64,000 nt of DNA from Luteolibacter pohnpeiensis (lineage in GTDB: Bacteria > Verrucomicrobiota > Verrucomicrobiia > Verrucomicrobiales > Akkermansiaceae): the NCBI RefSeq assembly GCF_016595435.1, contig NZ_JAENIJ010000004.1:62001-126000 (forward strand), in the 5' to 3' direction. This document shows positions 1 through 64,000 of this stretch, in pieces. The translations under genes and the position numbers were made by a program. Numbering within the stretch: the stretch's first letter is position 1; each line of letters starts with the position of its first letter. The notes under the pieces were generated by a model. The model was given only the letters and a program-made list of their open reading frames with translations, was not told the DNA's origin and did not search any database.

Positions 1-1993
1 GCGCACGGGTCGGAGCAATCCGACCGAAAACGCCGATATTCTGATCGCCCGCCTTGATGTCACAACTCAGGACAAAGCCGTCGCGATCGCGTGGGAAAAA
101 CTGGATCGCCTGATTCCGCAGCAGAGCGGAAATCAACCCTTTCAGATCATACAAATCGGCAGCTCGTTCTTTCTGCGACCAGGCTGCGGATTGCGCGTTT
201 CCGGAAACAAGCAGCGCCAGGTTTTCGCTTTCTTGATCCTTTGCCTTGCCACCGCCCGCATTGCGGAAAACCCGGCCCATTTCGAAGAAACGCAGAGCCT
301 TGGCCTGTTGGCGAACATTGCGCACCGCAGAGGCAACCAAGCCGGGAATGATGCTCGGGCGCATGACCACGTGGTCTTCGCTGAGTGGGAGTTTCACGCG
401 GATGACATCGCCATCCTGCAGCGGGCGCAACGGCAGCGCGTCCTGCATTTGCGCATCCGAAATCAGCTTGATCGTCTGGCATTCGAAAACTCCCAACGCT
501 GCGAGACGGCGGCGCAAAACCATGTCAGCATCGTAGGCTGCATCCACGGCACTCGCTGGAACAAACGCACCCGCAAATCGCGACGGCACGTTGTCCAGGC
601 CGTGAACGCGGGCGATCTCCTCAACCAAATCGATATGGCGTTGCAGATCCGCACGGAACGAAGGAACCGACCACTGCCCGTCCGCCAGTTTGGTTAGACC
701 CAGGCGGGTCAAAATTTCCTCAGCTTCGGCGAGGGCGATTGAGCCGCCCATCAATTGATCGAGCTTCTTCGCATCAAGCACAACCGGCTGTGTCAAAACC
801 GGAATTTCGCCGACTGCGAGCACCGCCGCATCAGCTTCGCCGCCTGCGGTTTCCAAAATCAATTTCACGGCGAGGGCCGATGCTTTCAGCACACCTGCCG
901 GATCGACGCCGCGTTCGAAGCGATACGAAGAATCCGACATCAGCGCGGTCTTGCGCGAAGTGCGGCGAATGCCTTGTGGCGTGAAGTACGCCGCTTCCAG
1001 TAGAATCTCGGTGGTCGATGCGGAAACTCCACTTTCCAATCCACCCATGACACCGCCCAACGCGAGGGCTGCACCCGATTCGTCGGAAATCAGCAGATCC
1101 TCACCGCTCAATTCGTATTTCTCATCGTCCAGCGCGTGGAAGATTTCCCCGTCTTTTGCCGGACGGACCACGATCGCGCCGCTGACCTTCGCCGCATCGA
1201 ATGCATGCAAAGGCTGACCGAGCTCGTGCAGGACGAAATTGGTGACGTCGACGATGTTATTGATCGGCTTCAGGCCGATTGATTCCAGCCGCTGCTTGAG
1301 CCAGGCCGGACTGTCTTTGACTTCAACACCGCGAATGCGAATGGCGGAATAAAACGGGCAGGTATCGGTCGCTTCGACGCGGATTTTTCCTTCTGCGGAC
1401 GCCAGTTTTTCCTCGGGAGTTTCGAGTGGAATCAGCGGCGTCTTGAGCAACGCAGCCAATTCACGGGCCATGCCGCGATGGCTCAGCAAATCCGGGCGGT
1501 TCGGCGTAACTTCGAGCTCCAACAGCACATCGGAATCGAACATTTCCTTCACCGGGCGACCAATTACCGCGTCTTCGGGAAGAATCAGCAGCCCATCTTC
1601 ACCTTCCGGCAAACCAATTTCCGAAGCGGCGCAGAGCATCCCCTTCGATTCGACACCACGCATCTTTGCCTCACCTATCGTGAAACCACCGGGCAAAGCA
1701 GCACCGGGAAGCGCGCATGGAACTTTGTCTCCGACCTTGTAGTTTTTCGCCCCGCAAACGATCTGGCGCAGCGAACCTTCGCCCGCATCGACCTGGGTGA
1801 CCTTCAGCTTGTCCGCATTCGGATGCTGGACCGCTTCCATGATTTGGGCGACCACGATCTTTTCGGATGCGATCCCTTTGGTCTCGATCCCTTCGACCTC
1901 GACCCCTGCAAAGGTCAGCAAGTCATCAATTTCTTTGATCGATTTTCCGGCGACATCCAGGTGCGTGCCGAGCCAATTGAGAGAGACGTTCAT
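1..1993 (-). CDS. pheT: Phenylalanine--tRNA ligase beta subunit (partial, 3' end outside window)
   Basis: Beta subunit of the alpha2-beta2 phenylalanyl-tRNA synthetase, which charges tRNA-Phe in the cytoplasm. The reverse-strand frame opens with ATG at 1993 (MNVSLNWLGTHLDV) and stays open to the window edge, giving about 664 of the roughly 800 residues usual for bacterial PheT. Visible parts in order are the N-terminal region with an EMAP-type tRNA-binding OB fold around residues 40-150 (HPNADKLKVTQVDAGEG), the B3/B4 editing region (EVTPNRPDLLSHRGMARELA, later LHAFDAAKV), and the start of the catalytic-like core (SYRFERGVDP). The last readable residues, NIGVFGRIAPTRA, fit the conserved core just before the missing C-terminal anticodon-binding domain. 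It lies downstream of pheS on the same strand, the usual bacterial order, with about 100 bp and an inverted repeat between them. Confidence 0.96.
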   Translation of the reverse strand, partial: MNVSLNWLGTHLDVAGKSIKEIDDLLTFAGVEVEGIETKGIASEKIVVAQIMEAVQHPNADKLKVTQVDAGEGSLRQIVCGAKNYKVGDKVPCALPGAALPGGFTIGEAKMRGVESKGMLCAASEIGLPEGEDGLLILPEDAVIGRPVKEMFDSDVLLELEVTPNRPDLLSHRGMARELAALLKTPLIPLETPEEKLASAEGKIRVEATDTCPFYSAIRIRGVEVKDSPAWLKQRLESIGLKPINNIVDVTNFVLHELGQPLHAFDAAKVSGAIVVRPAKDGEIFHALDDEKYELSGEDLLISDESGAALALGGVMGGLESGVSASTTEILLEAAYFTPQGIRRTSRKTALMSDSSYRFERGVDPAGVLKASALAVKLILETAGGEADAAVLAVGEIPVLTQPVVLDAKKLDQLMGGSIALAEAEEILTRLGLTKLADGQWSVPSFRADLQRHIDLVEEIARVHGLDNVPSRFAGAFVPASAVDAAYDADMVLRRRLAALGVFECQTIKLISDAQMQDALPLRPLQDGDVIRVKLPLSEDHVVMRPSIIPGLVASAVRNVRQQAKALRFFEMGRVFRNAGGGKAKDQESENLALLVSGNAQSAAWSQKERAADLYDLKGLISALLRNQAIQFFPRDRDGFVLSCDIKAGDQNIGVFGRIAPTRA

Positions 1994-2016
1994 ACTTTAA
2001 AGAATGGAAATGATTT

Positions 2017-2086
2017 AACCGCCGATGAACACAGATAAACGTTAACAAAGAATCTCATCTGCGTTCTTTCACGTTCATCTGCGGTT
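2017..2086. repeat. Imperfect inverted repeat between pheS and pheT
   Basis: Two 14-nt arms, AACCGCCGATGAAC at 2017-2030 and GTTCATCTGCGGTT at 2073-2086, are inverted copies with one mismatch and could form a hairpin of about 70 nt. The motif CATCTGCG also occurs twice in direct order inside the 3' half (near 2056 and 2077). The sequence resembles the 'gatgaacacagat' style of short extragenic repeats that I recall from planctomycete and verrucomicrobial genomes; that resemblance is from memory. No second copy was found in this window. It occupies nearly the whole pheS-pheT gap and would be transcribed with them. Confidence 0.6.
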
Positions 2087-2095
2087 GATTGAATC

Positions 2096-3112
2096 TTAAG
2101 CGAATTGTTTGAGGAAACGCACATCGTTCTCGATGAGCAACCGGATGTCCTTGATGCCCCAGCGAATCATCGCGAGGCGGTCCAGGCCCATGCCGAAGGC
2201 GAAGCCAGTGACTTTGTCCGGATTGAACGCGTCGTCCTTTCGGCCTTTGTTGATCGAATCAAAAACCGCCGGATCGACCATGCCGCAACCGGCAACCTCG
2301 ATCCAGCGCGGTGCCTGGCCCTTGACCTGCAATTTCACATCGATCTCGAAACTCGGCTCGGTGAACGGGAAAAAGTGGGGCCGGAAGCGGACTTCGGTGC
2401 TGGTGCCGAAAAGCTCGCGCAGGAAATATTCCAAAGTCCCCTTCAAGTCCGGCAAGGAAACATCCTCGGCGACATAGAGACCTTCCAATTGGTTGAAAAC
2501 CGAAAGGTGGGTCGCATCGATCTCATCGCGCCGATACGCCGAGCCAGGGGCAATGATGCGAACTGGCGGGGTGGCCGATTCCATGGTCCGGATTTGGACG
2601 CTGGAGGTGTGGGTTCGCAGCAATTTTCCGGAATCAAAGTAGAAAGTGTCCTTTTCATTGCGGGCCGGGTGATCCGCCGGGGTGTTCAGCGCGTCAAAGC
2701 AGTGAAACTCGTCTTCGATCTCCGGTCCATCCGCCAAGGCAAAGCCCATTCGGCGCAAAATCCGGATCGCCTCATCGCGAATTTGCGTCAGCGGATGCAA
2801 CGCCCCCGTCAGGATCGGACGACCCGGCAATGTCGGATCGATCCCAGCCAAGGCAGCACGGTCGGCGATTTCACGCAGCGCAAGTTGCTTGCTTTCAAGT
2901 GCAGCGGTGATCTCCGTGCGGGCGGCGTTCAGCAGCTGACCGACTGCAGCCTTTTCTTCTTTCGGCACGTCTTTAATACCGGCGGCGGCCAGGGTCAGGC
3001 TACCTTTTTTGCCGAGAACGGCCACGCGTGCGTCTTCGAGCATGCGCTCGTCTTCGGCGGCTGAAATCCGCGCAAGTGCTTCAGTCTGGATGGCTGCGAT
3101 TTGCTCCTTCAT
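2096..3112 (-). CDS. pheS: Phenylalanine--tRNA ligase alpha subunit
   Basis: Catalytic subunit of phenylalanyl-tRNA synthetase (class II). The ATG at 3112 (MKEQIAAIQTEALARIS) gives 338 residues, matching the usual 325-350; a TTG at 3172 would add 20 residues with no family counterpart and was rejected. Seen in order are an N-terminal helical coiled-coil arm (about 1-90), the class II motif 1 region around GPEIEDEFHCFDALN, motif 2 around VRIIAPGSAYRRDEIDATH, and motif 3 in the FAFGMGLDRLAMIRWGIKD segment. It is followed by pheT on the same strand. Upstream lies an epimerase gene 73 bp away on the same strand, probably unrelated in function. Confidence 0.97.
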   Translation of the reverse strand: MKEQIAAIQTEALARISAAEDERMLEDARVAVLGKKGSLTLAAAGIKDVPKEEKAAVGQLLNAARTEITAALESKQLALREIADRAALAGIDPTLPGRPILTGALHPLTQIRDEAIRILRRMGFALADGPEIEDEFHCFDALNTPADHPARNEKDTFYFDSGKLLRTHTSSVQIRTMESATPPVRIIAPGSAYRRDEIDATHLSVFNQLEGLYVAEDVSLPDLKGTLEYFLRELFGTSTEVRFRPHFFPFTEPSFEIDVKLQVKGQAPRWIEVAGCGMVDPAVFDSINKGRKDDAFNPDKVTGFAFGMGLDRLAMIRWGIKDIRLLIENDVRFLKQFA

Positions 3113-3185
3113 GGGTTCCGAGATGGGAAAGGCAGCGGAAATAGCCCGGAAATCCGAATGCGTCAAAGCCAAGCTGTCCCCATCC

Positions 3186-4007
3186 TCACTTCAATGTCGG
3201 TTCGATCGAGCGCACCGCGTCGAAAAATGAGGGAAATCGCGGTTCCCAGCCGGATTCCCGGAGTTTTTCGTTCGAGACCTGCTTGTGCGTCCAGCCGCGT
3301 TTGCGATTCAAGTCGCGCGGCCCCGTCGGCGGAACCGGCCGAATGAAAAGTTCGCTCAACTTTTCATAGCATTCGCGTTGGGAAATCGGGGTGGAATCGC
3401 TGACGTTGAAAACCCCAAACCGTGGCTGCGGGACCGCCAAATGCAGGATGGCGCGTGCGGCGTCGTCGCGGTGAATCTGATTTAGAAACCGTCGACCATC
3501 CTCTTCGATCACCGCTTCGCCACTGAGAAATTTTTTCAGAATCACACTCCGCTCCGGCCCGTAAATCCCGGCCAGACGGGCGACGATCCCGCCCGATTCC
3601 AGCACCAGCGACTCCGCCTGAAGTAGCAGCTCGCCCGTTTCCCGGCTCGGTTCGGTCTCGCTTTCCTCGGTCACGATCGATCCGTCGGTCTGTGCGTAAA
3701 CCGATGAACTGGAGGTGAACAACAACGGCACCTCGGAAAAAACCTCGGTCAAAAGGCGGCATCCATCGACATAAACACGTCGATACGCCTCCGCCCCGCC
3801 CCGGCCTGAAGCGGCGCAGTGGACGATGAAATCGGGCATCGCATTTTCATCTTTCAGCGCCTCGACTTGCTTTCGGTCACTCACGTCGCAGGCGATCGAG
3901 CCATCCCCGCCGGAGAGCGAGACCGCGTCGACTTCCCAGCCGCTGTCGCGAAACTCGCGCGCGACGGCCTGTCCGAGATACCCATTTCCGATCAGAAGCA
4001 ATTTCAT
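3186..4007 (-). CDS. NAD(P)-binding epimerase/SDR-family protein
   Basis: A 273-residue protein of the extended short-chain dehydrogenase / NAD-dependent epimerase type. The N-terminus MKLLLIGNGYLGQAVAREF carries the Rossmann glycine motif GxGxxG. An acidic/hydrophobic strand follows, then the serine-rich strand LLFTSSSSVYAQ, where the Y of the usual YxxxK site is not followed by the expected lysine. Overall it looks like the YeeZ-type proteins annotated as NAD(P)-binding sugar-nucleotide epimerase relatives. The substrate is unknown. The ATG at 4007 is the natural start. It precedes pheS by 73 bp on the same strand. Confidence 0.8.
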   Translation of the reverse strand: MKLLLIGNGYLGQAVAREFRDSGWEVDAVSLSGGDGSIACDVSDRKQVEALKDENAMPDFIVHCAASGRGGAEAYRRVYVDGCRLLTEVFSEVPLLFTSSSSVYAQTDGSIVTEESETEPSRETGELLLQAESLVLESGGIVARLAGIYGPERSVILKKFLSGEAVIEEDGRRFLNQIHRDDAARAILHLAVPQPRFGVFNVSDSTPISQRECYEKLSELFIRPVPPTGPRDLNRKRGWTHKQVSNEKLRESGWEPRFPSFFDAVRSIEPTLK

Positions 4008-4141
4008 GAACCAAGAGGGATTGAGAGCTGTAACATGCGGCCTTGGTAAGCGCGATCCAGCCTTTATTCAACAGGATCATGCGATCGTCGGCACCTTTCA
4101 CCGTTCCAAAATAAGCTCTGGGAAGCGGGAATAAGCCGATT

Positions 4142-4372
4142 ATGCTGCCTAGAATCATGTTCAATTTCAGCACGCCAAATATCATTGCGGGGATCCTGTT
4201 CGGCATCATTGGATTCGTGGCATTTTCCTACGGCAAAAAAATGGAACTATGGAAACCCATGTCCATTGGATTGGCATTGATGGGATACTCGTGGTTAGTG
4301 CCGAACATTTGGGCAAACTGGATCGTCGGCATCCTGCTCTGCGTGCTTTTGTGGTTTCATCACGGTGAATAA
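4142..4372 (+). CDS. Small conserved two-helix membrane protein
   Basis: A 76-residue protein with two hydrophobic helices (about residues 13-30 and 40-70) separated by a short basic loop around YGKKMELWKP. I recognise the pattern (STPNIIAG...FSYGKK...WKPM) as a widespread small membrane protein, sometimes labelled 'amino acid transport protein' without real evidence. The function is unknown. ATG at 4142 is used; an ATG at 4157 (MFNFSTPNIIAG) is nearer the family N-terminus and is equally possible. It sits alone between the divergent epimerase gene and the next secreted protein gene. Confidence 0.75.
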   Translation: MLPRIMFNFSTPNIIAGILFGIIGFVAFSYGKKMELWKPMSIGLALMGYSWLVPNIWANWIVGILLCVLLWFHHGE

Positions 4373-4423
4373 TTCCCCTGAAAGCCTGGCACGTTTCGGC
4401 GGGTAATCTGAGGTGCCTCCGCC

Positions 4424-7400
4424 ATGAAAAGCCCGATTTTGAAATTTCTGCCCATCTCGCTTTGGTCGATTCCATTCGCCGCCCTCACTGCTGAAACTCT
4501 GAAGCCCCCGGTCATCGGCGCTCAGAAAGATGGTCTGGCACCTGCAGAGGCAGCTGCGAATTTCACCACCTACGAGGGTTTCAAAATCGTCCAATCCGCT
4601 GCTGAGCCGGATGTTCGCCAGCCAGTGGCGATGACTTTGGATGAACGCGGCCGTGTCTGGATAGCCGAGGCTTATGAATACCCGAAACGAGCCAACGGGG
4701 ATGTCGGTAAAGATCGCATTCTGATTTTCGAAGACACCGATGGTGACGGTGTTTTTGATGACCGAAAAGTTTTCGCCGAAGGACTCAATCTCGTGTCCGG
4801 CCTGGCGGTCGGTTTTGGCGGAGTGTGGGTCGGCGCCGCACCTTATCTACTCTATTTACCGGATTCCAATCACGATGATAAAGCGGATGGCAAACCCGAG
4901 GTCGTTCTGGATGGATTCGGCCTGCAGGACACTCATGAAACGCTGAATTCATTCATCTGGGGGCCGGACGGCTGGCTCTACGGTTGCCATGGGGTGTTCA
5001 CTCACTCGAAAGTCGGCAAACCTGGGACGCCTGACAGTGAACGCATCCCCATCAACGCCGGCGTTTGGCGATTCCACCCCATCAGCAAAAAATTCGAAAT
5101 TTTCGCCCAAGGCACCTCCAACCCCTGGGGACTCGATTTCAATGATCACGGCCAGGCATTTGTCACCGCATGCGTCATCCCGCACCTCTATCACATCATT
5201 CAGGGTGGGAGATATCAGCGGCAGGCTGGACAGCATTTTGATCCACATACCTATGATGATATCAAAACCTGTGCAGACCACCTCCACTATCGCGGTGATA
5301 TTTGGGCAAATTCCCGCGACGGTTCATCATCCGATCTAGGTGGCGGACATGCCCATTGTGGACTCTCCATTTATCTGGGAGACAATTTCCCGGATCAGTT
5401 TCGCGACAAACTTTTGTTCAACAATCTACACGGCCACCGCGTCAACCAAGACGCTGCAGTCCCAAGCGGTTCCGGCTTCATCGGCAAGCACCAGCCTGAT
5501 TTCCTCTTTTCCAACGATGCACAGCACATGGGAATCACGCTGCATTATGGCCCGGACGGCGGCCTTTTCTTAACGGATTGGTATGATAGTCAGATATGTC
5601 ATAATGTTGACGTCGAAATATGGAATCGAACCAACGGACGAATTTATAAAATCACCTACGGAAATCCAAAATCCGTCTCAGTAAATCTCCAGCAAGCGCC
5701 CGATCTCGAACTGGTCGCGAACCAGCTGCAAAAAAATGATTGGTATGTTAGAGAGTCACGCCGATTGCTGCAGGAACGAGCAGCCGCGGGAGCTTTGGAC
5801 TTTGATCAAGTTGTTCCAGCTCTTCAGCAAATTCTAAAAAACAACCCGGATGACACACGAAGATTGCGTGCATTATGGGCCCTGCATGTGATCGGAAAAT
5901 TGGATCAAGAGCAGCTGCTCAAGGCATCCGAAGACCCAAGCGAATATGTTAGAGCCTGGAGCATACAACTTTCTAACGAATCCCAGCCGCCTGGGAAACG
6001 CATGCTTGAGCGCTGGCAAGTCCTGGCAAAGGAGGATCCATCGCCAGTGGTCCGGCTTTATCTTGCATCCGCTTTGCAGCGCATCCCGCTTGAGCAACGA
6101 TGGGAACTGGCTGCCGCATTGAACGCTCACCCGGAGGACGCCGATGACCACAATCTTCCCTTGATGAATTGGTATGGCGTCAGTGATTTAGCCGAGCTTG
6201 ATCCGGATTGCGCGCTTTCTCTTGCCCTAAACAGCTCCATTCCCACTGTCCGTCAATTGATGGTCCGGCGGCTTTGCGAATCCGCGGAAGGGCGAAACTT
6301 GGTCATCTCAAAGACGACCGCCGACCATGCCTCTGACATCCTAACCGGTGCGGCCATGGCACTATCGAAACAGCGAAATCTGGATATGCCAGATGGCTGG
6401 CAACAAGCGGCAGGTATTTTCCAAAATCTAACAACTCCTGCCAATCAGAGGGATTTCGAAATGTTAGCAACCATCTTCGGAGATCAGCGCATGTCGGGGA
6501 AATTCAGATCAACCTTGGCAGACAAATCTGCACCAGCTGCCGATCGCAAGGCTGCACTCCAAAACCTGCGCCGCATGAACGACACCAATCTCACTGAGAT
6601 ATTGCTCCGCGCTGCAGAAATTTCAGATGATCCATTACGAGGTGAGTGGATCCAAGCTCTCGCTTTAAGTAAAGATGAGCGGATTCCCGCATTTCTCATC
6701 GATTTGCTCCCAAAGCTCAACAGCCATGACAAAGCCGCCGCCGTTCAAACCCTCGCTTCGACAGAAACCGGGGCCGTTCTGCTGGCGAAAGGGCTGAGTC
6801 AATCAACCATCAAACGCGGCGAAATCAGTGCCTTTGCAGCGCGGCAAATGCGCAGTTATGACAATTCTTCGATCACCGCTGCGATCGAAAAATACTGGGG
6901 GGTGATCGCAGACCAAGACGATGCGAGCAAAGCCGAAGAAATCAAGAAACTGGCGACTCAACTCAGCCCTGATTTCCTGGCGACCGCCGATGTCCGGAAA
7001 GGTCGCCAACTCTTCCAGGCAACCTGTTTCGCCTGCCACCAGTTATTTGGCGAAGGCATGAAAATCGGACCGGATCTCACCGGTTCCAACCGAGCTGATA
7101 CCAACTACCTGTTAGAAAATATCGTCGCACCAAGCTCGCTGGTGGGGGTGGATTACCAACTTCACACCATCCGCAAAACCGATGGCAGCGTGATCGCCGG
7201 CATGTTACGCGAACAATCCGATTCCAGTCTTGTTCTTGCCGTGATCGGCGGAAATGAGATCACCATTCCCATGGATGAAATTGCCGACCATCAGATTTCA
7301 TCCACTTCCATGATGCCGGAGGGATTACTCGCAAATTTGAGCACGGAAGAAGCGCGAGATCTCATCGGATATCTCCAAAGTCCCCAGCAAGTACCACTTC

Positions 7401-7849
7401 CAGTTCCCGGAGAAATCATCATCGGGGATCAGGATTTGAAAGTGGCGGAACTAAATCGCGGCGTCATCCAGCAGCAATCCATGGCAACATTCAAAGCCGA
7501 TCAATGGTCAGGTGGCACCCAGCTTTGGTGGCAACAGGGACAACCCGGCGACCGGGCTATTTTGCGATTCCCTTGTGAAAAGCCGGGAAATTACGAAGTA
7601 TTCGCCGTTCTAACAGAAGCACGGGACTACGCCAAAATCCGTATTTCCCTCAATGGCGAACCCGGCATTGACTCCTTTGACGGCTTCCACCAACCGGAAG
7701 TCATTACCAGCGGAGAAATCTCCCTAGGCACCCACGAAATCAAGGCAGACGGCAATGAACTGGTTCTAAAAATCATCGGAGCCAACCCACAGGCAGTCCC
7801 CGCCTACATGGCTGGGATTGACCACCTAAGGTTGGCTCCTGTGCATTGA
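4424..7849 (+). CDS. PVC-type membrane-bound dehydrogenase / HEAT / cytochrome c protein
   Basis: A 1141-residue secreted protein of the large family typical of planctomycetes and verrucomicrobia. A signal peptide covers about residues 1-24. Next is a beta-propeller 'membrane-bound dehydrogenase' domain (TIGR02604-like, about 45-430) with the acidic metal-site-like loops DTDGDGVFDD and DSNHDDKADG, then an alpha-helical HEAT-like region (about 440-840). A single c-type haem site CFACH follows (C868, C871, H872) in a TIGR02603-like domain to about 1000. The C-terminal domain (about 1010-1141) looks like a carbohydrate-binding or galactose-binding beta-sandwich (GNYEVFAVLTEARDYAKIR). It presumably oxidises a sugar-type substrate in the periplasm and passes electrons to the haem; the substrate cannot be told. 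The neighbours are a peptidase and a fucosidase. The gene ends 2 bp before the convergent S46 gene. Confidence 0.9.
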   Translation: MKSPILKFLPISLWSIPFAALTAETLKPPVIGAQKDGLAPAEAAANFTTYEGFKIVQSAAEPDVRQPVAMTLDERGRVWIAEAYEYPKRANGDVGKDRILIFEDTDGDGVFDDRKVFAEGLNLVSGLAVGFGGVWVGAAPYLLYLPDSNHDDKADGKPEVVLDGFGLQDTHETLNSFIWGPDGWLYGCHGVFTHSKVGKPGTPDSERIPINAGVWRFHPISKKFEIFAQGTSNPWGLDFNDHGQAFVTACVIPHLYHIIQGGRYQRQAGQHFDPHTYDDIKTCADHLHYRGDIWANSRDGSSSDLGGGHAHCGLSIYLGDNFPDQFRDKLLFNNLHGHRVNQDAAVPSGSGFIGKHQPDFLFSNDAQHMGITLHYGPDGGLFLTDWYDSQICHNVDVEIWNRTNGRIYKITYGNPKSVSVNLQQAPDLELVANQLQKNDWYVRESRRLLQERAAAGALDFDQVVPALQQILKNNPDDTRRLRALWALHVIGKLDQEQLLKASEDPSEYVRAWSIQLSNESQPPGKRMLERWQVLAKEDPSPVVRLYLASALQRIPLEQRWELAAALNAHPEDADDHNLPLMNWYGVSDLAELDPDCALSLALNSSIPTVRQLMVRRLCESAEGRNLVISKTTADHASDILTGAAMALSKQRNLDMPDGWQQAAGIFQNLTTPANQRDFEMLATIFGDQRMSGKFRSTLADKSAPAADRKAALQNLRRMNDTNLTEILLRAAEISDDPLRGEWIQALALSKDERIPAFLIDLLPKLNSHDKAAAVQTLASTETGAVLLAKGLSQSTIKRGEISAFAARQMRSYDNSSITAAIEKYWGVIADQDDASKAEEIKKLATQLSPDFLATADVRKGRQLFQATCFACHQLFGEGMKIGPDLTGSNRADTNYLLENIVAPSSLVGVDYQLHTIRKTDGSVIAGMLREQSDSSLVLAVIGGNEITIPMDEIADHQISSTSMMPEGLLANLSTEEARDLIGYLQSPQQVPLPVPGEIIIGDQDLKVAELNRGVIQQQSMATFKADQWSGGTQLWWQQGQPGDRAILRFPCEKPGNYEVFAVLTEARDYAKIRISLNGEPGIDSFDGFHQPEVITSGEISLGTHEIKADGNELVLKIIGANPQAVPAYMAGIDHLRLAPVH

Positions 7850-7851
7850 GC

Positions 7852-9906
7852 CTATTTCAAAATCTCATCCAGCACGCGCTTTGCGTGATAGATCTTCTCC
7901 AGCGACTCCACGATACTTGCCGGGTGAACACAAACCGTGCGTCCCCGCTCTTCCGTATACGCAAAGTCAGATACCAATCCGTGTGAATTCGAATCAAATA
8001 CCAGACCGATTAATTCTGCTTTTTCATTTACAACCGGACTGCCTGAATTTCCACCAGTGATGTCGTTGGTGGTGACGTAGTCGACTGGAGTTTCCGGATT
8101 CAGTTGCGCCATGCTCGCCGACCATTTCGGTGAAAAATCAAATGGTGCTACGCCACCCTGATTGACACTCCGGGCTGACATTCCGCTGAATGTGGTTTCG
8201 TATGGAATGGCTACGCCATCCTCTGTATAGCCTTTGGCGACACCGAACGACAGGCGCAGCGAAAAAGTAGCATCCGGGTAATTGCTATCGCCTTCGATGG
8301 CGAATCGAGCCTCGGCAATTTCCTGGTGAGCTTCTGCCGTTGCCTCGGAAAACTCTTCCGCCTTGGCCCGTAATTCACGCCCCTCCGGGTCCACAAGGCG
8401 GGCAAGTTCGATCATCGGATCATTCGATGCATCGACCGCATTCTTGCCACCTTGGTAAAGCGCACGCCGTACTTCCACATCATCCATCTGCGTTTGGCTT
8501 ACCAATTCCGCTGCACGCTCTTGGGGCGACTTCCCAGCGAGTATTTTTACCACGATGGGATCGGTTGCTCCAAGCTTGTCGCACAAAACCATCAGAGCAT
8601 CCGCCATGCGAACCGTCTCCAAGTTTTTATAAAATGGACGATCCGATAGTAATCCGAGCTCTAACGAAACACGGCTGGCATCCTGATATTCACCCAATCT
8701 CTCACCATCGGGTTTTTCAGACTCATCAGCCACGCGCAACAACGTTTTTGCCATACCATATAGGCCAGTTCCGAAACCGCCTTCCAGCATTTGAATGCGA
8801 GGTGACAGCGCTTCCTCACCCGCAGTGGCTTTGGCAATTTGGTCGAATGCGGCATCAGCTTTTGCCCATTGATCATCGGCTTTCAATTGCTTGCGGAACG
8901 CATCTTCAGATGCCTGTTTTCTTTGCATGAAAGCTGGATCTAACAGACCGTTCAATCTTGCCATATACGCTTTGCGACCATTTTGAGTCCCAACAATCGA
9001 ACCTTTCGCCCGACGGGCATTTTCCAAATCACGATCTGCCCAAGCGCGTAGAATCGCCTCGCTCCGCAACATCAGTGCCAATCGATCAGGCATGGATCGA
9101 TCACGCATATCCTCCAATTCAGCCAGGGTGACCGAGCGGTTAGTACTCCCCGGATGGCCCGCCACAAAAGTCAGTTCACCCTCTTTCGGACCGTTCGAAT
9201 TCCACTTCAAGAAATCCGGCGTCTTTGCGGGTTTGCCATTTTCATAAGCACGAAAAAAACTATAATCGAGGCAATAGCGCGGGAATTCGAAGTTGTCCGG
9301 ATCTCCACCAAACGCACCTGCTTGGGCATCGGGAGCCATCACCAATCGGACATCCGTATAGCTCTTGTAGAGATAAAGTTGATAAGAACCTCCACGATAA
9401 AGTGTCACCACATCGCCTTTTTCATCAGGTTGATCGGTAGCATTCTTTTCAATTTCTGCGATCACCGCACGACGCGCTGCGACAGCTTTTTCACCGCTAA
9501 GGCCCTTCACGGCAGCGTCCACTTGTTGGGTCACATCGCGGATGCCTTGCAAGACATACAATTCCAATCCCGGGCACGGCAACTCAGCCTCCAGACTGTC
9601 GGCATAAAATCCATCTTTCAACAAATCGCGCTCCGCGGTGCTTAATTTTTCCAAGAAGCCTGAACCGACGTGGTGGTTTGTTAGAATCAATCCTTCGTCA
9701 GAAACAAACGATCCCGAGCCACCATTGTTGAATCGGACCGCAGCGTGCTGCAAATGACTCAACCATTCGGGTGTCATTTCAAATCCATACTTTTCTTTCA
9801 CCTGACGAACAGGGGGCTTGTTGAAAAGCCACATCCCCTCATCGGCTTTCGCAGTGAGGATAGAAACGAACAATAGGCTGGTCAGCCGAATCGATTGGGC
9901 GGTCAT
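7852..9906 (-). CDS. S46 family dipeptidyl peptidase (DPP7/DPP11-like)
   Basis: A 684-residue exported serine dipeptidyl-peptidase that removes dipeptides from oligopeptides in the periplasm. ATG at 9906 (MTAQSIRLTSLLFVSI) gives a good signal peptide ending near TAKA; a TTG at 9942 would add 12 residues ahead of it. The chymotrypsin-like double barrel has the S46 hallmarks: LILTNHHVG (catalytic His about residue 79), the Asp region DNFEFPRYCLDYSFF, and GGNSGSPVV (catalytic Ser). A long alpha-helical insertion lies between the two barrels. The C-terminal IGLVFDSNSHG has Ser at the spot where, from memory, Gly favours hydrophobic (DPP7) and Arg favours acidic (DPP11) P1 residues, so specificity is not clear. 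It is divergent from the fucosidase gene and convergent with the dehydrogenase gene. Confidence 0.93.
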   Translation of the reverse strand: MTAQSIRLTSLLFVSILTAKADEGMWLFNKPPVRQVKEKYGFEMTPEWLSHLQHAAVRFNNGGSGSFVSDEGLILTNHHVGSGFLEKLSTAERDLLKDGFYADSLEAELPCPGLELYVLQGIRDVTQQVDAAVKGLSGEKAVAARRAVIAEIEKNATDQPDEKGDVVTLYRGGSYQLYLYKSYTDVRLVMAPDAQAGAFGGDPDNFEFPRYCLDYSFFRAYENGKPAKTPDFLKWNSNGPKEGELTFVAGHPGSTNRSVTLAELEDMRDRSMPDRLALMLRSEAILRAWADRDLENARRAKGSIVGTQNGRKAYMARLNGLLDPAFMQRKQASEDAFRKQLKADDQWAKADAAFDQIAKATAGEEALSPRIQMLEGGFGTGLYGMAKTLLRVADESEKPDGERLGEYQDASRVSLELGLLSDRPFYKNLETVRMADALMVLCDKLGATDPIVVKILAGKSPQERAAELVSQTQMDDVEVRRALYQGGKNAVDASNDPMIELARLVDPEGRELRAKAEEFSEATAEAHQEIAEARFAIEGDSNYPDATFSLRLSFGVAKGYTEDGVAIPYETTFSGMSARSVNQGGVAPFDFSPKWSASMAQLNPETPVDYVTTNDITGGNSGSPVVNEKAELIGLVFDSNSHGLVSDFAYTEERGRTVCVHPASIVESLEKIYHAKRVLDEILK

Positions 9907-10053
9907 CGCTGCGCAGAATAAGGAGCAATTCCAACCGGGCAACCTTTGCTTCGATGAAATCAGAAATTTCCGCGACTTAGACGATCGAGATCAATTCGTT
10001 GAAACGAAGTACCACTCTCGAACCGTAAAGTCCTCAAATCGCATATTCTCAAC

Positions 10054-12321
10054 ATGCCGCTTCGACTCTTTTTAACAGCCCTCCTTCTCCCAGTTGCCTG
10101 CGCCCAGGCTCGACAACCACTCGAAATTCGCTTCGACACGCCTCCAACTGGAGATGATTCATCAGTGGCAGACTTTTTCAGCGATGCTGAAAAATCCGTC
10201 TCATCAAAATGGGAATCCCAGGCACAGCCCGTCGGCAATGGCAGGATCGGAGCGATGATTTTTGGCTTACCCTGGAGCGAGTGCATTCAGTTCAATGATG
10301 CCAGCCTATGGACAGGAGACAAGAATCCATCGGGCGACAATGACCGGAATGGCGGCTTCGGGGCCTATCAAAATTTCGGCGAACTCTTCATCCGGCTGGA
10401 TCGCCCGGAAAAAGCAGAAACCACCAACTACTCACGCACGCTAAACCTCCGCACCGGCATCCACACCACGTCCTGGACGTGTGATGGCATCACTTACCAG
10501 CGCGAGGTTTTCGCGAGTCACCCTGACCAGATCATCGCCATCAAAATCAGTGCGACAGGAGACCGGGAAATTTCCGGCGCCGTATCGATCAAGGATGCCC
10601 ACGACCAACTTCCAACTGCCACGGGAAACACCGTATCATTCAGTGGGGAGCTCACCAATCACCTTCGTTATTCCGCCTCCGCAAGGGTTCTATCAGATAC
10701 CGACAAGCCGAGCGCAGAAGGAAATGAAGTTCACTTCAAAGGACACGAAATCCTTATCCTGCTTGGAGCAGCAACCGATTACGCGCTTGATCCGGCAAAG
10801 GAATTTCGTAGCGGTATCGACCCAACTCAGACGGTCGAGCAACAGTTGACTGCAGCCGAAGGCAAACAGTTAGAATTGCGACAAAGACATTTGGACGATT
10901 TCACTCCGTATATGGACAGGACCGATCTTGATGTTGGACCAGCTCCTGACAAATCGATTGCGGAGCGATTGGCAGATTACCAAAAAGGCGGCGATGATCC
11001 GAATCTTGAGGCTCTGATGTTTCACTATGGCAGGTATCTCCTCGCTTCATGCTCGCGCGATTTCCTCCCAGCCAACCTGCAAGGCCTTTGGAACAATAGT
11101 AATAATCCTGCCTGGGGCAGTGATTATCATACCAATATCAACATTGAGATGAATTACTGGCTGGCGGAGCCTGCAAATCTATCAGATTGCGCCATGCCAT
11201 TGTTCAATTGGACCGAGGCGATGGAACCCGAAACCCGAGCTGCATTTGTGAAAGCGTTTGGTGAGGAAACCCCTGGCTGGACCATGCGCACCTCTGTCAA
11301 CATTTTCGGCGGCAACGGCTGGGAGTGGAATATGCCGTCATCCGCATGGTTGGCTCAGGCGTATTGGGACCACTATGCATTTACCGGTGATCAAGAGTTT
11401 TTGGGGAAACGTGCATGGCCACTCTTCGCCGATGTCTCCGCACTTTGGCTAAGCCATTTGATCGAGAAAGACGGCAAACTGCTCGCGCCAAACGGTTGGT
11501 CCCCCGAGCACGGCCCGCGGGAGGATGGTGTTGCTCACGATCAGCAAATGATCTGGGACTTATTTGATAATACTTTGGCCGCAGCAAAGATACTCGGAAA
11601 AAATGATGAGTTCGTCGCGAAGATTGCGTCCGCCAAGGACAAGCTTCTCGGTCCACAAATCGGCTCCTGGGGCCAACTGATGGAATGGACGACGGAACGC
11701 CCGGAGCTCGAAAAATCCGGCCACCGCCACACCTCCCATCTGTTCGCCGTTTACCCAGGACATCAGATTTCACAAACCATGACGCCTGATTTTGCAAAGG
11801 CTGCGGCCATATCTCTGGAAGCACGCGGAACCTCGGGTGATTCCCGTAGATCATGGACCTGGCCATGGCGACTCGCCCTTTGGGCTCGGCTCCATCAGCC
11901 ACAAAAGTCTGCGGAAATGATGCGCGGCCTTTTGACCTACAATACCATGCCAAACCTTTTCACCACCCACCCTCCTTTCCAAATTGATGGCAATCTCGGT
12001 ATCACCGCTGGCATCTGTGAAACCTTAGTTCAGTCCCAGGCTGGTGAAATTTCGATCCTGCCATCTCTTCTTCCCGAATGGAAAACTGGCAGCTTCAAAG
12101 GCCTGAAAGCACGCGGAGGATTCGAAGTAGGAGCCGCGTGGGAGAACGGAATACTCACCTCGGCCACGATGACTTCCTTACTCGGAAAACCTGCGAAGCT
12201 GCGGATTCATGGCGATCCAAAATCCATCACCGTAAACGGAGAACAAACCCTCCCAGCGGATCAAGACGGCACCTTCCTACTACCAACGGAAAAAGGCAAA
12301 AGCTACCATCTCACCTTCTAA
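10054..12321 (+). CDS. GH95 alpha-L-fucosidase
   Basis: A 755-residue exported glycoside hydrolase of family 95, which releases alpha-linked L-fucose (some members act on L-galactose) by inversion. The signal peptide is about residues 1-19 (ALLLPVACAQA). The N-terminal beta domain holds the family signature PVGNGRIGAMIFG followed by NDASLWTGD. In the (alpha/alpha)6 domain, NINIEMNYW supplies the Asn pair (N361, N363), WSPEHGPRE the general acid Glu (E485) and FQIDGNLG the Asp (D645). These match N421/N423/E566/D766 of the Bifidobacterium enzyme AfcA. A C-terminal beta domain follows. All key residues are present, so it should be active. Its stop overlaps the convergent gene's stop by 4 bp. 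Confidence 0.93.
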   Translation: MPLRLFLTALLLPVACAQARQPLEIRFDTPPTGDDSSVADFFSDAEKSVSSKWESQAQPVGNGRIGAMIFGLPWSECIQFNDASLWTGDKNPSGDNDRNGGFGAYQNFGELFIRLDRPEKAETTNYSRTLNLRTGIHTTSWTCDGITYQREVFASHPDQIIAIKISATGDREISGAVSIKDAHDQLPTATGNTVSFSGELTNHLRYSASARVLSDTDKPSAEGNEVHFKGHEILILLGAATDYALDPAKEFRSGIDPTQTVEQQLTAAEGKQLELRQRHLDDFTPYMDRTDLDVGPAPDKSIAERLADYQKGGDDPNLEALMFHYGRYLLASCSRDFLPANLQGLWNNSNNPAWGSDYHTNINIEMNYWLAEPANLSDCAMPLFNWTEAMEPETRAAFVKAFGEETPGWTMRTSVNIFGGNGWEWNMPSSAWLAQAYWDHYAFTGDQEFLGKRAWPLFADVSALWLSHLIEKDGKLLAPNGWSPEHGPREDGVAHDQQMIWDLFDNTLAAAKILGKNDEFVAKIASAKDKLLGPQIGSWGQLMEWTTERPELEKSGHRHTSHLFAVYPGHQISQTMTPDFAKAAAISLEARGTSGDSRRSWTWPWRLALWARLHQPQKSAEMMRGLLTYNTMPNLFTTHPPFQIDGNLGITAGICETLVQSQAGEISILPSLLPEWKTGSFKGLKARGGFEVGAAWENGILTSATMTSLLGKPAKLRIHGDPKSITVNGEQTLPADQDGTFLLPTEKGKSYHLTF

Positions 12322-13040
12322 CAAACCGGAGTTCCAAGTGCTGCATGGGATTTGAAAATGCCCGCAATGAATCGGGCAACCGCCTGTGCAGCACCCGCAT
12401 CGAAATCACACTCCGGCAGATGCAATTGCAGTGACCAACGATGGCCCGCTGCCACACGCCTGAGATACACATGCGACGGCGCACCACTCACACCGCCAGT
12501 TTGGTCGATTCGATATTTCGAACGAAGCTCGGTAATTGCACGCAATAAACGCGGCGTCGCTTCGCCTTCGATCCAGATTTTCGAACCGGGCGAGCTATGA
12601 ATTTCTAACAATCCATCACAGGCGAGACCGGAAAAGCCGTTAACCACATGTCGGGAAGCTGCCGTATCGAGCTCTTCAGAATCTTCGACTTCATGCTCGA
12701 AGGCTACAGGGTCCCCGACCGGTAGTATTTTCACCATCGCACCGCCAACCAAAGCGGGATCCTCATCCAGCAGTCCAAGGAGCTGGATGGCAACTTCACT
12801 TGGCCCTGGGATGCCCACTCGATTCAATCCGATAATACCGAAGGTCTTTCCCGCATCAGGTGATGCCAGACCCGACATATGAGAAAAAATCGGGCAGCCA
12901 AATTTTCGTCCCAGATGGTAAACGGGAAAATCGATTCTAGCCGTCAGACGATCTGTGGACAAAGCACAGCGCTGCAAGGGAGCACGCAAGAAGTCGCTCA
13001 AGCGGCAATAATCCTCAGAATCCAATCGTTTCGGCATCAT
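12318..13040 (-). CDS. Uncharacterised protein, possibly a degenerate M14-like fold
   Basis: A 240-residue protein that I do not recognise with confidence. There is no signal peptide and no membrane helix. The layout 'GIIGLNRVGIPGPSEVAIQL ... LVGGAMVKILPVGDP ... DGLLEIHSS' recalls the order of strands in M14 zinc carboxypeptidases and succinylglutamate-desuccinylase relatives. The usual zinc motif HGdE is not there (GIPGPSE stands in its place), so if related it would be catalytically dead; this is weak inference. ATG at 13040 (MMPKRLDSEDY) was chosen because AGGA lies just upstream and because longer starts would run through the 22-bp palindrome at 13045-13066. It is transcribed divergently from the Rrf2 gene at 13179, so it is probably part of the same sulfur regulon. 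Confidence 0.55.
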   Translation of the reverse strand: MMPKRLDSEDYCRLSDFLRAPLQRCALSTDRLTARIDFPVYHLGRKFGCPIFSHMSGLASPDAGKTFGIIGLNRVGIPGPSEVAIQLLGLLDEDPALVGGAMVKILPVGDPVAFEHEVEDSEELDTAASRHVVNGFSGLACDGLLEIHSSPGSKIWIEGEATPRLLRAITELRSKYRIDQTGGVSGAPSHVYLRRVAAGHRWSLQLHLPECDFDAGAAQAVARFIAGIFKSHAALGTPVC

Positions 13041-13044
13041 TTTA

Positions 13045-13066
13045 ATTCCTACTTCCATGTAGGAAT
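13045..13066. promoter_or_regulatory. Perfect 8-bp inverted repeat, candidate operator
   Basis: ATTCCTAC at 13045-13052 and GTAGGAAT at 13059-13066 are perfect inverted arms with a 6-nt spacer (22 bp in all, dyad-symmetric and A/T-rich at the ends, a suitable size for an Rrf2 dimer). It lies 5 bp upstream of the ATG of the minus-strand gene starting at 13040 and about 112 bp before the Rrf2 gene at 13179. Its position at the 5' end of the minus-strand transcript suggests repression of that gene. That the neighbouring Rrf2 protein binds it is inference. The reverse-strand arm also supplies the AGGA ribosome-binding site. Confidence 0.5.
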
Positions 13067-13178
13067 ATTCGACACACGCGCTCACCGCAAGCAATAACCT
13101 CCATCATCTACGATTCTTGCCGGAAAATAATTCTTGTATTCGGCGCTCTTTCTCCTACTTCTTTGTCTAGTTTTACGA

Positions 13179-13769
13179 ATGAACCTTTCAAAGAAATCCG
13201 AATACGCCTTACGAGCTACGATCAATCTTGGCATCGCAGCCGAGGTTGGGCGTGGCACTGTTTCAGGCGCGGAATTGGCGGAGGCGAACCGTCTTCCCTT
13301 AAAATTCGTGGAACGCATTCTCCAGGAGCTGCGTGACGCGGGCATCGTTGAAACCATGCGCGGCAAGTTCGGCGGCTACGCTTTGGCAAAGCCCGCCGAT
13401 CAAATCGGCGTCGGGGAATTGGTCCGATTGATGGACGGTCGACTTGCCCCACTTTGTTGTGCGAGTGAGAACGCCTATCAGCCATGCACTTGCCCGGATG
13501 AAGATCACTGTGGGCTACGCATGGTCATGATCGATGTGCGCAATGCGATCGCCAACATTCTGGATCGGTATTCGATTGCTCAAGTCGTCGAGGTGACGCT
13601 GAGAAAAATGCGTCGCGATGGCATTGTTCCACCTTTTGCTCCAGCCAATAATTCCAGTGAGAAACCCGATTCTCCAAAACGTCGGGCCGATCCCGCTGAC
13701 GGCTTTTTGGCGGGCCTCTCGCAATTAGCAACTTCAAATCCGAACCAAGATGACATCGACAAACTCTGA
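13179..13769 (+). CDS. Rrf2-family transcriptional regulator (cysteine-rich)
   Basis: A 196-residue DNA-binding regulator. ATG at 13179 gives the family N-terminus MNLSKKSEYALRATINLG; longer in-frame starts add only a hydrophobic non-homologous stretch. The winged helix spans about residues 5-80 with recognition-helix region LPLKFVERILQEL and wing RGKFGGYALAKP. A Cys cluster LCCASENAYQPCTCPDEDHC follows at about residues 89-110; such clusters in Rrf2 proteins often hold an Fe-S centre, so redox or sulfur sensing is plausible. The C-terminal tail (about 150-196) is Pro/Ser-rich and looks disordered. Its stop overlaps the start of the DUF2292 gene by 20 bp, and the sulfate transport genes follow on the same strand, so control of sulfate uptake is the natural inference. 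Confidence 0.88.
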   Translation: MNLSKKSEYALRATINLGIAAEVGRGTVSGAELAEANRLPLKFVERILQELRDAGIVETMRGKFGGYALAKPADQIGVGELVRLMDGRLAPLCCASENAYQPCTCPDEDHCGLRMVMIDVRNAIANILDRYSIAQVVEVTLRKMRRDGIVPPFAPANNSSEKPDSPKRRADPADGFLAGLSQLATSNPNQDDIDKL

Positions 13770-13953
13770 TACTCCCCGCCCGGATCGCATCCAGGCGGAA
13801 TGGTTAGAGGTAGTTTGCACCAAGGTTGCGAATCTACGCTTTGGCTCTGTTCAAATCACGGTCCACGATGGACGAGTGACTCAAATCGAAAGCATCGAAA
13901 AAACCCGCTTTGTGGCAGATCGCGAAGAAGCCCCATCAAAACCGCGTTCCTAA
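13750..13953 (+). CDS. DUF2292/YezD-family small protein
   Basis: A 67-residue protein. The core 'VANLRFGSVQITVHDGRVTQ' followed by IESIEKTRF matches the DUF2292 (YezD) pattern: an amphipathic helix, a two-stranded hairpin with GSVxIxVxDGxVxQI, then EKxR. Family members are often found beside sulfate-assimilation genes (from memory); the biochemical role is unknown. The start lies 20 bp inside the Rrf2 gene, so the two are translationally linked. Downstream, 192 bp separate it from the porin start, holding the leader/terminator element. The N- and C-terminal tails of about 20 and 12 residues look flexible. Confidence 0.8.
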   Translation: MTSTNSDTPRPDRIQAEWLEVVCTKVANLRFGSVQITVHDGRVTQIESIEKTRFVADREEAPSKPRS

Positions 13954-14005
13954 CAATCTCATTTAACAACATCACATAGGCTAGGTCCTACCTGCGCCGC
14001 CCTGA

Positions 14006-14117
14006 CTGTTAGCAAGACCGACCGGACAACCGGAGGAAATCAACAGGAGATGTAGAGACACGCCACGTGACTCTAACAGCTCTTCGATTTTCCCCGCTGT
14101 CTGGTCGGTCTTTTTTT
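14006..14117 (+). promoter_or_regulatory. Structured leader with intrinsic terminator (candidate attenuator) before the sulfate porin
   Basis: GACCGACCGGAC (14016-14027) pairs with GTCTGGTCGGTC (14099-14110), 12 bp with one G-U, and is followed directly by seven T (14111-14117). Inside, GGAGGAAATC (14032-14041) can pair with GATTTTCCCC (14086-14095) with one mismatch and one G-U. A third hairpin spans 14051-14079 around loop CCA. Upstream CTGTTAG (14006-14012) is perfectly complementary to CTAACAG (14073-14079). That pairing would either form a pseudoknot with the terminator stem or compete with the inner hairpin. Only 28 nt separate the T-run from the porin ATG at 14146, so porin mRNA very probably starts upstream and reads through this element. 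I recognise no known riboswitch consensus. It could instead simply terminate the Rrf2-DUF2292 transcript. Confidence 0.65.
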
Positions 14118-14145
14118 GCCCCCGAATCTAATTCTATCAGAAATC

Positions 14146-15309
14146 ATGACATCCATTTCTCCTACCAAAGCAACACCTCATCTTGCTCTCGCCTTGGGAG
14201 CCATTCTACTGACGCCGGATCTGACACTGGCGGATGAATCTTCTTTTGACGACTTATGGAAACTCGCAACTCTCTATCAGAATCCCAATAACCCGTATCT
14301 GGAACAATTCAAGTTACGTGGCCGCTACCAGGGGCAATACACGCACGTAGACTCGGACCGGGGTGAGTCATCAGACTGGGAAGACAGACGTTCCAGATTT
14401 GGCTTCGACGCCTTGATGTTGGAGCGAAAAATCGAATTACGTTTGGACTTCCAAAGCAATGACGGCTTCCAGGATTTCTACGATGGTTTGGTAGACGCCT
14501 ATATCCGCTACAAGCCAAATGGATCGACTGCAATCACCCTTGGAAAAACCAAACCACTCATCGGTCAATATGACTGGCTTGAGTCGACTAACACGCAGCC
14601 AACCTTTGAGCGTTCTCAAATTTTCAACCAGCTCAACATCAATCGAGCCACAGCTTTTACGATCGAAGGCTCGGCTCAACCATTCACATGGCGTTCAGGA
14701 ATCTATTCAAACTCAACCCCGGCTACCACGGGTGGCACAGGTTCATGGGGAGACGGGGAATTCGGCAACCTCGATGGAGGGTATTCTTACTCATTCGGGA
14801 TCGGATACGATTTCAAGGAACAACTCGGAACCGAAAAAGCCGATGCTCGCTTGGATTGGCTACACAGCGAACGCAGAGAAGGTGATCGGGTACTTGGAAG
14901 ATATGATGATATTATCGCGTCAACCTTCTGGATTAAACAGGGATCCGTAGCGGTCGTATTTGAAGACTATTACGCCACAGGCGGGAATGATGAAGACAGT
15001 GACGTTTTTGGATTTTTCATCCAAACCATGTATGATTTTGTTCCTGACAAATTTCAGCTTGTAGGTCGCTATTCGTTTTCAGCGAGCCGTGGTCCGAACG
15101 GAATTCGTCCTCAAGGCAGATATGAAAGCACGGCTGAAGCCATGCGCGGCGATACCTATCAGTCGGTTTACCTGGGCGGCCAGTATTTCATCCACGGCGA
15201 TAAGTTAAAACTCCTTATCGGTGCCGAATATGCAGCTCTCGGCCAAAATAGCCACTCCGATCGCTACAACGGATTCGATCTCCTTGGCGGTCTTCGCTTT
15301 TCATTTTAA
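14146..15309 (+). CDS. OprO/OprP-like outer-membrane porin of the sulfate operon
   Basis: A 387-residue outer-membrane beta-barrel protein. ATG at 14146 ([18 protein letters not shown]) gives a signal peptide cut near ADESS; the TTG at 14116 lies in the terminator T-run and was rejected. The body is made of alternating amphipathic strands ([56 protein letters not shown]) and ends in GGLRFSF, with the terminal Phe required for barrel insertion. The strand pattern and the LGKxKP element resemble the phosphate-selective porin O/P family. Because a sulfate-binding lipoprotein follows 28 bp later, the likely cargo is sulfate or another oxyanion (inference). It is the first structural gene after the candidate attenuator. 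Confidence 0.8.
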
Positions 15310-15337
15310 ATCCATCAAAATCCATATTCATGCAATT

Positions 15338-16351
15338 ATGAAACCACATCAAATCATCATTACGCTCCTATCACTTTCCATACTCATCACGTCTTGCGGA
15401 AAAAGCAAACAGAGTGGTAAAACCATCAAAATCCTGAATGTTTCCTACGATCCAACCCGTGAATTTTATGTAGAGATTAACGCCGCATTCCAGAAAAAGT
15501 GGGATGCCGAACATGGGAAACATCTCGAAATCGAGCAATCTCATGGAGGCTCAGGGAAGCAGTCACGATCGGTGATTGATGGATTGGAAGCAGACGTGGT
15601 CACCCTGGCGCTTGCTGGAGATATTGACGCAATTCACCAGCAAACCAACCGTTTACCGGAAAACTGGCAGACAAGACTGCCTTACAACAGTTCCCCCTAT
15701 ACCTCGACTATCGTTTTCGTGGTTCGGAAAGGTAATCCAAAGGCGATCAAGGACTGGAGTGATCTAACAACAAAGGGACTTCAGGTAATCACCCCCAACC
15801 CAAAAACATCTGGAGGCGCTCGCTGGAACTATCTCGCGGCGTGGACATGGGCGGCAAGAAATTATGCCGGTGATCAAACTCGAATACTCGATTACATGAA
15901 CCGATTGTTCAAAAATGTTCCTGTTCTGGATACTGGCGCAAGAGGTTCGACTACGACATTCGCACAACGCGGCATTGGTGATGTCTTACTCTCCTGGGAG
16001 AACGAAGCATATTTGATTGAGAAAGAATTCCCCGGGCAAACACAAATCGTTTACCCGTCCATCAGCATCCTTGCGGAACCCCCTGTGGCGCTCGTTGATA
16101 AAAACGCAGAGAAACATGGAACACGCGAAGTTGCAGAAGCTTATTTGAAATTTCTCTACACCGACGAAGCCCAAGATCTCGCAGGAAAGCATTTCTACCG
16201 CCCTCGCAACGAAGAAATCGGCAAACGTTATCTCACGACATTACCTAGTATTCCGCTCGTAACAATCGACGAAGAATTTGGCGGATGGAAGAAAGCACAG
16301 AAAATTCATTTCGACGACGGCGGCACTTTCGATCGCATCTATCAACCTTAA
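15338..16351 (+). CDS. sbp: Sulfate/thiosulfate-binding lipoprotein
   Basis: A 337-residue substrate-binding protein for the sulfate ABC importer. ATG at 15338 ([15 protein letters not shown]) precedes a lipobox ILITSC with Cys at about residue 20, so it is membrane-tethered. The enterobacterial Sbp and CysP are soluble periplasmic proteins. Conserved Sbp segments are present: [83 protein letters not shown] and, near the C-terminus, IDEEFGGW. The sulfate-contacting Ser/Gly-rich loop SHGGSGKQ is intact. It follows the porin by 28 bp and precedes the DNA-binding/EIIA gene by 15 bp. Confidence 0.95.
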
Positions 16352-16366
16352 TGCATCTCCATCATC

Positions 16367-17131
16367 ATGAAACTCGATAGTATCCCAGAATTCTTAAAAT
16401 CCGAATATTTAACCATTGGCCTACTCGCGGCAAACTTAGGCTGGTCCGTACGGTTCATTGAAGGACTGGTTCGTGGAGAGCGTTTACCCGGGCTCGAAAT
16501 CAACGGCGCATGGCACTTCAGACGTGACGACGTCATCGATTGGTTGGAGCAGAAAATTCAGACACTCGATGCAAATCGCGTCATCCAATTGGAACGGAGA
16601 ATCGAATCCTCTCTGGCTTCCGAAGGAATATATCAAAGTCCGCTAACCCTTGACCGGATCGCGTCAAGGCTCCCTGATGAAGGCATTGAACTGGATGCAC
16701 CGATCCATACCAAAAATGAAGTTATCCATGCATTGACAGGACTGGCAGAGAGAACTGGATTGTTGTTTGATCGCGACTATCTACTAGCCGCACTTCTGGA
16801 TCGTGAAAGTCTATGCTCTACCGCGATGCCTGGTGGAGTCGCCCTTTGCCATCCGAGACGTCCCATCCCCACCGCCATCAGCACCCAGTTCATGTGTTTC
16901 TTACGAACGGCAAACCCTGTTCCGTTCGGTTCTGATGATGAGCTTACTGATGGCACAACCATCTTCTTTTTACTCTGCGCACCAGATGATCGCTCGCATC
17001 TTTATGGACTGGCGAGAATCGCCCGCATGCTCCATCACGGTATCCTCAGTGATCTGCGATCCGCAAAGAACAAGGAAGAACTGAAAGCAGTGATCGCCCA
17101 AACAGAGAATGAAATTCATATCTCACCTTGA
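16367..17131 (+). CDS. HTH (excisionase-like) + PTS EIIA-Ntr fusion protein inside the sulfate operon
   Basis: A 254-residue two-domain protein. Residues about 14-64 ([20 protein letters not shown], then [15 protein letters not shown]) are a MerR/excisionase-type helix-turn-helix of the HTH_17 kind. Residues about 93-250 resemble the PtsN/EIIA-Ntr (PTS_EIIA type 2) fold: [17 protein letters not shown], a '[17 protein letters not shown]' site with His162 at the place of the phospho-accepting His of PtsN, then a [12 protein letters not shown] strand and [12 protein letters not shown] helix, all in family order. It lies 15 bp after sbp and 5 bp before cysT, so it is almost certainly co-transcribed with the transporter. 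The role is inferred: it could respond to phospho-HPr/NPr and regulate or gate sulfate uptake. No EI or HPr gene is in the window. Confidence 0.82.
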
Positions 17132-17136
17132 TTGAT

Positions 17137-17955
17137 ATGCCAAAACGACGAGTCATACCCGGATTTGGTCTCACATTGGGATTCACGATCAGCTATTTAA
17201 GTCTCATCATCCTGATACCTCTTGCAGCGTTGTTCATCAAGGCAGCGGGGCTCAGCTGGTCCGAATGGATAGAGATTCTGGGCTCTCGAAGAGTCATTGC
17301 AGCGGCGGAACTCACGTTTGGCGCGAGTTTCGCTGCTGCAATCATCAGCACCTTGTTCGGGCTGCTGGTCACCTGGGTTCTGGTTCGCTACCGATTCCCT
17401 GGCCGAAGGCTGTTAGATGCAATGGTCGACCTACCTTTTGCGCTACCAACCGCAGTGGCCGGCATCACTCTAACAACCATCTATGCGCCGAACGGCTGGA
17501 TCGGCGAGTTCCTCGGCCACTGGGGAATCCGATCTTCTTATTCTCCGCTGGGTGTAGTCATCGCGCTAACCTTTATCGGTTTCCCTTTCGTTGTGCGTAC
17601 GTTGCAGCCCGTGATGGATGAGCTCGGCAAAGAAATTGAAGAAGCCGCCGCTACATTAGGCGCGAATCGATGGATCATTTTCTACCGTGTCATCTTGCCA
17701 CTGCTACTGCCTGCTCTCACCACCGGGTTCACATTGGCCTTTGCGCGTGCGATTGGAGAATATGGATCCGTTATTTTCATCTCCGGAAATCTTCCGATGA
17801 AAACCGAGATCCTTCCGCTCTTGATCGTATCTCAACTTGAGCAGCTTAAATACTCTGCGGCTGCGGTGATCGCCAGCAGCATGCTCATCATCTCCTTCCT
17901 CCTTCTTTTTCTCATCAACCTACTTCAACACCAACTCAATTGGCAAAAGCATTAG
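17137..17955 (+). CDS. cysT: Sulfate ABC transporter permease CysT
   Basis: Inner-membrane permease, one half of the sulfate channel. ATG at 17137 ([16 protein letters not shown]) gives 272 residues; a TTG at 17128 overlapping the previous stop would add three. Six transmembrane segments are visible, among them [18 protein letters not shown] and [18 protein letters not shown]. The cytoplasmic EAA loop [20 protein letters not shown] docks the ATPase. The motif [16 protein letters not shown] is typical of CysT/CysW. Spacings of 5 bp upstream and 4 bp downstream place it in a tight operon with the EIIA fusion gene and cysW. Confidence 0.95.
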
Positions 17956-17959
17956 CTTC

Positions 17960-18808
17960 ATGAAGGGAAATTCAGTCACAAGTGAAAGTCACGCTGTTAG
18001 ATTTATCCTAATCACGTGCACGATGTGCTTTCTCGCACTGTTTCTTTTTCTTCCGCTGGCCGCAGTATTTGCTGAGGCGTTACGGAAAGGATGGGAACTC
18101 TTTTTCGCGTCACTGCACGAGGAAGTGGCGTTGTCTGCGATCAAACTGACGCTGATCACAGCTGCGATATCAGTCATTGCAAATACCATTTTCGGAGTTT
18201 CCGCATCCTGGTTGATCACCAAATTCAGCTTTCGTGGGCGCTCGCTTCTGCTGACACTGATTGATCTCCCATTTGCCGTTTCGCCGATCATTGCGGGTCT
18301 GGTATGGATCTTCTTGTTTGGTTCCAAAGGTTGGTTCGGCCCATGGCTCACGGAACACCAGATTCAAATCATCTTCGCGCTGCCTGGCATCATCATCGCC
18401 ACACTTTTTGTCACCTTTCCTTTTGTGGCGAGGGAATTGATCCCTCTGATGGAATCTCAAAGCAATGATCAAGAAGAAGCAGCGATCACATTAGGAGCTA
18501 GCGGGTGGCAGGTTTTCTTACGGGTGACACTCCCTAACATCAAATGGGGCCTACTCTATGGAATCCTGCTCTGCAACGCTCGCGCGATGGGCGAATTCGG
18601 TGCTGTGTCGGTGGTTTCCGGTCACATTCGCGGTAAGACCAATACGCTGCCACTTCACATTGAGGTGCTCTATAACGAATATCAATTTAGCGCCGCGTTC
18701 GCATGCGCGACCCTTCTGGCTCTTTTGGCACTGGTCACACTGGGACTTAAATCACTCGTCGAAGGTATTCAAAAATCCGAAACCAAAGATCGGAATCCAT
18801 TACATTAA
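17960..18808 (+). CDS. cysW: Sulfate ABC transporter permease CysW
   Basis: A 282-residue second permease of the sulfate importer. ATG at 17960. The N-terminal helix [19 protein letters not shown] is followed by further membrane segments. [20 protein letters not shown] is the CysW-type motif, and the EAA loop reads [19 protein letters not shown]. The segment [20 protein letters not shown] is the well-conserved CysW signature near the C-terminal third. It follows cysT by 4 bp and precedes cysA by 4 bp. Confidence 0.95.
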
Positions 18809-18812
18809 CCTC

Positions 18813-19805
18813 ATGTCCATTTCCATACATTCCATCCATAAGCACTTCGGCAGCTACTCAGCTCTTGAAGACATCTCCTTGGAGATACCTAATGGATCTC
18901 TAACCGCTCTACTCGGACCTTCAGGATCTGGCAAAACCACTCTGCTACGCATCGTAGCGGGCCTGGAATTTCCTGATGAAGGAGCCGGGATCATTCGATT
19001 TCATGGCCAGAATGTAAGCAATATCCCTGTGGTAAAGCGGGGTGTTGGATTCGTATTCCAACATTATGCCCTATTCCGTCACATGACTGTGGCGCAAAAT
19101 ATTGCATTCGGCCTAACCGTTTTACCCAAAAAACACCGACCATCGCGTGGAGAAATTAGAAGCCGCGTCAACGAACTGTTAGATTTAGTCAAACTCGAAG
19201 GACTCGCGAAACGTCGCCCGGACCAATTATCAGGCGGACAACGCCAGAGGGTCGCACTGGCACGTGCACTTGCCATTCGCCCGAAAGTGCTTTTGTTGGA
19301 CGAACCTTTCGGAGCTTTGGATGCTCAAGTCAGAAAGGAACTGCGTCGCTGGCTTCGGCAGTTTCATGATGAGATCGGCCTCACCACACTTTTCGTAACG
19401 CATGACCAGGAGGAAGCTCTTGAGTTAGCGGATCAAGTCGTCGTCATGCGAAACGCTAGAATCGAGCAAGTTGGAAAACCTCAAGACGTCTACGACCATC
19501 CTCGTAGCCCGTTTGTTTATGAATTTCTGGGCAACGTAAACAAAGTCCAGAGGCATGGAAGCGAGCCGCAATACGTTCGCCCCCATGAAATCGAAGTCCT
19601 GTTTGCTGCGGAGTATGAGCCAGCAACCGATCAATTAGCTCGAGTCACCCATCTATTCTCCGCTGGCCCAGTAGCCTCATTGACCGTGCGACTGCCGGAC
19701 GGTTATTTTCTGGATGTTCAACTTTCCAGAAAGCAGCTGGATGAACTGGCTCTAGGAATTGGCGATGAGGTCGCAGTTAGGATGAGGATACATGGAGCGG
19801 CGTGA
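18813..19805 (+). CDS. cysA: Sulfate ABC transporter ATP-binding protein CysA
   Basis: A 330-residue ATPase that powers sulfate import. ATG at 18813 ([20 protein letters not shown]) sits 4 bp after cysW; the frame stays open further upstream but only as an out-of-frame reading of cysW. It has Walker [11 protein letters not shown]-loop [13 protein letters not shown], signature [15 protein letters not shown], Walker [14 protein letters not shown] and switch His in [10 protein letters not shown]. The C-terminal part from about residue 240 ([11 protein letters not shown]) is the TOBE/regulatory domain of CysA/PotA-type ATPases. It is the last gene of the operon; no clear terminator was seen after it. 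Confidence 0.96.
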
Positions 19806-20363
19806 ATGTGCGATGAATCATGGAAGTATTTCCGATTGCCATGTGGACGTTGGCGTCGGCCTGACTTACTGTTTATTCGAACTTTATTTAAACTGAACTA
19901 ATATTCGTGTATCAGGCGGCTCACTAACTATCAAGAGTCACACTATTCCATGGAGAGGAAACCGGACTTTGGATTGCAGTGAGATCTCGCAATTCTATAA
20001 CACCGAAAAACTGCTCAGAAATTCTCACACCCGGGGTTCAGCTCAATTTGAGGAGCGCTCAGCAAGCTTTATATCTCGAAAATTGTTTGATGGAACTTTT
20101 GAACTTATAAGTTCTCCCGTCGCGGAAGCATACGTCGGGTGATGTGAATTCATTTTCGCGGGAATCCACATTTTATTTTACTGAGGACAAGCTGATATCC
20201 AGTGCGTTAGTGAAGACTCGTTCTACACCAGGCCATCATTACCCGATAAGTCGGGAACACCGGCTAAGGTCTGCGAAACTTAGGGATGTGCGCACCTCCT
20301 CAGGATGACATTTCATTCTGGGAAGTCAGGCTCACATCGCAACAGCGTATCCCGACTCGCTTC
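19806..20363. other. 558-bp non-coding region with a 14-bp palindrome
   Basis: No credible gene on either strand. The sequence is A+T-rich compared with most of the window. A perfect 14-bp palindrome, GAACTTATAAGTTC, lies at 20101-20114, about 250 bp before the next start codon, and could be a dimer-binding operator. Many short A/T tracts could act as promoter elements for the autotransporter-repeat gene at 20364, but no clear -35/-10 pair can be defended. No terminator for the cysA operon is obvious near its 5' end. Confidence 0.4.
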
Positions 20364-22448
20364 ATGAAATCACGCCTGGTCTTCGTCATCTCCGCATCCA
20401 TTCTAACTTGTAATGCTGCGAATCACTACTGGAACACTGGAGAGGAAAGTTACGCTGATGCAAGTCGTTGGGATGGTGACGGCACCATCCCTGGTACCGG
20501 GGACCATGCATTCGTCAACAACGCCGGAAATGTTTTAATCAAATCCAGCGATCCACTCTGGACTCTCAATGATCTAAGAGCTGGTGAGACTGCCAACTCG
20601 TCCGGCTCCTTCACTCTCGACGGTGGAGAAATTCATGCCAATGGATGGATACGACTTGGCTTCGGAGCAAACGCCACCGGTACCCTTATAGTCAGTGACG
20701 GACTTCTACTGATTCCTAACAAGATTTATATCGGCGGAAAAGACCAGAGCCAAGCTAGTGGTGGCGCAGGTGTTTTAGAGATTCGTGGCGGAACACTCAG
20801 AAGCAACGACTCTAGCAAGGTCATCACCATCGGCCCCCGTGACACATCCGATTACGGCTATTCGAACACTAGCGGAAAACTCATTCAAACTGGCGGATCC
20901 ATCGAAACCACCGCCCAGGTCTTTGTAGGAAATGGTGCAGCCGGTTCAGGCACCTTGGCAGCCACCTATCAAATGGATGGTGGGAATCTATCCATCACGA
21001 ACAACTGGTTCGTCATCGGACGACAAGGCGCTTACGGCGAGTTGTTGATGAGTGGTGGCTCAATTTCCAAAACCGGCGTGGACACCAATCTCAATCTAGG
21101 TGTGGGAGCTACCGGTAAAGGTATCATTCAACAGAGTGGAGGAACCATCACCAACACCGAAGGCTCAACATGGTTCGGCAAGGATGGAGCATTTGGTAGC
21201 TGGACTATATCTGGATCAGCAGAGGCATATCTCGGGCGTGTCTTCCTCACCCAAGTCGATATCGCCACCGGTGAACTCCACCTCGATGGCGGAAAATTCC
21301 ATGCTCTTAGAATTGATCCAGCCATCTCAGATCCTAACGGCACAAGCTATTCGGCCATCCACTTCAATGGAGGCCTGCTGTTGCCAACGGCAGATGATCC
21401 AAACTTCATATCTGCCGCATTGACCCACGGAATCGTCGAGACCGGAGGTGCAAGAATCGACACCCTTGATCATGCCATTGTTTTTGACGCCGATCTGACG
21501 GGAAGTACCGGCGATGGAGGTTTCATCAAAACCGGCACTGGCTCCTTAGTTCTAACAGGGCAATACAACTACACCGGCACCACAGAAGTATCCTCCGGTC
21601 AATTGGTTTTGGATGGCAACATCCAATCCAATGCCGAACCTGATTACACGAATTCCACGATCGGCACCTTTACTTGCGGCGCACTCGACATGGAAAGCAC
21701 TGCAACTTTCACCGTAGAAATCGATAGTGATCATCTCGCTTGTGATCTGGTCAAAGTCGGAGGCGATGTAAATTTAAACTCCTGCACCTTGGTGATATCC
21801 GATCTGGGATCATCCAAACTCACCACAGGATCCTCATTTCAACTCATCACTTCCGAAGGCGAAATTCACGGCCAATTTTCAGATCTTGCTGAAGGTGCTT
21901 CAATCGCAGTGGGCGAAAATACATTTTCCATCCATTACGGGAACCTCAATACAGTCACATTAACGGTTGAAGGGGATCAGGGAACTTCAACAATCGACGA
22001 ATGGCTTGAAGAAAAAATACCCGATGAAAATAGCCGTGGCTTGGATGCGGATCCCGATCACGATGGCTTGAATAATCTGATGGAGTTCGCACTCGGTTGC
22101 AATCCAACGGAAGCTGACTCCCCACATCAAGCGAGACAATTGATCAAAGCAGACACTGGGAGCGAAAACAGTCGATTCCAAGCAACCTTTCCTGTCAGGC
22201 AAGGTGCTACTTTCTCCAGCGACCAAGAGTCGGTTACCGCAGTCATCGACGGCATCCGCTACACCGTCGAAGCCAGCCGGGACTTAACAGACTACCATTC
22301 ACTGAACGTTGTGGAAATTCCCAATGTTGCTACCGATGAACTACCGGACCTGCCAGATGGCTGGGAATACCACACCTTTCAGTTAGAAACTGATAGCATT
22401 CCTTCCGACAAGGGATTCATACGCCTTCACATCCAAGAATCAAACTAA
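20364..22448 (+). CDS. Autotransporter-associated beta-strand repeat protein (secreted)
   Basis: A 694-residue exported protein. ATG at 20364 (MKSRLVFVISASILTCNAAN) gives a signal peptide cut around residue 18. The region to about residue 360 is Gly/Ser/Thr-rich beta-helix-like repeat with recurring units such as GxxxxLxVSDGxL and GELLMSGGSISKTG. A classical autotransporter-associated repeat follows: GGFIKTGTGSLVLTGQYNYT, then GTTEVSSGQLVLDG. The C-terminal part holds a DADPDHDGLNNLMEFALG element, a calcium-binding-like tail common in verrucomicrobial secreted proteins. No C-terminal beta-barrel and no PEP-CTERM anchor were seen. It is 27 bp upstream of the GH43 gene and probably co-transcribed. 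A role in surface display or carbohydrate binding is inference. Confidence 0.8.
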   Translation: MKSRLVFVISASILTCNAANHYWNTGEESYADASRWDGDGTIPGTGDHAFVNNAGNVLIKSSDPLWTLNDLRAGETANSSGSFTLDGGEIHANGWIRLGFGANATGTLIVSDGLLLIPNKIYIGGKDQSQASGGAGVLEIRGGTLRSNDSSKVITIGPRDTSDYGYSNTSGKLIQTGGSIETTAQVFVGNGAAGSGTLAATYQMDGGNLSITNNWFVIGRQGAYGELLMSGGSISKTGVDTNLNLGVGATGKGIIQQSGGTITNTEGSTWFGKDGAFGSWTISGSAEAYLGRVFLTQVDIATGELHLDGGKFHALRIDPAISDPNGTSYSAIHFNGGLLLPTADDPNFISAALTHGIVETGGARIDTLDHAIVFDADLTGSTGDGGFIKTGTGSLVLTGQYNYTGTTEVSSGQLVLDGNIQSNAEPDYTNSTIGTFTCGALDMESTATFTVEIDSDHLACDLVKVGGDVNLNSCTLVISDLGSSKLTTGSSFQLITSEGEIHGQFSDLAEGASIAVGENTFSIHYGNLNTVTLTVEGDQGTSTIDEWLEEKIPDENSRGLDADPDHDGLNNLMEFALGCNPTEADSPHQARQLIKADTGSENSRFQATFPVRQGATFSSDQESVTAVIDGIRYTVEASRDLTDYHSLNVVEIPNVATDELPDLPDGWEYHTFQLETDSIPSDKGFIRLHIQESN

Positions 22449-22475
22449 AGTCATTTCCATTTTCCATCACATTAG

Positions 22476-23615
22476 ATGAGATCTTCCATCTTCACAGCCG
22501 CACTTCTTAGCCTTAGTTGCCATCATTCATATGCTCAATTTGGTGGTGACATCCAGGTCGCAAATGGCGCATCACTTGCAGGCATCGGCGCCACGAGTGG
22601 CACGGTCACGATTTCCGGAAACTTCTCCCCCGGCCCGACCGAAGCATCTCTTCTCTCCGGCAATCCAATCTTGCCGGGCTGGGCAGCTGATCCAGAGGCC
22701 ATCATTTACGGTGACACATACTGGATATACCCGACCTATTGCGGAGTTCCGGGAACGCAGACTTATTATGACGGCTTTTCCTCCAAGGATTTGGTCCATT
22801 GGAAAATTCATCCACGCGTGCTTTCATCTCAACAGATTCCCTGGATCAAAAAAGCCTTATGGGCACCGGGAGCTGTTGAGAAAGATGGAAAGTATTATCT
22901 CTTTTTTTGCGCCAATGATATTCAGAGCAACTCTGAGTCTGGTGGTATCGGAGTTGGAGTCGCAGATCAACCCGAAGGCCCTTACCAAGATCTAATCGGC
23001 GCGCCACTGATCGGTGCATTTCAAAATGGTGCCCAGCCTATTGACCCATCCGTGTTCAAAGATGATGATGGAAGCTATTACCTGGTTTATGGCGGTTGGG
23101 GTCACTGCAATATCACCAAACTGAAGGATGACTTCACGGGATTGGAAACCATGAGTGGTGCCCGCACGCTGTATTACGAGATCACCCCCACCACCGAATA
23201 TGTCGAGGGACCCATCATCTTCAAGCGGAACGGCACCTATTACTTAATGTGGTCGGAAGGATACTATGGAGGAGACAGTTATCGCGTTGCGTATGGGATG
23301 TCAGACTCCCTGTTAGGCCCGTGGACCAAGGAAGCGGTCATTCTGGAAACCGATCCGCAAATAGGCACCGGTCCCGGCCACCATTCCGTAATCCACAATC
23401 CGAGCTCTGGGAAATACTACATGGCCTATCACCGTCACTACCCAGGTGAGACCACCGGTCGTCTCCGCGTTACCTGCATTGACGAAATGAACTTTGGCGA
23501 AGATGGGAAAATCCTACCAGTGACCCTGACCAATACCGGCGTCAAAGCTGATCTTCTCCCTACAGAATCAAATACCTTAGCCAATCCTGACACCACTTCA
23601 AACGACAAGAAGTGA
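22476..23615 (+). CDS. GH43-family glycoside hydrolase with autotransporter-repeat remnant
   Basis: A 379-residue exported enzyme. The signal peptide is about residues 1-20 (LLSLSCHHSYA). Residues about 21-55 (DIQVANGASLAGIGATSGTV followed by SGNFSPG) read like one autotransporter-associated repeat, as in the gene just upstream. The rest is a five-bladed beta-propeller of glycoside hydrolase family 43: WAADPEAIIYGDTYWIYPTY supplies the catalytic-base Asp, QPIDPSVFKDDDGSYYLVYG the pKa-tuning Asp, and VEGPIIFKRNGTYYLMWSEG the acid Glu. HHSVIHNPSSGKYYMAYHRH gives the His of the last blade. It probably acts on arabinose- or xylose-containing glycans; exact specificity is open. The C-terminal about 25 residues are low-complexity. 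Confidence 0.87.
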   Translation: MRSSIFTAALLSLSCHHSYAQFGGDIQVANGASLAGIGATSGTVTISGNFSPGPTEASLLSGNPILPGWAADPEAIIYGDTYWIYPTYCGVPGTQTYYDGFSSKDLVHWKIHPRVLSSQQIPWIKKALWAPGAVEKDGKYYLFFCANDIQSNSESGGIGVGVADQPEGPYQDLIGAPLIGAFQNGAQPIDPSVFKDDDGSYYLVYGGWGHCNITKLKDDFTGLETMSGARTLYYEITPTTEYVEGPIIFKRNGTYYLMWSEGYYGGDSYRVAYGMSDSLLGPWTKEAVILETDPQIGTGPGHHSVIHNPSSGKYYMAYHRHYPGETTGRLRVTCIDEMNFGEDGKILPVTLTNTGVKADLLPTESNTLANPDTTSNDKK

Positions 23616-23663
23616 TGTATTGATACTAACAAGTTAGGGTCCCCCAACCATCGAAGTTAACAC

Positions 23664-24143
23664 TTATACCAAGGACAAGCCAGTCATAGCTTTTAATAAT
23701 CTAACCAAGCCTTGCGAAGCCTCTTCCTGGTCGCCGCGGTAATCCACCCCTCCGTCGCCCAAGAGTGCTCCGAGCATTCCGTGATCCACACTCCCCTCAC
23801 CCACGATACGAACTAAGGTGACTTGCTCTTGCGTTTCGCGAAGGATCAGGGAAATCGTGAACCACTCAATCGTATCCAAGCTACCGAACAACTCGGAGTC
23901 CGTGTTTATTCCAGTATCAGCATAAGAATAATCAAGACGTTCCACTTCCTCGAAGAGGATGACTCGGGTTAATTTCCCTTTCTTCCGAAACGTGAACTCG
24001 CGTGCCACCGGATCGACAACGATCGAAGTACGAAGAAACCCGAGTGTGAATCTCTGCAGATATAAATTGCTCTCGATCAGCAATCTTCCATCGATCAATG
24101 AGGTCCTAGGCTTCAGAGCCAGTATCCCAAGGGTTCTAACCAT
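23664..24143 (-). CDS. Uncharacterised 159-aa protein
   Basis: Not recognised. ATG at 24143. There is no signal peptide or membrane helix. The N-terminal half alternates short beta-like strands with charged turns (SIVVDPVAREFTFRKKGKLT, then VILFEEVERLDYSYAD), resembling small PH-like or lipocalin-like beta domains seen in unknown verrucomicrobial proteins. The C-terminal half is Gly/Asp-rich, then helical (EEASQGLVRLLKAMTGLSLV). It is transcribed on the same strand as the two genes upstream (24230-25753), separated from them by 86 bp. Confidence 0.6.
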   Translation of the reverse strand: MVRTLGILALKPRTSLIDGRLLIESNLYLQRFTLGFLRTSIVVDPVAREFTFRKKGKLTRVILFEEVERLDYSYADTGINTDSELFGSLDTIEWFTISLILRETQEQVTLVRIVGEGSVDHGMLGALLGDGGVDYRGDQEEASQGLVRLLKAMTGLSLV

Positions 24144-24229
24144 GCCTTTAAAGCGCTTTGAGGTTCAGAACGAAACAAGCACAGGTAACGAAGTCCTCGC
24201 GGAATTCAATCCTGTGCTGATTCATCCCA

Positions 24230-25240
24230 TCACTTGTCCTCGAAAGCAGTATCATCCTTCACCCAGTCCTCGGCCAATACGTGCTTGATCTCGAACTGCC
24301 GGGTCCCTCCGCCCTCGACCTTTCCTAATTCCAAAGTCGCGCGTGCGAGCTTTTGCTGATTTTGTAGAATCTTCCACATCGCGATGTCCTGCGCGGATTT
24401 GCGTTTGCAATAGCCGAACATGAGCCTCTCGACATCAGGTGAAGCAATCCCATAGCAGCGCCATTCTGCTTCATCTGAGAACGGGCCGTTATAATAAGTA
24501 TCCAAGGCAATATAGACTCTGCACACGGTTTCCTTAGCCGAGCCTTCCAAGAAAGAATTCCAATCTGGATCTGCGCGGCGTTGGAAAGCTGGAAAGTCGA
24601 TTTTCCAATCCCCGCTCTTGCTTGGGGTGAAATAAGCGAGGCGATTTCGCACTTCGCCATCCTTATCAAAGGTCACCAGAAAGCCTTCAAGTGGCATGCG
24701 ATTGGCATCCATCACTCCGAGCAAGTCGAAGCGTTTCACCTCACCGTCTGTTTCCTTCATCTTCGACAAAAAGGTGACCACTTCGTCAGGAGTAGCACTA
24801 CCGAGGCGGAAATACTTTTCCACCTGAGACGAATCACGGACCTGTAAAGCCTCCGTCACTGATTGACGAAGTTGATCTTCACTGGGTGCGGTCAATTCCG
24901 GCATCTCCGGGAGTGCGGCTGGCATATACGGACTCTTGGTATCCTCGACCATGTCGCCTCGACGATCCATAATCGGTTTGATCCACATGACCAAAGCTCC
25001 TCCAATCAAGAGCAAGGCCATCGCCATCAAAGCAGCCATGACGCTCAACGGCATGGTTTTGCGCTTTTTGCCCATTTCATCCTCCGGGTTCAGCGCACGG
25101 CGCCGACGCTTGCGACGGCGAGTTCCCCCGCTCTCACCGGCACCGGGCATGCGGGCAACACGACTCAAGTCCGGCGCATCGCCGATTTCGCGTTCCCGTC
25201 GTGAGGAGCCGACTCCCCGTTGGATGTTGTTAGACTTCAT
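24230..25240 (-). CDS. Uncharacterised single-pass membrane protein with basic N-terminus
   Basis: A 336-residue protein of unknown function. ATG at 25240; a TTG at 25243 is next to it and less likely. About 65 N-terminal residues are rich in Arg, Gly and Lys (including TRRRKRRRRALNPEDEMGKK) and probably cytoplasmic. One transmembrane helix follows (about 67-88, PLSVMAALMAMALLLIGGAL), then a periplasmic domain of about 245 residues with no motif I recognise. It starts 6 bp after the stop of the lipoprotein gene upstream, so the two form an operon. The basic tail could bind nucleic acid or membrane, which is speculation. Confidence 0.72.
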   Translation of the reverse strand: MKSNNIQRGVGSSRREREIGDAPDLSRVARMPGAGESGGTRRRKRRRRALNPEDEMGKKRKTMPLSVMAALMAMALLLIGGALVMWIKPIMDRRGDMVEDTKSPYMPAALPEMPELTAPSEDQLRQSVTEALQVRDSSQVEKYFRLGSATPDEVVTFLSKMKETDGEVKRFDLLGVMDANRMPLEGFLVTFDKDGEVRNRLAYFTPSKSGDWKIDFPAFQRRADPDWNSFLEGSAKETVCRVYIALDTYYNGPFSDEAEWRCYGIASPDVERLMFGYCKRKSAQDIAMWKILQNQQKLARATLELGKVEGGGTRQFEIKHVLAEDWVKDDTAFEDK

Positions 25241-25246
25241 CAAGAC

Positions 25247-25753
25247 TTAGCGATGGGGATAAACCGTGATCCGATAAGGATTGTAGGTATCGTCAGGACG
25301 GAACAGCCAGCCAGGGTCCTTGCTGACCAATTGATAATCCGTCAGCATGAATGTTTTCAAAAACTGATTGCTGTTTGGATCGTAAGTTTTCTTGTCGGTG
25401 TAGTAACCGTAGAGGCGGTATTCGTAGTTGTTATCGTAGCCGTAGCGATGACCCGGCGGGCCATCTTCCGACAAACGGTCCGGCACGTGTTTTTTACTCT
25501 CATCCATCATGACGAGATCTGCGTTTTGCCAGGAATCACGGGGCTTTTTCAAATATCCCCAAAAGCGTGTCTTCTCGATGTAATACCGGCGGCCATAGTA
25601 GAAATTCCCGGTCGGCTCACTCGCGATCGCAGCTTTTCGTTCCTCCATGGTCGGTCCACCCATGTTGCCTTTGCCCATGGGGGACGTCGCGCATTGGGTG
25701 AGCATCGTCACCCCCACTGCTACCAAACAAAATCGGTTCACCAGCCTCAACAT
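25247..25753 (-). CDS. Uncharacterised lipoprotein
   Basis: A 168-residue protein starting MLRLVNRFCLVAVGVTMLTQ. A lipobox MLTQC at about residue 21 (CATSPMGKGN follows) predicts a lipoprotein. The mature part is rich in Tyr, Asn and basic residues (NFYYGRRYYIEKTRFWGYLK; YGYDNNYEYRLYGYYTDKKT), a pattern seen in small cell-surface or matrix proteins; no family was recognised. It is the first gene of a two- or three-gene minus-strand unit with the single-pass membrane protein, 6 bp apart. Confidence 0.7.
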   Translation of the reverse strand: MLRLVNRFCLVAVGVTMLTQCATSPMGKGNMGGPTMEERKAAIASEPTGNFYYGRRYYIEKTRFWGYLKKPRDSWQNADLVMMDESKKHVPDRLSEDGPPGHRYGYDNNYEYRLYGYYTDKKTYDPNSNQFLKTFMLTDYQLVSKDPGWLFRPDDTYNPYRITVYPHR

Positions 25754-25842
25754 GCGGCGACCCTAAGCGCTGACACCCACAACCCGCAAGCCCGGAGAAA
25801 CGATCTCTTGGCAGAGCCACTTCCAGGTCCGACAATCCGGCC

Positions 25843-26697
25843 ATGCCACGCATTGCCATCACGCTCGGAGATCCTGCGGGGATCGGCCCGGAAGTCATCG
25901 ATAAAGCCCTCCATTCCGGAATGCTGCCGGCTGGTTTCGATTTCCAAATCCTCGGCGATGCCTCAGCTGGAAAGCCCGGAAAGCCGGATCAAGAATCCGC
26001 CGCGGCGGCGCTGGATGCACTGATGGAATCCACCCGGATGCTGCTTTCCGACGAAGCCGACGCCGTGGTCACCGGACCGGTTTCCAAGGAAAACCTGCAA
26101 TCGATTGGCTTCCAGTTTCCCGGTCAGACCGAATTTTACGCCGCGGCGTTCGGTGTCGATGATTTCGGCATGCTATTGACCGGCACCACTCTCACTGTGG
26201 GCCTTGCGACGATTCATGAACCACTGGCAGATGTTCCACGTTTGCTGGATCAGGAAAAAATCATACGCATCGGTAAGCTAACCGCTGAGTTTTTGAAAAA
26301 ACGCGGCCGGAGTTTTCCAAAAATCGCGGTCGCAGGGCTCAACCCGCATGCTGGCGAACATGGCACCTTTGGCAATGAGGAACAATCGATCATCCGTCCG
26401 GCGATCGATTGGTTGAACGAAGCCTACCCCGCCTGCTTTTCGGGACCGGCTGTGCCCGACGCGATTTTCCGTGACGCCGCGCTGGGCAATTACGATGCAG
26501 TCATCGCCATGTATCACGATCAGGGGCTGATTCCCTTGAAGTTGCTGGATTTTGACACGGCGGTGAATGTTACCCTGGGATTGCCGAAACCGCGCACCAG
26601 TCCCGATCACGGAACAGCTTGGTCGATTGCAGGGAAAGGCGTGGCAAATCCATCATCCATGCTCGCGGCCATCCAACTGGCATGTGAATTGGCCTGA
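25843..26697 (+). CDS. pdxA: 4-hydroxythreonine-4-phosphate dehydrogenase (PdxA)
   Basis: Oxidises 4-phosphohydroxy-L-threonine with NAD in the DXP-dependent vitamin B6 pathway. ATG at 25843 (MPRIAITLGDPAGIGPEVID) matches the family start. Conserved parts are GDPAGIGPE, VTGPVSKENLQSIGFQFPGQ, the metal-binding His segments LATIHEPLADVP, AMYHDQGLIPLKLL and SPDHGTAWSIAGKG, and GLNPHAGE. At 284 residues it is about 40 shorter than E. coli PdxA (329), mostly from a compact N-terminal region after residue 25; all catalytic and metal residues are present. It is divergent from the lipoprotein gene and convergent with the next lipoprotein gene. Confidence 0.93.
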   Translation: MPRIAITLGDPAGIGPEVIDKALHSGMLPAGFDFQILGDASAGKPGKPDQESAAAALDALMESTRMLLSDEADAVVTGPVSKENLQSIGFQFPGQTEFYAAAFGVDDFGMLLTGTTLTVGLATIHEPLADVPRLLDQEKIIRIGKLTAEFLKKRGRSFPKIAVAGLNPHAGEHGTFGNEEQSIIRPAIDWLNEAYPACFSGPAVPDAIFRDAALGNYDAVIAMYHDQGLIPLKLLDFDTAVNVTLGLPKPRTSPDHGTAWSIAGKGVANPSSMLAAIQLACELA

Positions 26698-26725
26698 TCC
26701 CGGCTTACGTCACCACAAGCACGGC

Positions 26726-27703
26726 TCAGTCGTCAGACTTGAGCCATTTGCGAACGATCGTGGTATTGAAAGCCCCTTGGCTGCGCGAGGTCGTGCCGCC
26801 AGTGGTTTCCCGGATGCGGGTCTCGATGGTTTGCATTTCTTCACGCATCACCACCGGATAAAGCAGTGACAGCCAGACCTTGCCGCCTTCGATCACCACG
26901 TCCTGATCGAACGTTTCACCATCCGGTCGCACGTAGCCACGGCGCTTGTAATCGCCATGGATGCTGAACATTCCGCAAGGATGACCTTCGGTGGATTCAA
27001 AAGCCTCCAGCTTCAAAGTCACCGAGCCGGAGCATTTATCGCCAAATAGGATCGCCATCGATTCCCCGGACAACGGCACCACATCGCCAACCTTGAAGCG
27101 TCTGCTGCCAAACCAATAACCGCGGGGCTTGGCACCGTTATCCTTCAGCATCGCATCCAAATCCGGCAAAAGCCCCTCTGCCCACTCTTTGGCGATGACG
27201 CTTTTCGACGCCGCCACCACCCATTTATCCCCATCACGCCGGAGATCCACCGATCGCCCGGCCAGCGGGTTGGTGGTGATCTTGGTCACCGTGCCTTCAT
27301 CGTCAGGGTCTACGTTTTCCTCAAATTGCGCGGTTTCCAGGGAAAGTCTGACGAATTCACCGGAAATTCGGAAGCGATCGACAAGCGTCTCCGTGCCAGA
27401 TCGCACACTGCTTTGCGGGCCCAATTCGTTTCGAACCAAGACGCGGGAACCTTCCGAACTGCTGGAAGTTGTCACCTGCACCGTGAGATCGTGTGGAAAC
27501 GGCAAATCCTTTCGGAACAAGGTACCGCTGGAATTCTGATCGACCAGTTTCTGCAGGTCTGGATCAGGCGTATCCGTAAGCTTACGCGACTCAGCAGCAG
27601 TGAGTTCCGCAAGCGATTTCACCTTTGTCGCCAAGTCCTTGGCACGATCGCACGAAGCCGCACTAAGCAGCATCCAGGCTAAAATCGAGATACGGCGGGT
27701 CAT
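26726..27703 (-). CDS. Uncharacterised lipoprotein (325 aa)
   Basis: Starts MTRRISILAWMLLSAASCDR. The lipobox SAASC places the lipidated Cys at about residue 18. The mature protein has a short helical part (DLATKVKSLAELTAAESRKL) and then mostly beta-rich sequence without a family I recognise. A segment of repeated hydrophobic strands (VTLKLEAFESTEGHPCGMFS, VVIEGGKVWLSLLYPVVMRE) suggests a lipocalin-like or YceI-like barrel, but this is only an impression. ATG at 27703. It lies 24 bp after cysE on the same strand (minus) and may be co-transcribed. Confidence 0.7.
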   Translation of the reverse strand: MTRRISILAWMLLSAASCDRAKDLATKVKSLAELTAAESRKLTDTPDPDLQKLVDQNSSGTLFRKDLPFPHDLTVQVTTSSSSEGSRVLVRNELGPQSSVRSGTETLVDRFRISGEFVRLSLETAQFEENVDPDDEGTVTKITTNPLAGRSVDLRRDGDKWVVAASKSVIAKEWAEGLLPDLDAMLKDNGAKPRGYWFGSRRFKVGDVVPLSGESMAILFGDKCSGSVTLKLEAFESTEGHPCGMFSIHGDYKRRGYVRPDGETFDQDVVIEGGKVWLSLLYPVVMREEMQTIETRIRETTGGTTSRSQGAFNTTIVRKWLKSDD

Positions 27704-27727
27704 GGGGTTTCTAGGGGGACCAGCCGA

Positions 27728-28597
27728 TTAAATCCCACAACCGCCTCTACAATCAAGCTTTTGATTCATCTCGATTGCAGGATTGTCCTCGCGAGCTTGT
27801 CCAACGACGACGGCGGGCACTCCTGCGACGGTGTGGTGAGGCGCGACATCGGCCAAAACCACACTCCCGGCACCCACTTTCGCGCCGGTCCCAATTTCGA
27901 CCCGACCCAGGATTTTCGCCCCCGCTCCGATCAGCACGCCGGAGCGGACGATCGGGTGGCGGTCTCCAGTCACTTTCCCGGTTCCGCCTAAAGTCACTTC
28001 GTGCAAAATCGAGACATCGTTTTCGATAATCGCCGTTTCTCCGACCACGAATGAAGTCGCGTGGTCCAGCAGCAATCCGCAGCCAATCCGCGCGGCCGGG
28101 TGGATATCCACCGCGAAAACCTCGCTGCTGAGGCTTTGCAAATAAAGCGCCAGCCAGCGGCGTCCATCCAACCACAGTTGGTGAGAAATCCGATAGGTTG
28201 TGATCGCCAGGAAACCTTTGAAAAATAACAGCGGCTCGAGCGGTGAGTCGCAGGCAGGATCTCGATCGAACATCGCCTGGAGATCTCGCGCCGCACTTTG
28301 AACCATTTCCGGATGCTTGAGGAAAATATCCGTAAACAACGGTTCCATGATGTCGCGGGGCATATCCTCACGGGCCAAGCGGCGTGAAAGTCGTGTCCCC
28401 AAGGCTGCGGCGAGACTGTCTCGAGACAGGATCACATCGTGGACCAGCTGCGACAGCGCCGGTTCATCGGCGACCAATTGACGTGCCTCAGCGTAAAGAT
28501 TTTGCCAGATTTCCGGCACGTCGGCGCTGCAACCGGCAAGCGGCTGGGTGATGTTAGTGCTAGCAGGTTGATCGGTGCTGTGCTGGAGTTCTTTCAT
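27728..28597 (-). CDS. cysE: Serine O-acetyltransferase (CysE/EpsC type)
   Basis: Makes O-acetylserine from serine and acetyl-CoA, the first step of cysteine synthesis. An N-terminal helical domain (about 30-160, EIWQNLYAEARQLVADEPAL) is followed by the left-handed beta-helix of hexapeptide repeats. Conserved sites are VDIHPAARIGCGLLLDHATS (catalytic His/Asp), VVGETAIIENDVSILHEVTL, and the C-terminal GAGSVVLADV with AGVPAVVVG. The length of 289 residues with ATG at 28597 fits EpsC-type enzymes. That ATG shares two bases with the start of the divergent Rrf2 gene, leaving no intergenic space, and has no ribosome-binding site. A GTG at 28519, just before EIWQNLY, is a possible alternative. Control by the adjacent Rrf2 protein is likely. 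Confidence 0.92.
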   Translation of the reverse strand: MKELQHSTDQPASTNITQPLAGCSADVPEIWQNLYAEARQLVADEPALSQLVHDVILSRDSLAAALGTRLSRRLAREDMPRDIMEPLFTDIFLKHPEMVQSAARDLQAMFDRDPACDSPLEPLLFFKGFLAITTYRISHQLWLDGRRWLALYLQSLSSEVFAVDIHPAARIGCGLLLDHATSFVVGETAIIENDVSILHEVTLGGTGKVTGDRHPIVRSGVLIGAGAKILGRVEIGTGAKVGAGSVVLADVAPHHTVAGVPAVVVGQAREDNPAIEMNQKLDCRGGCGI

Positions 28598-29009
28598 GAA
28601 GATTTCGCAAAAATTGGAATACGCGTGCCGGGCTCTCGCCCAACTCGCGAAACACCATGACGGGCGAACCATTACACGGCTTGAGGATCTTGCACAACGC
28701 GAAGACATCTCCGCCAACTTTCTCGTCCAAATTCTCAACGATCTACGACGCGGCGGCTTGATTGAAAGCCGACGCGGAAAAAGCGGTGGATACCTGCTTC
28801 TCCATCAACCGGACTCCATCACCCTTCGCCAGATTGTCGAATCCGTCGATCCATCGCTGCTCCAATGTTCCGTGGCTCCGGTCGGGGAAAGCGGTGATTT
28901 TGTGCGCAGAGCCTGGCTCCATGTGTCCGAAGAACTGATTTCCACGCTGGACAAGATCACGCTGGAAAGCATGTGTCGCGGCAAGGAAGAAGCGATGTTC
29001 TACATCTAA
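28596..29009 (+). CDS. Rrf2-family regulator beside cysE (CymR-like)
   Basis: A 137-residue winged-helix regulator. ATG at 28596 gives the canonical start MKISQKLEYACRALAQLAKH and has GGAG at 28585-28588, 7 nt upstream, so this start is well supported. The recognition region is ISANFLVQILNDLRRGGLIE and the wing is SRRGKSGGYLLL. Unlike the regulator at 13179 it has no Cys cluster (only isolated Cys residues, such as LLQCSVAP and ESMCRGK), so an Fe-S centre is unlikely. Its position next to cysE, divergent and overlapping by 2 bp, resembles the cysteine-metabolism role of CymR, which is inference. It is followed by an RND pump gene 58 bp later. Confidence 0.9.
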   Translation: MKISQKLEYACRALAQLAKHHDGRTITRLEDLAQREDISANFLVQILNDLRRGGLIESRRGKSGGYLLLHQPDSITLRQIVESVDPSLLQCSVAPVGESGDFVRRAWLHVSEELISTLDKITLESMCRGKEEAMFYI

Positions 29010-29067
29010 TGCTTCCTTGTGAAATTCGACGCTAGTTCCCTTCGCCTCCTGACGTAATACCCCGACC

Positions 29068-32000
29068 ATGATCCGCTGGTTCGCCAAAAACGACATCGCA
29101 GCTAACTTCCTTCTCTTCGGCATTCTCATCTGGGGTATCTATTCAGCGGTCGAAGAAGTGCCGCTTGAAGTCCAGCCCGCGGTTGTTTTCAAACAGGTCA
29201 ATGTGGAAGTCCCCTATCGCGGCGGCAGCCCGGAGGATGTGGAAAAATCGGTTCTGATCCCAATCGAGCGCTCGCTCGAAGGACTCAAGGGCGTCGAGGA
29301 AATGGACTCCCGTGCGACCAGCGGGAACGGCCGCGTCACCGTACGCGTCGAGGATGGGACGGATCCCGAGGATCTACTCGAAGAGATCAAAACCCGCGTT
29401 TCTCGAATCAACACCTTCCCCAACGAAACCGAGCCGGTCCGGGTTGAAATTCCGGACAGCACCAGCTGGTTTGACGTGATCAAGATCGCCGTCGCCGGTG
29501 ACATGGACGAAGCGGACCTGCTTCAGGCCGCCCGCCGAGTCCGCGATGATTTGGTGGAAATGCGGGGTATTTCCCAGGCCACCGTGCTCGGTGCCAGCCC
29601 GCTGGAAATTTCGATCGAGGCGGATCCACAACGCTTGCGCGACTACGGTCTGACCTTGAATGACCTGACCGATGCGATCCAGCGTTCTTCGATCGACCTG
29701 CCCGCAGGAAGCATCCAGACCGAGGAAGGCAATTTGCTCATCCGTTCCAAAGGCCAAGCCTACAATCGGGATGACTTTGCCAACATCGTGATCACCAACA
29801 CCAATGGCTCAGAAGTTCATCTGGGCCAAGTGGCTAAAGTTACCGATGGATTCGAGGAAGATCGCAAAATCGTTCGCTTCAACGGCAAACGCTGCCTTCT
29901 GATCGAAGCGCTGCGCCTGAACGACGAAAACGCGCTCGATATCGCTGATAAGGTAAAACACTACGCGGCGACCGCCTCGCAGCGCTTTCCCGAAGGGATC
30001 ACCCTGCACATCTGGGATGATTCATCCGTAGAACTGCGCGGCCGCCTCGGCACACTGCTTGGCAGTTTGATGCAGGGCGGCATTCTGGTGCTGCTTGCCC
30101 TCGGCCTTTTCCTGCGCCCCTCGATCGCCTTCTGGGTCGTGCTCGGCATTCCCGTCTCCTTCGCCGGCGGGCTGATCATGATGCCGTATTTCGGAATGAC
30201 GGCCAACGTGATGAGCATCTTTGGCTTCATCATCGTCCTCGGCATCGTCGTCGACGACGGAATCGTGACCGCCGAGAACATCTACACCAAACTGAAAGAT
30301 GGTGTGGAGCCGATGAAGGCTGTGACCGAAGGTGCCCAGGAAGTCGCTGTGCCGGTCACCTTCGGCGCGCTGACGACCATCATCGCCTTCGTCCCGCTGA
30401 TGTTTTTCGAGGGCTTCTACGGCTCCTTCACGCGCCAGATCCCGCCGATCGTGACAGCGGTTCTGGTGTTTTCCCTGATCGAATCCAAATTCGCTCTTCC
30501 GTGCCACCTCAAGCACGTCAAAGTTCATCGCCAGCACTTCAACTTCTTTGAGCGATTCCAGAAAACCATCGCAGACGGTCTGGAGAAATTCGTCGAAAAA
30601 GTTTACGACCCCACGTTGCGGATCGCCACCCGCCATCGCTACATCACGCTTTCGCTCTTCCTTGCGCTGGGCATGGCATCCATCGGCATTTTCACCAGCG
30701 GCAAGCTGGGATTTGTCAACATGCCGTCGATCGATCAAAACCGGATCAATGCCCGGATCCGGATGCCTCACGACACTCCCATCAGCGTGACCGATGATCG
30801 GGTCAACCTGGTGGCCTCGAAGGTAGAGGAATTACGCAAAGAGTTTGTCGACCCCGGCACCGGGAAATCCCTTATCCAGGACATGGTCACCTCCAGCGGC
30901 GGTTGGGCTGCGGATTCGCGGGTCGACCAACGCACCGGCTTCGTCACCATCAACGTCATGGATCCGGGTGACCGTTCCACTCCCGGACCAAGAAACAGCG
31001 AAATCGCAGCGCGTTGGCTGGAACTCGTCGGCGATTTGCCGGATGTGGAAAACCTCCGGATTTCCGGCGAGCGCGGCGGCGGTGGCGGTGATGACGAGCT
31101 GGAAACCCTGCGGGTGGAAATCCGCGGTAAAGCCTCGGAAGACAAGGACGAATGCATGCGCCAAGCGGAATCTCTGCTGGAATCCTACCCTGGCATCGCC
31201 AGCGCCTGGAACGATGCAGGTGGCAGCCGCGATGAACTTCTCATCAGCATTCGCCCGGAAGGAGAAGCGCTCGGCCTGACCCAGCGCGATCTCGCCCGCC
31301 AGGTCCGCTCCGCGTTTTTCGGAGAAGAAGCCCAACGCGTCCAACGCGACCGAGACGACATTCGGGTGATGGTCCGGCTGCCGCTGCAACAACGGCAATC
31401 CCTTCACACGCTGGAGCAACTCAGAATTCGCACTCCCGCCGGCGGCGAAGCGCCATTCCGCAGCGTGGCAACCGCCACATTCTCCCGCAGCCCGTCCGAC
31501 ATCAACCGCATCGATGGCGCACAGGTCGTGACCGTCGCCGCGCAACCTGAAGACGAAACCGTCGACATCGTCGCCATTTCCCGAAATCTGGCTCCGAAGC
31601 TCGATGAGATTTTCAATCGCCATCCCGGGCTGTCCTGGCGCTACACCGGATACATCGCCGAACACGAGGAAACCAAAAAACGCTCCATCTACGGCGGCGT
31701 GGCGCTTTTCCTGGCGATGTATGCGCTGCTCGCGGTGCCGTTCCGCTCGCTGTATCAGCCGTTTTTCGTGATGCTGGCGATCCCGTTCGGAGCCATCGGC
31801 GCCTTGTTCGGGCACATGTTGATGGACATCACTCCATCCTACCTGTCGGTGTTTGGCATTCTCGCCCTCGCAGGGGTGGCCATCAATGACTCGTTGGTGA
31901 TGGTCGATTTCATCAACCAGAAACTCCGCAATGGCGAGGATCTGTTCGAATCGGTCATCCAGTCGGGAACCCGTCGCTTCCGGCCAATTTTCCTGACCTC

Positions 32001-32253
32001 GCTCACCACCTTCGTTGGATTGGTGCCGTTGCTGTTCGATCCGTCATTGCAGGCCCAGTTCCTGATTCCAATGGCCACCTCCCTGGCGTTCGGCATTCTC
32101 TTCTCAACCGCGATCACCCTTTACCTCATCCCCTCCGCCTACGTGGCAGCTGAGGATTTGATGGGCCACCTGCGCCGCGCATGGATCTGGTATCGCTACC
32201 CGAGTGGCCTTCCAAAAGAGCCTGAAATGGAAGGAGAAACGGCCCATAGTTAA
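29068..32253 (+). CDS. RND efflux transporter permease (AcrB/HAE-1-like)
   Basis: A 1061-residue inner-membrane proton-driven exporter of the resistance-nodulation-division superfamily. ATG at 29068. It has the twofold RND plan: TM1 then a large periplasmic loop (PYRGGSPEDVEKSVLIPIER), a first membrane block with the proton-relay Asp pair in GIVVDDGIVTAEN (D396, D397), a second periplasmic loop, and a second block (VFGILALAGVAINDSLVMVD). The fusion-protein and outer-membrane partners are not adjacent, so it must use partners encoded elsewhere; the MacAB-TolC-like operon at 55-61 kb is a separate system. The substrate is unknown. It follows the Rrf2 gene by 58 bp and could be co-transcribed with it. 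Confidence 0.93.
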   Translation: MIRWFAKNDIAANFLLFGILIWGIYSAVEEVPLEVQPAVVFKQVNVEVPYRGGSPEDVEKSVLIPIERSLEGLKGVEEMDSRATSGNGRVTVRVEDGTDPEDLLEEIKTRVSRINTFPNETEPVRVEIPDSTSWFDVIKIAVAGDMDEADLLQAARRVRDDLVEMRGISQATVLGASPLEISIEADPQRLRDYGLTLNDLTDAIQRSSIDLPAGSIQTEEGNLLIRSKGQAYNRDDFANIVITNTNGSEVHLGQVAKVTDGFEEDRKIVRFNGKRCLLIEALRLNDENALDIADKVKHYAATASQRFPEGITLHIWDDSSVELRGRLGTLLGSLMQGGILVLLALGLFLRPSIAFWVVLGIPVSFAGGLIMMPYFGMTANVMSIFGFIIVLGIVVDDGIVTAENIYTKLKDGVEPMKAVTEGAQEVAVPVTFGALTTIIAFVPLMFFEGFYGSFTRQIPPIVTAVLVFSLIESKFALPCHLKHVKVHRQHFNFFERFQKTIADGLEKFVEKVYDPTLRIATRHRYITLSLFLALGMASIGIFTSGKLGFVNMPSIDQNRINARIRMPHDTPISVTDDRVNLVASKVEELRKEFVDPGTGKSLIQDMVTSSGGWAADSRVDQRTGFVTINVMDPGDRSTPGPRNSEIAARWLELVGDLPDVENLRISGERGGGGGDDELETLRVEIRGKASEDKDECMRQAESLLESYPGIASAWNDAGGSRDELLISIRPEGEALGLTQRDLARQVRSAFFGEEAQRVQRDRDDIRVMVRLPLQQRQSLHTLEQLRIRTPAGGEAPFRSVATATFSRSPSDINRIDGAQVVTVAAQPEDETVDIVAISRNLAPKLDEIFNRHPGLSWRYTGYIAEHEETKKRSIYGGVALFLAMYALLAVPFRSLYQPFFVMLAIPFGAIGALFGHMLMDITPSYLSVFGILALAGVAINDSLVMVDFINQKLRNGEDLFESVIQSGTRRFRPIFLTSLTTFVGLVPLLFDPSLQAQFLIPMATSLAFGILFSTAITLYLIPSAYVAAEDLMGHLRRAWIWYRYPSGLPKEPEMEGETAHS

Positions 32254-32331
32254 GCAATGTGGATAATTTCTCTAGCCGAATCATTTGCAATTGTGTAAAG
32301 CCATGGTCCGTTCACCCGCCTCCCACTTGCC

Positions 32332-32964
32332 ATGGCCACGCCTGCCGAACACACGCACCACATCCGCCTTCGATCCACCCAAATGGAAATGCCTGCCAAC
32401 GGCGGGTCCCAGAATCAGGATGATTATGACCACAAACTGAAAGCGGCGCAGATCGAGCTCGACCGCATTCAGCAAGAGCGTGAAGAACTGGAGCGCAAGA
32501 AGCAGGAACTCGAAGAGCTGACCGGCCGCAAGCGCGACTTCATTTCGCAGCAGGTGGAGCTGAGTGAAAAACTTTCCAATTCCCTGACACTGATCGATCG
32601 GGAAATTTTTGAAATCCGCCAGGAATGTGACGATCTGGAGCAATGCCGGATTTGCTTCGCGGCGCACTTGGAGAAAATCCAGAAGATCAATCCCGAGAAC
32701 TGGACCCGCGATAACCTCCACGACAAATTGGAGCGTGCCACCATGGTGGTGGACATCGCGACCGATGAATACGACCAAGCTGCAGCCCACTTCCAAAAAG
32801 GCCGCAGTGGTGCCATTTTCGGCGCGCCTTCCAAGCGCTCCCGGCAAGCTGCGAAAACCAGCGGCGACAGCGACTTTGCCATGCATTTCCGCAATGGACT
32901 GGCCTTCAACCTGCCCATCATCATTCTGGGAGGCATCGCTTTGCTTGCGTATTTGACGAAGTAG
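32332..32964 (+). CDS. Coiled-coil protein with C-terminal membrane helix (210 aa)
   Basis: Not a recognised family. Residues about 30-115 form a strongly charged coiled coil (HKLKAAQIELDRIQQEREEL; KKQELEELTGRKRDFISQQV). A middle segment has one CRIC pair, and the C-terminal LAFNLPIIILGGIALLAYLT is a single membrane helix followed by TK, so it is likely tail-anchored. ATG at 32332. A 306-residue reverse-strand frame covers the same DNA but lacks any protein-like character and was rejected. The next gene, 13 bp downstream, has the same coiled-coil plus C-terminal helix plan; the two may form a complex. Confidence 0.75.
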   Translation: MATPAEHTHHIRLRSTQMEMPANGGSQNQDDYDHKLKAAQIELDRIQQEREELERKKQELEELTGRKRDFISQQVELSEKLSNSLTLIDREIFEIRQECDDLEQCRICFAAHLEKIQKINPENWTRDNLHDKLERATMVVDIATDEYDQAAAHFQKGRSGAIFGAPSKRSRQAAKTSGDSDFAMHFRNGLAFNLPIIILGGIALLAYLTK

Positions 32965-32977
32965 ACGATCTCTGATC

Positions 32978-33298
32978 ATGCCCAAACCCCGCCTCCAACA
33001 GGACGAACTGGAACTGCAGGAAATCCGCGAGCTGGAGCAGCAATTGCTCAAGCGCCAGAAAGAGGCGGCGGATCTCCCAAAACGGTTGGAGCGGGAGAAA
33101 AACGAGCGGGATCGCACCATGCCGCCGCTGGATGGCCTGGACGACCGAATCCGGGCGAAGCGCCATGAAGACGCCGTAACCCGCGGCGAATTCCGCAACA
33201 TGCAGAAAGCTCAAAACCGCAGCTTGCTGTTACTTTTCGCTCTGATTTGCGCGACCATTGCGATGATCGCCTGGGGATTGCGACTGATGGAGGGCTGA
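32978..33298 (+). CDS. Coiled-coil protein with C-terminal membrane helix (106 aa)
   Basis: Residues about 5-60 are heavily charged heptad-like helix (EIRELEQQLLKRQKEAADLP). Residues about 82-103 (LLLLFALICATIAMIAWGLR) are one membrane helix near the C-terminus. No family was recognised. ATG at 32978, 13 bp after the previous gene, with a shared architecture that suggests a pair working together at the inner membrane. The beta-barrel protein gene follows after 85 bp. Confidence 0.72.
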   Translation: MPKPRLQQDELELQEIRELEQQLLKRQKEAADLPKRLEREKNERDRTMPPLDGLDDRIRAKRHEDAVTRGEFRNMQKAQNRSLLLLFALICATIAMIAWGLRLMEG

Positions 33299-33383
33299 GC
33301 GAATCACCGATTTATGCAGGTATCATTTGCTGTGGATTGGGAAATCGATTGGCATCCGCTGACTTTCCCTTAGAAAAAGTCCC

Positions 33384-34274
33384 ATGAAAATCCAACGTCT
33401 CTCCCTTGCCATTGCCTTGGCTTGGTCCGCTGCGGCCGCAACTGCATCCGCACAATTTACCATCCCCGGCCTGGATGCGTTGCGAATCTCGTCTTCCTAC
33501 ACTGGCGATCGGGATTTGAAGAAAGATGATGGAGATCTGGACCTTTTCCAAATCGGCGTCTCCGCCCAGCTCACCAAGGAACCGATCAAGCCGATTGAGA
33601 ATTTTTCGATGATTCCGGTGATGTCTTATCGTTACACCTCCATGAATTTCAGCGGGGATCACAGCTTCCCGATGGAGGATGAAGATCTGCACAGCATCTC
33701 CGCGAGCAGCTTTTATATTTATTCCTGCCCCGGCTCCCGCTGGATCTTCGGCGGTTACACCGGCGTGGAATTATCATCTGATTTCCAATCCATCGATGCC
33801 GACGATTTCACCGGAACTCTAGCCGGAGGAGCCGCTTACCAATACAATGAGCACTTCCTCTTCGGATTCGGCGCAATCGTGGCCAACATCAATGCCGACG
33901 TCACCGCATTCCCGGTGGTTGGCTTCGATTGGAAAGTCAATGAGCGGATGCGGGTAGGTCTCTACGGCCCATTGCTCACCACCAGCTACGCCATCAATGA
34001 AAGCTGGATCCTCAGTTTGCGTGGAACTTACCAAAACGAGCAATGGAACATCGATGATGCGACCGGGCGCTCCCGTAACATCGGTGTGAGTGGCTTCAAA
34101 GTCGGCCTGCAATCCGATCACAAACTGGCCGATAACTACTGGCTCACGCTTGGTGCGGGGTATGCCTTTTCCAATAAAATCGAACTCACCTCATCCAGCG
34201 GCTCCCAGATTTCAAAGCGCGACCTCGAAGGCGGGCTCTACGGTCAAATCATGCTCAGCATGAAAACCTGGTAA
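33384..34274 (+). CDS. DUF6268-like outer-membrane beta-barrel protein
   Basis: A 296-residue exported protein starting MKIQRLSLAIALAWSAAAAT with cleavage after ASA. The mature part alternates hydrophobic and polar residues in about ten to twelve strands (SRWIFGGYTGVELSSDF, EHFLFGFGAIVANINADVTA, LTLGAGYAFSNKIEL) and ends in LSMKTW, a terminal aromatic residue fitting barrel insertion. The overall pattern resembles the DUF6268 family of planctomycete/verrucomicrobial barrels (from memory). Function unknown. It is convergent with the SET-domain gene, whose stop lies 28 bp away. Confidence 0.78.
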   Translation: MKIQRLSLAIALAWSAAAATASAQFTIPGLDALRISSSYTGDRDLKKDDGDLDLFQIGVSAQLTKEPIKPIENFSMIPVMSYRYTSMNFSGDHSFPMEDEDLHSISASSFYIYSCPGSRWIFGGYTGVELSSDFQSIDADDFTGTLAGGAAYQYNEHFLFGFGAIVANINADVTAFPVVGFDWKVNERMRVGLYGPLLTTSYAINESWILSLRGTYQNEQWNIDDATGRSRNIGVSGFKVGLQSDHKLADNYWLTLGAGYAFSNKIELTSSSGSQISKRDLEGGLYGQIMLSMKTW

Positions 34275-34302
34275 ACCACGGCGCTGCCGCAAAAATCACG
34301 GG

Positions 34303-34866
34303 TCAATCTTCGCCCTTCAACTTCGCAGCCAGATCAGGCCACTGGCTGCGACTTACGATGTATCCGACGCAATTCGCTGAGCCACAACGGCAGGGATGAT
34401 CTTCGTAACATTCGACATCAAAGCCGTAATCGAACGATAACTCCTCTCCAGGTTCGATATCGCGCAGCGAGTAAATGAAGATTTTCCGCCCGACGATCCA
34501 TGCTTCGCAGTTTGGATCGCACGAGTGATTGATCAGCCGCGCAGTGTTCCATGGCACGTTGCCATCGATGTCGAATCGCTTGGAAAGGGTGAAGATGTAA
34601 ACTGCCGCATCGCCGGTTTTCAGCGATTTCTTGTGCTGATTGACCGCCCGTTTTTCGCTGACCTCCTTGTCGATCAACTCGCCGAGGTATTCGATAATCC
34701 GGGTTTCTTTCGGGATGAAGGTCTTCGCATAAACCCCCTGCCCGTGAATTTCGGATCCCCGGACTTCACAATACTCGCTCTGCCCGCGATTCCAAAGTTC
34801 CAATAATTTGCGGTGCAGCTCGTTGGCACTCTGCTGCGATGGGGAGAATTTGGATTTAGCAGGCAT
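34303..34866 (-). CDS. SET-domain protein-lysine methyltransferase
   Basis: A 187-residue compact protein with a complete SET domain. SEIHGQGVYAKTFIPKETRI is the SET-N strand region, LINHSCDPNCEAWIVGRKIF contains the S-adenosylmethionine/knot motif NHSC (residues 113-116), and GEELSFDYGFD the catalytic-Tyr motif (Tyr147). A post-SET zinc site CRCGSANC (Cys159, 161, 166, probably with Cys116) completes the fold. Such proteins methylate lysines; bacterial targets are mostly unknown, with histone-like or ribosomal proteins as candidates. ATG at 34866. It lies just downstream (12 bp) of a secreted protein gene on the same strand; no substrate gene is apparent nearby. Confidence 0.92.
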   Translation of the reverse strand: MPAKSKFSPSQQSANELHRKLLELWNRGQSEYCEVRGSEIHGQGVYAKTFIPKETRIIEYLGELIDKEVSEKRAVNQHKKSLKTGDAAVYIFTLSKRFDIDGNVPWNTARLINHSCDPNCEAWIVGRKIFIYSLRDIEPGEELSFDYGFDVECYEDHPCRCGSANCVGYIVSRSQWPDLAAKLKGED

Positions 34867-34878
34867 GGTTGGAATGGA

Positions 34879-35490
34879 TCAGCGGACTTCTTTTTTCTCG
34901 AGCTTCGGCAGTTGAATATCCATCGGCAGATTGATAAACATCGATCTCAAGTCACTGATACTCAATCCGGAACCATCAATAAACGTCCATTCGGACTTAT
35001 CCTTGTCAGTGATGGCGACCTGAAAGCCATTGCTTTGGATTTCCAGCGGTCTCTCATTCTCACGAACGATGCGGAAGCGGGTCTCAGTCGGCACGAAAAC
35101 CAACCACTTGGTGTAAACCAGCGTCTCAACCTGTTGACCATTCACCGTTTCGACCTTCTTGCCTGGCCAAACTTCGAAGGATGTCGGCTGCCCGACCGGT
35201 TTGAAGGAAAGCATCGAAATCCCCTGAGCGACCATCTGCAGTGGCACCTCATTGAGTTTTTCTTTGAGTTTTTCCATGCCACCGACACGCGCTGCCATCC
35301 GGTCTTTCCAGATCGGGTTCATTTGATCCACCGCCACCTGAAAGTGCCCTTGAACGACTTCCACACCCAGTTTCGATACGGCCGCGACTGCAGAATTCAT
35401 CACTCCAGCTGGAGCCGACTGCTGGCCCTGCGCGAATCCGCAGGAAACGAGGGCAGCAGCAACGATCATTTTCAATGGCAACGCTTTCAC
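34879..35490 (-). CDS. Uncharacterised exported protein (203 aa)
   Basis: The frame is open further upstream into the parB region, but the credible start is GTG at 35490 (VKALPLKMIVAAALVSCGFA), which begins a signal peptide cut near AQGQQ; ATG at 35469 is the alternative. The mature part has a helical region resembling DUF4878/NTF2-like tails (KEKLNEVPLQMVAQGISMLS) and beta strands (TLVYTKWLVFVPTETRFRIV). It may belong to the group of small periplasmic proteins with an NTF2-like or lumazine-like fold, but no motif is decisive. It is 12 bp upstream of the SET gene on the minus strand and divergent from parB. Confidence 0.6.
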   Translation of the reverse strand: MKALPLKMIVAAALVSCGFAQGQQSAPAGVMNSAVAAVSKLGVEVVQGHFQVAVDQMNPIWKDRMAARVGGMEKLKEKLNEVPLQMVAQGISMLSFKPVGQPTSFEVWPGKKVETVNGQQVETLVYTKWLVFVPTETRFRIVRENERPLEIQSNGFQVAITDKDKSEWTFIDGSGLSISDLRSMFINLPMDIQLPKLEKKEVR

Positions 35491-35622
35491 GACTCCATGG
35501 ATGCCGCCCGCCTGAGCTCCCGTCAAGCTCGCCGGAAATCTCGCCCTGTTTCCCCGCGGAAATCGCATAGGCAGTGAATCCGCTTGGAATTCCCGGCTGC
35601 ATCTGTTAACCATTCCCCTCCC

Positions 35623-36522
35623 ATGGCGAAACAGGCACTCGGAAAAGGACTCGGAGCCCTCATTAAAAAACAAGCTGGCGCAGTGCCTCACGATTCAGCG
35701 GAAGCCTCGGACGATTTACAGCGCGTCCGTGAGGCCCCGATCGATCAGGTCGTGCCGAGTCCGTTGCAGCCTCGTCATCAGTTTGTTGAAGCTCCGCTCG
35801 ACGATCTGGTCGAGTCGATCCGCCAACACGGCATCATCCAGCCGCTGATTGTTCGCTCGGTCGATGGCAAGCTGGAGCTCATCGCGGGTGAACGCCGCTG
35901 GCGCGCTTCCAAAAAACTGGGGCTCACCACCGTCCCGGTCATCGTCCGTGAAGCCTCCGATCGCGATGTGCTGGAGATGGCACTCATCGAGAACCTCCAA
36001 CGTGAGGACCTGAACCCGATGGAAGAAGCCGCTGGTTATGTGAGACTTGCCAAGGAATTCTCGCTCAAGCAGGAAGAAATCGCCGGCCGGGTCGGCAAAT
36101 CCCGGGCCAGCGTTGCCAACGCCATGCGTTTGCTGGATCTCCATCAGGACGTGCAGTCCCTGGTCGCCCAAGCCCTGCTTTCCGTCGGTCATGCCAAGGC
36201 GATTCTCTCGATCAAAAATCACGATTCCCAGTTGCTGGCAGCAGATCAAATTCTCCGCCGCAAGCTGACCGTGCGGGCAGCCGAGAAATTGGCACAGACT
36301 TTCCAGTCCGAAGGTTCACCTGTCGCCTCCGAGGCCAAAAAGCCAACCGCTACCCGGGAAGAGGACGCCCAACTGCGCTCCGTCACCAACCGGCTGCGCG
36401 AGGCCTTCGCGACTCATGTTTCGATCCAGCACACGCCGAAAAAGGGCAAAATCGAGATCGAATACTACGGCAACGACGATTTGCAGCGGATTCTGGACCT
36501 GCTCGGCCTGCCTGAAGAATGA
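35623..36522 (+). CDS. parB: ParB/Spo0J chromosome-partitioning protein
   Basis: A 299-residue CTP-dependent DNA clamp that loads at parS sites. ATG at 35623 (MAKQALGKGLGALIKK) is the family start; an upstream ATG at 35584 was rejected. It has the ParA-interacting N-terminal tail GLGALI, the CTP-binding box AGERRWRA with VPVIVREASDRDVLEMALIE, the helix-turn-helix LKQEEIAGRVGKSRASVANA, and a C-terminal dimerisation domain (FATHVSIQHTPKKGKIEIEY). No ParA gene is adjacent; it must be elsewhere. No parS-like sequence (tGTTtCAcgtGAAAca) was noticed in this window. Confidence 0.95.
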   Translation: MAKQALGKGLGALIKKQAGAVPHDSAEASDDLQRVREAPIDQVVPSPLQPRHQFVEAPLDDLVESIRQHGIIQPLIVRSVDGKLELIAGERRWRASKKLGLTTVPVIVREASDRDVLEMALIENLQREDLNPMEEAAGYVRLAKEFSLKQEEIAGRVGKSRASVANAMRLLDLHQDVQSLVAQALLSVGHAKAILSIKNHDSQLLAADQILRRKLTVRAAEKLAQTFQSEGSPVASEAKKPTATREEDAQLRSVTNRLREAFATHVSIQHTPKKGKIEIEYYGNDDLQRILDLLGLPEE

Positions 36523-36525
36523 AGC

Positions 36526-36807
36526 TCAGCGCCTTGCGCGCATGACCGAGCGCAGCTGATCCAGTTCCGACATCAGATTCAGGATCATCTTCAGCCCGGA
36601 CAGGTTCACCTCGTAGGCCCGCTGCAGATGCTCGATTTGTCGGAGCGTGTGCAGTGCTTCGTCATCATAAACGCCATGGTCGGAACGCACCAGTCCCTGC
36701 TCTTGGTAGGACAGGATCGTTTCCGAAGACAACCCGGTCGCTTGGACGACGAACTCAATCGAATACTCGGAATGCGGCGGAGGATCGTGAATGGGTTGGT
36801 TGCTCAT
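36526..36807 (-). CDS. cbpM: Chaperone modulator CbpM (MerR-like)
   Basis: A 93-residue protein (MSNQPIHDPPPHSEYSIEFV) with a MerR-like winged helix (FVVQATGLSSETILSYQEQG) and a helical C-terminus (GLKMILNLMSELDQL). It is encoded 5 bp downstream of the CbpA-type J-domain gene on the same strand, the classic cbpA-cbpM pairing in which CbpM binds the J domain and blocks stimulation of DnaK. In other bacteria HspR-like relatives repress chaperone operons instead, so an additional DNA-binding role cannot be excluded. Confidence 0.85.
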   Translation of the reverse strand: MSNQPIHDPPPHSEYSIEFVVQATGLSSETILSYQEQGLVRSDHGVYDDEALHTLRQIEHLQRAYEVNLSGLKMILNLMSELDQLRSVMRARR

Positions 36808-36812
36808 GGGTT

Positions 36813-37784
36813 TTAGCGACGTGGGTTAAAATTCGAAGCGTCGCGGAGTTTCTCCCAGAGAGCTTTTTCCTCCGACGACGGATTCTTTGGCAACTGGACA
36901 TGGAGCACCGCATAGAAATCACCGCGGCCACCTGATTTTCCCTGTGGAAAACCACGGCCACGCACTCGCAAGTGATCACCCGAATCAGATCCTGCTGGGA
37001 TCCGCATCTTCACGCTACCATCAAGGGTTGGCACCGAAATTTCCGCACCGAGCACCGCCTCCCACGGGGCCAATTCCAGATCATGATACACATCCGCACC
37101 TTCGGTGTGGAAATCCGGATGGGCTGCATGACGCACCCGCAGGTAAAGGTCGCCGGCTGGCGCACCACCATGCCCGGGCTCCCCTTCACCGGGAACCCGA
37201 ATCCGTTTTCCGTCCGTCACTCCGGCTGGAATGCGCACCTGGAAAGTTTGAGTCGATGCCTTGCCGGTCCGGGGATCGGTGGTTTGCAGCGAAATCGAAC
37301 GCACGGAGCCGTGCATGGCTTCGTCCAGAGTCACCAGAATATCGCCCTCAATGTCCCCGCCCCGGCGGCTGCCGCCACCGCCTCCACCACGAGGCATGCC
37401 ACCCCCGCCCTGCGGGAATCCATACCGGCTCGCACCGCTGAAGTATTGCTCGAAGAAATCACTGAAGCCTGTCCCACCGAAGTTGAACTCGGTCTCATAC
37501 CCTCCCATACCGCCTGCGGCCTGCTGCCAGCCACCGCGTGGTGGTGGCGGGCCTTGTTGCCAATTTGCGCCGAGTTGATCGTATTTTTTGCGCTTTTCCG
37601 GATCACCGAGCACCTCGTAAGCCTCGTTGATTTCCTTGAACTTCTGCTCGGCGGTCGCTTTGTCATCCGCCACATCCGGGTGAAATTTCCGCGCCAGTTT
37701 GCGGAAAGCCTTTTTGATTTCGGATGCGTCGGCATCCCGCTTCACCCCCAGCGTTTCGTAGTAATCCTTGAATTCGACCGACAT
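36813..37784 (-). CDS. cbpA: CbpA-type DnaJ co-chaperone
   Basis: A 323-residue J-domain protein. ATG at 37784 (MSVEFKDYYETLGVKRDADA); a TTG at 37805 was rejected. The J domain (about 6-70) has the HPD motif in RKLARKFHPDVADD. A Gly/Phe-rich linker follows (GMGGYETEFNFGGTGFSDFF ... GGGMPRGGGGGGSRRGG), then two C-terminal beta-sandwich domains (DILVTLDEAMHGSVRSISLQ; VYHDLELAPWEAVLGAEISV). There is no zinc-finger CxxCxGxG region, so it is the CbpA (type II) class. It would deliver clients to DnaK. It is in an operon with cbpM, 5 bp downstream. Confidence 0.93.
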   Translation of the reverse strand: MSVEFKDYYETLGVKRDADASEIKKAFRKLARKFHPDVADDKATAEQKFKEINEAYEVLGDPEKRKKYDQLGANWQQGPPPPRGGWQQAAGGMGGYETEFNFGGTGFSDFFEQYFSGASRYGFPQGGGGMPRGGGGGGSRRGGDIEGDILVTLDEAMHGSVRSISLQTTDPRTGKASTQTFQVRIPAGVTDGKRIRVPGEGEPGHGGAPAGDLYLRVRHAAHPDFHTEGADVYHDLELAPWEAVLGAEISVPTLDGSVKMRIPAGSDSGDHLRVRGRGFPQGKSGGRGDFYAVLHVQLPKNPSSEEKALWEKLRDASNFNPRR

Positions 37785-37880
37785 AATGGCGGCTTCATGA
37801 AACAACCGGATGCCTCACTTTCAAGCGAAACTACATCGAAACTCATCGCACTTGCCCCGCCCGCTCCCAGCGACTAACTA

Positions 37881-39509
37881 GTGACCATCAAACGCCGCTC
37901 ATTCAGCCTCCTCCTAGCACGCCGCTACCTCAACCCACGGCGCTCCATGCTTTCGTCATTCACCCTGATCTCACTGATCGGCGTGATGCTGGGCGTTCTG
38001 GTACTGGTCGTGGTGATGGCCGTTTACGCAGGTCTGGAGCGCGATGTGAAAGCCCGTCTGCTCGGGTTTTCCCCGCACATTCTCATTCGCCATCAGCCGA
38101 TGAGCTATGAGGAGAAGGATCCGATGCTCGACTGGCCGAACATCGCCGACCGCGCGATGAAAATCCCATCGGTTGTCGCCGCCACTCCTTATGTCACGGA
38201 TAACGTGATCCTGGATTTCCTCTCGATGCAGCGTCCGGTGCAATTTCACGGCATCGATACATCGGATTCGGTCCAGGTCGACGGCATCACCAAGATGCTC
38301 GATCTGGAGCACCATCCCGGCTCCTCCGCAGACATGGGCATCGACGACCGGGTGGTCATTTCCTCGAATGTTGCAGATCAATTCGGCCTTGGAGTCGGCG
38401 ATACCATCCGGCTCTATTCGACGCGGAATTTCGACGAGGTGCTGAAGGCCTACAAATCGACGGAAAATCCTCCTGTTCGTGAGCATTTTGCCGAGCAATG
38501 GCAAGGCATCACCACCGATTTGGCCGCAGGCTGGAAAACCCTGAATGGCAAAGCCGCCATCCTGATCAGCACGCTGGAGCCGATTTATTCGACGCTGGAC
38601 GCCATTTCAAAATCCTCGATCCGAACCCCGGAGAAAGAGCTCTTGGACGACATCCTGCTGGCCATGAACGATCGCGAACGCGATTCGACCAATCAGTATT
38701 TCCTGTTCGATCCCGACGACAAGGCTTCCATCGATGAAGGCATCGACGCGCTTGGCAAAACCAATGCCGAAGACATGGACAATGAGGTGTTGAAAAACCT
38801 GAAAACCATCGTCTTGCCGAAAGAGGCTGAAGTGATCGGAGTCTATAAAGCCTCACAAATGGCCGTGACGCCGGACCTTTTCGTGCCATTGCCGCTCGCC
38901 CAGGATTTGGCGGGCATTGGTAATTCGGTGCAAGGCGTCGCCCTGCGACTGGAAAACGCCGACCAAGCGGAATCGATCCGCGCGACGGTCCAAAACGCAT
39001 TTGGTCCTGGCTGGGTCATCAACACCTGGGGCGATCAATACCGGACCTTTTTCCAGCTGATCAATCAGCAGCGGCAAATGATGTATTTCGCCCTTTCCTT
39101 CATTGTTCTCATCTCCGCCTTCTCGATGATGGCCGTGATGTTCACGGTAACGATCCAGAAGCGCCGCGAAATCGGTGTGATGAAAGCGCTGGGTGCGGCA
39201 CCTGGCCAAATCGTCCGGGTATTCCTCTATCAAGGGATGATTCTCGGAGTCGTTGGCTCGGTCTTGGGCGTTTTCCTCGGCCGGGTGGTCATTCACTTCC
39301 GTGGCAGTTTACAGGCCATGTTCCGGACAATGGGCTTTGATCCGTTTTCTTCATCCTTCACCGGTTTCGGAGTCCTCCCCGCCCACAACAATCCTTGGGA
39401 ACAAGCGATGTTTGCTCTGATGGGCTTCATTCTTTGCTCGGTCGCCGCCTTGGTGCCCGCATTTTTCGCCGCCCGCAGTGACGCGGCTAAATCTCTGCGC
39501 AATCTGTAA
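37881..39509 (+). CDS. LolC/LolE-like ABC transporter permease
   Basis: A 542-residue FtsX-type permease. GTG at 37881 starts TIKRRSFSLLLARRYLNPRR, a typical LolC/E N-terminus. TM1 is SLIGVMLGVLVLVVVMAVYA; a large periplasmic domain (about 65-400) carries an insertion of roughly 130 residues (FDEVLKAYKST to AIDEGIDALGKTN) that makes it longer than the usual 400-420. Three C-terminal membrane helices follow (ALSFIVLISAFSMMAVMFTV; LGVFLGRVVIHF; FALMGFILCSVAALVPAFFA). It probably extracts outer-membrane lipoproteins from the inner membrane with a LolD ATPase, which is not adjacent here. It is followed after 2 bp by the GYF/RDD gene. Confidence 0.87.
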   Translation: MTIKRRSFSLLLARRYLNPRRSMLSSFTLISLIGVMLGVLVLVVVMAVYAGLERDVKARLLGFSPHILIRHQPMSYEEKDPMLDWPNIADRAMKIPSVVAATPYVTDNVILDFLSMQRPVQFHGIDTSDSVQVDGITKMLDLEHHPGSSADMGIDDRVVISSNVADQFGLGVGDTIRLYSTRNFDEVLKAYKSTENPPVREHFAEQWQGITTDLAAGWKTLNGKAAILISTLEPIYSTLDAISKSSIRTPEKELLDDILLAMNDRERDSTNQYFLFDPDDKASIDEGIDALGKTNAEDMDNEVLKNLKTIVLPKEAEVIGVYKASQMAVTPDLFVPLPLAQDLAGIGNSVQGVALRLENADQAESIRATVQNAFGPGWVINTWGDQYRTFFQLINQQRQMMYFALSFIVLISAFSMMAVMFTVTIQKRREIGVMKALGAAPGQIVRVFLYQGMILGVVGSVLGVFLGRVVIHFRGSLQAMFRTMGFDPFSSSFTGFGVLPAHNNPWEQAMFALMGFILCSVAALVPAFFAARSDAAKSLRNL

Positions 39510-39511
39510 TC

Positions 39512-40351
39512 ATGGAAGTCTGGCTTATCAGGGATGGCGAAAAAATCGGCCCATTTCACGACTACGAAATCCGCCGCATGATCGATGTCGGCGAGCTGAC
39601 CGCCGATTCGCCTGCCTGGCATGAAGGACAGCCCGCGTGGCTCAAAATCTCTGAGATCGAAATTTTCAAAAAGGAATTCGAGCCGAAACCCGTCAGGCCC
39701 GAGCCAACTGAGACCAGCTTTCCCGGTGCGCGCAGAACGCCTCCGCCGATTCCCGAAAGTCCCAAAATCATTCGCCGATTCTGGGCCCGCTGGCTCGATC
39801 TAAAACTATACGATGCCGCCCTATGGCTGCTGCTCTGGGCAGCTGGCTGCGACCTCGGCAATATCTATAACAATCTCTGGTATCTCATTCCCTGGTATGC
39901 GCCGTGGTTTGTGCTCGAAACCTTTTTGATCCAAAAATTCGGCACCACACCCGGCAAAGCCCTGCTTGGATTACGCGTCGAGGACATCAATGGCAGCAAA
40001 CTTTCCCTACCCAATTCCCTGAACCGCGCGATGCGGGTTTACGTCGTTGGCATCGGGTTTGGTTATAGCGTGCTGATGGTGCTGTGCCAGGTCCTCAGCC
40101 TGTTCACCATCCAGCGGCTCGGGAGTCCGATCTGGGACTTTCTGGGTGGCCACCGGATCAAATCGAAAAGTGTCGGCCCGTTACGAATCGCAGTGGTAGT
40201 CCTGCTCTTCATCGTCGCCAGCCAGATCCAATTCGCAGTCTATTTCCCTGCGATCAAAGATGACCTGATCAAAACGTTCCCGTTTTTAGAGAACGAAATC
40301 CGCACCAATCCCCCATGGCATCTACCGCCACGGAATTCAGGGGATCATTAA
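39512..40351 (+). CDS. GYF_2-domain RDD-family membrane protein
   Basis: A 279-residue protein. The N-terminal about 55 residues (MEVWLIRDGEKIGPFHDYEI through PAWHEGQPAWLKISE) are a GYF_2 domain, a small fold common in PVC bacteria that binds proline-rich peptides. A proline-rich linker follows (about 68-90, TPPPIPESPK). From about 95 is an RDD-type membrane domain with several helices (YDAALWLLLWAAGCDLG, LIPWYAPWFVLETFLI) and a GTTPGKALLGLRV motif. ATG at 39512, 2 bp after the LolC/E-like gene, so both are translated from one mRNA. A role in lipoprotein or membrane traffic is only guilt by association. RDD proteins are often of unknown transport function. Confidence 0.88.
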   Translation: MEVWLIRDGEKIGPFHDYEIRRMIDVGELTADSPAWHEGQPAWLKISEIEIFKKEFEPKPVRPEPTETSFPGARRTPPPIPESPKIIRRFWARWLDLKLYDAALWLLLWAAGCDLGNIYNNLWYLIPWYAPWFVLETFLIQKFGTTPGKALLGLRVEDINGSKLSLPNSLNRAMRVYVVGIGFGYSVLMVLCQVLSLFTIQRLGSPIWDFLGGHRIKSKSVGPLRIAVVVLLFIVASQIQFAVYFPAIKDDLIKTFPFLENEIRTNPPWHLPPRNSGDH

Positions 40352-40449
40352 TAACGAGACTATCTGCGGACTTATACAATTGGCATTCATCGCATTCCGG
40401 ATCTTCAAAAACCGGAATGCGTGAGGAAGTTGCGATCGCGAAGTTCGGA

Positions 40450-40905
40450 TCAATGGGTCACGCGAGTGCGGCCACCATTGGAGAGAACGCGGACGCGATC
40501 GCCGATGCTGAATTGCTCGCCTGAGATTTCCTGCACCACGGAAAGGCTACTTTTGTCGTCAAGACGAACGGTGATTTCGATGCCGTTGCGGGATCCCATC
40601 GCTTGTTCAGCGTGCGAACCAAGTGCGCCACCCACCAATGCACCACCGACTGCACCTGCCGTATTGGAAGCACGGCCGCTGCCGATGTTGCTGCCAAGAA
40701 GTCCGCCAGCCAATCCGCCGACAAGAGTGCCGGCATTGTTGCCGCCTTCAATCTTCACATCGCGAATCGAGGTGATGCGACCGGTTTGCACCGATTGGGC
40801 GACTCCGGCTTCGCCGCGGGAGTAGGTATTACCCGTGAGCGAGTCCATGGCGCAGGACGAAAACAAAAGTGCGGATGCACATCCGAGAAGTGGAATAAAT
40901 TTCAT
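40450..40905 (-). CDS. Glycine-zipper outer-membrane lipoprotein (SlyB/Pcp-like)
   Basis: A 151-residue lipoprotein. ATG at 40905 (MKFIPLLGCASALLFSSCAM) has lipobox LFSSC at about residue 18. The mature protein contains a glycine-zipper region (about 58-98, NNAGTLVGGLAGGLLGSNIG; AGAVGGALVGGALGSHAEQA) of the 17-kDa surface antigen / SlyB type, then a beta-rich C-terminus (ITVRLDDKSSLSVVQEISGE). Such proteins sit in the outer membrane and support its integrity. It is convergent with the GYF/RDD gene, with 98 bp between the stops. Confidence 0.85.
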   Translation of the reverse strand: MKFIPLLGCASALLFSSCAMDSLTGNTYSRGEAGVAQSVQTGRITSIRDVKIEGGNNAGTLVGGLAGGLLGSNIGSGRASNTAGAVGGALVGGALGSHAEQAMGSRNGIEITVRLDDKSSLSVVQEISGEQFSIGDRVRVLSNGGRTRVTH

Positions 40906-41001
40906 GGCGCCCAAGAATTCATTCGGCATCCCAAAAAATCAAGTGAGATGAATCTGCCAATCCGCTGCGAGTCTGGGCCTTGCGCCCCATTGACAGCAAC
41001 T

Positions 41002-43149
41002 TCACGGCTTTTGACTGGGTGGTAATTTTTTCTTCAGTCCGGCATCGAGGTAACTGTTCCCGTCATCGCGTTGTCCTTCGATGGCGATGATGTTTTTTCC
41101 TTCGCGAAGGTGAACTGACTCTGGCAGCAGGATTTCCTCATTGCCATGCCATCCCCCGGCGGAACGATGGATTTCCTGACCGTTGAGATAAACCACCATT
41201 TCGCCAAGAGCGCGCAAGTCCATCGCAAGCCGACCATTTGCGGCAGCCATTTCCGAGGACACTTGAAATTCCCGCCGCAGCCAGATCCTTGGAGAGTCCC
41301 ACGGAGTTTTCACATTCCGCCGTCCTTGAGATGTCGTGCCAAAGGGCGACGGCCCCAGATTCCAGCCTGCATCATCAAAGCCGATATCCGCCCAGTCCTC
41401 CGATGGTGCGTCGGAGCTGTATTTCCAAACGGCAGCGGATCGTTCACCAAGGTCAGCCAACACCTGCACTTGCAACGGACGGGGATCGGCAGACGACATA
41501 TCTAACTGATAGATGATTCCATCATCAAACCCGATGACTTGAATCTCGCCATCAGGATCTTCGACAAACGCGGTGATTCGCGACGGCGCGCGCCCCAAGG
41601 TGACGACCTGGGTTAGCTTCCGGTCATGCTGAATCAAAGCCCAGATACCTCGGCGTTCAAAGTCACCAAAAAGATACCACCCATCCATCTGTGGCGCTTG
41701 CTTGCCGCGATACACATAGCCTCCGGTGACCGACGCTCCCAACCGATGGGTATAACTCATGACCGGCTCCACATACGATTCTTGATTCCGGCGATACGTT
41801 TCAGAATACGGATGGTGCCCCTCGTAGACATTCCATCCGAGATTCTCACCCACGCGCACGATTGAGACTTCCTCAATCTGATCCTGACCAACATCACCGA
41901 CCCAGAGGTCGCCTGTTTCACGATCCCAGCTGAAACGATATGGCTCGCGAAATCCATACGCCCAAATCTCAGGTAATGCTCCGGCTTTTCCGACGAAGGG
42001 ATTATCCGCAGGGATGCCATAGTTTTTCCCCTCGGCAGGATGATCGACATCGATGCGCAGGATTTTCCCATACATGACTCCAAGATCCTGGCCGTGACCT
42101 TGGGGATCGCGCTGCGGTCCGCTATCGCCAAGACCGATGTAAAGATATCCATTCGGCCCGAAACGAATCGTGCCGCCATTGTGATCCTGGGTCACCGTTT
42201 TGCTTCGAAAGATTTCCTTTCCATCACCTTGATCCGGCACCCCTTCATGGAATTCACGTTCTTCGACGATGGTGAAAATTTCACCGTTTTCCTGAGTGTG
42301 ATATTTGATAAAATAACGGTGGTTGGTCAAAAAATCGGGATGGAAATCCAGTCCCAGTAAACCGGTCGCGCCGCCGGGCCGGACCTTTTGCCGCATGTCG
42401 AACACCACTTGCTGCTGGAAATTCTCACTGGTCCCGATTCGTTGAATTTCTAACAAGCGTCCTTCATATTCCAACACCAAAGCCGCATCCTTGGCACGGC
42501 CTGGCAACCAAGCGAGCAAGCTCGGCTTGTGAAATTTCAAACCGAACAATGGAGTTAAGTTCGCTTTAGCCGTGGCATCGGCAATGACCGAATAGCTACC
42601 ATCGGCATCGATATCGTTGCCAGCATCCTCCCGTCGACTTTCCAGAAAAGCGATGAGATCGGCGAATGGCTCCAAGCCGCCTACCGCATGTTGCAAACCG
42701 GCTGGCATCAATGAAACGGTTAGTGGCTGTTCCGACTGGATTTCGCTGCGTTGGATTTTTTTCGATACTCCATCGATCCCCATGAGCTTGATCTCGTCCG
42801 ATGTCGCAGATTTCAGCACACCGGTGAACTGGTCTCCATCGCGAGCCCTGATCGAGGTCGAGCCATAGCCAACGGCGATGTCTGCGGATGGTTCGATCAC
42901 CGCGCGGATTAAATCTTTGCGGTCGAATTTATTGCCAATGCGACTCAAGTCCGGACCTGCTTTGGAGCTACTGCCATCGACGGAATGACAACTCGAACAG
43001 AGGGACGAGGTAGCCGCAAAAACTTTTGAACCGCGAACGGGATCACCCGGATGCTGCATCGCATAGGCGGCGAAATCCGCATCTTGTGCGACAGCGGTCA
43101 GAGGAATAGCAATCGATGCGATTGCCCATTTCAATGCGGTTCGATGCAT
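41002..43149 (-). CDS. Cytochrome c / PQQ-type sugar dehydrogenase fusion
   Basis: A 715-residue exported oxidoreductase. ATG at 43149 (MHRTALKWAIASIAIPLTAV) has AGGGGA 7 nt upstream and begins a good signal peptide; GTG at 43194 would overlap the kinase stop. An N-terminal cytochrome c domain with haem site SLCSSCHSVDG (about residues 50-54) and a TIGR02603-like extension (about to 160) is followed by a six-bladed soluble glucose/sorbosone dehydrogenase propeller (about 195-560): GLLGLDFHPDF, TQDHNGGTIRFGPNGYLYIG, YRFSWDRETGDLWVGDVGQD, TGGYVYRG. The C-terminal beta-sandwich (about 575-700; WLRREFQVS, EMVVYLNGQEIHRS) resembles galactose-binding domains. It lies 41 bp downstream of the hybrid kinase gene on the same strand. 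Confidence 0.9.
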   Translation of the reverse strand: MHRTALKWAIASIAIPLTAVAQDADFAAYAMQHPGDPVRGSKVFAATSSLCSSCHSVDGSSSKAGPDLSRIGNKFDRKDLIRAVIEPSADIAVGYGSTSIRARDGDQFTGVLKSATSDEIKLMGIDGVSKKIQRSEIQSEQPLTVSLMPAGLQHAVGGLEPFADLIAFLESRREDAGNDIDADGSYSVIADATAKANLTPLFGLKFHKPSLLAWLPGRAKDAALVLEYEGRLLEIQRIGTSENFQQQVVFDMRQKVRPGGATGLLGLDFHPDFLTNHRYFIKYHTQENGEIFTIVEEREFHEGVPDQGDGKEIFRSKTVTQDHNGGTIRFGPNGYLYIGLGDSGPQRDPQGHGQDLGVMYGKILRIDVDHPAEGKNYGIPADNPFVGKAGALPEIWAYGFREPYRFSWDRETGDLWVGDVGQDQIEEVSIVRVGENLGWNVYEGHHPYSETYRRNQESYVEPVMSYTHRLGASVTGGYVYRGKQAPQMDGWYLFGDFERRGIWALIQHDRKLTQVVTLGRAPSRITAFVEDPDGEIQVIGFDDGIIYQLDMSSADPRPLQVQVLADLGERSAAVWKYSSDAPSEDWADIGFDDAGWNLGPSPFGTTSQGRRNVKTPWDSPRIWLRREFQVSSEMAAANGRLAMDLRALGEMVVYLNGQEIHRSAGGWHGNEEILLPESVHLREGKNIIAIEGQRDDGNSYLDAGLKKKLPPSQKP

Positions 43150-43190
43150 CCACATATCCCCTATCAAGCACATCGGAGGATTTCTGGCAA

Positions 43191-45539
43191 TCACGTCCGT
43201 GGCTCGCCTGGTTTGCCGTAGAGCATGAGGTAAGCGAGCTTGAGCGCGTTTGCTAGATCCGGAATGCGGAATGGTTTCGCCAAATAATCATTCATTCCTG
43301 CGGCGAGTGCTTTATCCTGATCTTCGCGCATTGCCGCAGCTGTTAGGGCGATGATCCAAAGCGGTGCGTCCGGGGATCGGCGGCGCAATTCACGCGTCGC
43401 GCCAAGCCCATCCATCTCCGGCATTTGCATGTCCATCAGAATGACATCGTAGGAAATCAATTCGGTTGCCGACAGAACCTCGACACCATTGGCGGCGAGA
43501 TCGGCCCGATAGCCAAGGCTCTTGAGAACTGAAAGAGCCACTTTTTGGTTCACCGCATTGTCCTCCGCCAGCAGGATGCGCAACGGGCAAACCTGGCCGA
43601 GTTTTTCATCAAAGCCAGACTCCGCTACTGAGGAGTTTCCGCCCGCAGCGTTTCCGCCAACCAGAGCAACCATGATGTTGTGCAACGCGAGCGCTTTGAC
43701 CGGCTTGAGCAGGCGCGCATCGAACAGGTTCGCGATTTCGGCGAAGGATGGCGAAGTGCTGCTGAGCAAAACCAGCTTCATCGGTGAGTCAGGATAACGT
43801 TTGCGAACTTCACGGGCGAAATCCCCACCGCTTTTAAATGGCATGTTCCAATCCACCAAGGCGATCTCGAACGATCCGTTTTCCATCGCGGCCAGGGCTT
43901 CATCCGCCGATGAGGCAACCGTCACTTCAACACCCCACGCCTGGGCAAGACCGGATAGAATTTCCCGGTTTACCGAGTTGTCATCGATCACCAACAACCG
44001 ATGCCCCATCAGGCAAGGCTCCGGATCCAGAGATACCCGTGGCCGGACTCCCTGCATGGCCGGTGCGATGACGCTGAAGATGAATTCCGAGCCTTCGCCT
44101 ACTTTGCTTTTCACCGCAATCTCGCCGCCCATCAGCTCGACCAAGCGGCGACAAATCACCAGCCCCAGTCCGGTGCCACCATAAAGCCGGGTGGTCGAGG
44201 AATCGACTTGTGAAAAGGATTGGAACAAGCGTTCCCGGCGATCTTCAGGAATCCCGATCCCGGTATCGCGAACGCTGAACATCAGTCGATCTTTCGAATC
44301 TGCTGGATCACAGGTCACGGAAACGACGACTTCGCCTTTCTCCGTGAATTTCACTGCGTTCCCAATGAGATTAACCAGCACCTGCCGGATCCGCGTTACA
44401 TCCCCCGAAACACACGCAGGCACATCGGAAGCAATGGAGCAAACCAACTCGATATTTCTCGCCGCTGCGTGGCTGACGAATAAATCCAGCGCTTCTTCCA
44501 CGCAGGACCGGACATCCACCTGGGTGAGTTCCAACTCGATTTTACCGGCTTCAATCTTCGAGTAGTCGAGAATGTCGTTGATCAAAGTCAGCAGTGCATC
44601 GCCGCTGTTTTCGATCGTTTGCAGATAGTCTAACTGCTGAGGATTCAGGTTGGTTTCCCGAAGCAAGGCGGACATGCCGATCACGCCATTCATCGGCGTC
44701 CGGATTTCATGGCTCATCACCGCCAAAAAGGTGCTCTTGGCACGATTCGCTTCCTCCGCCTCTTTCGCGGCTTTTTCCGCCCGCTCCTTCGCTTCCTGAA
44801 TTTCGATCCGCGCCAAATGATCATTTTTCGCGGCAACCGCCGCACGCCGCCGATGCTTGAATACGACGGCTCCGCCAAAAATCGACAGCAGGGAAACCGC
44901 CGCCAACGCCCCCAAAGCCGCGCGCCGAATGATGGCCAGGCGTTGCTGAAATCGCACCAGCCGCATGTCCACTCCCACCACACCCTTGAAATTTCCAGCG
45001 CTATCCCAGATTGGCGCAAAGCCACTCATCAGATACGTGTCCCCCTCCGGCGATGGTGATTGATTGATCACCACCCGGTGTTCCTGCAGCGCTTTCAAAA
45101 AATCCGGGTCCTCATTTTCGTAAATTCCACCCAACTCATCAGGTGGCTCATCATCACCCGGGACTTTATACAAATAGCTCGTATCCAGAATAATGCGAAT
45201 ATCATCATGATCCAGAACCGCTGTGTAGACGTAGAATAAATCCTTGGTCGCCCGATGAAATTTCACCAACGGTTGGAGGGTCTGCAGGTGCAATGGGCTT
45301 CCCATTTGATCCGCAGAGTGCAATTGTCCGTGGGCATCGCCATCGATCTGAGTCGCAGCAACCCGCGCCAACTGATCCAATTCCTCACGAACGGCATCAA
45401 TTTGAGCGATTCTAGCAAACCAGTACGTAATCCCCAAACCACTGCAGGCTACAATCCAGATCAGCAGTCCGACCAAAAAGCCATCCCTTCCTGGACGAAT
45501 ACGACGTCTGGTTGGTAGGTGATTGACGGAATGCAGCAT
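43191..45539 (-). CDS. Hybrid sensor histidine kinase with two receiver domains
   Basis: A 782-residue membrane sensor. ATG at 45539 ([20 protein letters not shown]). TM1 ([20 protein letters not shown]), a periplasmic Cache-like sensor domain (about 45-195; [20 protein letters not shown]), and TM2 ([20 protein letters not shown]) are followed by a coiled coil. Next come the HisKA domain with phospho-His in [14 protein letters not shown] (H277) and the HATPase with N box [15 protein letters not shown] and DTGIGIPE. Two C-terminal receivers follow: [13 protein letters not shown] with IALVDWNMP, and [13 protein letters not shown] with [13 protein letters not shown]. No DNA-binding output is present. 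The signal molecule is unknown; co-transcription with a sugar dehydrogenase suggests a small-metabolite ligand. Confidence 0.93.
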
Positions 45540-45653
45540 ACGAAGTCCACTTAGTCTAACGCTCAACCATGTGGAACTGTCAACTTACGTGAACAAGGAG
45601 TGTCCGATTCCGTTCAAATCTGCTCTCAACCCCGTTTTTTACCCTCTCTGGAC

Positions 45654-46298
45654 ATGAATTTTGATCGGATCGCCCCATTTTACCGCATCATGGAGTCGGT
45701 AACTGCGGGTGGCAAACTGCAGGAATGCCGGCTTTCGTTCCTGCAAGAACTTCCTACCCCGCATAAGGTGTTGATACTCGGAGATGGCAACGGCCGCTGT
45801 CTGGCAGAGCTGGTTCGCCGGTTTCCAAACGCGGATTTCACCTCCGTGGACTCCAGCCAAAAAATGCTCAAGCTTTCCCAGAAGCGGCTCTGGAAGTTGT
45901 TTGGCGATGCGCCACAGATCCAATTTCTGCATGCCGATGCACGGGAAGTTCAGCTCCCGGAACGGACCTTTGACCTCATCGTCACCCATTTCTTTCTGGA
46001 CTGCTTCAAGGCGGATGAGCTTGAGGCATTGATCCCTAAAATTGCGGATGCGGCTGCGCCCAATGCCAATTGGTTGCTGGCGGACTTCCGGGTTGCCGCG
46101 AAAGGCACTGCCAAAGTTCGTTCGCAGATCATTCTGAAAATGCTCTACGGATTCTTCCGAACGGTGACCAATCTATCAGCTGATCGCCTGACTCCTCCGG
46201 ATGGAATTTTGCGGCGGGCGGGATACTCGATCAAAGAACGCCGTATCTTCGAAGCCGGATTGCTCCACAGTGATTGGTGGACCGCCACCCATCAATGA
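45654..46298 (+). CDS. Class I SAM-dependent methyltransferase
   Basis: A 214-residue cytoplasmic protein. ATG at 45654 (MNFDRIAPFYRIMESVTAGG) resembles the UbiE/COQ5-like start; GTG at 45600 would add 18 residues but lies directly against its AAGGA. Motif I is VLILGDGNGRCLAELVRRFP, where the third Gly of GxGxG is Arg. The Asp after beta-2 is in TSVDSSQKML, and the motif II-like segment is FDLIVTHFFLDCFKADELEA. The substrate is unknown. It is divergent from the kinase gene and convergent with the SDR gene, 5 bp apart. Confidence 0.85.
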   Translation: MNFDRIAPFYRIMESVTAGGKLQECRLSFLQELPTPHKVLILGDGNGRCLAELVRRFPNADFTSVDSSQKMLKLSQKRLWKLFGDAPQIQFLHADAREVQLPERTFDLIVTHFFLDCFKADELEALIPKIADAAAPNANWLLADFRVAAKGTAKVRSQIILKMLYGFFRTVTNLSADRLTPPDGILRRAGYSIKERRIFEAGLLHSDWWTATHQ

Positions 46299-46303
46299 CT
46301 ACG

Positions 46304-47026
46304 TCAATCCTCGTAGATCATCTTTCGGGTCATGCCTCCATCGATCACAAACTCCGCGCCGGTGACGAATCCGGATTGATCGGAGATCAGAAAGGCAACC
46401 ATCGCCGCCACATCATCCGGCACGCCGATCCGCCCGGCAGGATGCTGCAAGTGTGCGCTCTGCGGATGCGTTTCTCCTTTCACATCGATCCATCCTGGAG
46501 AAATGCAATTCACCCGGACATCCGGCCCAAGACTGATCGCCAGAGAATGAGTCAATGCGACCAGGCCGCCTTTACTTGCAGCGTAGGCATGCGTGTCCGG
46601 CTCTGACATCTGGGCACGGGTGGAAGCGACCAACACCATGGAACCCTTGGATTTTCGCAACAAGGGCTCGGCATGTTTGGCGAGCAGAAAGGCAGCTGTT
46701 AGATTGATCGACAAGACGCGATTCCAATCATTCAAGGAGCTTTCAGCGAGCGATTTGAATTCGCTCACTCCAGCATTCGACACAATCGCATCAAGCTGCT
46801 CACAACCCGCCAATGCCTGGACGATATCCTGTTCCTTCGAAACATCCGCCTCAATCGTTGCAATGCCCGGGACGCGCTGCAACTCACCCAATCCCGCCCG
46901 ATCGATATCCACCGCCTTGACTCTCCATCCCTGCCGCGCCAGCAACATCGCCGTTGCTTTGCCGATGCCGTTTGCCGCGCCCGTCACCAATACACAGCGT
47001 GATTTCCCATCGATTTCCGAATTCAT
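46304..47026 (-). CDS. Classical short-chain dehydrogenase/reductase
   Basis: A 240-residue NAD(P)-dependent oxidoreductase. The cofactor motif TGAANGIGKATAMLLARQGW, the NAG motif SNAGVSEF, catalytic Ser in VLVASTRAQM, and YAASKGGLVALTHSLA with the YxxxK pair are all present. The C-terminal PGWIDVKGE and GFVTGAEFVIDGGMTRKM are typical of the family. ATG at 47026 overlaps the stop of the upstream NUDIX gene by 4 bp, so they are translationally coupled. The substrate is not predictable. Confidence 0.92.
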   Translation of the reverse strand: MNSEIDGKSRCVLVTGAANGIGKATAMLLARQGWRVKAVDIDRAGLGELQRVPGIATIEADVSKEQDIVQALAGCEQLDAIVSNAGVSEFKSLAESSLNDWNRVLSINLTAAFLLAKHAEPLLRKSKGSMVLVASTRAQMSEPDTHAYAASKGGLVALTHSLAISLGPDVRVNCISPGWIDVKGETHPQSAHLQHPAGRIGVPDDVAAMVAFLISDQSGFVTGAEFVIDGGMTRKMIYED

Positions 47027-47631
47027 GAATCACCCATCGGCCCGGAGTCGTGAATTTTCAAATGTTGCAGCAAGATCACCGTTTTGCCGTCGATGATGCG
47101 ACCATCGTCTACCATCGCCCATGCCTCTTCGAATCCGAGTTCCAGAGTTTCGATGTCTTCCCCTTCGTGCTCCAGCCCTCCACCGCGTTCGGCTTTTTGC
47201 GATGAGTCATAATCGGCGATGAAAAAGGTAACTTTCTCAGTGACCGATCCAGGACTCATGAAAAGCTCGAACAACTTGCGCGGGGCTTCGACCCGATACC
47301 CGGTCTCTTCCGACACTTCCTGTCGTATCGCCTCGACCGGATCCACCTGTTCAAGGACGCCTGCACAGGATTCTATCAACATCCCATCTGGCACGCCGTT
47401 GACATAGGCCGGAAAGCGGAACTGCCGCGTCAGCAGCACCGTTCGGGCGCTACGATTCACCAGCAAAATGGTGACACCGTTTCCGCGATCGTAGGTTTCG
47501 CGACTCACCGTCTGCCAGCGACCATCCGCTCGTTGATGATCGAAAGTCGTTTTCTTCAACACCGCCCAATCGTTCGCGAGAACCTTTACCTCGCGGATTC
47601 GAATGGGTGGGGCATCGACAGGCAAATCCAT
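47023..47631 (-). CDS. NUDIX hydrolase (NudK/ADP-ribose pyrophosphatase-like)
   Basis: A 202-residue enzyme likely to cleave a nucleoside diphosphate linked to a sugar or other group. The NUDIX helix reads GVLEQVDPVEAIRQEVSEET followed by GYR; the usual R-E pair is Q-E, a variation also seen in NudK-type proteins. An N-terminal extension (about 1-45, DWAVLKKTTFDHQRADGRWQ) and the strand VNRSARTVLLTRQFRFPAYV match NudK/ADPRase subfamily proteins. ATG at 47631. It overlaps the following SDR gene by 4 bp, while glnS lies 28 bp upstream on the same strand. Confidence 0.9.
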   Translation of the reverse strand: MDLPVDAPPIRIREVKVLANDWAVLKKTTFDHQRADGRWQTVSRETYDRGNGVTILLVNRSARTVLLTRQFRFPAYVNGVPDGMLIESCAGVLEQVDPVEAIRQEVSEETGYRVEAPRKLFELFMSPGSVTEKVTFFIADYDSSQKAERGGGLEHEGEDIETLELGFEEAWAMVDDGRIIDGKTVILLQHLKIHDSGPMGDS

Positions 47632-47659
47632 GAAACCCAGGAAATCGGATGAGACGATT

Positions 47660-49351
<1,692 letters not shown>

Positions 49352-49394
49352 GGTGTGAAATGAAATGGGATCGTTGGGAAAAATCAGGCCTGCA

Positions 49395-50741
49395 TCAGCA
49401 GGCGGCGAGCTCTTTGAGCAGCGCTTGGTTGAGACGGATCCCCGCCTCGAAATTTTCGACCGGGAAGTTCTCGTTCGGCGCGTGGATCTGCGCGTCGGCG
49501 AGCGCGAGACCGAGCAGCAAGGTATCGACGCCCAGCACATCGCGGAACGTTTGCACGATCGGGATGCTGCCGCCTTCGCGGATCAAAACCGGGTCGGCGT
49601 TGAACGCCTTTTTCAACGCAGTCTGCGCCGCGAGACCGAATTTTGAATGCGGATCGGTCGCGTAAGGTTGTGCATCGTGGCCGATCTTCACTTCGATCTC
49701 CACGCCTGGAGGGCATTTCGCTTCGAGGTGACGCTTCACTTTCTGGATGATATCGACCGGGTCCTGATCCGGAACGATGCGGAAGGTCAGCTTCGCGAAA
49801 GCCTCAGCCGGCAGAACCGTTTTCGAGCCTTCACCTTGATAGCCGCCACCGATGCCGTTCACTTCCGCAGTCGGGCGTGCCCATGTGCGCTCTGCAGAAG
49901 AATAACCTTCCTCACCGAACAAGCTCGGCGAACCGGTCACGTCCAGGAAATCCTGCTCGGAAACGCCGGGCACTTTTGCCCACATTTCGCGCTCCCAGTC
50001 TTCCAGCGGGCGGACATCGTCATAAAATCCTTCGACTTGAATGCGGCCGTTATCGTCGTGCAAACTCGCGACCAATCGCGCAACCGCCGTGGCCGGGTTG
50101 GCAACCGCGCCACCGAAAAGACCCGAGTGAAGGTCGCCTTTCGGACCGCGGACGATGACTTCGCAGGCGGAAATCCCGCGCAGGCCGTAACCCAGAGTCG
50201 GCACGCCCGGAGCCACCATGCCGGTGTCGGAGATCGCGATCACATCGCATTTCAGCTCATCCTTGTGAGCTTCCAGGAATGGCTTGAGGTTGGCGCTACC
50301 GATTTCTTCTTCGCCTTCGAACAGGAAAATCAGGTTCACCGGCAGCTCGCCTTCCTCGCGCAGGGTTTTTTCAACACCGAGCAAATGAGCCAGCATCTGG
50401 CCTTTGTTATCGGTCGCACCCCGCGCCCAGATCCGGCCATCGCGGATTTCCGGCTCGAACGGGCCGGTTTTCCAAAGCGAAAGTGGATCGACCGGTTGCA
50501 CATCGTAGTGGCCATAGATCAGGACGGTTTTGCGACCTTCCACGTGCTCGTTTTTCGCCAGCACGATCGGATGCCGCGGTGTTTCATGGAGTTCGGCGGT
50601 CAGGCCCATGCCCTGCAATTTTTGAATCAACCACTCGCCGCACGCACGCACATCGGCTGCATATTTCGAATCAGTGGAAACACTCGCAAATCGGAGGAAC
50701 GAAAACAGATCTTTCAGCTCATTGGTCACGGGCAAAAGCAT
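49395..50741 (-). CDS. M20-family metallodipeptidase
   Basis: A 448-residue zinc peptidase of the M20/carnosinase-like class. ATG at 50741 (MLLPVTNELKDLFSFLRFAS). Metal ligands appear in order: YGHYDVQPVDP (His, Asp region), WARGATDNKGQMLAHLLGV (bridging Asp), FLFEGEEEIGSANLKPFLEA (Glu pair), CDVIAISDTGM (Asp) and a C-terminal His region. The lid/dimerisation domain lies at about 185-340. It hydrolyses dipeptides in the cytoplasm. Its stop lies 43 bp before the glnS start on the same strand, so they may share an mRNA. Confidence 0.92.
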   Translation of the reverse strand: MLLPVTNELKDLFSFLRFASVSTDSKYAADVRACGEWLIQKLQGMGLTAELHETPRHPIVLAKNEHVEGRKTVLIYGHYDVQPVDPLSLWKTGPFEPEIRDGRIWARGATDNKGQMLAHLLGVEKTLREEGELPVNLIFLFEGEEEIGSANLKPFLEAHKDELKCDVIAISDTGMVAPGVPTLGYGLRGISACEVIVRGPKGDLHSGLFGGAVANPATAVARLVASLHDDNGRIQVEGFYDDVRPLEDWEREMWAKVPGVSEQDFLDVTGSPSLFGEEGYSSAERTWARPTAEVNGIGGGYQGEGSKTVLPAEAFAKLTFRIVPDQDPVDIIQKVKRHLEAKCPPGVEIEVKIGHDAQPYATDPHSKFGLAAQTALKKAFNADPVLIREGGSIPIVQTFRDVLGVDTLLLGLALADAQIHAPNENFPVENFEAGIRLNQALLKELAAC

Positions 50742-50888
50742 GTCTGCCAGTGAAATCCCCGCAAGACGAAATCGATCCGCAAATGGACTCCCGAGCGGCG
50801 TTGCAACGTATCCGCCGTCCACCTCCGATGCGTTTCAATCCGCTAACCCTTGCCAAACGACTGGAAATCAGGTTATGGCCCTCCTCCT

Positions 50889-52484
50889 ATGGCCACCTAT
50901 CGAGTGCTTGTTTCTGACCCCATTTCGGAAAAAGGCGTGGATGCCCTTCGCTCCGCCCCCGATATCTCCGTGGATGTAAAGACCGGGCTCAGCCCCGAAG
51001 AATTACTCACGATCATTGGAGAATATCACGGACTTGTGGTGCGATCTCAAACCAAAGTCACCCCTGAGGTGTTCGCCGCAGCCACCCAGCTGAAGGCGAT
51101 CGGCCGCGCCGGCGTCGGCGTGGACAACATCGATCGTGATGCCGCCACCGACCACGGCGTCGTCGTCATGAACACCCCAAGCGGAAATACGATTTCCACC
51201 GCCGAGCACGCCTTCACCCTGATGGCCTCGCTCGCCCGCAACATCCCGCAGGCCCACGCGTCCGTGATCGCCGGAAAATGGGAGCGCAAGGCATTTCAAG
51301 GCGTCGAGCTGTTTGGCAAGCGCCTCGCCATCCTCGGCATGGGCCGCATCGGCACGGAATTCGCCAAGCGCGCCCAGGCTTTCGGCATTCATGTCGTCGC
51401 CTACGATCCTTTCCTCACCGCAGCCCGTGCCCAGGCCCTCAAAGTCGAACTCGCGGAAACCCCAGACATCGCCCTGACTGGCGCGGATCTGGTAACTCTC
51501 CACGTTCCTCTCACACCGGAAACCAAGCACATCATCAACGCCAAACGGCTCGCCCTGCTGAACCCGGGCGCGTTGGTCGTCAACTGCGCCCGCGGTGGAC
51601 TGGTCGATGAAGCCGCTGCGAAAGAATCGCTCGATGCCGGCCACCTCGGCGGCATCGCGCTCGATGTTTACGAAACCGAGCCACCGGCTGCCGACTTCCC
51701 GCTTTTCTCGGCGAAAAAGACGGCCTTCACCCCGCACCTCGGGGCCTCGACTGCCGAAGCGCAGGAAAATGTCGGCATCGAAGTTGCCCACCAATTGCGC
51801 GATTTCTTCGTCACAGGCGAAATCCGCAACGCGGTCAACATGCCGAATCTCGACAGCCGCACCCTGCAAAGCGCCGGTCCTTACCTCGATCTCGCCCGCT
51901 CGCTCGGCAAGCTGCTTTCCAAAATCGGCCCGGAGCAGTCCGACAAAATCCGCGTTTCCTATATCGGCCCGGTTTCCGAAATCGACACCGAATTGGTCAC
52001 CCGCTCGGTGCTCGCCGGTTACTTGTCCGCCGCTTACCACGAGGCGCAGGTCAATCTGGTCAACGCTCCGGCGATCGCCAAAGCCCACGGCATCCAGATC
52101 AGCGAAACCTCGTCGTCGCTCGCGACCACCTTCACCGATCTGATCGAGGTCTCGGTCGTCAAAGGCGGTGAAACTTCCACCGTCGCGGGCACGATCATCG
52201 GCAAATCCAGCCGGATTGTTCACATCGCCGGCCACTACGTCGAAACCAACCCGACCGGGCATTTCCTGTTTGTTGAAAACGACGACCGCCCCGGCATCGT
52301 TGGTGTCATCGGCAGCGCGCTTGGCAGCGCCCAGGTCAACATTGCCAATATGTCATTGAGTCGCAATGCAGAACGCAAAACCGCCGTCACCGTAATCGAA
52401 GTCGATGAGCAACCGCCCGCCTCATTGCTGGAGCTGCTCCGAACCACCCCAGGCATTCTGCGCGTCCTCAGCTTTGAATTGTGA
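50889..52484 (+). CDS. serA: D-3-phosphoglycerate dehydrogenase
   Basis: First enzyme of serine synthesis, oxidising 3-phosphoglycerate with NAD. ATG at 50889 (MATYRVLVSDPISEKGVDAL), 531 residues, the long (type 1) form. It has NAD motif GMGRIGTEFAKRAQAFG, catalytic Arg/Glu/His segments NCARGGLVDEAAAKESL, YETEPPAADFPLF and TPHLGASTAEAQENVG. The allosteric substrate-binding domain (about 320-450) and a C-terminal ACT domain (about 455-531, HFLFVENDDRPGIVGVIGSA) are present, so feedback inhibition by serine is expected. Together with cysE in this window it feeds cysteine synthesis. It is divergent from the dipeptidase gene. Confidence 0.97.
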   Translation: MATYRVLVSDPISEKGVDALRSAPDISVDVKTGLSPEELLTIIGEYHGLVVRSQTKVTPEVFAAATQLKAIGRAGVGVDNIDRDAATDHGVVVMNTPSGNTISTAEHAFTLMASLARNIPQAHASVIAGKWERKAFQGVELFGKRLAILGMGRIGTEFAKRAQAFGIHVVAYDPFLTAARAQALKVELAETPDIALTGADLVTLHVPLTPETKHIINAKRLALLNPGALVVNCARGGLVDEAAAKESLDAGHLGGIALDVYETEPPAADFPLFSAKKTAFTPHLGASTAEAQENVGIEVAHQLRDFFVTGEIRNAVNMPNLDSRTLQSAGPYLDLARSLGKLLSKIGPEQSDKIRVSYIGPVSEIDTELVTRSVLAGYLSAAYHEAQVNLVNAPAIAKAHGIQISETSSSLATTFTDLIEVSVVKGGETSTVAGTIIGKSSRIVHIAGHYVETNPTGHFLFVENDDRPGIVGVIGSALGSAQVNIANMSLSRNAERKTAVTVIEVDEQPPASLLELLRTTPGILRVLSFEL

Positions 52485-52555
52485 GCCATAATTTTTCTCC
52501 AACTCCGAGAAATCCATTGCCAACCCCCATCTTCAGTTCCTACCATTCTCCCAGC

Positions 52556-52987
52556 ATGAAAAAACTCCTCGTCATTGCCTCCACCATGGTCGCCCTCTGC
52601 GGCCTTGCTGCAGCGGATATCCAAGCGCCTCCAGGATCTCAATACACCGCTACCCGCAAATTGGGCCGGGCTGTCAGCAACATCCTTTACGGTTTCATGG
52701 AAATCCCTGAGCAAATGGTCCGCAAAACCGACGACTACGGCCGCAAAGCTGGCTGGTCCTACGGTGTCGTGGACGGCACCAGCCGCGGACTTCGCCGCCT
52801 TGGCTACGGCTTCTACGAGCTCGTAACCTTCACTTGCCCAACCTACCGCGGCACTTTCCGCCCTCCTTACGAAAAGTGCGGCTTGGATAACCGGATCGAA
52901 ATGAACGTGAAAGACGGTCTTTCCGAATTCCCACCAGAACTCGGACCTGAGACTTACTACACGCACACCCGCTCCCAAGGCTACTAA
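52556..52987 (+). CDS. TIGR04073-type exosortase-associated secreted protein
   Basis: A 143-residue exported protein starting MKKLLVIASTMVALCGLAAA with cleavage after AAA-D. The core RKLGRAVSNILYGFMEIPEQ ... GVVDGTSRGLRRLGYGFYEL ... TCPTYRGTFRPPY matches the TIGR04073 family of small proteins found in bacteria with exosortase systems (from memory). Its function is unknown. ATG at 52556; GTG at 52481 overlapping the serA stop would only add an unconserved leader. A strong intrinsic terminator follows at 53014-53050. Confidence 0.85.
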   Translation: MKKLLVIASTMVALCGLAAADIQAPPGSQYTATRKLGRAVSNILYGFMEIPEQMVRKTDDYGRKAGWSYGVVDGTSRGLRRLGYGFYELVTFTCPTYRGTFRPPYEKCGLDNRIEMNVKDGLSEFPPELGPETYYTHTRSQGY

Positions 52988-53013
52988 TCAACTGATTTAG
53001 AAAGTTTTTCAGG

Positions 53014-53050
53014 AATCCCGGCAACGCTCGTCGTTTGCCGGGATTTTTTT
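53014..53050 (+). terminator. Intrinsic terminator after the TIGR04073 gene
   Basis: Perfect 11-bp stem AATCCCGGCAA (53014-53024) / TTGCCGGGATT (53035-53045) with a 10-nt loop and a T-run through 53050. It ends the serA-TIGR04073 direction and protects the convergent dnaG gene. Confidence 0.92.
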
Positions 53051-53126
53051 GCGCTCAAAGCTCGTCCCGAATTTCAAGAGTCCAACTAGACGACCCACTT
53101 CGCGCATCCAGTAAACTCGAAAGTCG

Positions 53127-55028
53127 CTAGGCTTTTTTGCCATTCCACTTTTTCCACGGCGGAGTCTTCGGCTTCCAGGTCGATGCGGGCAATTCGTCAT
53201 CGAATTCCGATCTCTGGCCGATTCCGCGCATCAACGAGCTGATTTCCTTTGCTTCTTCAAGCAACTCCATCATCCGCTCCGCCTTCAATCCTGGCTCCCT
53301 CAGCGCCGCTTTTACCGCAGCATCCCGCTTGTGCAACACTGTCGCCGATAACAAGGCAAGCGCATGCTCCGCCGCCTGCATGCCATCGTCCGGCGCGCCT
53401 TCGAGACCAATCGGATCTTTCAACAAGGCCAAACGATCCTTTTCCGGCAGCCCGCCGATAAAGGCATTCACCGCCGCGCTGGATCGTGGATCCGGTGCCA
53501 CCGCGAGAATTTTCTCCAACAACGGCACCCCTTCCAACCAGCGGCTGGCCTCATGCAAGGTCTCGAATTGCTCCGCCAGGAAATGCTGTGCGGGGCCGGA
53601 AGACAGCGCCAGGTGAGAAATCCACGAAACGATCCGATGCATTGGCGTCGGTTCCGCCTGCTGTTGCGAATCCGGAACATCCGGCGACTCAGCTGGCGCA
53701 CGGCGATCCGCCTGTTTTTTCGCTTGGGCAATCGCCTGCCTCAAGGCCGAGGAAGACAATTGAAGATGGGAAGCAACCACATTGATCTGATGATCCCGCG
53801 CCACCGGATCGCTCATTGCGGCCAACAAATTCGCACAGTCATTCACCACGACAGCGCGCTCGGCCGCCGAATCCAAATCGCCGTTTTTCCGCGCACGCTT
53901 TAGCTTTGCTTCAAAGAAATCGTCAGCATTTTCCAGCAAGCGACGAAATGCCTCAACCCCATGCGCGCGCAGAAATGAATCTGGATCATCCCCGCTCGGC
54001 AGTTGCACCATTTTCACCGAAAGCCCTTCGGCCACCAATTCACCAAAAGCCCGCTGGGATGCGGCAATCCCCGCCCCATCGCCATCGAAGCACAGCAGCA
54101 CTGCCTTCGTATAGCGCTTCAACAACCTTGCGTGCTGCTGAGTGCATGCGGTGCCACTGGTTGCGATTGCCTGCTCGACCCCAGCTTCGTGGCAGCAAAT
54201 GGCGTCCAATTGCCCTTCGCAAAGCAAGGCCGACTTTTCCTTCAAGATCGCCTTTCTCGCCCGATCCAACCCAAATAGGATGTTCGATTTTCGGAAAATC
54301 GCGGTCTCGATCGAGTTGATGTATTTTCCACCCGGCTGGGCCTCGTTCAGCTTCCGCGCCGTGAACGCCACCACGTCGCCGATCTCGTTCGAAATCGGAA
54401 ACATCAGCCGATCCCGGAACCGCACATAAACTCCCGCGCGAGGATTTCCTTCCGCCTTGAGACCAACCAGCCCGCCTTCCAACAACTCGCGGCCGGTGTA
54501 TTTCTGCTCCCTCGCCCAATCTAAAAATACTTTCGGATTTTCCGGCATCCATCCCACCTGCCAGCGCTTCGCCATTTCCGGACCAAATTCACGCGATTTC
54601 ATGTAGGCCCGGGCATGAGCGGCCGCCGGATCCTTCATCAGCAAGCGGTGGAAAAACGCCGCCGACTCGCGGTGCAGATCCAGCAATCGCCCACGCGCCC
54701 GACGCGCCCTCTCTTCCTGCGGGTTCGATTCCGTCTCAACGACCGTAATTCCCGCCCGCTGTGCCAATCGCTGCACCGCATCTGTGAACGGTAAATTTTC
54801 GTATTCACGAATGAACGCAATCGCGTCCCCCCCCTTTCCACAACCGAAGCAATGGAAAGTCTGGCGGTGCGGATTGATCGTAAAAGACGGCGTCTTTTCG
54901 TTGTGAAACGGACACAGCGCCTTGAACTGCGAACCCTGCCTCTTAACCGGAATGTATGACCCGATGAGCTCGGCGATATCCGTCGCGAGCAACACCTGTT
55001 CAACCGTATCCTTGGGAATTTGAGCCAT
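53127..55028 (-). CDS. dnaG: DNA primase DnaG
   Basis: A 633-residue primase that makes RNA primers at the replication fork. ATG at 55028 (MAQIPKDTVEQVLLATDIAE). The N-terminal CHC2 zinc ribbon has C39, H42, C60 and C63 (ALCPFHNEKTPSF; FHCFGCGKGGD). The RNA polymerase/TOPRIM core includes ARKLNEAQPGGKYINSIETA, KSALLCEGQLDAI with the acidic residues, and TKAVLLCFDGDGAGIAASQR. The C-terminal helicase-binding domain (about 450-633) is long and partly low-complexity (QQQAEPTPMHRIVSWISHLA). It stands alone on the minus strand; the usual rpoD/rpsU neighbours are not here. Confidence 0.96.
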   Translation of the reverse strand: MAQIPKDTVEQVLLATDIAELIGSYIPVKRQGSQFKALCPFHNEKTPSFTINPHRQTFHCFGCGKGGDAIAFIREYENLPFTDAVQRLAQRAGITVVETESNPQEERARRARGRLLDLHRESAAFFHRLLMKDPAAAHARAYMKSREFGPEMAKRWQVGWMPENPKVFLDWAREQKYTGRELLEGGLVGLKAEGNPRAGVYVRFRDRLMFPISNEIGDVVAFTARKLNEAQPGGKYINSIETAIFRKSNILFGLDRARKAILKEKSALLCEGQLDAICCHEAGVEQAIATSGTACTQQHARLLKRYTKAVLLCFDGDGAGIAASQRAFGELVAEGLSVKMVQLPSGDDPDSFLRAHGVEAFRRLLENADDFFEAKLKRARKNGDLDSAAERAVVVNDCANLLAAMSDPVARDHQINVVASHLQLSSSALRQAIAQAKKQADRRAPAESPDVPDSQQQAEPTPMHRIVSWISHLALSSGPAQHFLAEQFETLHEASRWLEGVPLLEKILAVAPDPRSSAAVNAFIGGLPEKDRLALLKDPIGLEGAPDDGMQAAEHALALLSATVLHKRDAAVKAALREPGLKAERMMELLEEAKEISSLMRGIGQRSEFDDELPASTWKPKTPPWKKWNGKKA

Positions 55029-55203
55029 CCGAATGCGCCGTGCGCCAACCTAAGCCGAAGCCCCGGTGGGATGAAGTCGAAATCGAAATCAGGTCACGAT
55101 TTATAAATCCGACCTGATCGCATCGATTTGCTTGCAAACCCGACCTCCTCCCCGTAATTCTCCCGCCCGGTCGACTTCGGAATTCCCAAAGTCCTGCCAA
55201 CAA

Positions 55204-55278
55204 GCGCGCTTAGCTCAGTGGTAGAGCACATCCTTCACACGGATGGGGTCGCAGGTTCAATCCCTGCAGCGCGCACCA
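55204..55278 (+). tRNA. tRNA-Val (anticodon CAC)
   Basis: A complete cloverleaf with encoded CCA. Acceptor GCGCGCT/AGCGCGC, D arm GCTC/GAGC, anticodon stem CATCC/GGATG with 7-nt loop TTCACAC placing CAC at 55236-55238, T stem GCAGG/CCTGC with loop TTCAATC, and discriminator A before CCA. CAC reads the GUG valine codon. A small hairpin plus T5 follows directly as terminator. Confidence 0.97.
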
Positions 55279-55283
55279 TTTTT

Positions 55284-55315
55284 GATTTCCGAAAACTTTA
55301 TGGAAATCGGTTTTT
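55284..55315 (+). terminator. Intrinsic terminator of tRNA-Val
   Basis: GATTTCC (55284-55290) and GGAAATC (55302-55308) form a perfect 7-bp stem with an 11-nt loop, followed by GG and five T. It sits 5 bp after the tRNA 3' end. Confidence 0.8.
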
Positions 55316-55326
55316 CCTTTTTCGAA

Positions 55327-56592
55327 TCACATCCGAAGGGCATCGATTGGATCGAGTGAGGCGGCGCGGCGGGCTGGGTAAATTCCGAATACGACGCCGA
55401 TGAGGACGGAAACAATCACGGAAAATAGGACCGAACTGGCGGTGACGACCGTGGGAAGATTGGTCAGGGAGGTGATGATGCCCGGGATTCCCAAGCCAAC
55501 CAAAACTCCTGTCAGGCCACCGACCAGTGAAATCACCACGGTCTCGACTAAAAACTGGGAGACGATGTCGACACGTCGCGCCCCGAGGGCCCGTCTCACG
55601 CCGATCTCGCGGGTGCGCTCGGTCACGGTGGCAAGCATGATGTTCATGATGCCGATCCCTCCGACCAGCAAACTGATCGCGGCAATGGAGCCGATGATGA
55701 CGTTGAACAAGCGCTGGGTTTTCCTCGCCTGCGCCAACAGTTCCAGCGGCACGACGATGCGAAAATCATGATCCGCGTGGGTGTGATCCATCAATGATTC
55801 GATCGACTCGCCGATCGCGGAGACGTGCTGCGTGCCGGTGGTTTGGACTACGAGTGTGTCATATTGCGTCCTGCCATAGATGAAGCTGGTGACTCGCGCG
55901 CGGGCGGTGTTGATTGGCAAGTAAAGGATATCGTCGCGCGCGACCGTTTCTGCCCCCTCTTTGCCTTCATCTTCAACTTCGCTGGCACCGGGACTATACT
56001 CGCCAACAATCGTGTAATAATCGCCTTCGATTCTAACAAACTCACCAACCGCACTGCCAAAGGGGAAAAGCTTGCGGCGCAGCGATGGCGAAATCACGCA
56101 GACCGGCATCGCCCGCTCCAATTCCAGTTGTGTGAAAAAGCGGCCCTCGATGCGTTGAATGTTCCGAATCTCCGGGCATTCCGGCCAAGTGGCGTGGAGG
56201 ATGGCTCGCTGTCTGGAGGAAGCGCTCATCACTTCATCAGTCCGCTCAGTTTCCGGATGCACACGAATGACGTTAGGAATCGTATTGGTGATGCGCGCGC
56301 GATCCGCCTCGGTGAGTCCGTATTTTTGCGTCCAGAGCGGAGGTTTGGAGCCGGTCTGGAGCGGATTGTCCGGTTCGCGTGGAGGCTCGACGCTTTCCAA
56401 AATGATGTTGGAACTGCCGAGACTTGCGATCGATCGACTCGCCTCCTGCGAAGCACCCTCGCCCACCGCCAGCATGGCAATCACCGAGCCGACGCCGAAA
56501 ACGATGCCGAGCATCGTGAGGCAGGAGCGCACTTTGTGCAGTAGGAGGTTCTTCACTCCGAGCGAAAGAGTGCGATGGAAACGCAGGATCAC
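55327..56592 (-). CDS. MacB-like ABC transporter permease
   Basis: A 421-residue inner-membrane permease of the MacB/FtsX type. GTG at 56592 (ILRFHRTLSLGVKNLLLHKV); no ribosome-binding site is evident. TM1 LTMLGIVFGVGSVIAMLAVG is followed by a periplasmic MacB_PCD domain (about 45-270; IERRAMPVCVISPSLRRKL-like region), then three helices (NVIIGSIAAISLLVGGIGIM; VSLVGGLTGVLVGLGIPGII; VLFSVIVSVLIGVVFGIYPA). It lacks a fused ATPase; the ATPase is the separate gene 9 bp upstream. It is the last gene of the efflux operon and is convergent with the tRNA-Val gene. Confidence 0.93.
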   Translation of the reverse strand: MILRFHRTLSLGVKNLLLHKVRSCLTMLGIVFGVGSVIAMLAVGEGASQEASRSIASLGSSNIILESVEPPREPDNPLQTGSKPPLWTQKYGLTEADRARITNTIPNVIRVHPETERTDEVMSASSRQRAILHATWPECPEIRNIQRIEGRFFTQLELERAMPVCVISPSLRRKLFPFGSAVGEFVRIEGDYYTIVGEYSPGASEVEDEGKEGAETVARDDILYLPINTARARVTSFIYGRTQYDTLVVQTTGTQHVSAIGESIESLMDHTHADHDFRIVVPLELLAQARKTQRLFNVIIGSIAAISLLVGGIGIMNIMLATVTERTREIGVRRALGARRVDIVSQFLVETVVISLVGGLTGVLVGLGIPGIITSLTNLPTVVTASSVLFSVIVSVLIGVVFGIYPARRAASLDPIDALRM

Positions 56593-56601
56593 GGTGATGG
56601 A

Positions 56602-57294
56602 TTAGACCGGAGTTTTATAAGTGGTGCGCTGGATTTGGCCGTCTTTCATGTGGATGACCCGATCCGCCCTCGCGGCCACGTGCTCATCGTGGGTCACCAT
56701 GACAATGGCGCGGCCTTCGGCATGAAGATTGTCCATCATCGCAAGTACGTCTTCTTCCGTAGCAGAGTCGAGATTGCCCGTCGGTTCGTCGGCGAGAATG
56801 GTTAGCGGTTCATTGACCAATGCTCTGGCGATGGCGACGCGTTGTTGCTGGCCACCGGAAAGCTGCTTCGGGCGATGATCAAATCGACCACTCAATCCCA
56901 CCATCGCGGCAAGCTCCTTGCAGCGTTGCAATGTTTCCGGCGTTTCGTTGCCTTGATAATAAAGTGGGACGGCAATGTTCTCCAGCACCGTCAGCTGCGG
57001 AATGAGATTGTAGGATTGAAAAATAAAGCCCAGGCGCTTTCCGCGGACTCGCGATAGCGTGTCGTCATCCAGTTTCGACACATCATCACCACCGAGGTGG
57101 TAACTGCCACGTGTCGGCCGATCCAGGCAGCCGAGGAGATTGAGCAAGGTGGACTTTCCTGAACCGGATGAGCCCATGATCGCGAGATACTCACCCGGTG
57201 CGACATCGAGATCGATCCCAGCCAAGGCAGCCACCGTTTCGCCGCCGAGGGTGTAAATTTTTTCCAACCCCCGGATACGGATGACGGGATCCAT
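56602..57294 (-). CDS. MacB/LolD-like ABC transporter ATPase
   Basis: A 230-residue ATP-binding protein. ATG at 57294 ([20 protein letters not shown]); longer starts were rejected because they overlap the adaptor gene. It has Walker [22 protein letters not shown]-loop [13 protein letters not shown], signature [16 protein letters not shown], Walker [14 protein letters not shown] and switch His [11 protein letters not shown]. It pairs with the permease 9 bp downstream and the adaptor 19 bp upstream to form a MacAB-type tripartite pump; export of a macrolide, peptide or lipid-like molecule is possible. Confidence 0.95.
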
Positions 57295-57313
57295 GGCAAC
57301 GCCGTCTGTTAGA

Positions 57314-58867
57314 TCAAGCATCTGGCAGAGCGGCGGCGACGATATCCTGGCCATGACTTGCGTTGTCAGCCGGGGACGCACGCACCAGAAGATCGTCAGG
57401 GATACTGGTCACGGAAGGTGGCGCAAGCACCACTTGATCGCCTTTTTCCACACCGCTGAGAATCTCAACAAAGTCGCTGTCGAACAACCCAAGTTGCACT
57501 TCAACGGGCACATCCTTGCCGTGGTTGTGAATGAAGCAGAACTGGCGATCCTCAATGCCAACCACACTTTGCAGTGGCACCTTGATCACGTTTTGCAACT
57601 CCGCGACCAGAACCTCGACGCGTGCGGTAACTCCGGGTTTGATATCGGGGATTGAGTCATTGAGTACGACTTCCGCTTTATAAACCCGATTGCTTGGATT
57701 GCTGTCCTGGGAAGGCTCAGGCATGGTCGCTACGGATTGAACCTCACCTTCGAAACGTTGTCCTGGCAATGCATCGATGTGAACATATGCCTTCATGCCC
57801 GGCTTGATGAGGCTGATTTGATTTTCGTAAATATTGACCGGCACCTGCATCTTCGAGACATCCGGCAATGAAATCAAAGTCTGGCGCTCGCGCACATTGC
57901 TTCCCTCTTCGATCGGCTCCTGGCGCCAGTTTTGCGCCTTTTCGTAAACCACGAGTCCTGATTGCGGAGCGTAAATTTTGGTGTGTTTCCGCGCTTCTTT
58001 GAGATCCGCCAGATTGGACTCACGCAGCTCTTGGGTTTCGCGAATCGATGTGAGTTGCATCTTCGCTTTTTCCAAGGAGGTCTCGTTCTGACGGCGAGTG
58101 CGCTCCAGACGGATTTTGGCATTTTCCTCGTTCGCCTCTAACTGGCGAAGCTTTTGTGGATAATCAAATTTGGTAAGCAGCCGCAGATCTTCGCGCGCGG
58201 ATTGGAGCTCGATATCCCGGCGCTGCACGACCAGCTGATCGGCGATCAACTCCGCGGAAGTGGCATATCCTTTTTCTTCCAACTTGCGCGTGCCGTCGAG
58301 GCGATCCTGCGCACGCCGCAGTTCTTCCGTAGCGAGGGTGATGGTGGATTCAGCCTTTTTGCGAAGCTGTGGCCATTCACCTTCGCGATATTTCAAGAGA
58401 TTCTGTTTTGCGAATTCCAAGGCAAGCTCGGTATCATTCAAGCGAATGATATTTTCACTTTCGATGGTGCCGACACGCTCCTCGGATTCAGCAACCTGCG
58501 TCACGCTCTGTTGATAAGAAATCTCCGCTTGATTCAGGCGATTCTCAATATCTTCAGAATCCAGCTCGATCAGCAAATCCCCCTTTTTTACAAATGAACC
58601 TTCCTTGATCAGCGAGATGATTCTCGTCTGACCTGGCACTTCGTTGCGGACAGTGACTTCGTTCACTGCCTCAAGCGAACCGCCGGTAGGGAGGGCGATG
58701 GTAAAATCACCGGGCTCGGCTTCGACGTAAGCACCGCCAGTGCGAGATTTCGCATGGGTCGGATCACCGGCAGTACCAAGCCAGATGCTGGCGGCCACCA
58801 CCGTAACTCCAACCGGGACGAGAATCCGAGGTCGGAACAGTTTTTTGAGTGAGTCACGTTTCATCAT
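57314..58867 (-). CDS. Periplasmic adaptor (membrane fusion protein) of the MacAB-like pump
   Basis: A 517-residue HlyD/MacA-family protein. ATGATG at 58867 overlaps the TolC gene stop by 4 bp. It has an N-terminal membrane anchor (RILVPVGVTVVAASIWLGTA), a lipoyl-like half-motif (VTVRNEVPGQTRIISLIKEG), a long coiled-coil hairpin (about 100-290; NRLNQAEISYQQSVTQVAES, RLERTRRQNETSLEKAKMQL), a second lipoyl part (HTKIYAPQSGLVVYEKAQNW) and beta-barrel (VPVNIYENQISLIKPGMKAY). It connects the permease/ATPase to the outer-membrane channel. It is longer than MacA (about 370), mainly from the coiled coil. Confidence 0.94.
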   Translation of the reverse strand: MMKRDSLKKLFRPRILVPVGVTVVAASIWLGTAGDPTHAKSRTGGAYVEAEPGDFTIALPTGGSLEAVNEVTVRNEVPGQTRIISLIKEGSFVKKGDLLIELDSEDIENRLNQAEISYQQSVTQVAESEERVGTIESENIIRLNDTELALEFAKQNLLKYREGEWPQLRKKAESTITLATEELRRAQDRLDGTRKLEEKGYATSAELIADQLVVQRRDIELQSAREDLRLLTKFDYPQKLRQLEANEENAKIRLERTRRQNETSLEKAKMQLTSIRETQELRESNLADLKEARKHTKIYAPQSGLVVYEKAQNWRQEPIEEGSNVRERQTLISLPDVSKMQVPVNIYENQISLIKPGMKAYVHIDALPGQRFEGEVQSVATMPEPSQDSNPSNRVYKAEVVLNDSIPDIKPGVTARVEVLVAELQNVIKVPLQSVVGIEDRQFCFIHNHGKDVPVEVQLGLFDSDFVEILSGVEKGDQVVLAPPSVTSIPDDLLVRASPADNASHGQDIVAAALPDA

Positions 58868-60645
58868 GATGCCTCTTTTGGGGACGTTTCCTGGAACAAC
58901 TCGTCAGGTGTAACGAGCTCCTGTTGGGTGTCGTCTACGGGGGGAGTCGGAGAAATATTTCGGGAATCCGTACCTTTTGGATTTTGCGTCCAGAAATCCG
59001 AATCATTCGGATCAAAAACTCCGAGGTTATGGAGAAAATTGAGCCGTGTCAGATGGTAATCGATCAGTGCGGATGTCAGTGCATTTCGTGCGGTCAGCTG
59101 ATCATTCCGCGCCTCCAAGAGATCGCGGGTTTCGGCACGATCCGCTTCTAACAAAAGATTCGTTGCCTCCACGCGCTGGTTCGCGAGTTGCAGGGCGTTT
59201 TTCTGAATTTCAAAACTCTGACGTGCCAATTCCAAGCCACGCAATCCTTCCCGCAAGTTCGAATTCATCTGATCCAGCGCGAGTGAGAGCTGACGCAGCT
59301 GGCGATCGAAATTGATCTCGGCACGCCGGAACGAGTTCCGCGCATCCATGTTATCCAATGGCAAATCGAGATCGATGCCGATCCGGGTGCGATAAATATC
59401 CGGATTGAAATTCGAATAGGAGGTTCTGCCGTTACTACCGCGACTGCTGAGATTCGCGCTGGCGAAAAGATTGAGTCCGGGTTTGAAAGCATCTGCCGCG
59501 ACTTCGATGCGACGCTTTGCATCTTCGAATCGATCAATCTCATTCAAGAAATCTAGTCGATCATCCACGGCCAAATCCAAGGCTTGCTGCGGACTCAATG
59601 AAACTGCCGGTAGGCCTGCTTTTTCCAAAGTGCGCAGCACATTGTCATCAATCGTGATCTCATCCCCGATCGGAATGCCAAGGGTCAGCTTGAAATCGTC
59701 GATCCGATTTCGATAGGAATTCACGGCGACGATATAGCGGTTCCGTGCCCGAAGCTCGTCCTGGCGTGCTTGATCAACCTGGAATCGAGGCAACCGGTCC
59801 TTTGCCAATTCGGTCGCCCGTTCGGTGAAAGCGATGATATTGCGATAGTTCGAATATTCATTTCGAACTCGATCCTTCTCCTGCAAGATCCGGCAATAAT
59901 CGGTGATGATACTGAGTGCCGTCGCTTTTTGATATCTCGTGAATGATCGGATGGCATAACTCACATCGCGTTCACTTTGGGTGAGATTTTCTGTGGCGAC
60001 TTTGCCTCTACCTCTCAGTAAAGGTTGGGTCAGTGTTGCTGAGAAAAATCCGGTAGTCGGCGCATCGCCGCCACCTAGATAAAAGCGGAAAATATCCTGC
60101 GCGACATCGACCGCCAGAGTGCCTCCGGTTTTGAATAGCTGATCAAATCCCGCACGGCTTCGGATGCTCCCCTGCTGGGATTCATCACGCGCCACTCCAT
60201 CCCCCGCGCGTTGCGTCACCGTATCGAGTGCAGCCTCAGAGCTGGCACCAAATTGCGGCGTAAAATTGTAGCGCGCACGGGTGAGCGCGAGCCCCGTGAG
60301 ATAAAGATTTTCCTTTTCGGTCTGATACTCACGGCGGTGCAGCACAAACAGATTCAGTGCATCATCCAGATCAATGTGACGGGCCGCAGTATCCTTGCGC
60401 GAGTTGATGATCGAAATCGCCTCAATCTCTTTCGGATCTTTCGCCGAATGCGGCGTGTTGATATCAAACTCGACCTTCTTACCAAAGAGCATGAGTTCCT
60501 TCTTCTCCAAAATTCCATAGACATCATCATCCGCTTTCTTCGACCAATATGAGGTTCGACAAGCCGGCAGCGACGCACCAATCACCACCCCTGAGACGAG
60601 TAACGGTCTGAAGGCGGAGAATGAGAATCTTGAGAGAATCGGCAT
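58864..60645 (-). CDS. TolC-family outer-membrane efflux lipoprotein
   Basis: A 593-residue outer-membrane channel. ATG at 60645 (MPILSRFSFSAFRPLLVSGV). A lipobox SLPAC at about residue 29 (CRTSYWSKK follows) predicts an OprM-like lipid anchor. After about 100 residues of a lineage-specific extension, two repeats of the TolC helical/barrel plan appear (LTQPLLRGRGKVATENLTQS; FSATLTQP-type strand; NRYIVAVNSYRNRIDDFKLT; NFDRQLRQLSLALDQMNSNL). The helical tunnel region includes LLEARNDQLTARNALTSALI. It is the first gene of the minus-strand operon TolC - adaptor - ATPase - permease. Confidence 0.93.
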   Translation of the reverse strand: MPILSRFSFSAFRPLLVSGVVIGASLPACRTSYWSKKADDDVYGILEKKELMLFGKKVEFDINTPHSAKDPKEIEAISIINSRKDTAARHIDLDDALNLFVLHRREYQTEKENLYLTGLALTRARYNFTPQFGASSEAALDTVTQRAGDGVARDESQQGSIRSRAGFDQLFKTGGTLAVDVAQDIFRFYLGGGDAPTTGFFSATLTQPLLRGRGKVATENLTQSERDVSYAIRSFTRYQKATALSIITDYCRILQEKDRVRNEYSNYRNIIAFTERATELAKDRLPRFQVDQARQDELRARNRYIVAVNSYRNRIDDFKLTLGIPIGDEITIDDNVLRTLEKAGLPAVSLSPQQALDLAVDDRLDFLNEIDRFEDAKRRIEVAADAFKPGLNLFASANLSSRGSNGRTSYSNFNPDIYRTRIGIDLDLPLDNMDARNSFRRAEINFDRQLRQLSLALDQMNSNLREGLRGLELARQSFEIQKNALQLANQRVEATNLLLEADRAETRDLLEARNDQLTARNALTSALIDYHLTRLNFLHNLGVFDPNDSDFWTQNPKGTDSRNISPTPPVDDTQQELVTPDELFQETSPKEAS

Positions 60646-60783
60646 GAAGCACAGGAGGGAAATCCCCCATCCTACGCCCGCCAAAGCCGCTGTTTATCAC
60701 AAGCGATCGAATTGACACGATATCACACTTTTGACAACATGCCATCGCTTCCCATGAAGCCATGTTTGCAGCCACGATTCACG

Positions 60784-61284
60784 ATGAACCAAATAGCCAA
60801 AGATTCGACTCATCCTACCAGGCCATTCGCTCTATATCTACTGATAGGCTGCATTTTCTGCATCAGCCCACTCTTCTGGTTTTGGTTTAGGGCAGCTTAT
60901 GAACTGATCGAGAATATGCCGTACACCTTTAAGCTGGGCAGCTATATCATCGAGTTTACCCTGAGCTTTCGCTATCCCTTCCTGATCACCTGCATCGTCA
61001 CCTCTATCTTACTGATCATGTCGCGAAATTTCGGACGCTACTTGGCTTCATTCATCGCGGTGTGGCTCATAGGCCTGTCAGTGATTGGAATAGGCATGTA
61101 TTGCTCAGACAATTTCAAGACAGCGGCGCCTCTGGCTCCACCGATTCATGAGCTTTCCTTATTCGCCTTTTTAACCATTCCTGCCGTCATAATCATCCTC
61201 TTGGTGTTTCATCGCTCGGTATGCGACTACTTCGATCAAGTCTTGGAAGGACAGAATGATCAAAATCCGACAAGCAAACGGTAA
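60784..61284 (+). CDS. Uncharacterised four-helix membrane protein
   Basis: A 166-residue protein (start ATG at 60784, MNQIAKDSTHPTRPFALYLL; ATG at 60739 would add 15 residues). Four hydrophobic segments are seen: ALYLLIGCIFCISPLFWFWF, YPFLITCIVTSILLIM, ASFIAVWLIGLSVIGIGMYC and LFAFLTIPAVIIILLVF. The short cytoplasmic C-terminus is polar. No family was recognised. It is divergent from the TolC operon; a TTGACA at 60712-60717 could be part of its promoter but no matching -10 is clear. Confidence 0.65.
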   Translation: MNQIAKDSTHPTRPFALYLLIGCIFCISPLFWFWFRAAYELIENMPYTFKLGSYIIEFTLSFRYPFLITCIVTSILLIMSRNFGRYLASFIAVWLIGLSVIGIGMYCSDNFKTAAPLAPPIHELSLFAFLTIPAVIIILLVFHRSVCDYFDQVLEGQNDQNPTSKR

Positions 61285-61394
61285 CGTCAGCTCTCGGATC
61301 GCCGCAGATGGCGGCTCCAAAATTGAAAGCATCTCCGGGGCCTCACTTCGCGAGGTGCGCTATCGAAAAATACTACATCCCCCGTAGTGACGCT

Positions 61395-62402
61395 TCAGCC
61401 GAACGCTTTCAGGAAGCCGACTTCGATGGCGAGCGGCTCAAATGCATTCGTCTCCAGCGTGCGGCGCAAGGCATCCAGCGCTTCCATCCGCTGCAGCAGC
61501 TTCGTCTCGTTCTCCGCTTCCGCGATCGGTGCGAGAACGCTTGCGGAATCCGGGAAATCGAGCCCGCCAGACTTCACCTTCAACCGCATCAAATCGGCCA
61601 TCCAGGCGGTCAGCACGTCGAACAAGCGAGTCCGCGAGTCGAGGTATTCCACTTCCGCAGCGGCTTTGTGAAAGGCTTCCCGCTCTTTCAACCAAGCTCC
61701 ATCAGTCGCATCGCGATAAGCCGCAGTCTCCTCCTTCTCCGCTGCCTTTGCGGTGGCATCCGCTTCCTGACGGCACTGGGCGAGGAATTCAGAAAAGACC
61801 CCTTTTAAATGCAACGCGGCGATTGGAGTTCCAAATCCTTTTACGGCGGCGCGGTTCAGCGCGTTGACCAAATCTTCCCCTCCGTCAGCCAACAATGCCC
61901 GGCCGCCAAGTAGCGGCAATCTCACGCAACGGGAAACGATGGTCGTGAGGAGTCGCTGCGGATTGGCCGTCAGCAAGAGCAAGAGGGTGTTACGCGGCGG
62001 TTCTTCCAGCGTTTTGAGAAACGCATTCGCCGCCTGATCATTCATCCGGTCCGCATCGACAATGACACCGACTTTGAATGCCCCACCCGGCGCGGCCAGA
62101 TGCAGCGTGTGTTCCAGATTCCGGATTTCATCCACACCGACCCTTCTCGACTTCATGCGCGGCCGGATCACCCGGACCCAACCACTTTCCAGATCATCCA
62201 GTGGTGGCACTTCCACCGCGACCGGGTCACCAAATAAATCCGCCCCTGCATCCTTCGCTCCATTCACATGCTGGATCAGGCGTGCTGCCAACTCCTCCTT
62301 GCCACTCCCCGGCGCACCGCTGATCAAAAATGCGTGCGCCAGCCTGCCGCGCTCGTGCGCAGCACAAATCATCTCAAATGCCCGGTCCGACGTGTATGCC
62401 AT
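61395..62402 (-). CDS. holB: DNA polymerase III delta-prime subunit
   Basis: A 335-residue clamp-loader subunit. ATG at 62402 ([20 protein letters not shown]). The AAA+ core shows [20 protein letters not shown] (P-loop-like, with GKE instead of GKS/T, as is usual for non-ATP-binding delta-prime), [40 protein letters not shown] with EEPP, and [20 protein letters not shown] (sensor 1/SRC motif). The zinc-finger Cys cluster of E. coli HolB is absent. The C-terminal helical collar (about 200-335) is present. It is divergent from hisI with 87 bp between the starts. Confidence 0.88.
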
Positions 62403-62489
62403 CTCCCCGCCATCCTTTCCAGACAGGCCCACTCGCGCAACCCGGAATGTTCGCTGGACACAAGCTCGTCCCGCTTCCAACGTCCAGCC

Positions 62490-62948
62490 ATGAGCACCAC
62501 CCAACTCTTCGCCGAGCGTGGCGATAAAGCGCAAATCGAAGAAGGCGCGGCATTTGCCCCGAAATTCGACGCCGACGGCCTGATCCCGGCCATGGCGATG
62601 GACGCGACCACCAAAGAGCCACTCATGCTCGCCTATATGAATGAAGAATCCCTGCGCCGGACTCTCGAGCTGGGCGAAGCGGTTTACTGGTCACGTTCCC
62701 GCAAGGAATACTGGCACAAAGGCGCAACCTCCGGCCACGTGCAAAAAATCGTCGAAATCCGCACGGATTGCGATCAAGACGCACTGGTTCTCTACGTCGA
62801 ACAAGTCGGCGCGGGTGCCTGCCACACCGGCCGCGGCTCCTGTTTTTACCGCAGTGTCGACGCTTCCGATCTCGCCAGCGGTGCCAAATTGACCTTCAAT
62901 AGCAAGGACCGCGCCTTCGATCCCGAATCCGTTTACGGCAAACATTGA
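62490..62948 (+). CDS. hisI: Phosphoribosyl-AMP cyclohydrolase
   Basis: Opens the purine ring of PR-AMP in histidine synthesis. ATG at 62490 ([20 protein letters not shown]), 152 residues: the HisI domain without a fused HisE pyrophosphatase. Conserved parts are [60 protein letters not shown] and [11 protein letters not shown], with the Asp and Cys metal ligands intact. No other his gene is in the window. It precedes rplS by 133 bp on the same strand. Confidence 0.95.
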
Positions 62949-63081
62949 GAAAAAAGGTCGCATCTGGAGTAATTTCGCGGTTGCAATTATAAAGTTCATC
63001 CGCTAGCTCTCCCGCCCCGCACGACTCGGCACGATGCCCGTGTGGACCACCGCATCTAATTTTCGTCAGAAAGAGGACCCC

Positions 63082-63429
63082 ATGAGCACCATCATCCAAA
63101 AGATCGAACAAGAGCAGTTGAAGAAAGACGTCACGCCTTTCAATGTCGGCGACACCGTCAAGGTTCACTGCCGCGTGGTTGAAGGTGGCAAAGAGCGTAT
63201 CCAGCTCTTCACAGGCCTCGTCATCGCCAAGTCTGGCACCAGCGTGAACGCAGCTTTCACCGTTCGTAAGATCTCCTACGGCGAAGGTGTTGAGCGGGTT
63301 TTCCCAGTTCACAGCCCACGGATCGCTAAAATCGAAGTCGCAACCAAAGGCAAAGTCCGCCGCGCCAAGTTGCACTACCTCCGCAGCCGTGTTGGCAAGC
63401 GCGCCCTCATGGTCAAGAGCGCCGACTAA
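63082..63429 (+). CDS. rplS: 50S ribosomal protein L19
   Basis: A 115-residue ribosomal protein at the 30S/50S interface. ATG at 63082 ([20 protein letters not shown]) with AAGAGG upstream; a GTG at 63034 was rejected. Conserved [51 protein letters not shown], then [12 protein letters not shown], all L19 hallmarks. The usual neighbours rpsP-rimM-trmD are not in the window. An intrinsic terminator follows. Confidence 0.97.
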
Positions 63430-63458
63430 TCCGGTCCTCGGAACCATCTTTCAACAAG

Positions 63459-63488
63459 CGCTCCTCCGTCACCGGTGGGGCGTTTTTT
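63459..63488 (+). terminator. Intrinsic terminator after rplS
   Basis: CGCTCC (63459-63464) pairs with GGGGCG (63477-63482), one G-U; an inner CCG/CGG closes a TCAC loop; six T follow (63483-63488). It lies 30 bp after the rplS stop. Confidence 0.85.
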
Positions 63489-63680
63489 GTTTGGTAGATT
63501 CCGAGAACACCATGCCCTCAAACCCGTCGGCATGATTTTGATGACACGAAATAGCCGGAACTTCACGGATTCACGCCTGCCAGGCAAAGAAATCTGGTGA
63601 AATCACACTTTTGCATTGCCAGTAAGGTGAGCCGCTCATAAGTTCCGCGCCCCCCGCGAATTTTAACCGTCTAGCAGCAG
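63489..63680. other. Non-coding region upstream of the small basic protein gene
   Basis: No gene seen. It probably holds the promoter of the small basic protein gene; TTGCAT near 63614 with a TCATAA about 18 nt later is a possible but weak pair. Nothing else is recognisable. Confidence 0.3.
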
Positions 63681-63836
63681 ATGTCCAAGCACAACAGCCT
63701 TAAAGCAAGCGCCACCGTTGGCGGAAAACGCTCCGTCCTCAAGCGCTTCGAGCGCGTCAAACTCCTCAAGGAGCGTGGCGAATGGAAATCCGGCCGTTCT
63801 CCAATTGGTCTTCCAAAGACCAAGCACGAGGGCTGA
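63681..63836 (+). CDS. Small basic protein (TIGR04137-like, 51 aa)
   Basis: Reads MSKHNSLKASATVGGKRSVL followed by KRFERVKLLKERGEWKSGRS and PIGLPKTKHEG, 51 residues, stop at 63834. I recognise it as the small basic protein shared by Chlamydiae, Verrucomicrobia, Lentisphaerae and Planctomycetes (TIGR04137, from memory). It is strongly basic, with 12 Lys, 6 Arg and 2 His against 5 acidic residues, so RNA or ribosome binding is likely but unproven. It has its own terminator (63864-63895) and follows the rplS terminator, so it is a single-gene unit. Its function is unknown; it is a good marker of the PVC superphylum. Confidence 0.88.
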   Translation: MSKHNSLKASATVGGKRSVLKRFERVKLLKERGEWKSGRSPIGLPKTKHEG

Positions 63837-63863
63837 TTTTTCCGAATTGCGAATTTCATTGAT

Positions 63864-63895
63864 GCGCGGAATCCAGCCGGGTTCCGCGCCTTTTT
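63864..63895 (+). terminator. Intrinsic terminator after the small basic protein gene
   Basis: GCGCGGAA (63864-63871) / TTCCGCGC (63882-63889), perfect 8-bp stem with 10-nt loop, then C and five T. Confidence 0.9.
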
Positions 63896-63916
63896 GCTTT
63901 CCATGTTCATCCTGTC

Positions 63917-64000
63917 ATGAGCGCCAACCACGAAGAGGGAACACGCCTCAATAAATACCTGGCGCTTTGCGGCGTTGGCTCCCGGCGCGCCTGCGATGAA
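63917..64000 (+). CDS. RsuA/RluB-family pseudouridine synthase (partial, 5' end only)
   Basis: ATG at 63917 opens MSANHEEGTRLNKYLALCGV followed by GSRRACDE and runs off the window. RLNKYLALCGVGSRRACDE is the S4 RNA-binding domain start of the RsuA/RluB/RluE family, which makes pseudouridine in ribosomal RNA. Only 28 residues are visible, so the exact member cannot be named; the missing part should contain the catalytic Asp motif GRLD. Confidence 0.85.
   Translation, partial: MSANHEEGTRLNKYLALCGVGSRRACDE

Follow-up and report, generated by a model that had tools for sequence, protein, structure and literature searches.

A helix-turn-helix–EIIA fusion protein in the sulfate-transport operon of Luteolibacter pohnpeiensis and its sulfur-linked relatives in the Akkermansiaceae

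The window, meaning the whole 64,000-nucleotide stretch of Luteolibacter pohnpeiensis DNA that was analysed (contig NZ_JAENIJ010000004.1, positions 62,001 to 126,000), contains a sulfate ABC transport operon whose genes lie in the order Rrf2, DUF2292, porin, Sbp, helix-turn-helix (HTH)-EIIA fusion, CysT, CysW and CysA. The features of this region, in window coordinates, are:

13141..13168, + strand, conserved promoter/operator-like motif upstream of Rrf2, common to orphan HTH-EIIA genes (motif matrix)
13179..13769, + strand, Rrf2 family regulator, IscR/RirA/CymR-like (Pfam Rrf2 E=5e-32; NCBIfam)
13750..13953, + strand, DUF2292 (YezD-like) small protein, 67 aa (PF10055, 54 bits, cut-off 22)
14008..14117, + strand, long terminator-like leader hairpin between DUF2292 and porin (-53.9 kcal/mol, z -7.65)
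14146..15309, + strand, outer-membrane porin, Porin_O_P (Pfam E=1.2e-9)
15338..16351, + strand, Sbp, sulfate-binding protein (NF008022 454.8 bits and TIGR00971 440.7 bits, over the subfamily cut-offs)
16367..17131, + strand, HTH-EIIA fusion protein, 254 aa, ATG start (ORF, Pfam, predicted structure)
16406..16558, + strand, MerR/excisionase-type helix-turn-helix with wing (HTH_17), codons 14-64 (Pfam, predicted structure)
16676..17101, + strand, PTS_EIIA_2 domain, codons 104-245 (Pfam, E=2.2e-23)
16847..16852, + strand, Cys161-His162, putative phospho-acceptor His and clade-specific Cys, codons 161-162 (alignment)
17137..17955, + strand, CysT permease (TIGR02139 388.8 bits, equivalog cut-off 246.1)
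17960..18808, + strand, CysW permease (TIGR02140 394.8 bits, equivalog cut-off 329.1)
18813..19805, + strand, CysA ATPase (TIGR00968 372.7 bits, sulfate ATP-binding subfamily cut-off 342.75)

The CysA protein scores below the PRK10851 equivalog cut-off (387.7 versus 502), and the Rrf2 regulator has a cluster of Cys residues at positions 93, 94, 103, 105 and 111. The original prediction, made from the DNA letters, placed a single ORF with an HTH and an EIIA domain between sbp and cysT, and the ORF, its Pfam matches and the profiles of its neighbours confirm this arrangement; the 5-15 bp gaps that it described are also present, 15 bp separating the fusion gene from Sbp and 5 bp separating it from the start codon of CysT (ATG at 17137).

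The C-terminal half of the fusion belongs to the PTS_EIIA_2 family (PF00359; 83.3 bits against a Pfam cut-off of 27, residues 104-245). The HTH_17 match (PF12728, residues 14-63, E=1.2e-4) reaches 22.7 bits, below its cut-off of 27, as it does in all six members of the same clade that were scanned, which counts against a DNA-regulator reading; among more distant homologs HTH_17 is over the cut-off (47.3 bits in L038 and 33.1 bits in L044). These two domains are all that Pfam finds in the fusion at E ≤ 1, and no PRD domain is among them. An AlphaFold2 model built with 21 homologs (pLDDT 84.2, pTM 0.80) predicts an EIIA fold, the structural check that had been proposed: its EIIA half resembles PtsN structures (Foldseek best E 5e-8), and VIA-align, whose matches are to the EIIA half and not to the HTH, superimposes it on PtsN 3urr_A with Z 18.0 and rmsd 2.0 over 149 residues. 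The predicted fold bears out the description of this domain as PtsN-like; the fusion's score with the PtsN equivalog TIGR01419 is far below the NCBIfam cut-off (46.9 versus 138.7 bits). In the model of the whole protein the HTH consists of helices 17-24 and 28-38 and strands 43-45 and 48-52. A model of the HTH alone is of modest confidence (pLDDT 69.7), and its top Foldseek matches (RacA-DNA, SoxR-DNA, NmlR-DNA, RdfS excisionase and BldC-DNA) are weak, with a best E of 0.015 and none at E ≤ 0.001.

His162 aligns with the active-site histidine region of PtsN, and the expectation that this putative phospho-acceptor would be conserved holds in every homolog aligned: His162, Arg146 and Arg164 are invariant in 26 of 26 (17 members of an Akkermansiaceae clade and 9 distant HTH-EIIA proteins). 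The residue that precedes the histidine varies. It is Cys in 16 of the 17 clade members (the exception, in genome G186, has Leu), Pro in seven and Leu in two of the nine distant proteins (Cys in none), and Pro in all 31 distinct ordinary EIIA proteins read from relatives, which include both other EIIAs of the same genome; the 31 come from 42 matches and are far fewer than all EIIA genes. A second cysteine, Cys150, is conserved in 16 of 17 clade members and 9 of 9 distant relatives. Replacement of Pro by Cys before His162 could impair phosphotransfer.

The remaining components of a phosphorelay were sought in the genome assembly of the same organism (4.67 Mb, 254 contigs, 98.8% complete). It has one EI gene with three PEP-utiliser domains and the SHTAI active-site motif, one HPr gene (GIHARP motif) directly upstream of EI, one HprK gene and three EIIA_2 genes, and a search with PF02378 found no EIIC of that family. 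With EI, HPr and HprK at hand and no PF02378 EIIC, the relay is probably regulatory. A second EIIA gene of this genome (L095:6516-6914) directly precedes an ORF resembling a ClC chloride channel (L095:6925-8685; named from its letters).

The distribution of the fusion was determined in 260 genomes of the GTDB family Akkermansiaceae, with presence of the fusion defined by E ≤ 1e-15 and that of CysT by a score over its cut-off. The fusion is present in 16 of these genomes and CysT in 55, and all 16 fusion genomes carry CysT (hypergeometric 2e-12, a count that ignores kinship). The other 39 CysT genomes are without the fusion, which is thus an accessory module, and the idea that sulfate operons always include it is ruled out. 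The 16 genomes yield 17 clade proteins that could be placed (two are in G177), and 12 of these lie within or adjoin a cysT-containing sulfate operon (the window, L028, L029, L030 with two copies, L033, L034, L035, L037, L076, L077 and L111), usually adjoining sbp and preceding cysT. The predicted association of close orthologs with sulfate transport is thus upheld, both by these 12 of 17 positions and by the presence of CysT in 16 of 16 genomes. Several of these operons have features of their own. In L030 (5113-7732) a tandem duplication gives the order sbp-EIIA-sbp-EIIA-cysT within one operon, and one of the two EIIA copies has Ser in place of Cys150. In L030, L033, L034 and L035 the profile match of CysT is broken in two by an insertion of ∼22 residues, and CysW has an insertion too; such split CysT proteins occur in 13 of the 55 CysT genomes. 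The sulfate operon of G016 includes a gene for a cysK-like PLP enzyme (L034:3566-4531; PF00291 235 bits) between Rrf2 and the porin.

The other five clade members are orphans with respect to such operons, and three of them have sulfur genes or DUF2292 nearby. The G009 copy (L075) adjoins Sbp only, and the cysT gene of that genome is on a different contig. The G169 copy (L113) lies 54 bp upstream of cysK (TIGR01139 446 bits, over the cut-off), with ahcY and metK farther upstream of it on the same strand. In G028 (L074/L031) a gene for DUF2292 (60.1 bits) directly precedes the fusion gene; a divergently oriented gene for a cysteine desulfurase (SufS TIGR01979 526 bits, over the cut-off) lies 0.9 kb away, and metY lies 4 kb away with an autotransporter-repeat ORF in between. 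The best model for this desulfurase is family 2A encapsulin cargo (756 bits, below its cut-off of 800); passages of one study describe family 2A encapsulins as adjoining sulfur genes and as induced by sulfate starvation in Synechococcus (PMC8049743). The G186 copy (L032/L114) has no adjoining sulfur gene, and the G153 copy (L036/L112), which adjoins recA close to the end of a contig, lacks sulfur neighbours. The proposal that this is a dedicated sulfate version of PtsN is partly supported by the sulfur link of its close orthologs, but that link is wider than transport, as orphan copies accompany cysK, ahcY and metK or DUF2292.

A conserved promoter/operator-like motif upstream of Rrf2 connects some of these orphans with the operons. 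The motif matrix was made from 20 of 22 Rrf2 upstream regions (the two omitted were one that lacked an anchor and one that was too short), and its consensus is TTAATnCnTACnnnTnnnTC; three of its training rows score low (4.5, 7.3 and 12.1). When the 400 bp upstream of each of the five orphan copies were scanned, with 200 shuffles as control, G028 (17.9), G169 (18.3) and G186 (20.9) each scored above 200 of 200 shuffles; the G153 match, on the opposite strand, reached 11.5, a level that the top unrelated control regions (12.0 and 11.5) attain as well, and G009 had no motif in the 400 bp scanned (0.3). A score of at least 15 is reached by 18 of the 254 upstream regions taken from 20 loci, and the best other region scores 12.0. 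Thirteen of the 18 are training sites or regions that share intergenic space with one, and the other five lie upstream of HTH-EIIA genes or operons: G186 (twice, by way of a divergent gene), G169, G028 and the porin-sbp-fusion operon of G018. Thus, the G028, G169 and G186 orphans appear to be part of the same regulon as the sulfate operons. Operons that lack the fusion carry the motif too, so that it is more likely a site for Rrf2, or a plain promoter, than the fusion's own operator, a role that was rejected for it on these grounds; no candidate operator for the fusion was identified in the regions scanned.

The sulfate operons also have leader RNA-like elements. The long hairpin between DUF2292 and the porin contains an inner CCGG-ANNA-CCGG motif, and a similar region is found in L028, L035, L077, L078, L079 and L086; the hairpin is alike whether or not a sulfate operon carries the fusion, and such elements are ruled out as an explanation of the fusion for that reason. 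A search of the leader against Rfam gave no match at the gathering threshold; under permissive settings the window again had no match, and L078 had a single one, to a snoRNA and chance-like. No covariation is claimed for element 1, because the first RNA-element regular expression caught few copies. A different conserved element of ∼45 nt (L078:7277-7330 and its equivalents, absent from the window) ends just 5′ of the start codon of the porin or sbp gene. Across an alignment of 15 copies, 86.7% of cells pair in a nested hairpin that shows four two-sided pair changes versus a shuffle mean of 0.8, and a rival fold with a pseudoknot is nearly equal (85.1%). A pattern search found 36 matches in 145 genomes versus 8 for the reversed control; of the 30 loci read, eight are at the operon, where the ATG invariably follows at a distance of 39-41 nt, and the other 22 have no operon gene nearby. 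This element is a candidate cis-regulatory RNA with no Rfam family.

The fusion architecture itself is not new: nine distant relatives in Planctomycetota, Kiritimatiellota, Lentisphaerota and other Verrucomicrobiota have the same HTH-EIIA architecture, away from sulfate-transport genes. At the loci of these nine (L038-L046) no matches to sulfate-operon proteins were found. What is new here is a well-supported Akkermansiaceae clade of HTH-EIIA proteins tied to sulfur. In the tree the 17 clade members form one group separate from the nine distant proteins (support 100/99), and both the sulfate-operon and the orphan copies lie inside it. On a tree of CysT from 25 operons (11 with and 14 without the fusion, plus 3 outgroups), presence of the fusion changes at least seven times at the operon level, with 13 of the 25 inner forks open. 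Within the sulfur clade the HTH is the better conserved half (mean pairwise identity 66.5%, versus 59.8% for EIIA), which would be expected of proteins that all recognise similar DNA; among the nine distant relatives the order is reversed (46.5% versus 58.2%).

Our preferred interpretation, with a probability of roughly one half, is that the fusion regulates transcription of the sulfur regulon under the control of the PEP phosphorelay, and that it matches sulfur supply to carbon and energy. The relay up to HPr and the membership of the fusion in the sulfur regulon rest on genome and neighbourhood searches and on the shared promoter motif. A phosphoryl group would pass from PEP through EI and HPr to His162 of the EIIA domain, and phosphorylation of His162 would alter how the attached winged-helix domain acts on the promoters of the sulfur regulon, to which it would bind. 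Uptake of sulfate and supply of cysteine might then follow PEP (carbon and energy) status, in whichever direction the control runs, and this control would act alongside that by the Rrf2 repressor. In this reading the protein would be phosphorylatable by the PTS and perhaps thiol-gated as well.

The position of the gene inside a transporter operon, usually adjoining sbp and 5′ of cysT, would also suit an EIIA domain that acts post-translationally on the sulfate ABC transporter, its HTH serving for autoregulation or placement only. By analogy, a study of Rhizobium leguminosarum reports post-translational inactivation of ABC transport by PTS-Ntr (PMC3665714), and, as noted above, another EIIA gene of the same genome lies just 5′ of the ClC-like ORF. 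This explanation is nonetheless unlikely: orphan copies accompany cysK or DUF2292 without transporter subunits, and the HTH is the more conserved half. That the fusion is a generic HTH-EIIA passenger in the operon, with no sulfur-specific role, would agree with the occurrence of the architecture outside sulfate loci in the nine distant relatives, with the 39 of 55 CysT genomes that manage without it and with the minimum of seven state changes on the CysT tree; it seems quite improbable in view of the CysT found in all 16 fusion genomes, the independent sulfur associations and the promoter motif common to orphan copies.

The cysteine beside the histidine raises a further alternative, in which the EIIA domain has been repurposed as a thiol sensor: Cys161, with Cys150, would read cysteine, sulfide, persulfide or redox state, would gate or replace phosphorylation of His162, and would so control the HTH. 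The residue counts given above, with Cys161 nearly universal in the clade and absent from the distant HTH-EIIA proteins, Pro in every ordinary EIIA counted and Cys150 conserved as well, are those that such a sensor might leave, and the sole member that lacks Cys161 (G186) is one of the two with no adjoining sulfur gene. The correlation is loose, however, since G153 retains the Cys without sulfur neighbours; moreover, one ancestral change passed on through the clade would produce an equal count, and Arg146 and His162 are invariant as in a working phospho-acceptor. This proposal is unlikely. A combined version, that a Cys beside the phospho-His makes phosphorylation dependent on thiol or sulfide, so that one site reads both PEP and reduced sulfur and sets the sulfur regulon as a one-protein carbon-sulfur integrator, is rather unlikely.

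Comparison with known systems places the regulator reading favoured here among several partial parallels. The fusion resembles EIIA-Ntr/PtsN in its EIIA fold (Z 18), its active-site His and Arg, and the presence of EI and HPr in a genome with no PF02378 sugar permease, but it differs from PtsN in its added HTH, in having Cys and not Pro before the His, and in its link to sulfur genes. The HTH_17 plus EIIA proteins of the PVC superphylum (L038-L046) share its two-domain architecture and its ...HPR signature, but none of them lies near sulfate-transport genes, and the residue ahead of their His is Pro or Leu. The Chlamydia annotation "PTS IIA protein + HTH" presumably belongs among these PVC proteins, and a paper on Chlamydia pneumoniae (PMC5723314) is said to mention both "PTS IIA protein" and "HTH DNA-binding". 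MtlR is a regulator of the PRD type, controlled by the PTS and with EIIA/EIIB-like domains. Other PRD-type regulators with such domains, for example Mga, are described in parts of PMC11537053 as DNA-binding regulators under PTS phosphorylation control, as the fusion may be by analogy; the fusion differs from them in having no PRD by Pfam, a single HTH and EIIA, and a sulfur context. Euo of the Chlamydiae is an example from PVC bacteria of an excisionase-type winged HTH employed as a transcription factor, according to portions of PMC4989314, in which neither an EIIA domain nor a sulfur link is mentioned for Euo.

No account of an EIIA-HTH fusion in sulfate operons was found in searches of open-licence PubMed Central. 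The known links of PTS-Ntr are mainly to nitrogen, potassium and carbon. The words "sulfate", "sulfur", "DNA-binding" and "ABC transport" are absent from the main text of a 2026 review (PMC13104625). The PTS-Ntr of R. leguminosarum controls ABC transporters through a standalone PtsN with broad action, as far as sections of PMC3665714 describe it, whereas the fusion is dedicated and lies in one operon. If there is a branch dedicated to sulfur, gained or lost several times together with sulfate operons, it would show how a phosphorelay becomes connected to a new nutrient; a direct single-residue test is offered by Cys161-His162, the pair that sets this clade apart from PtsN.
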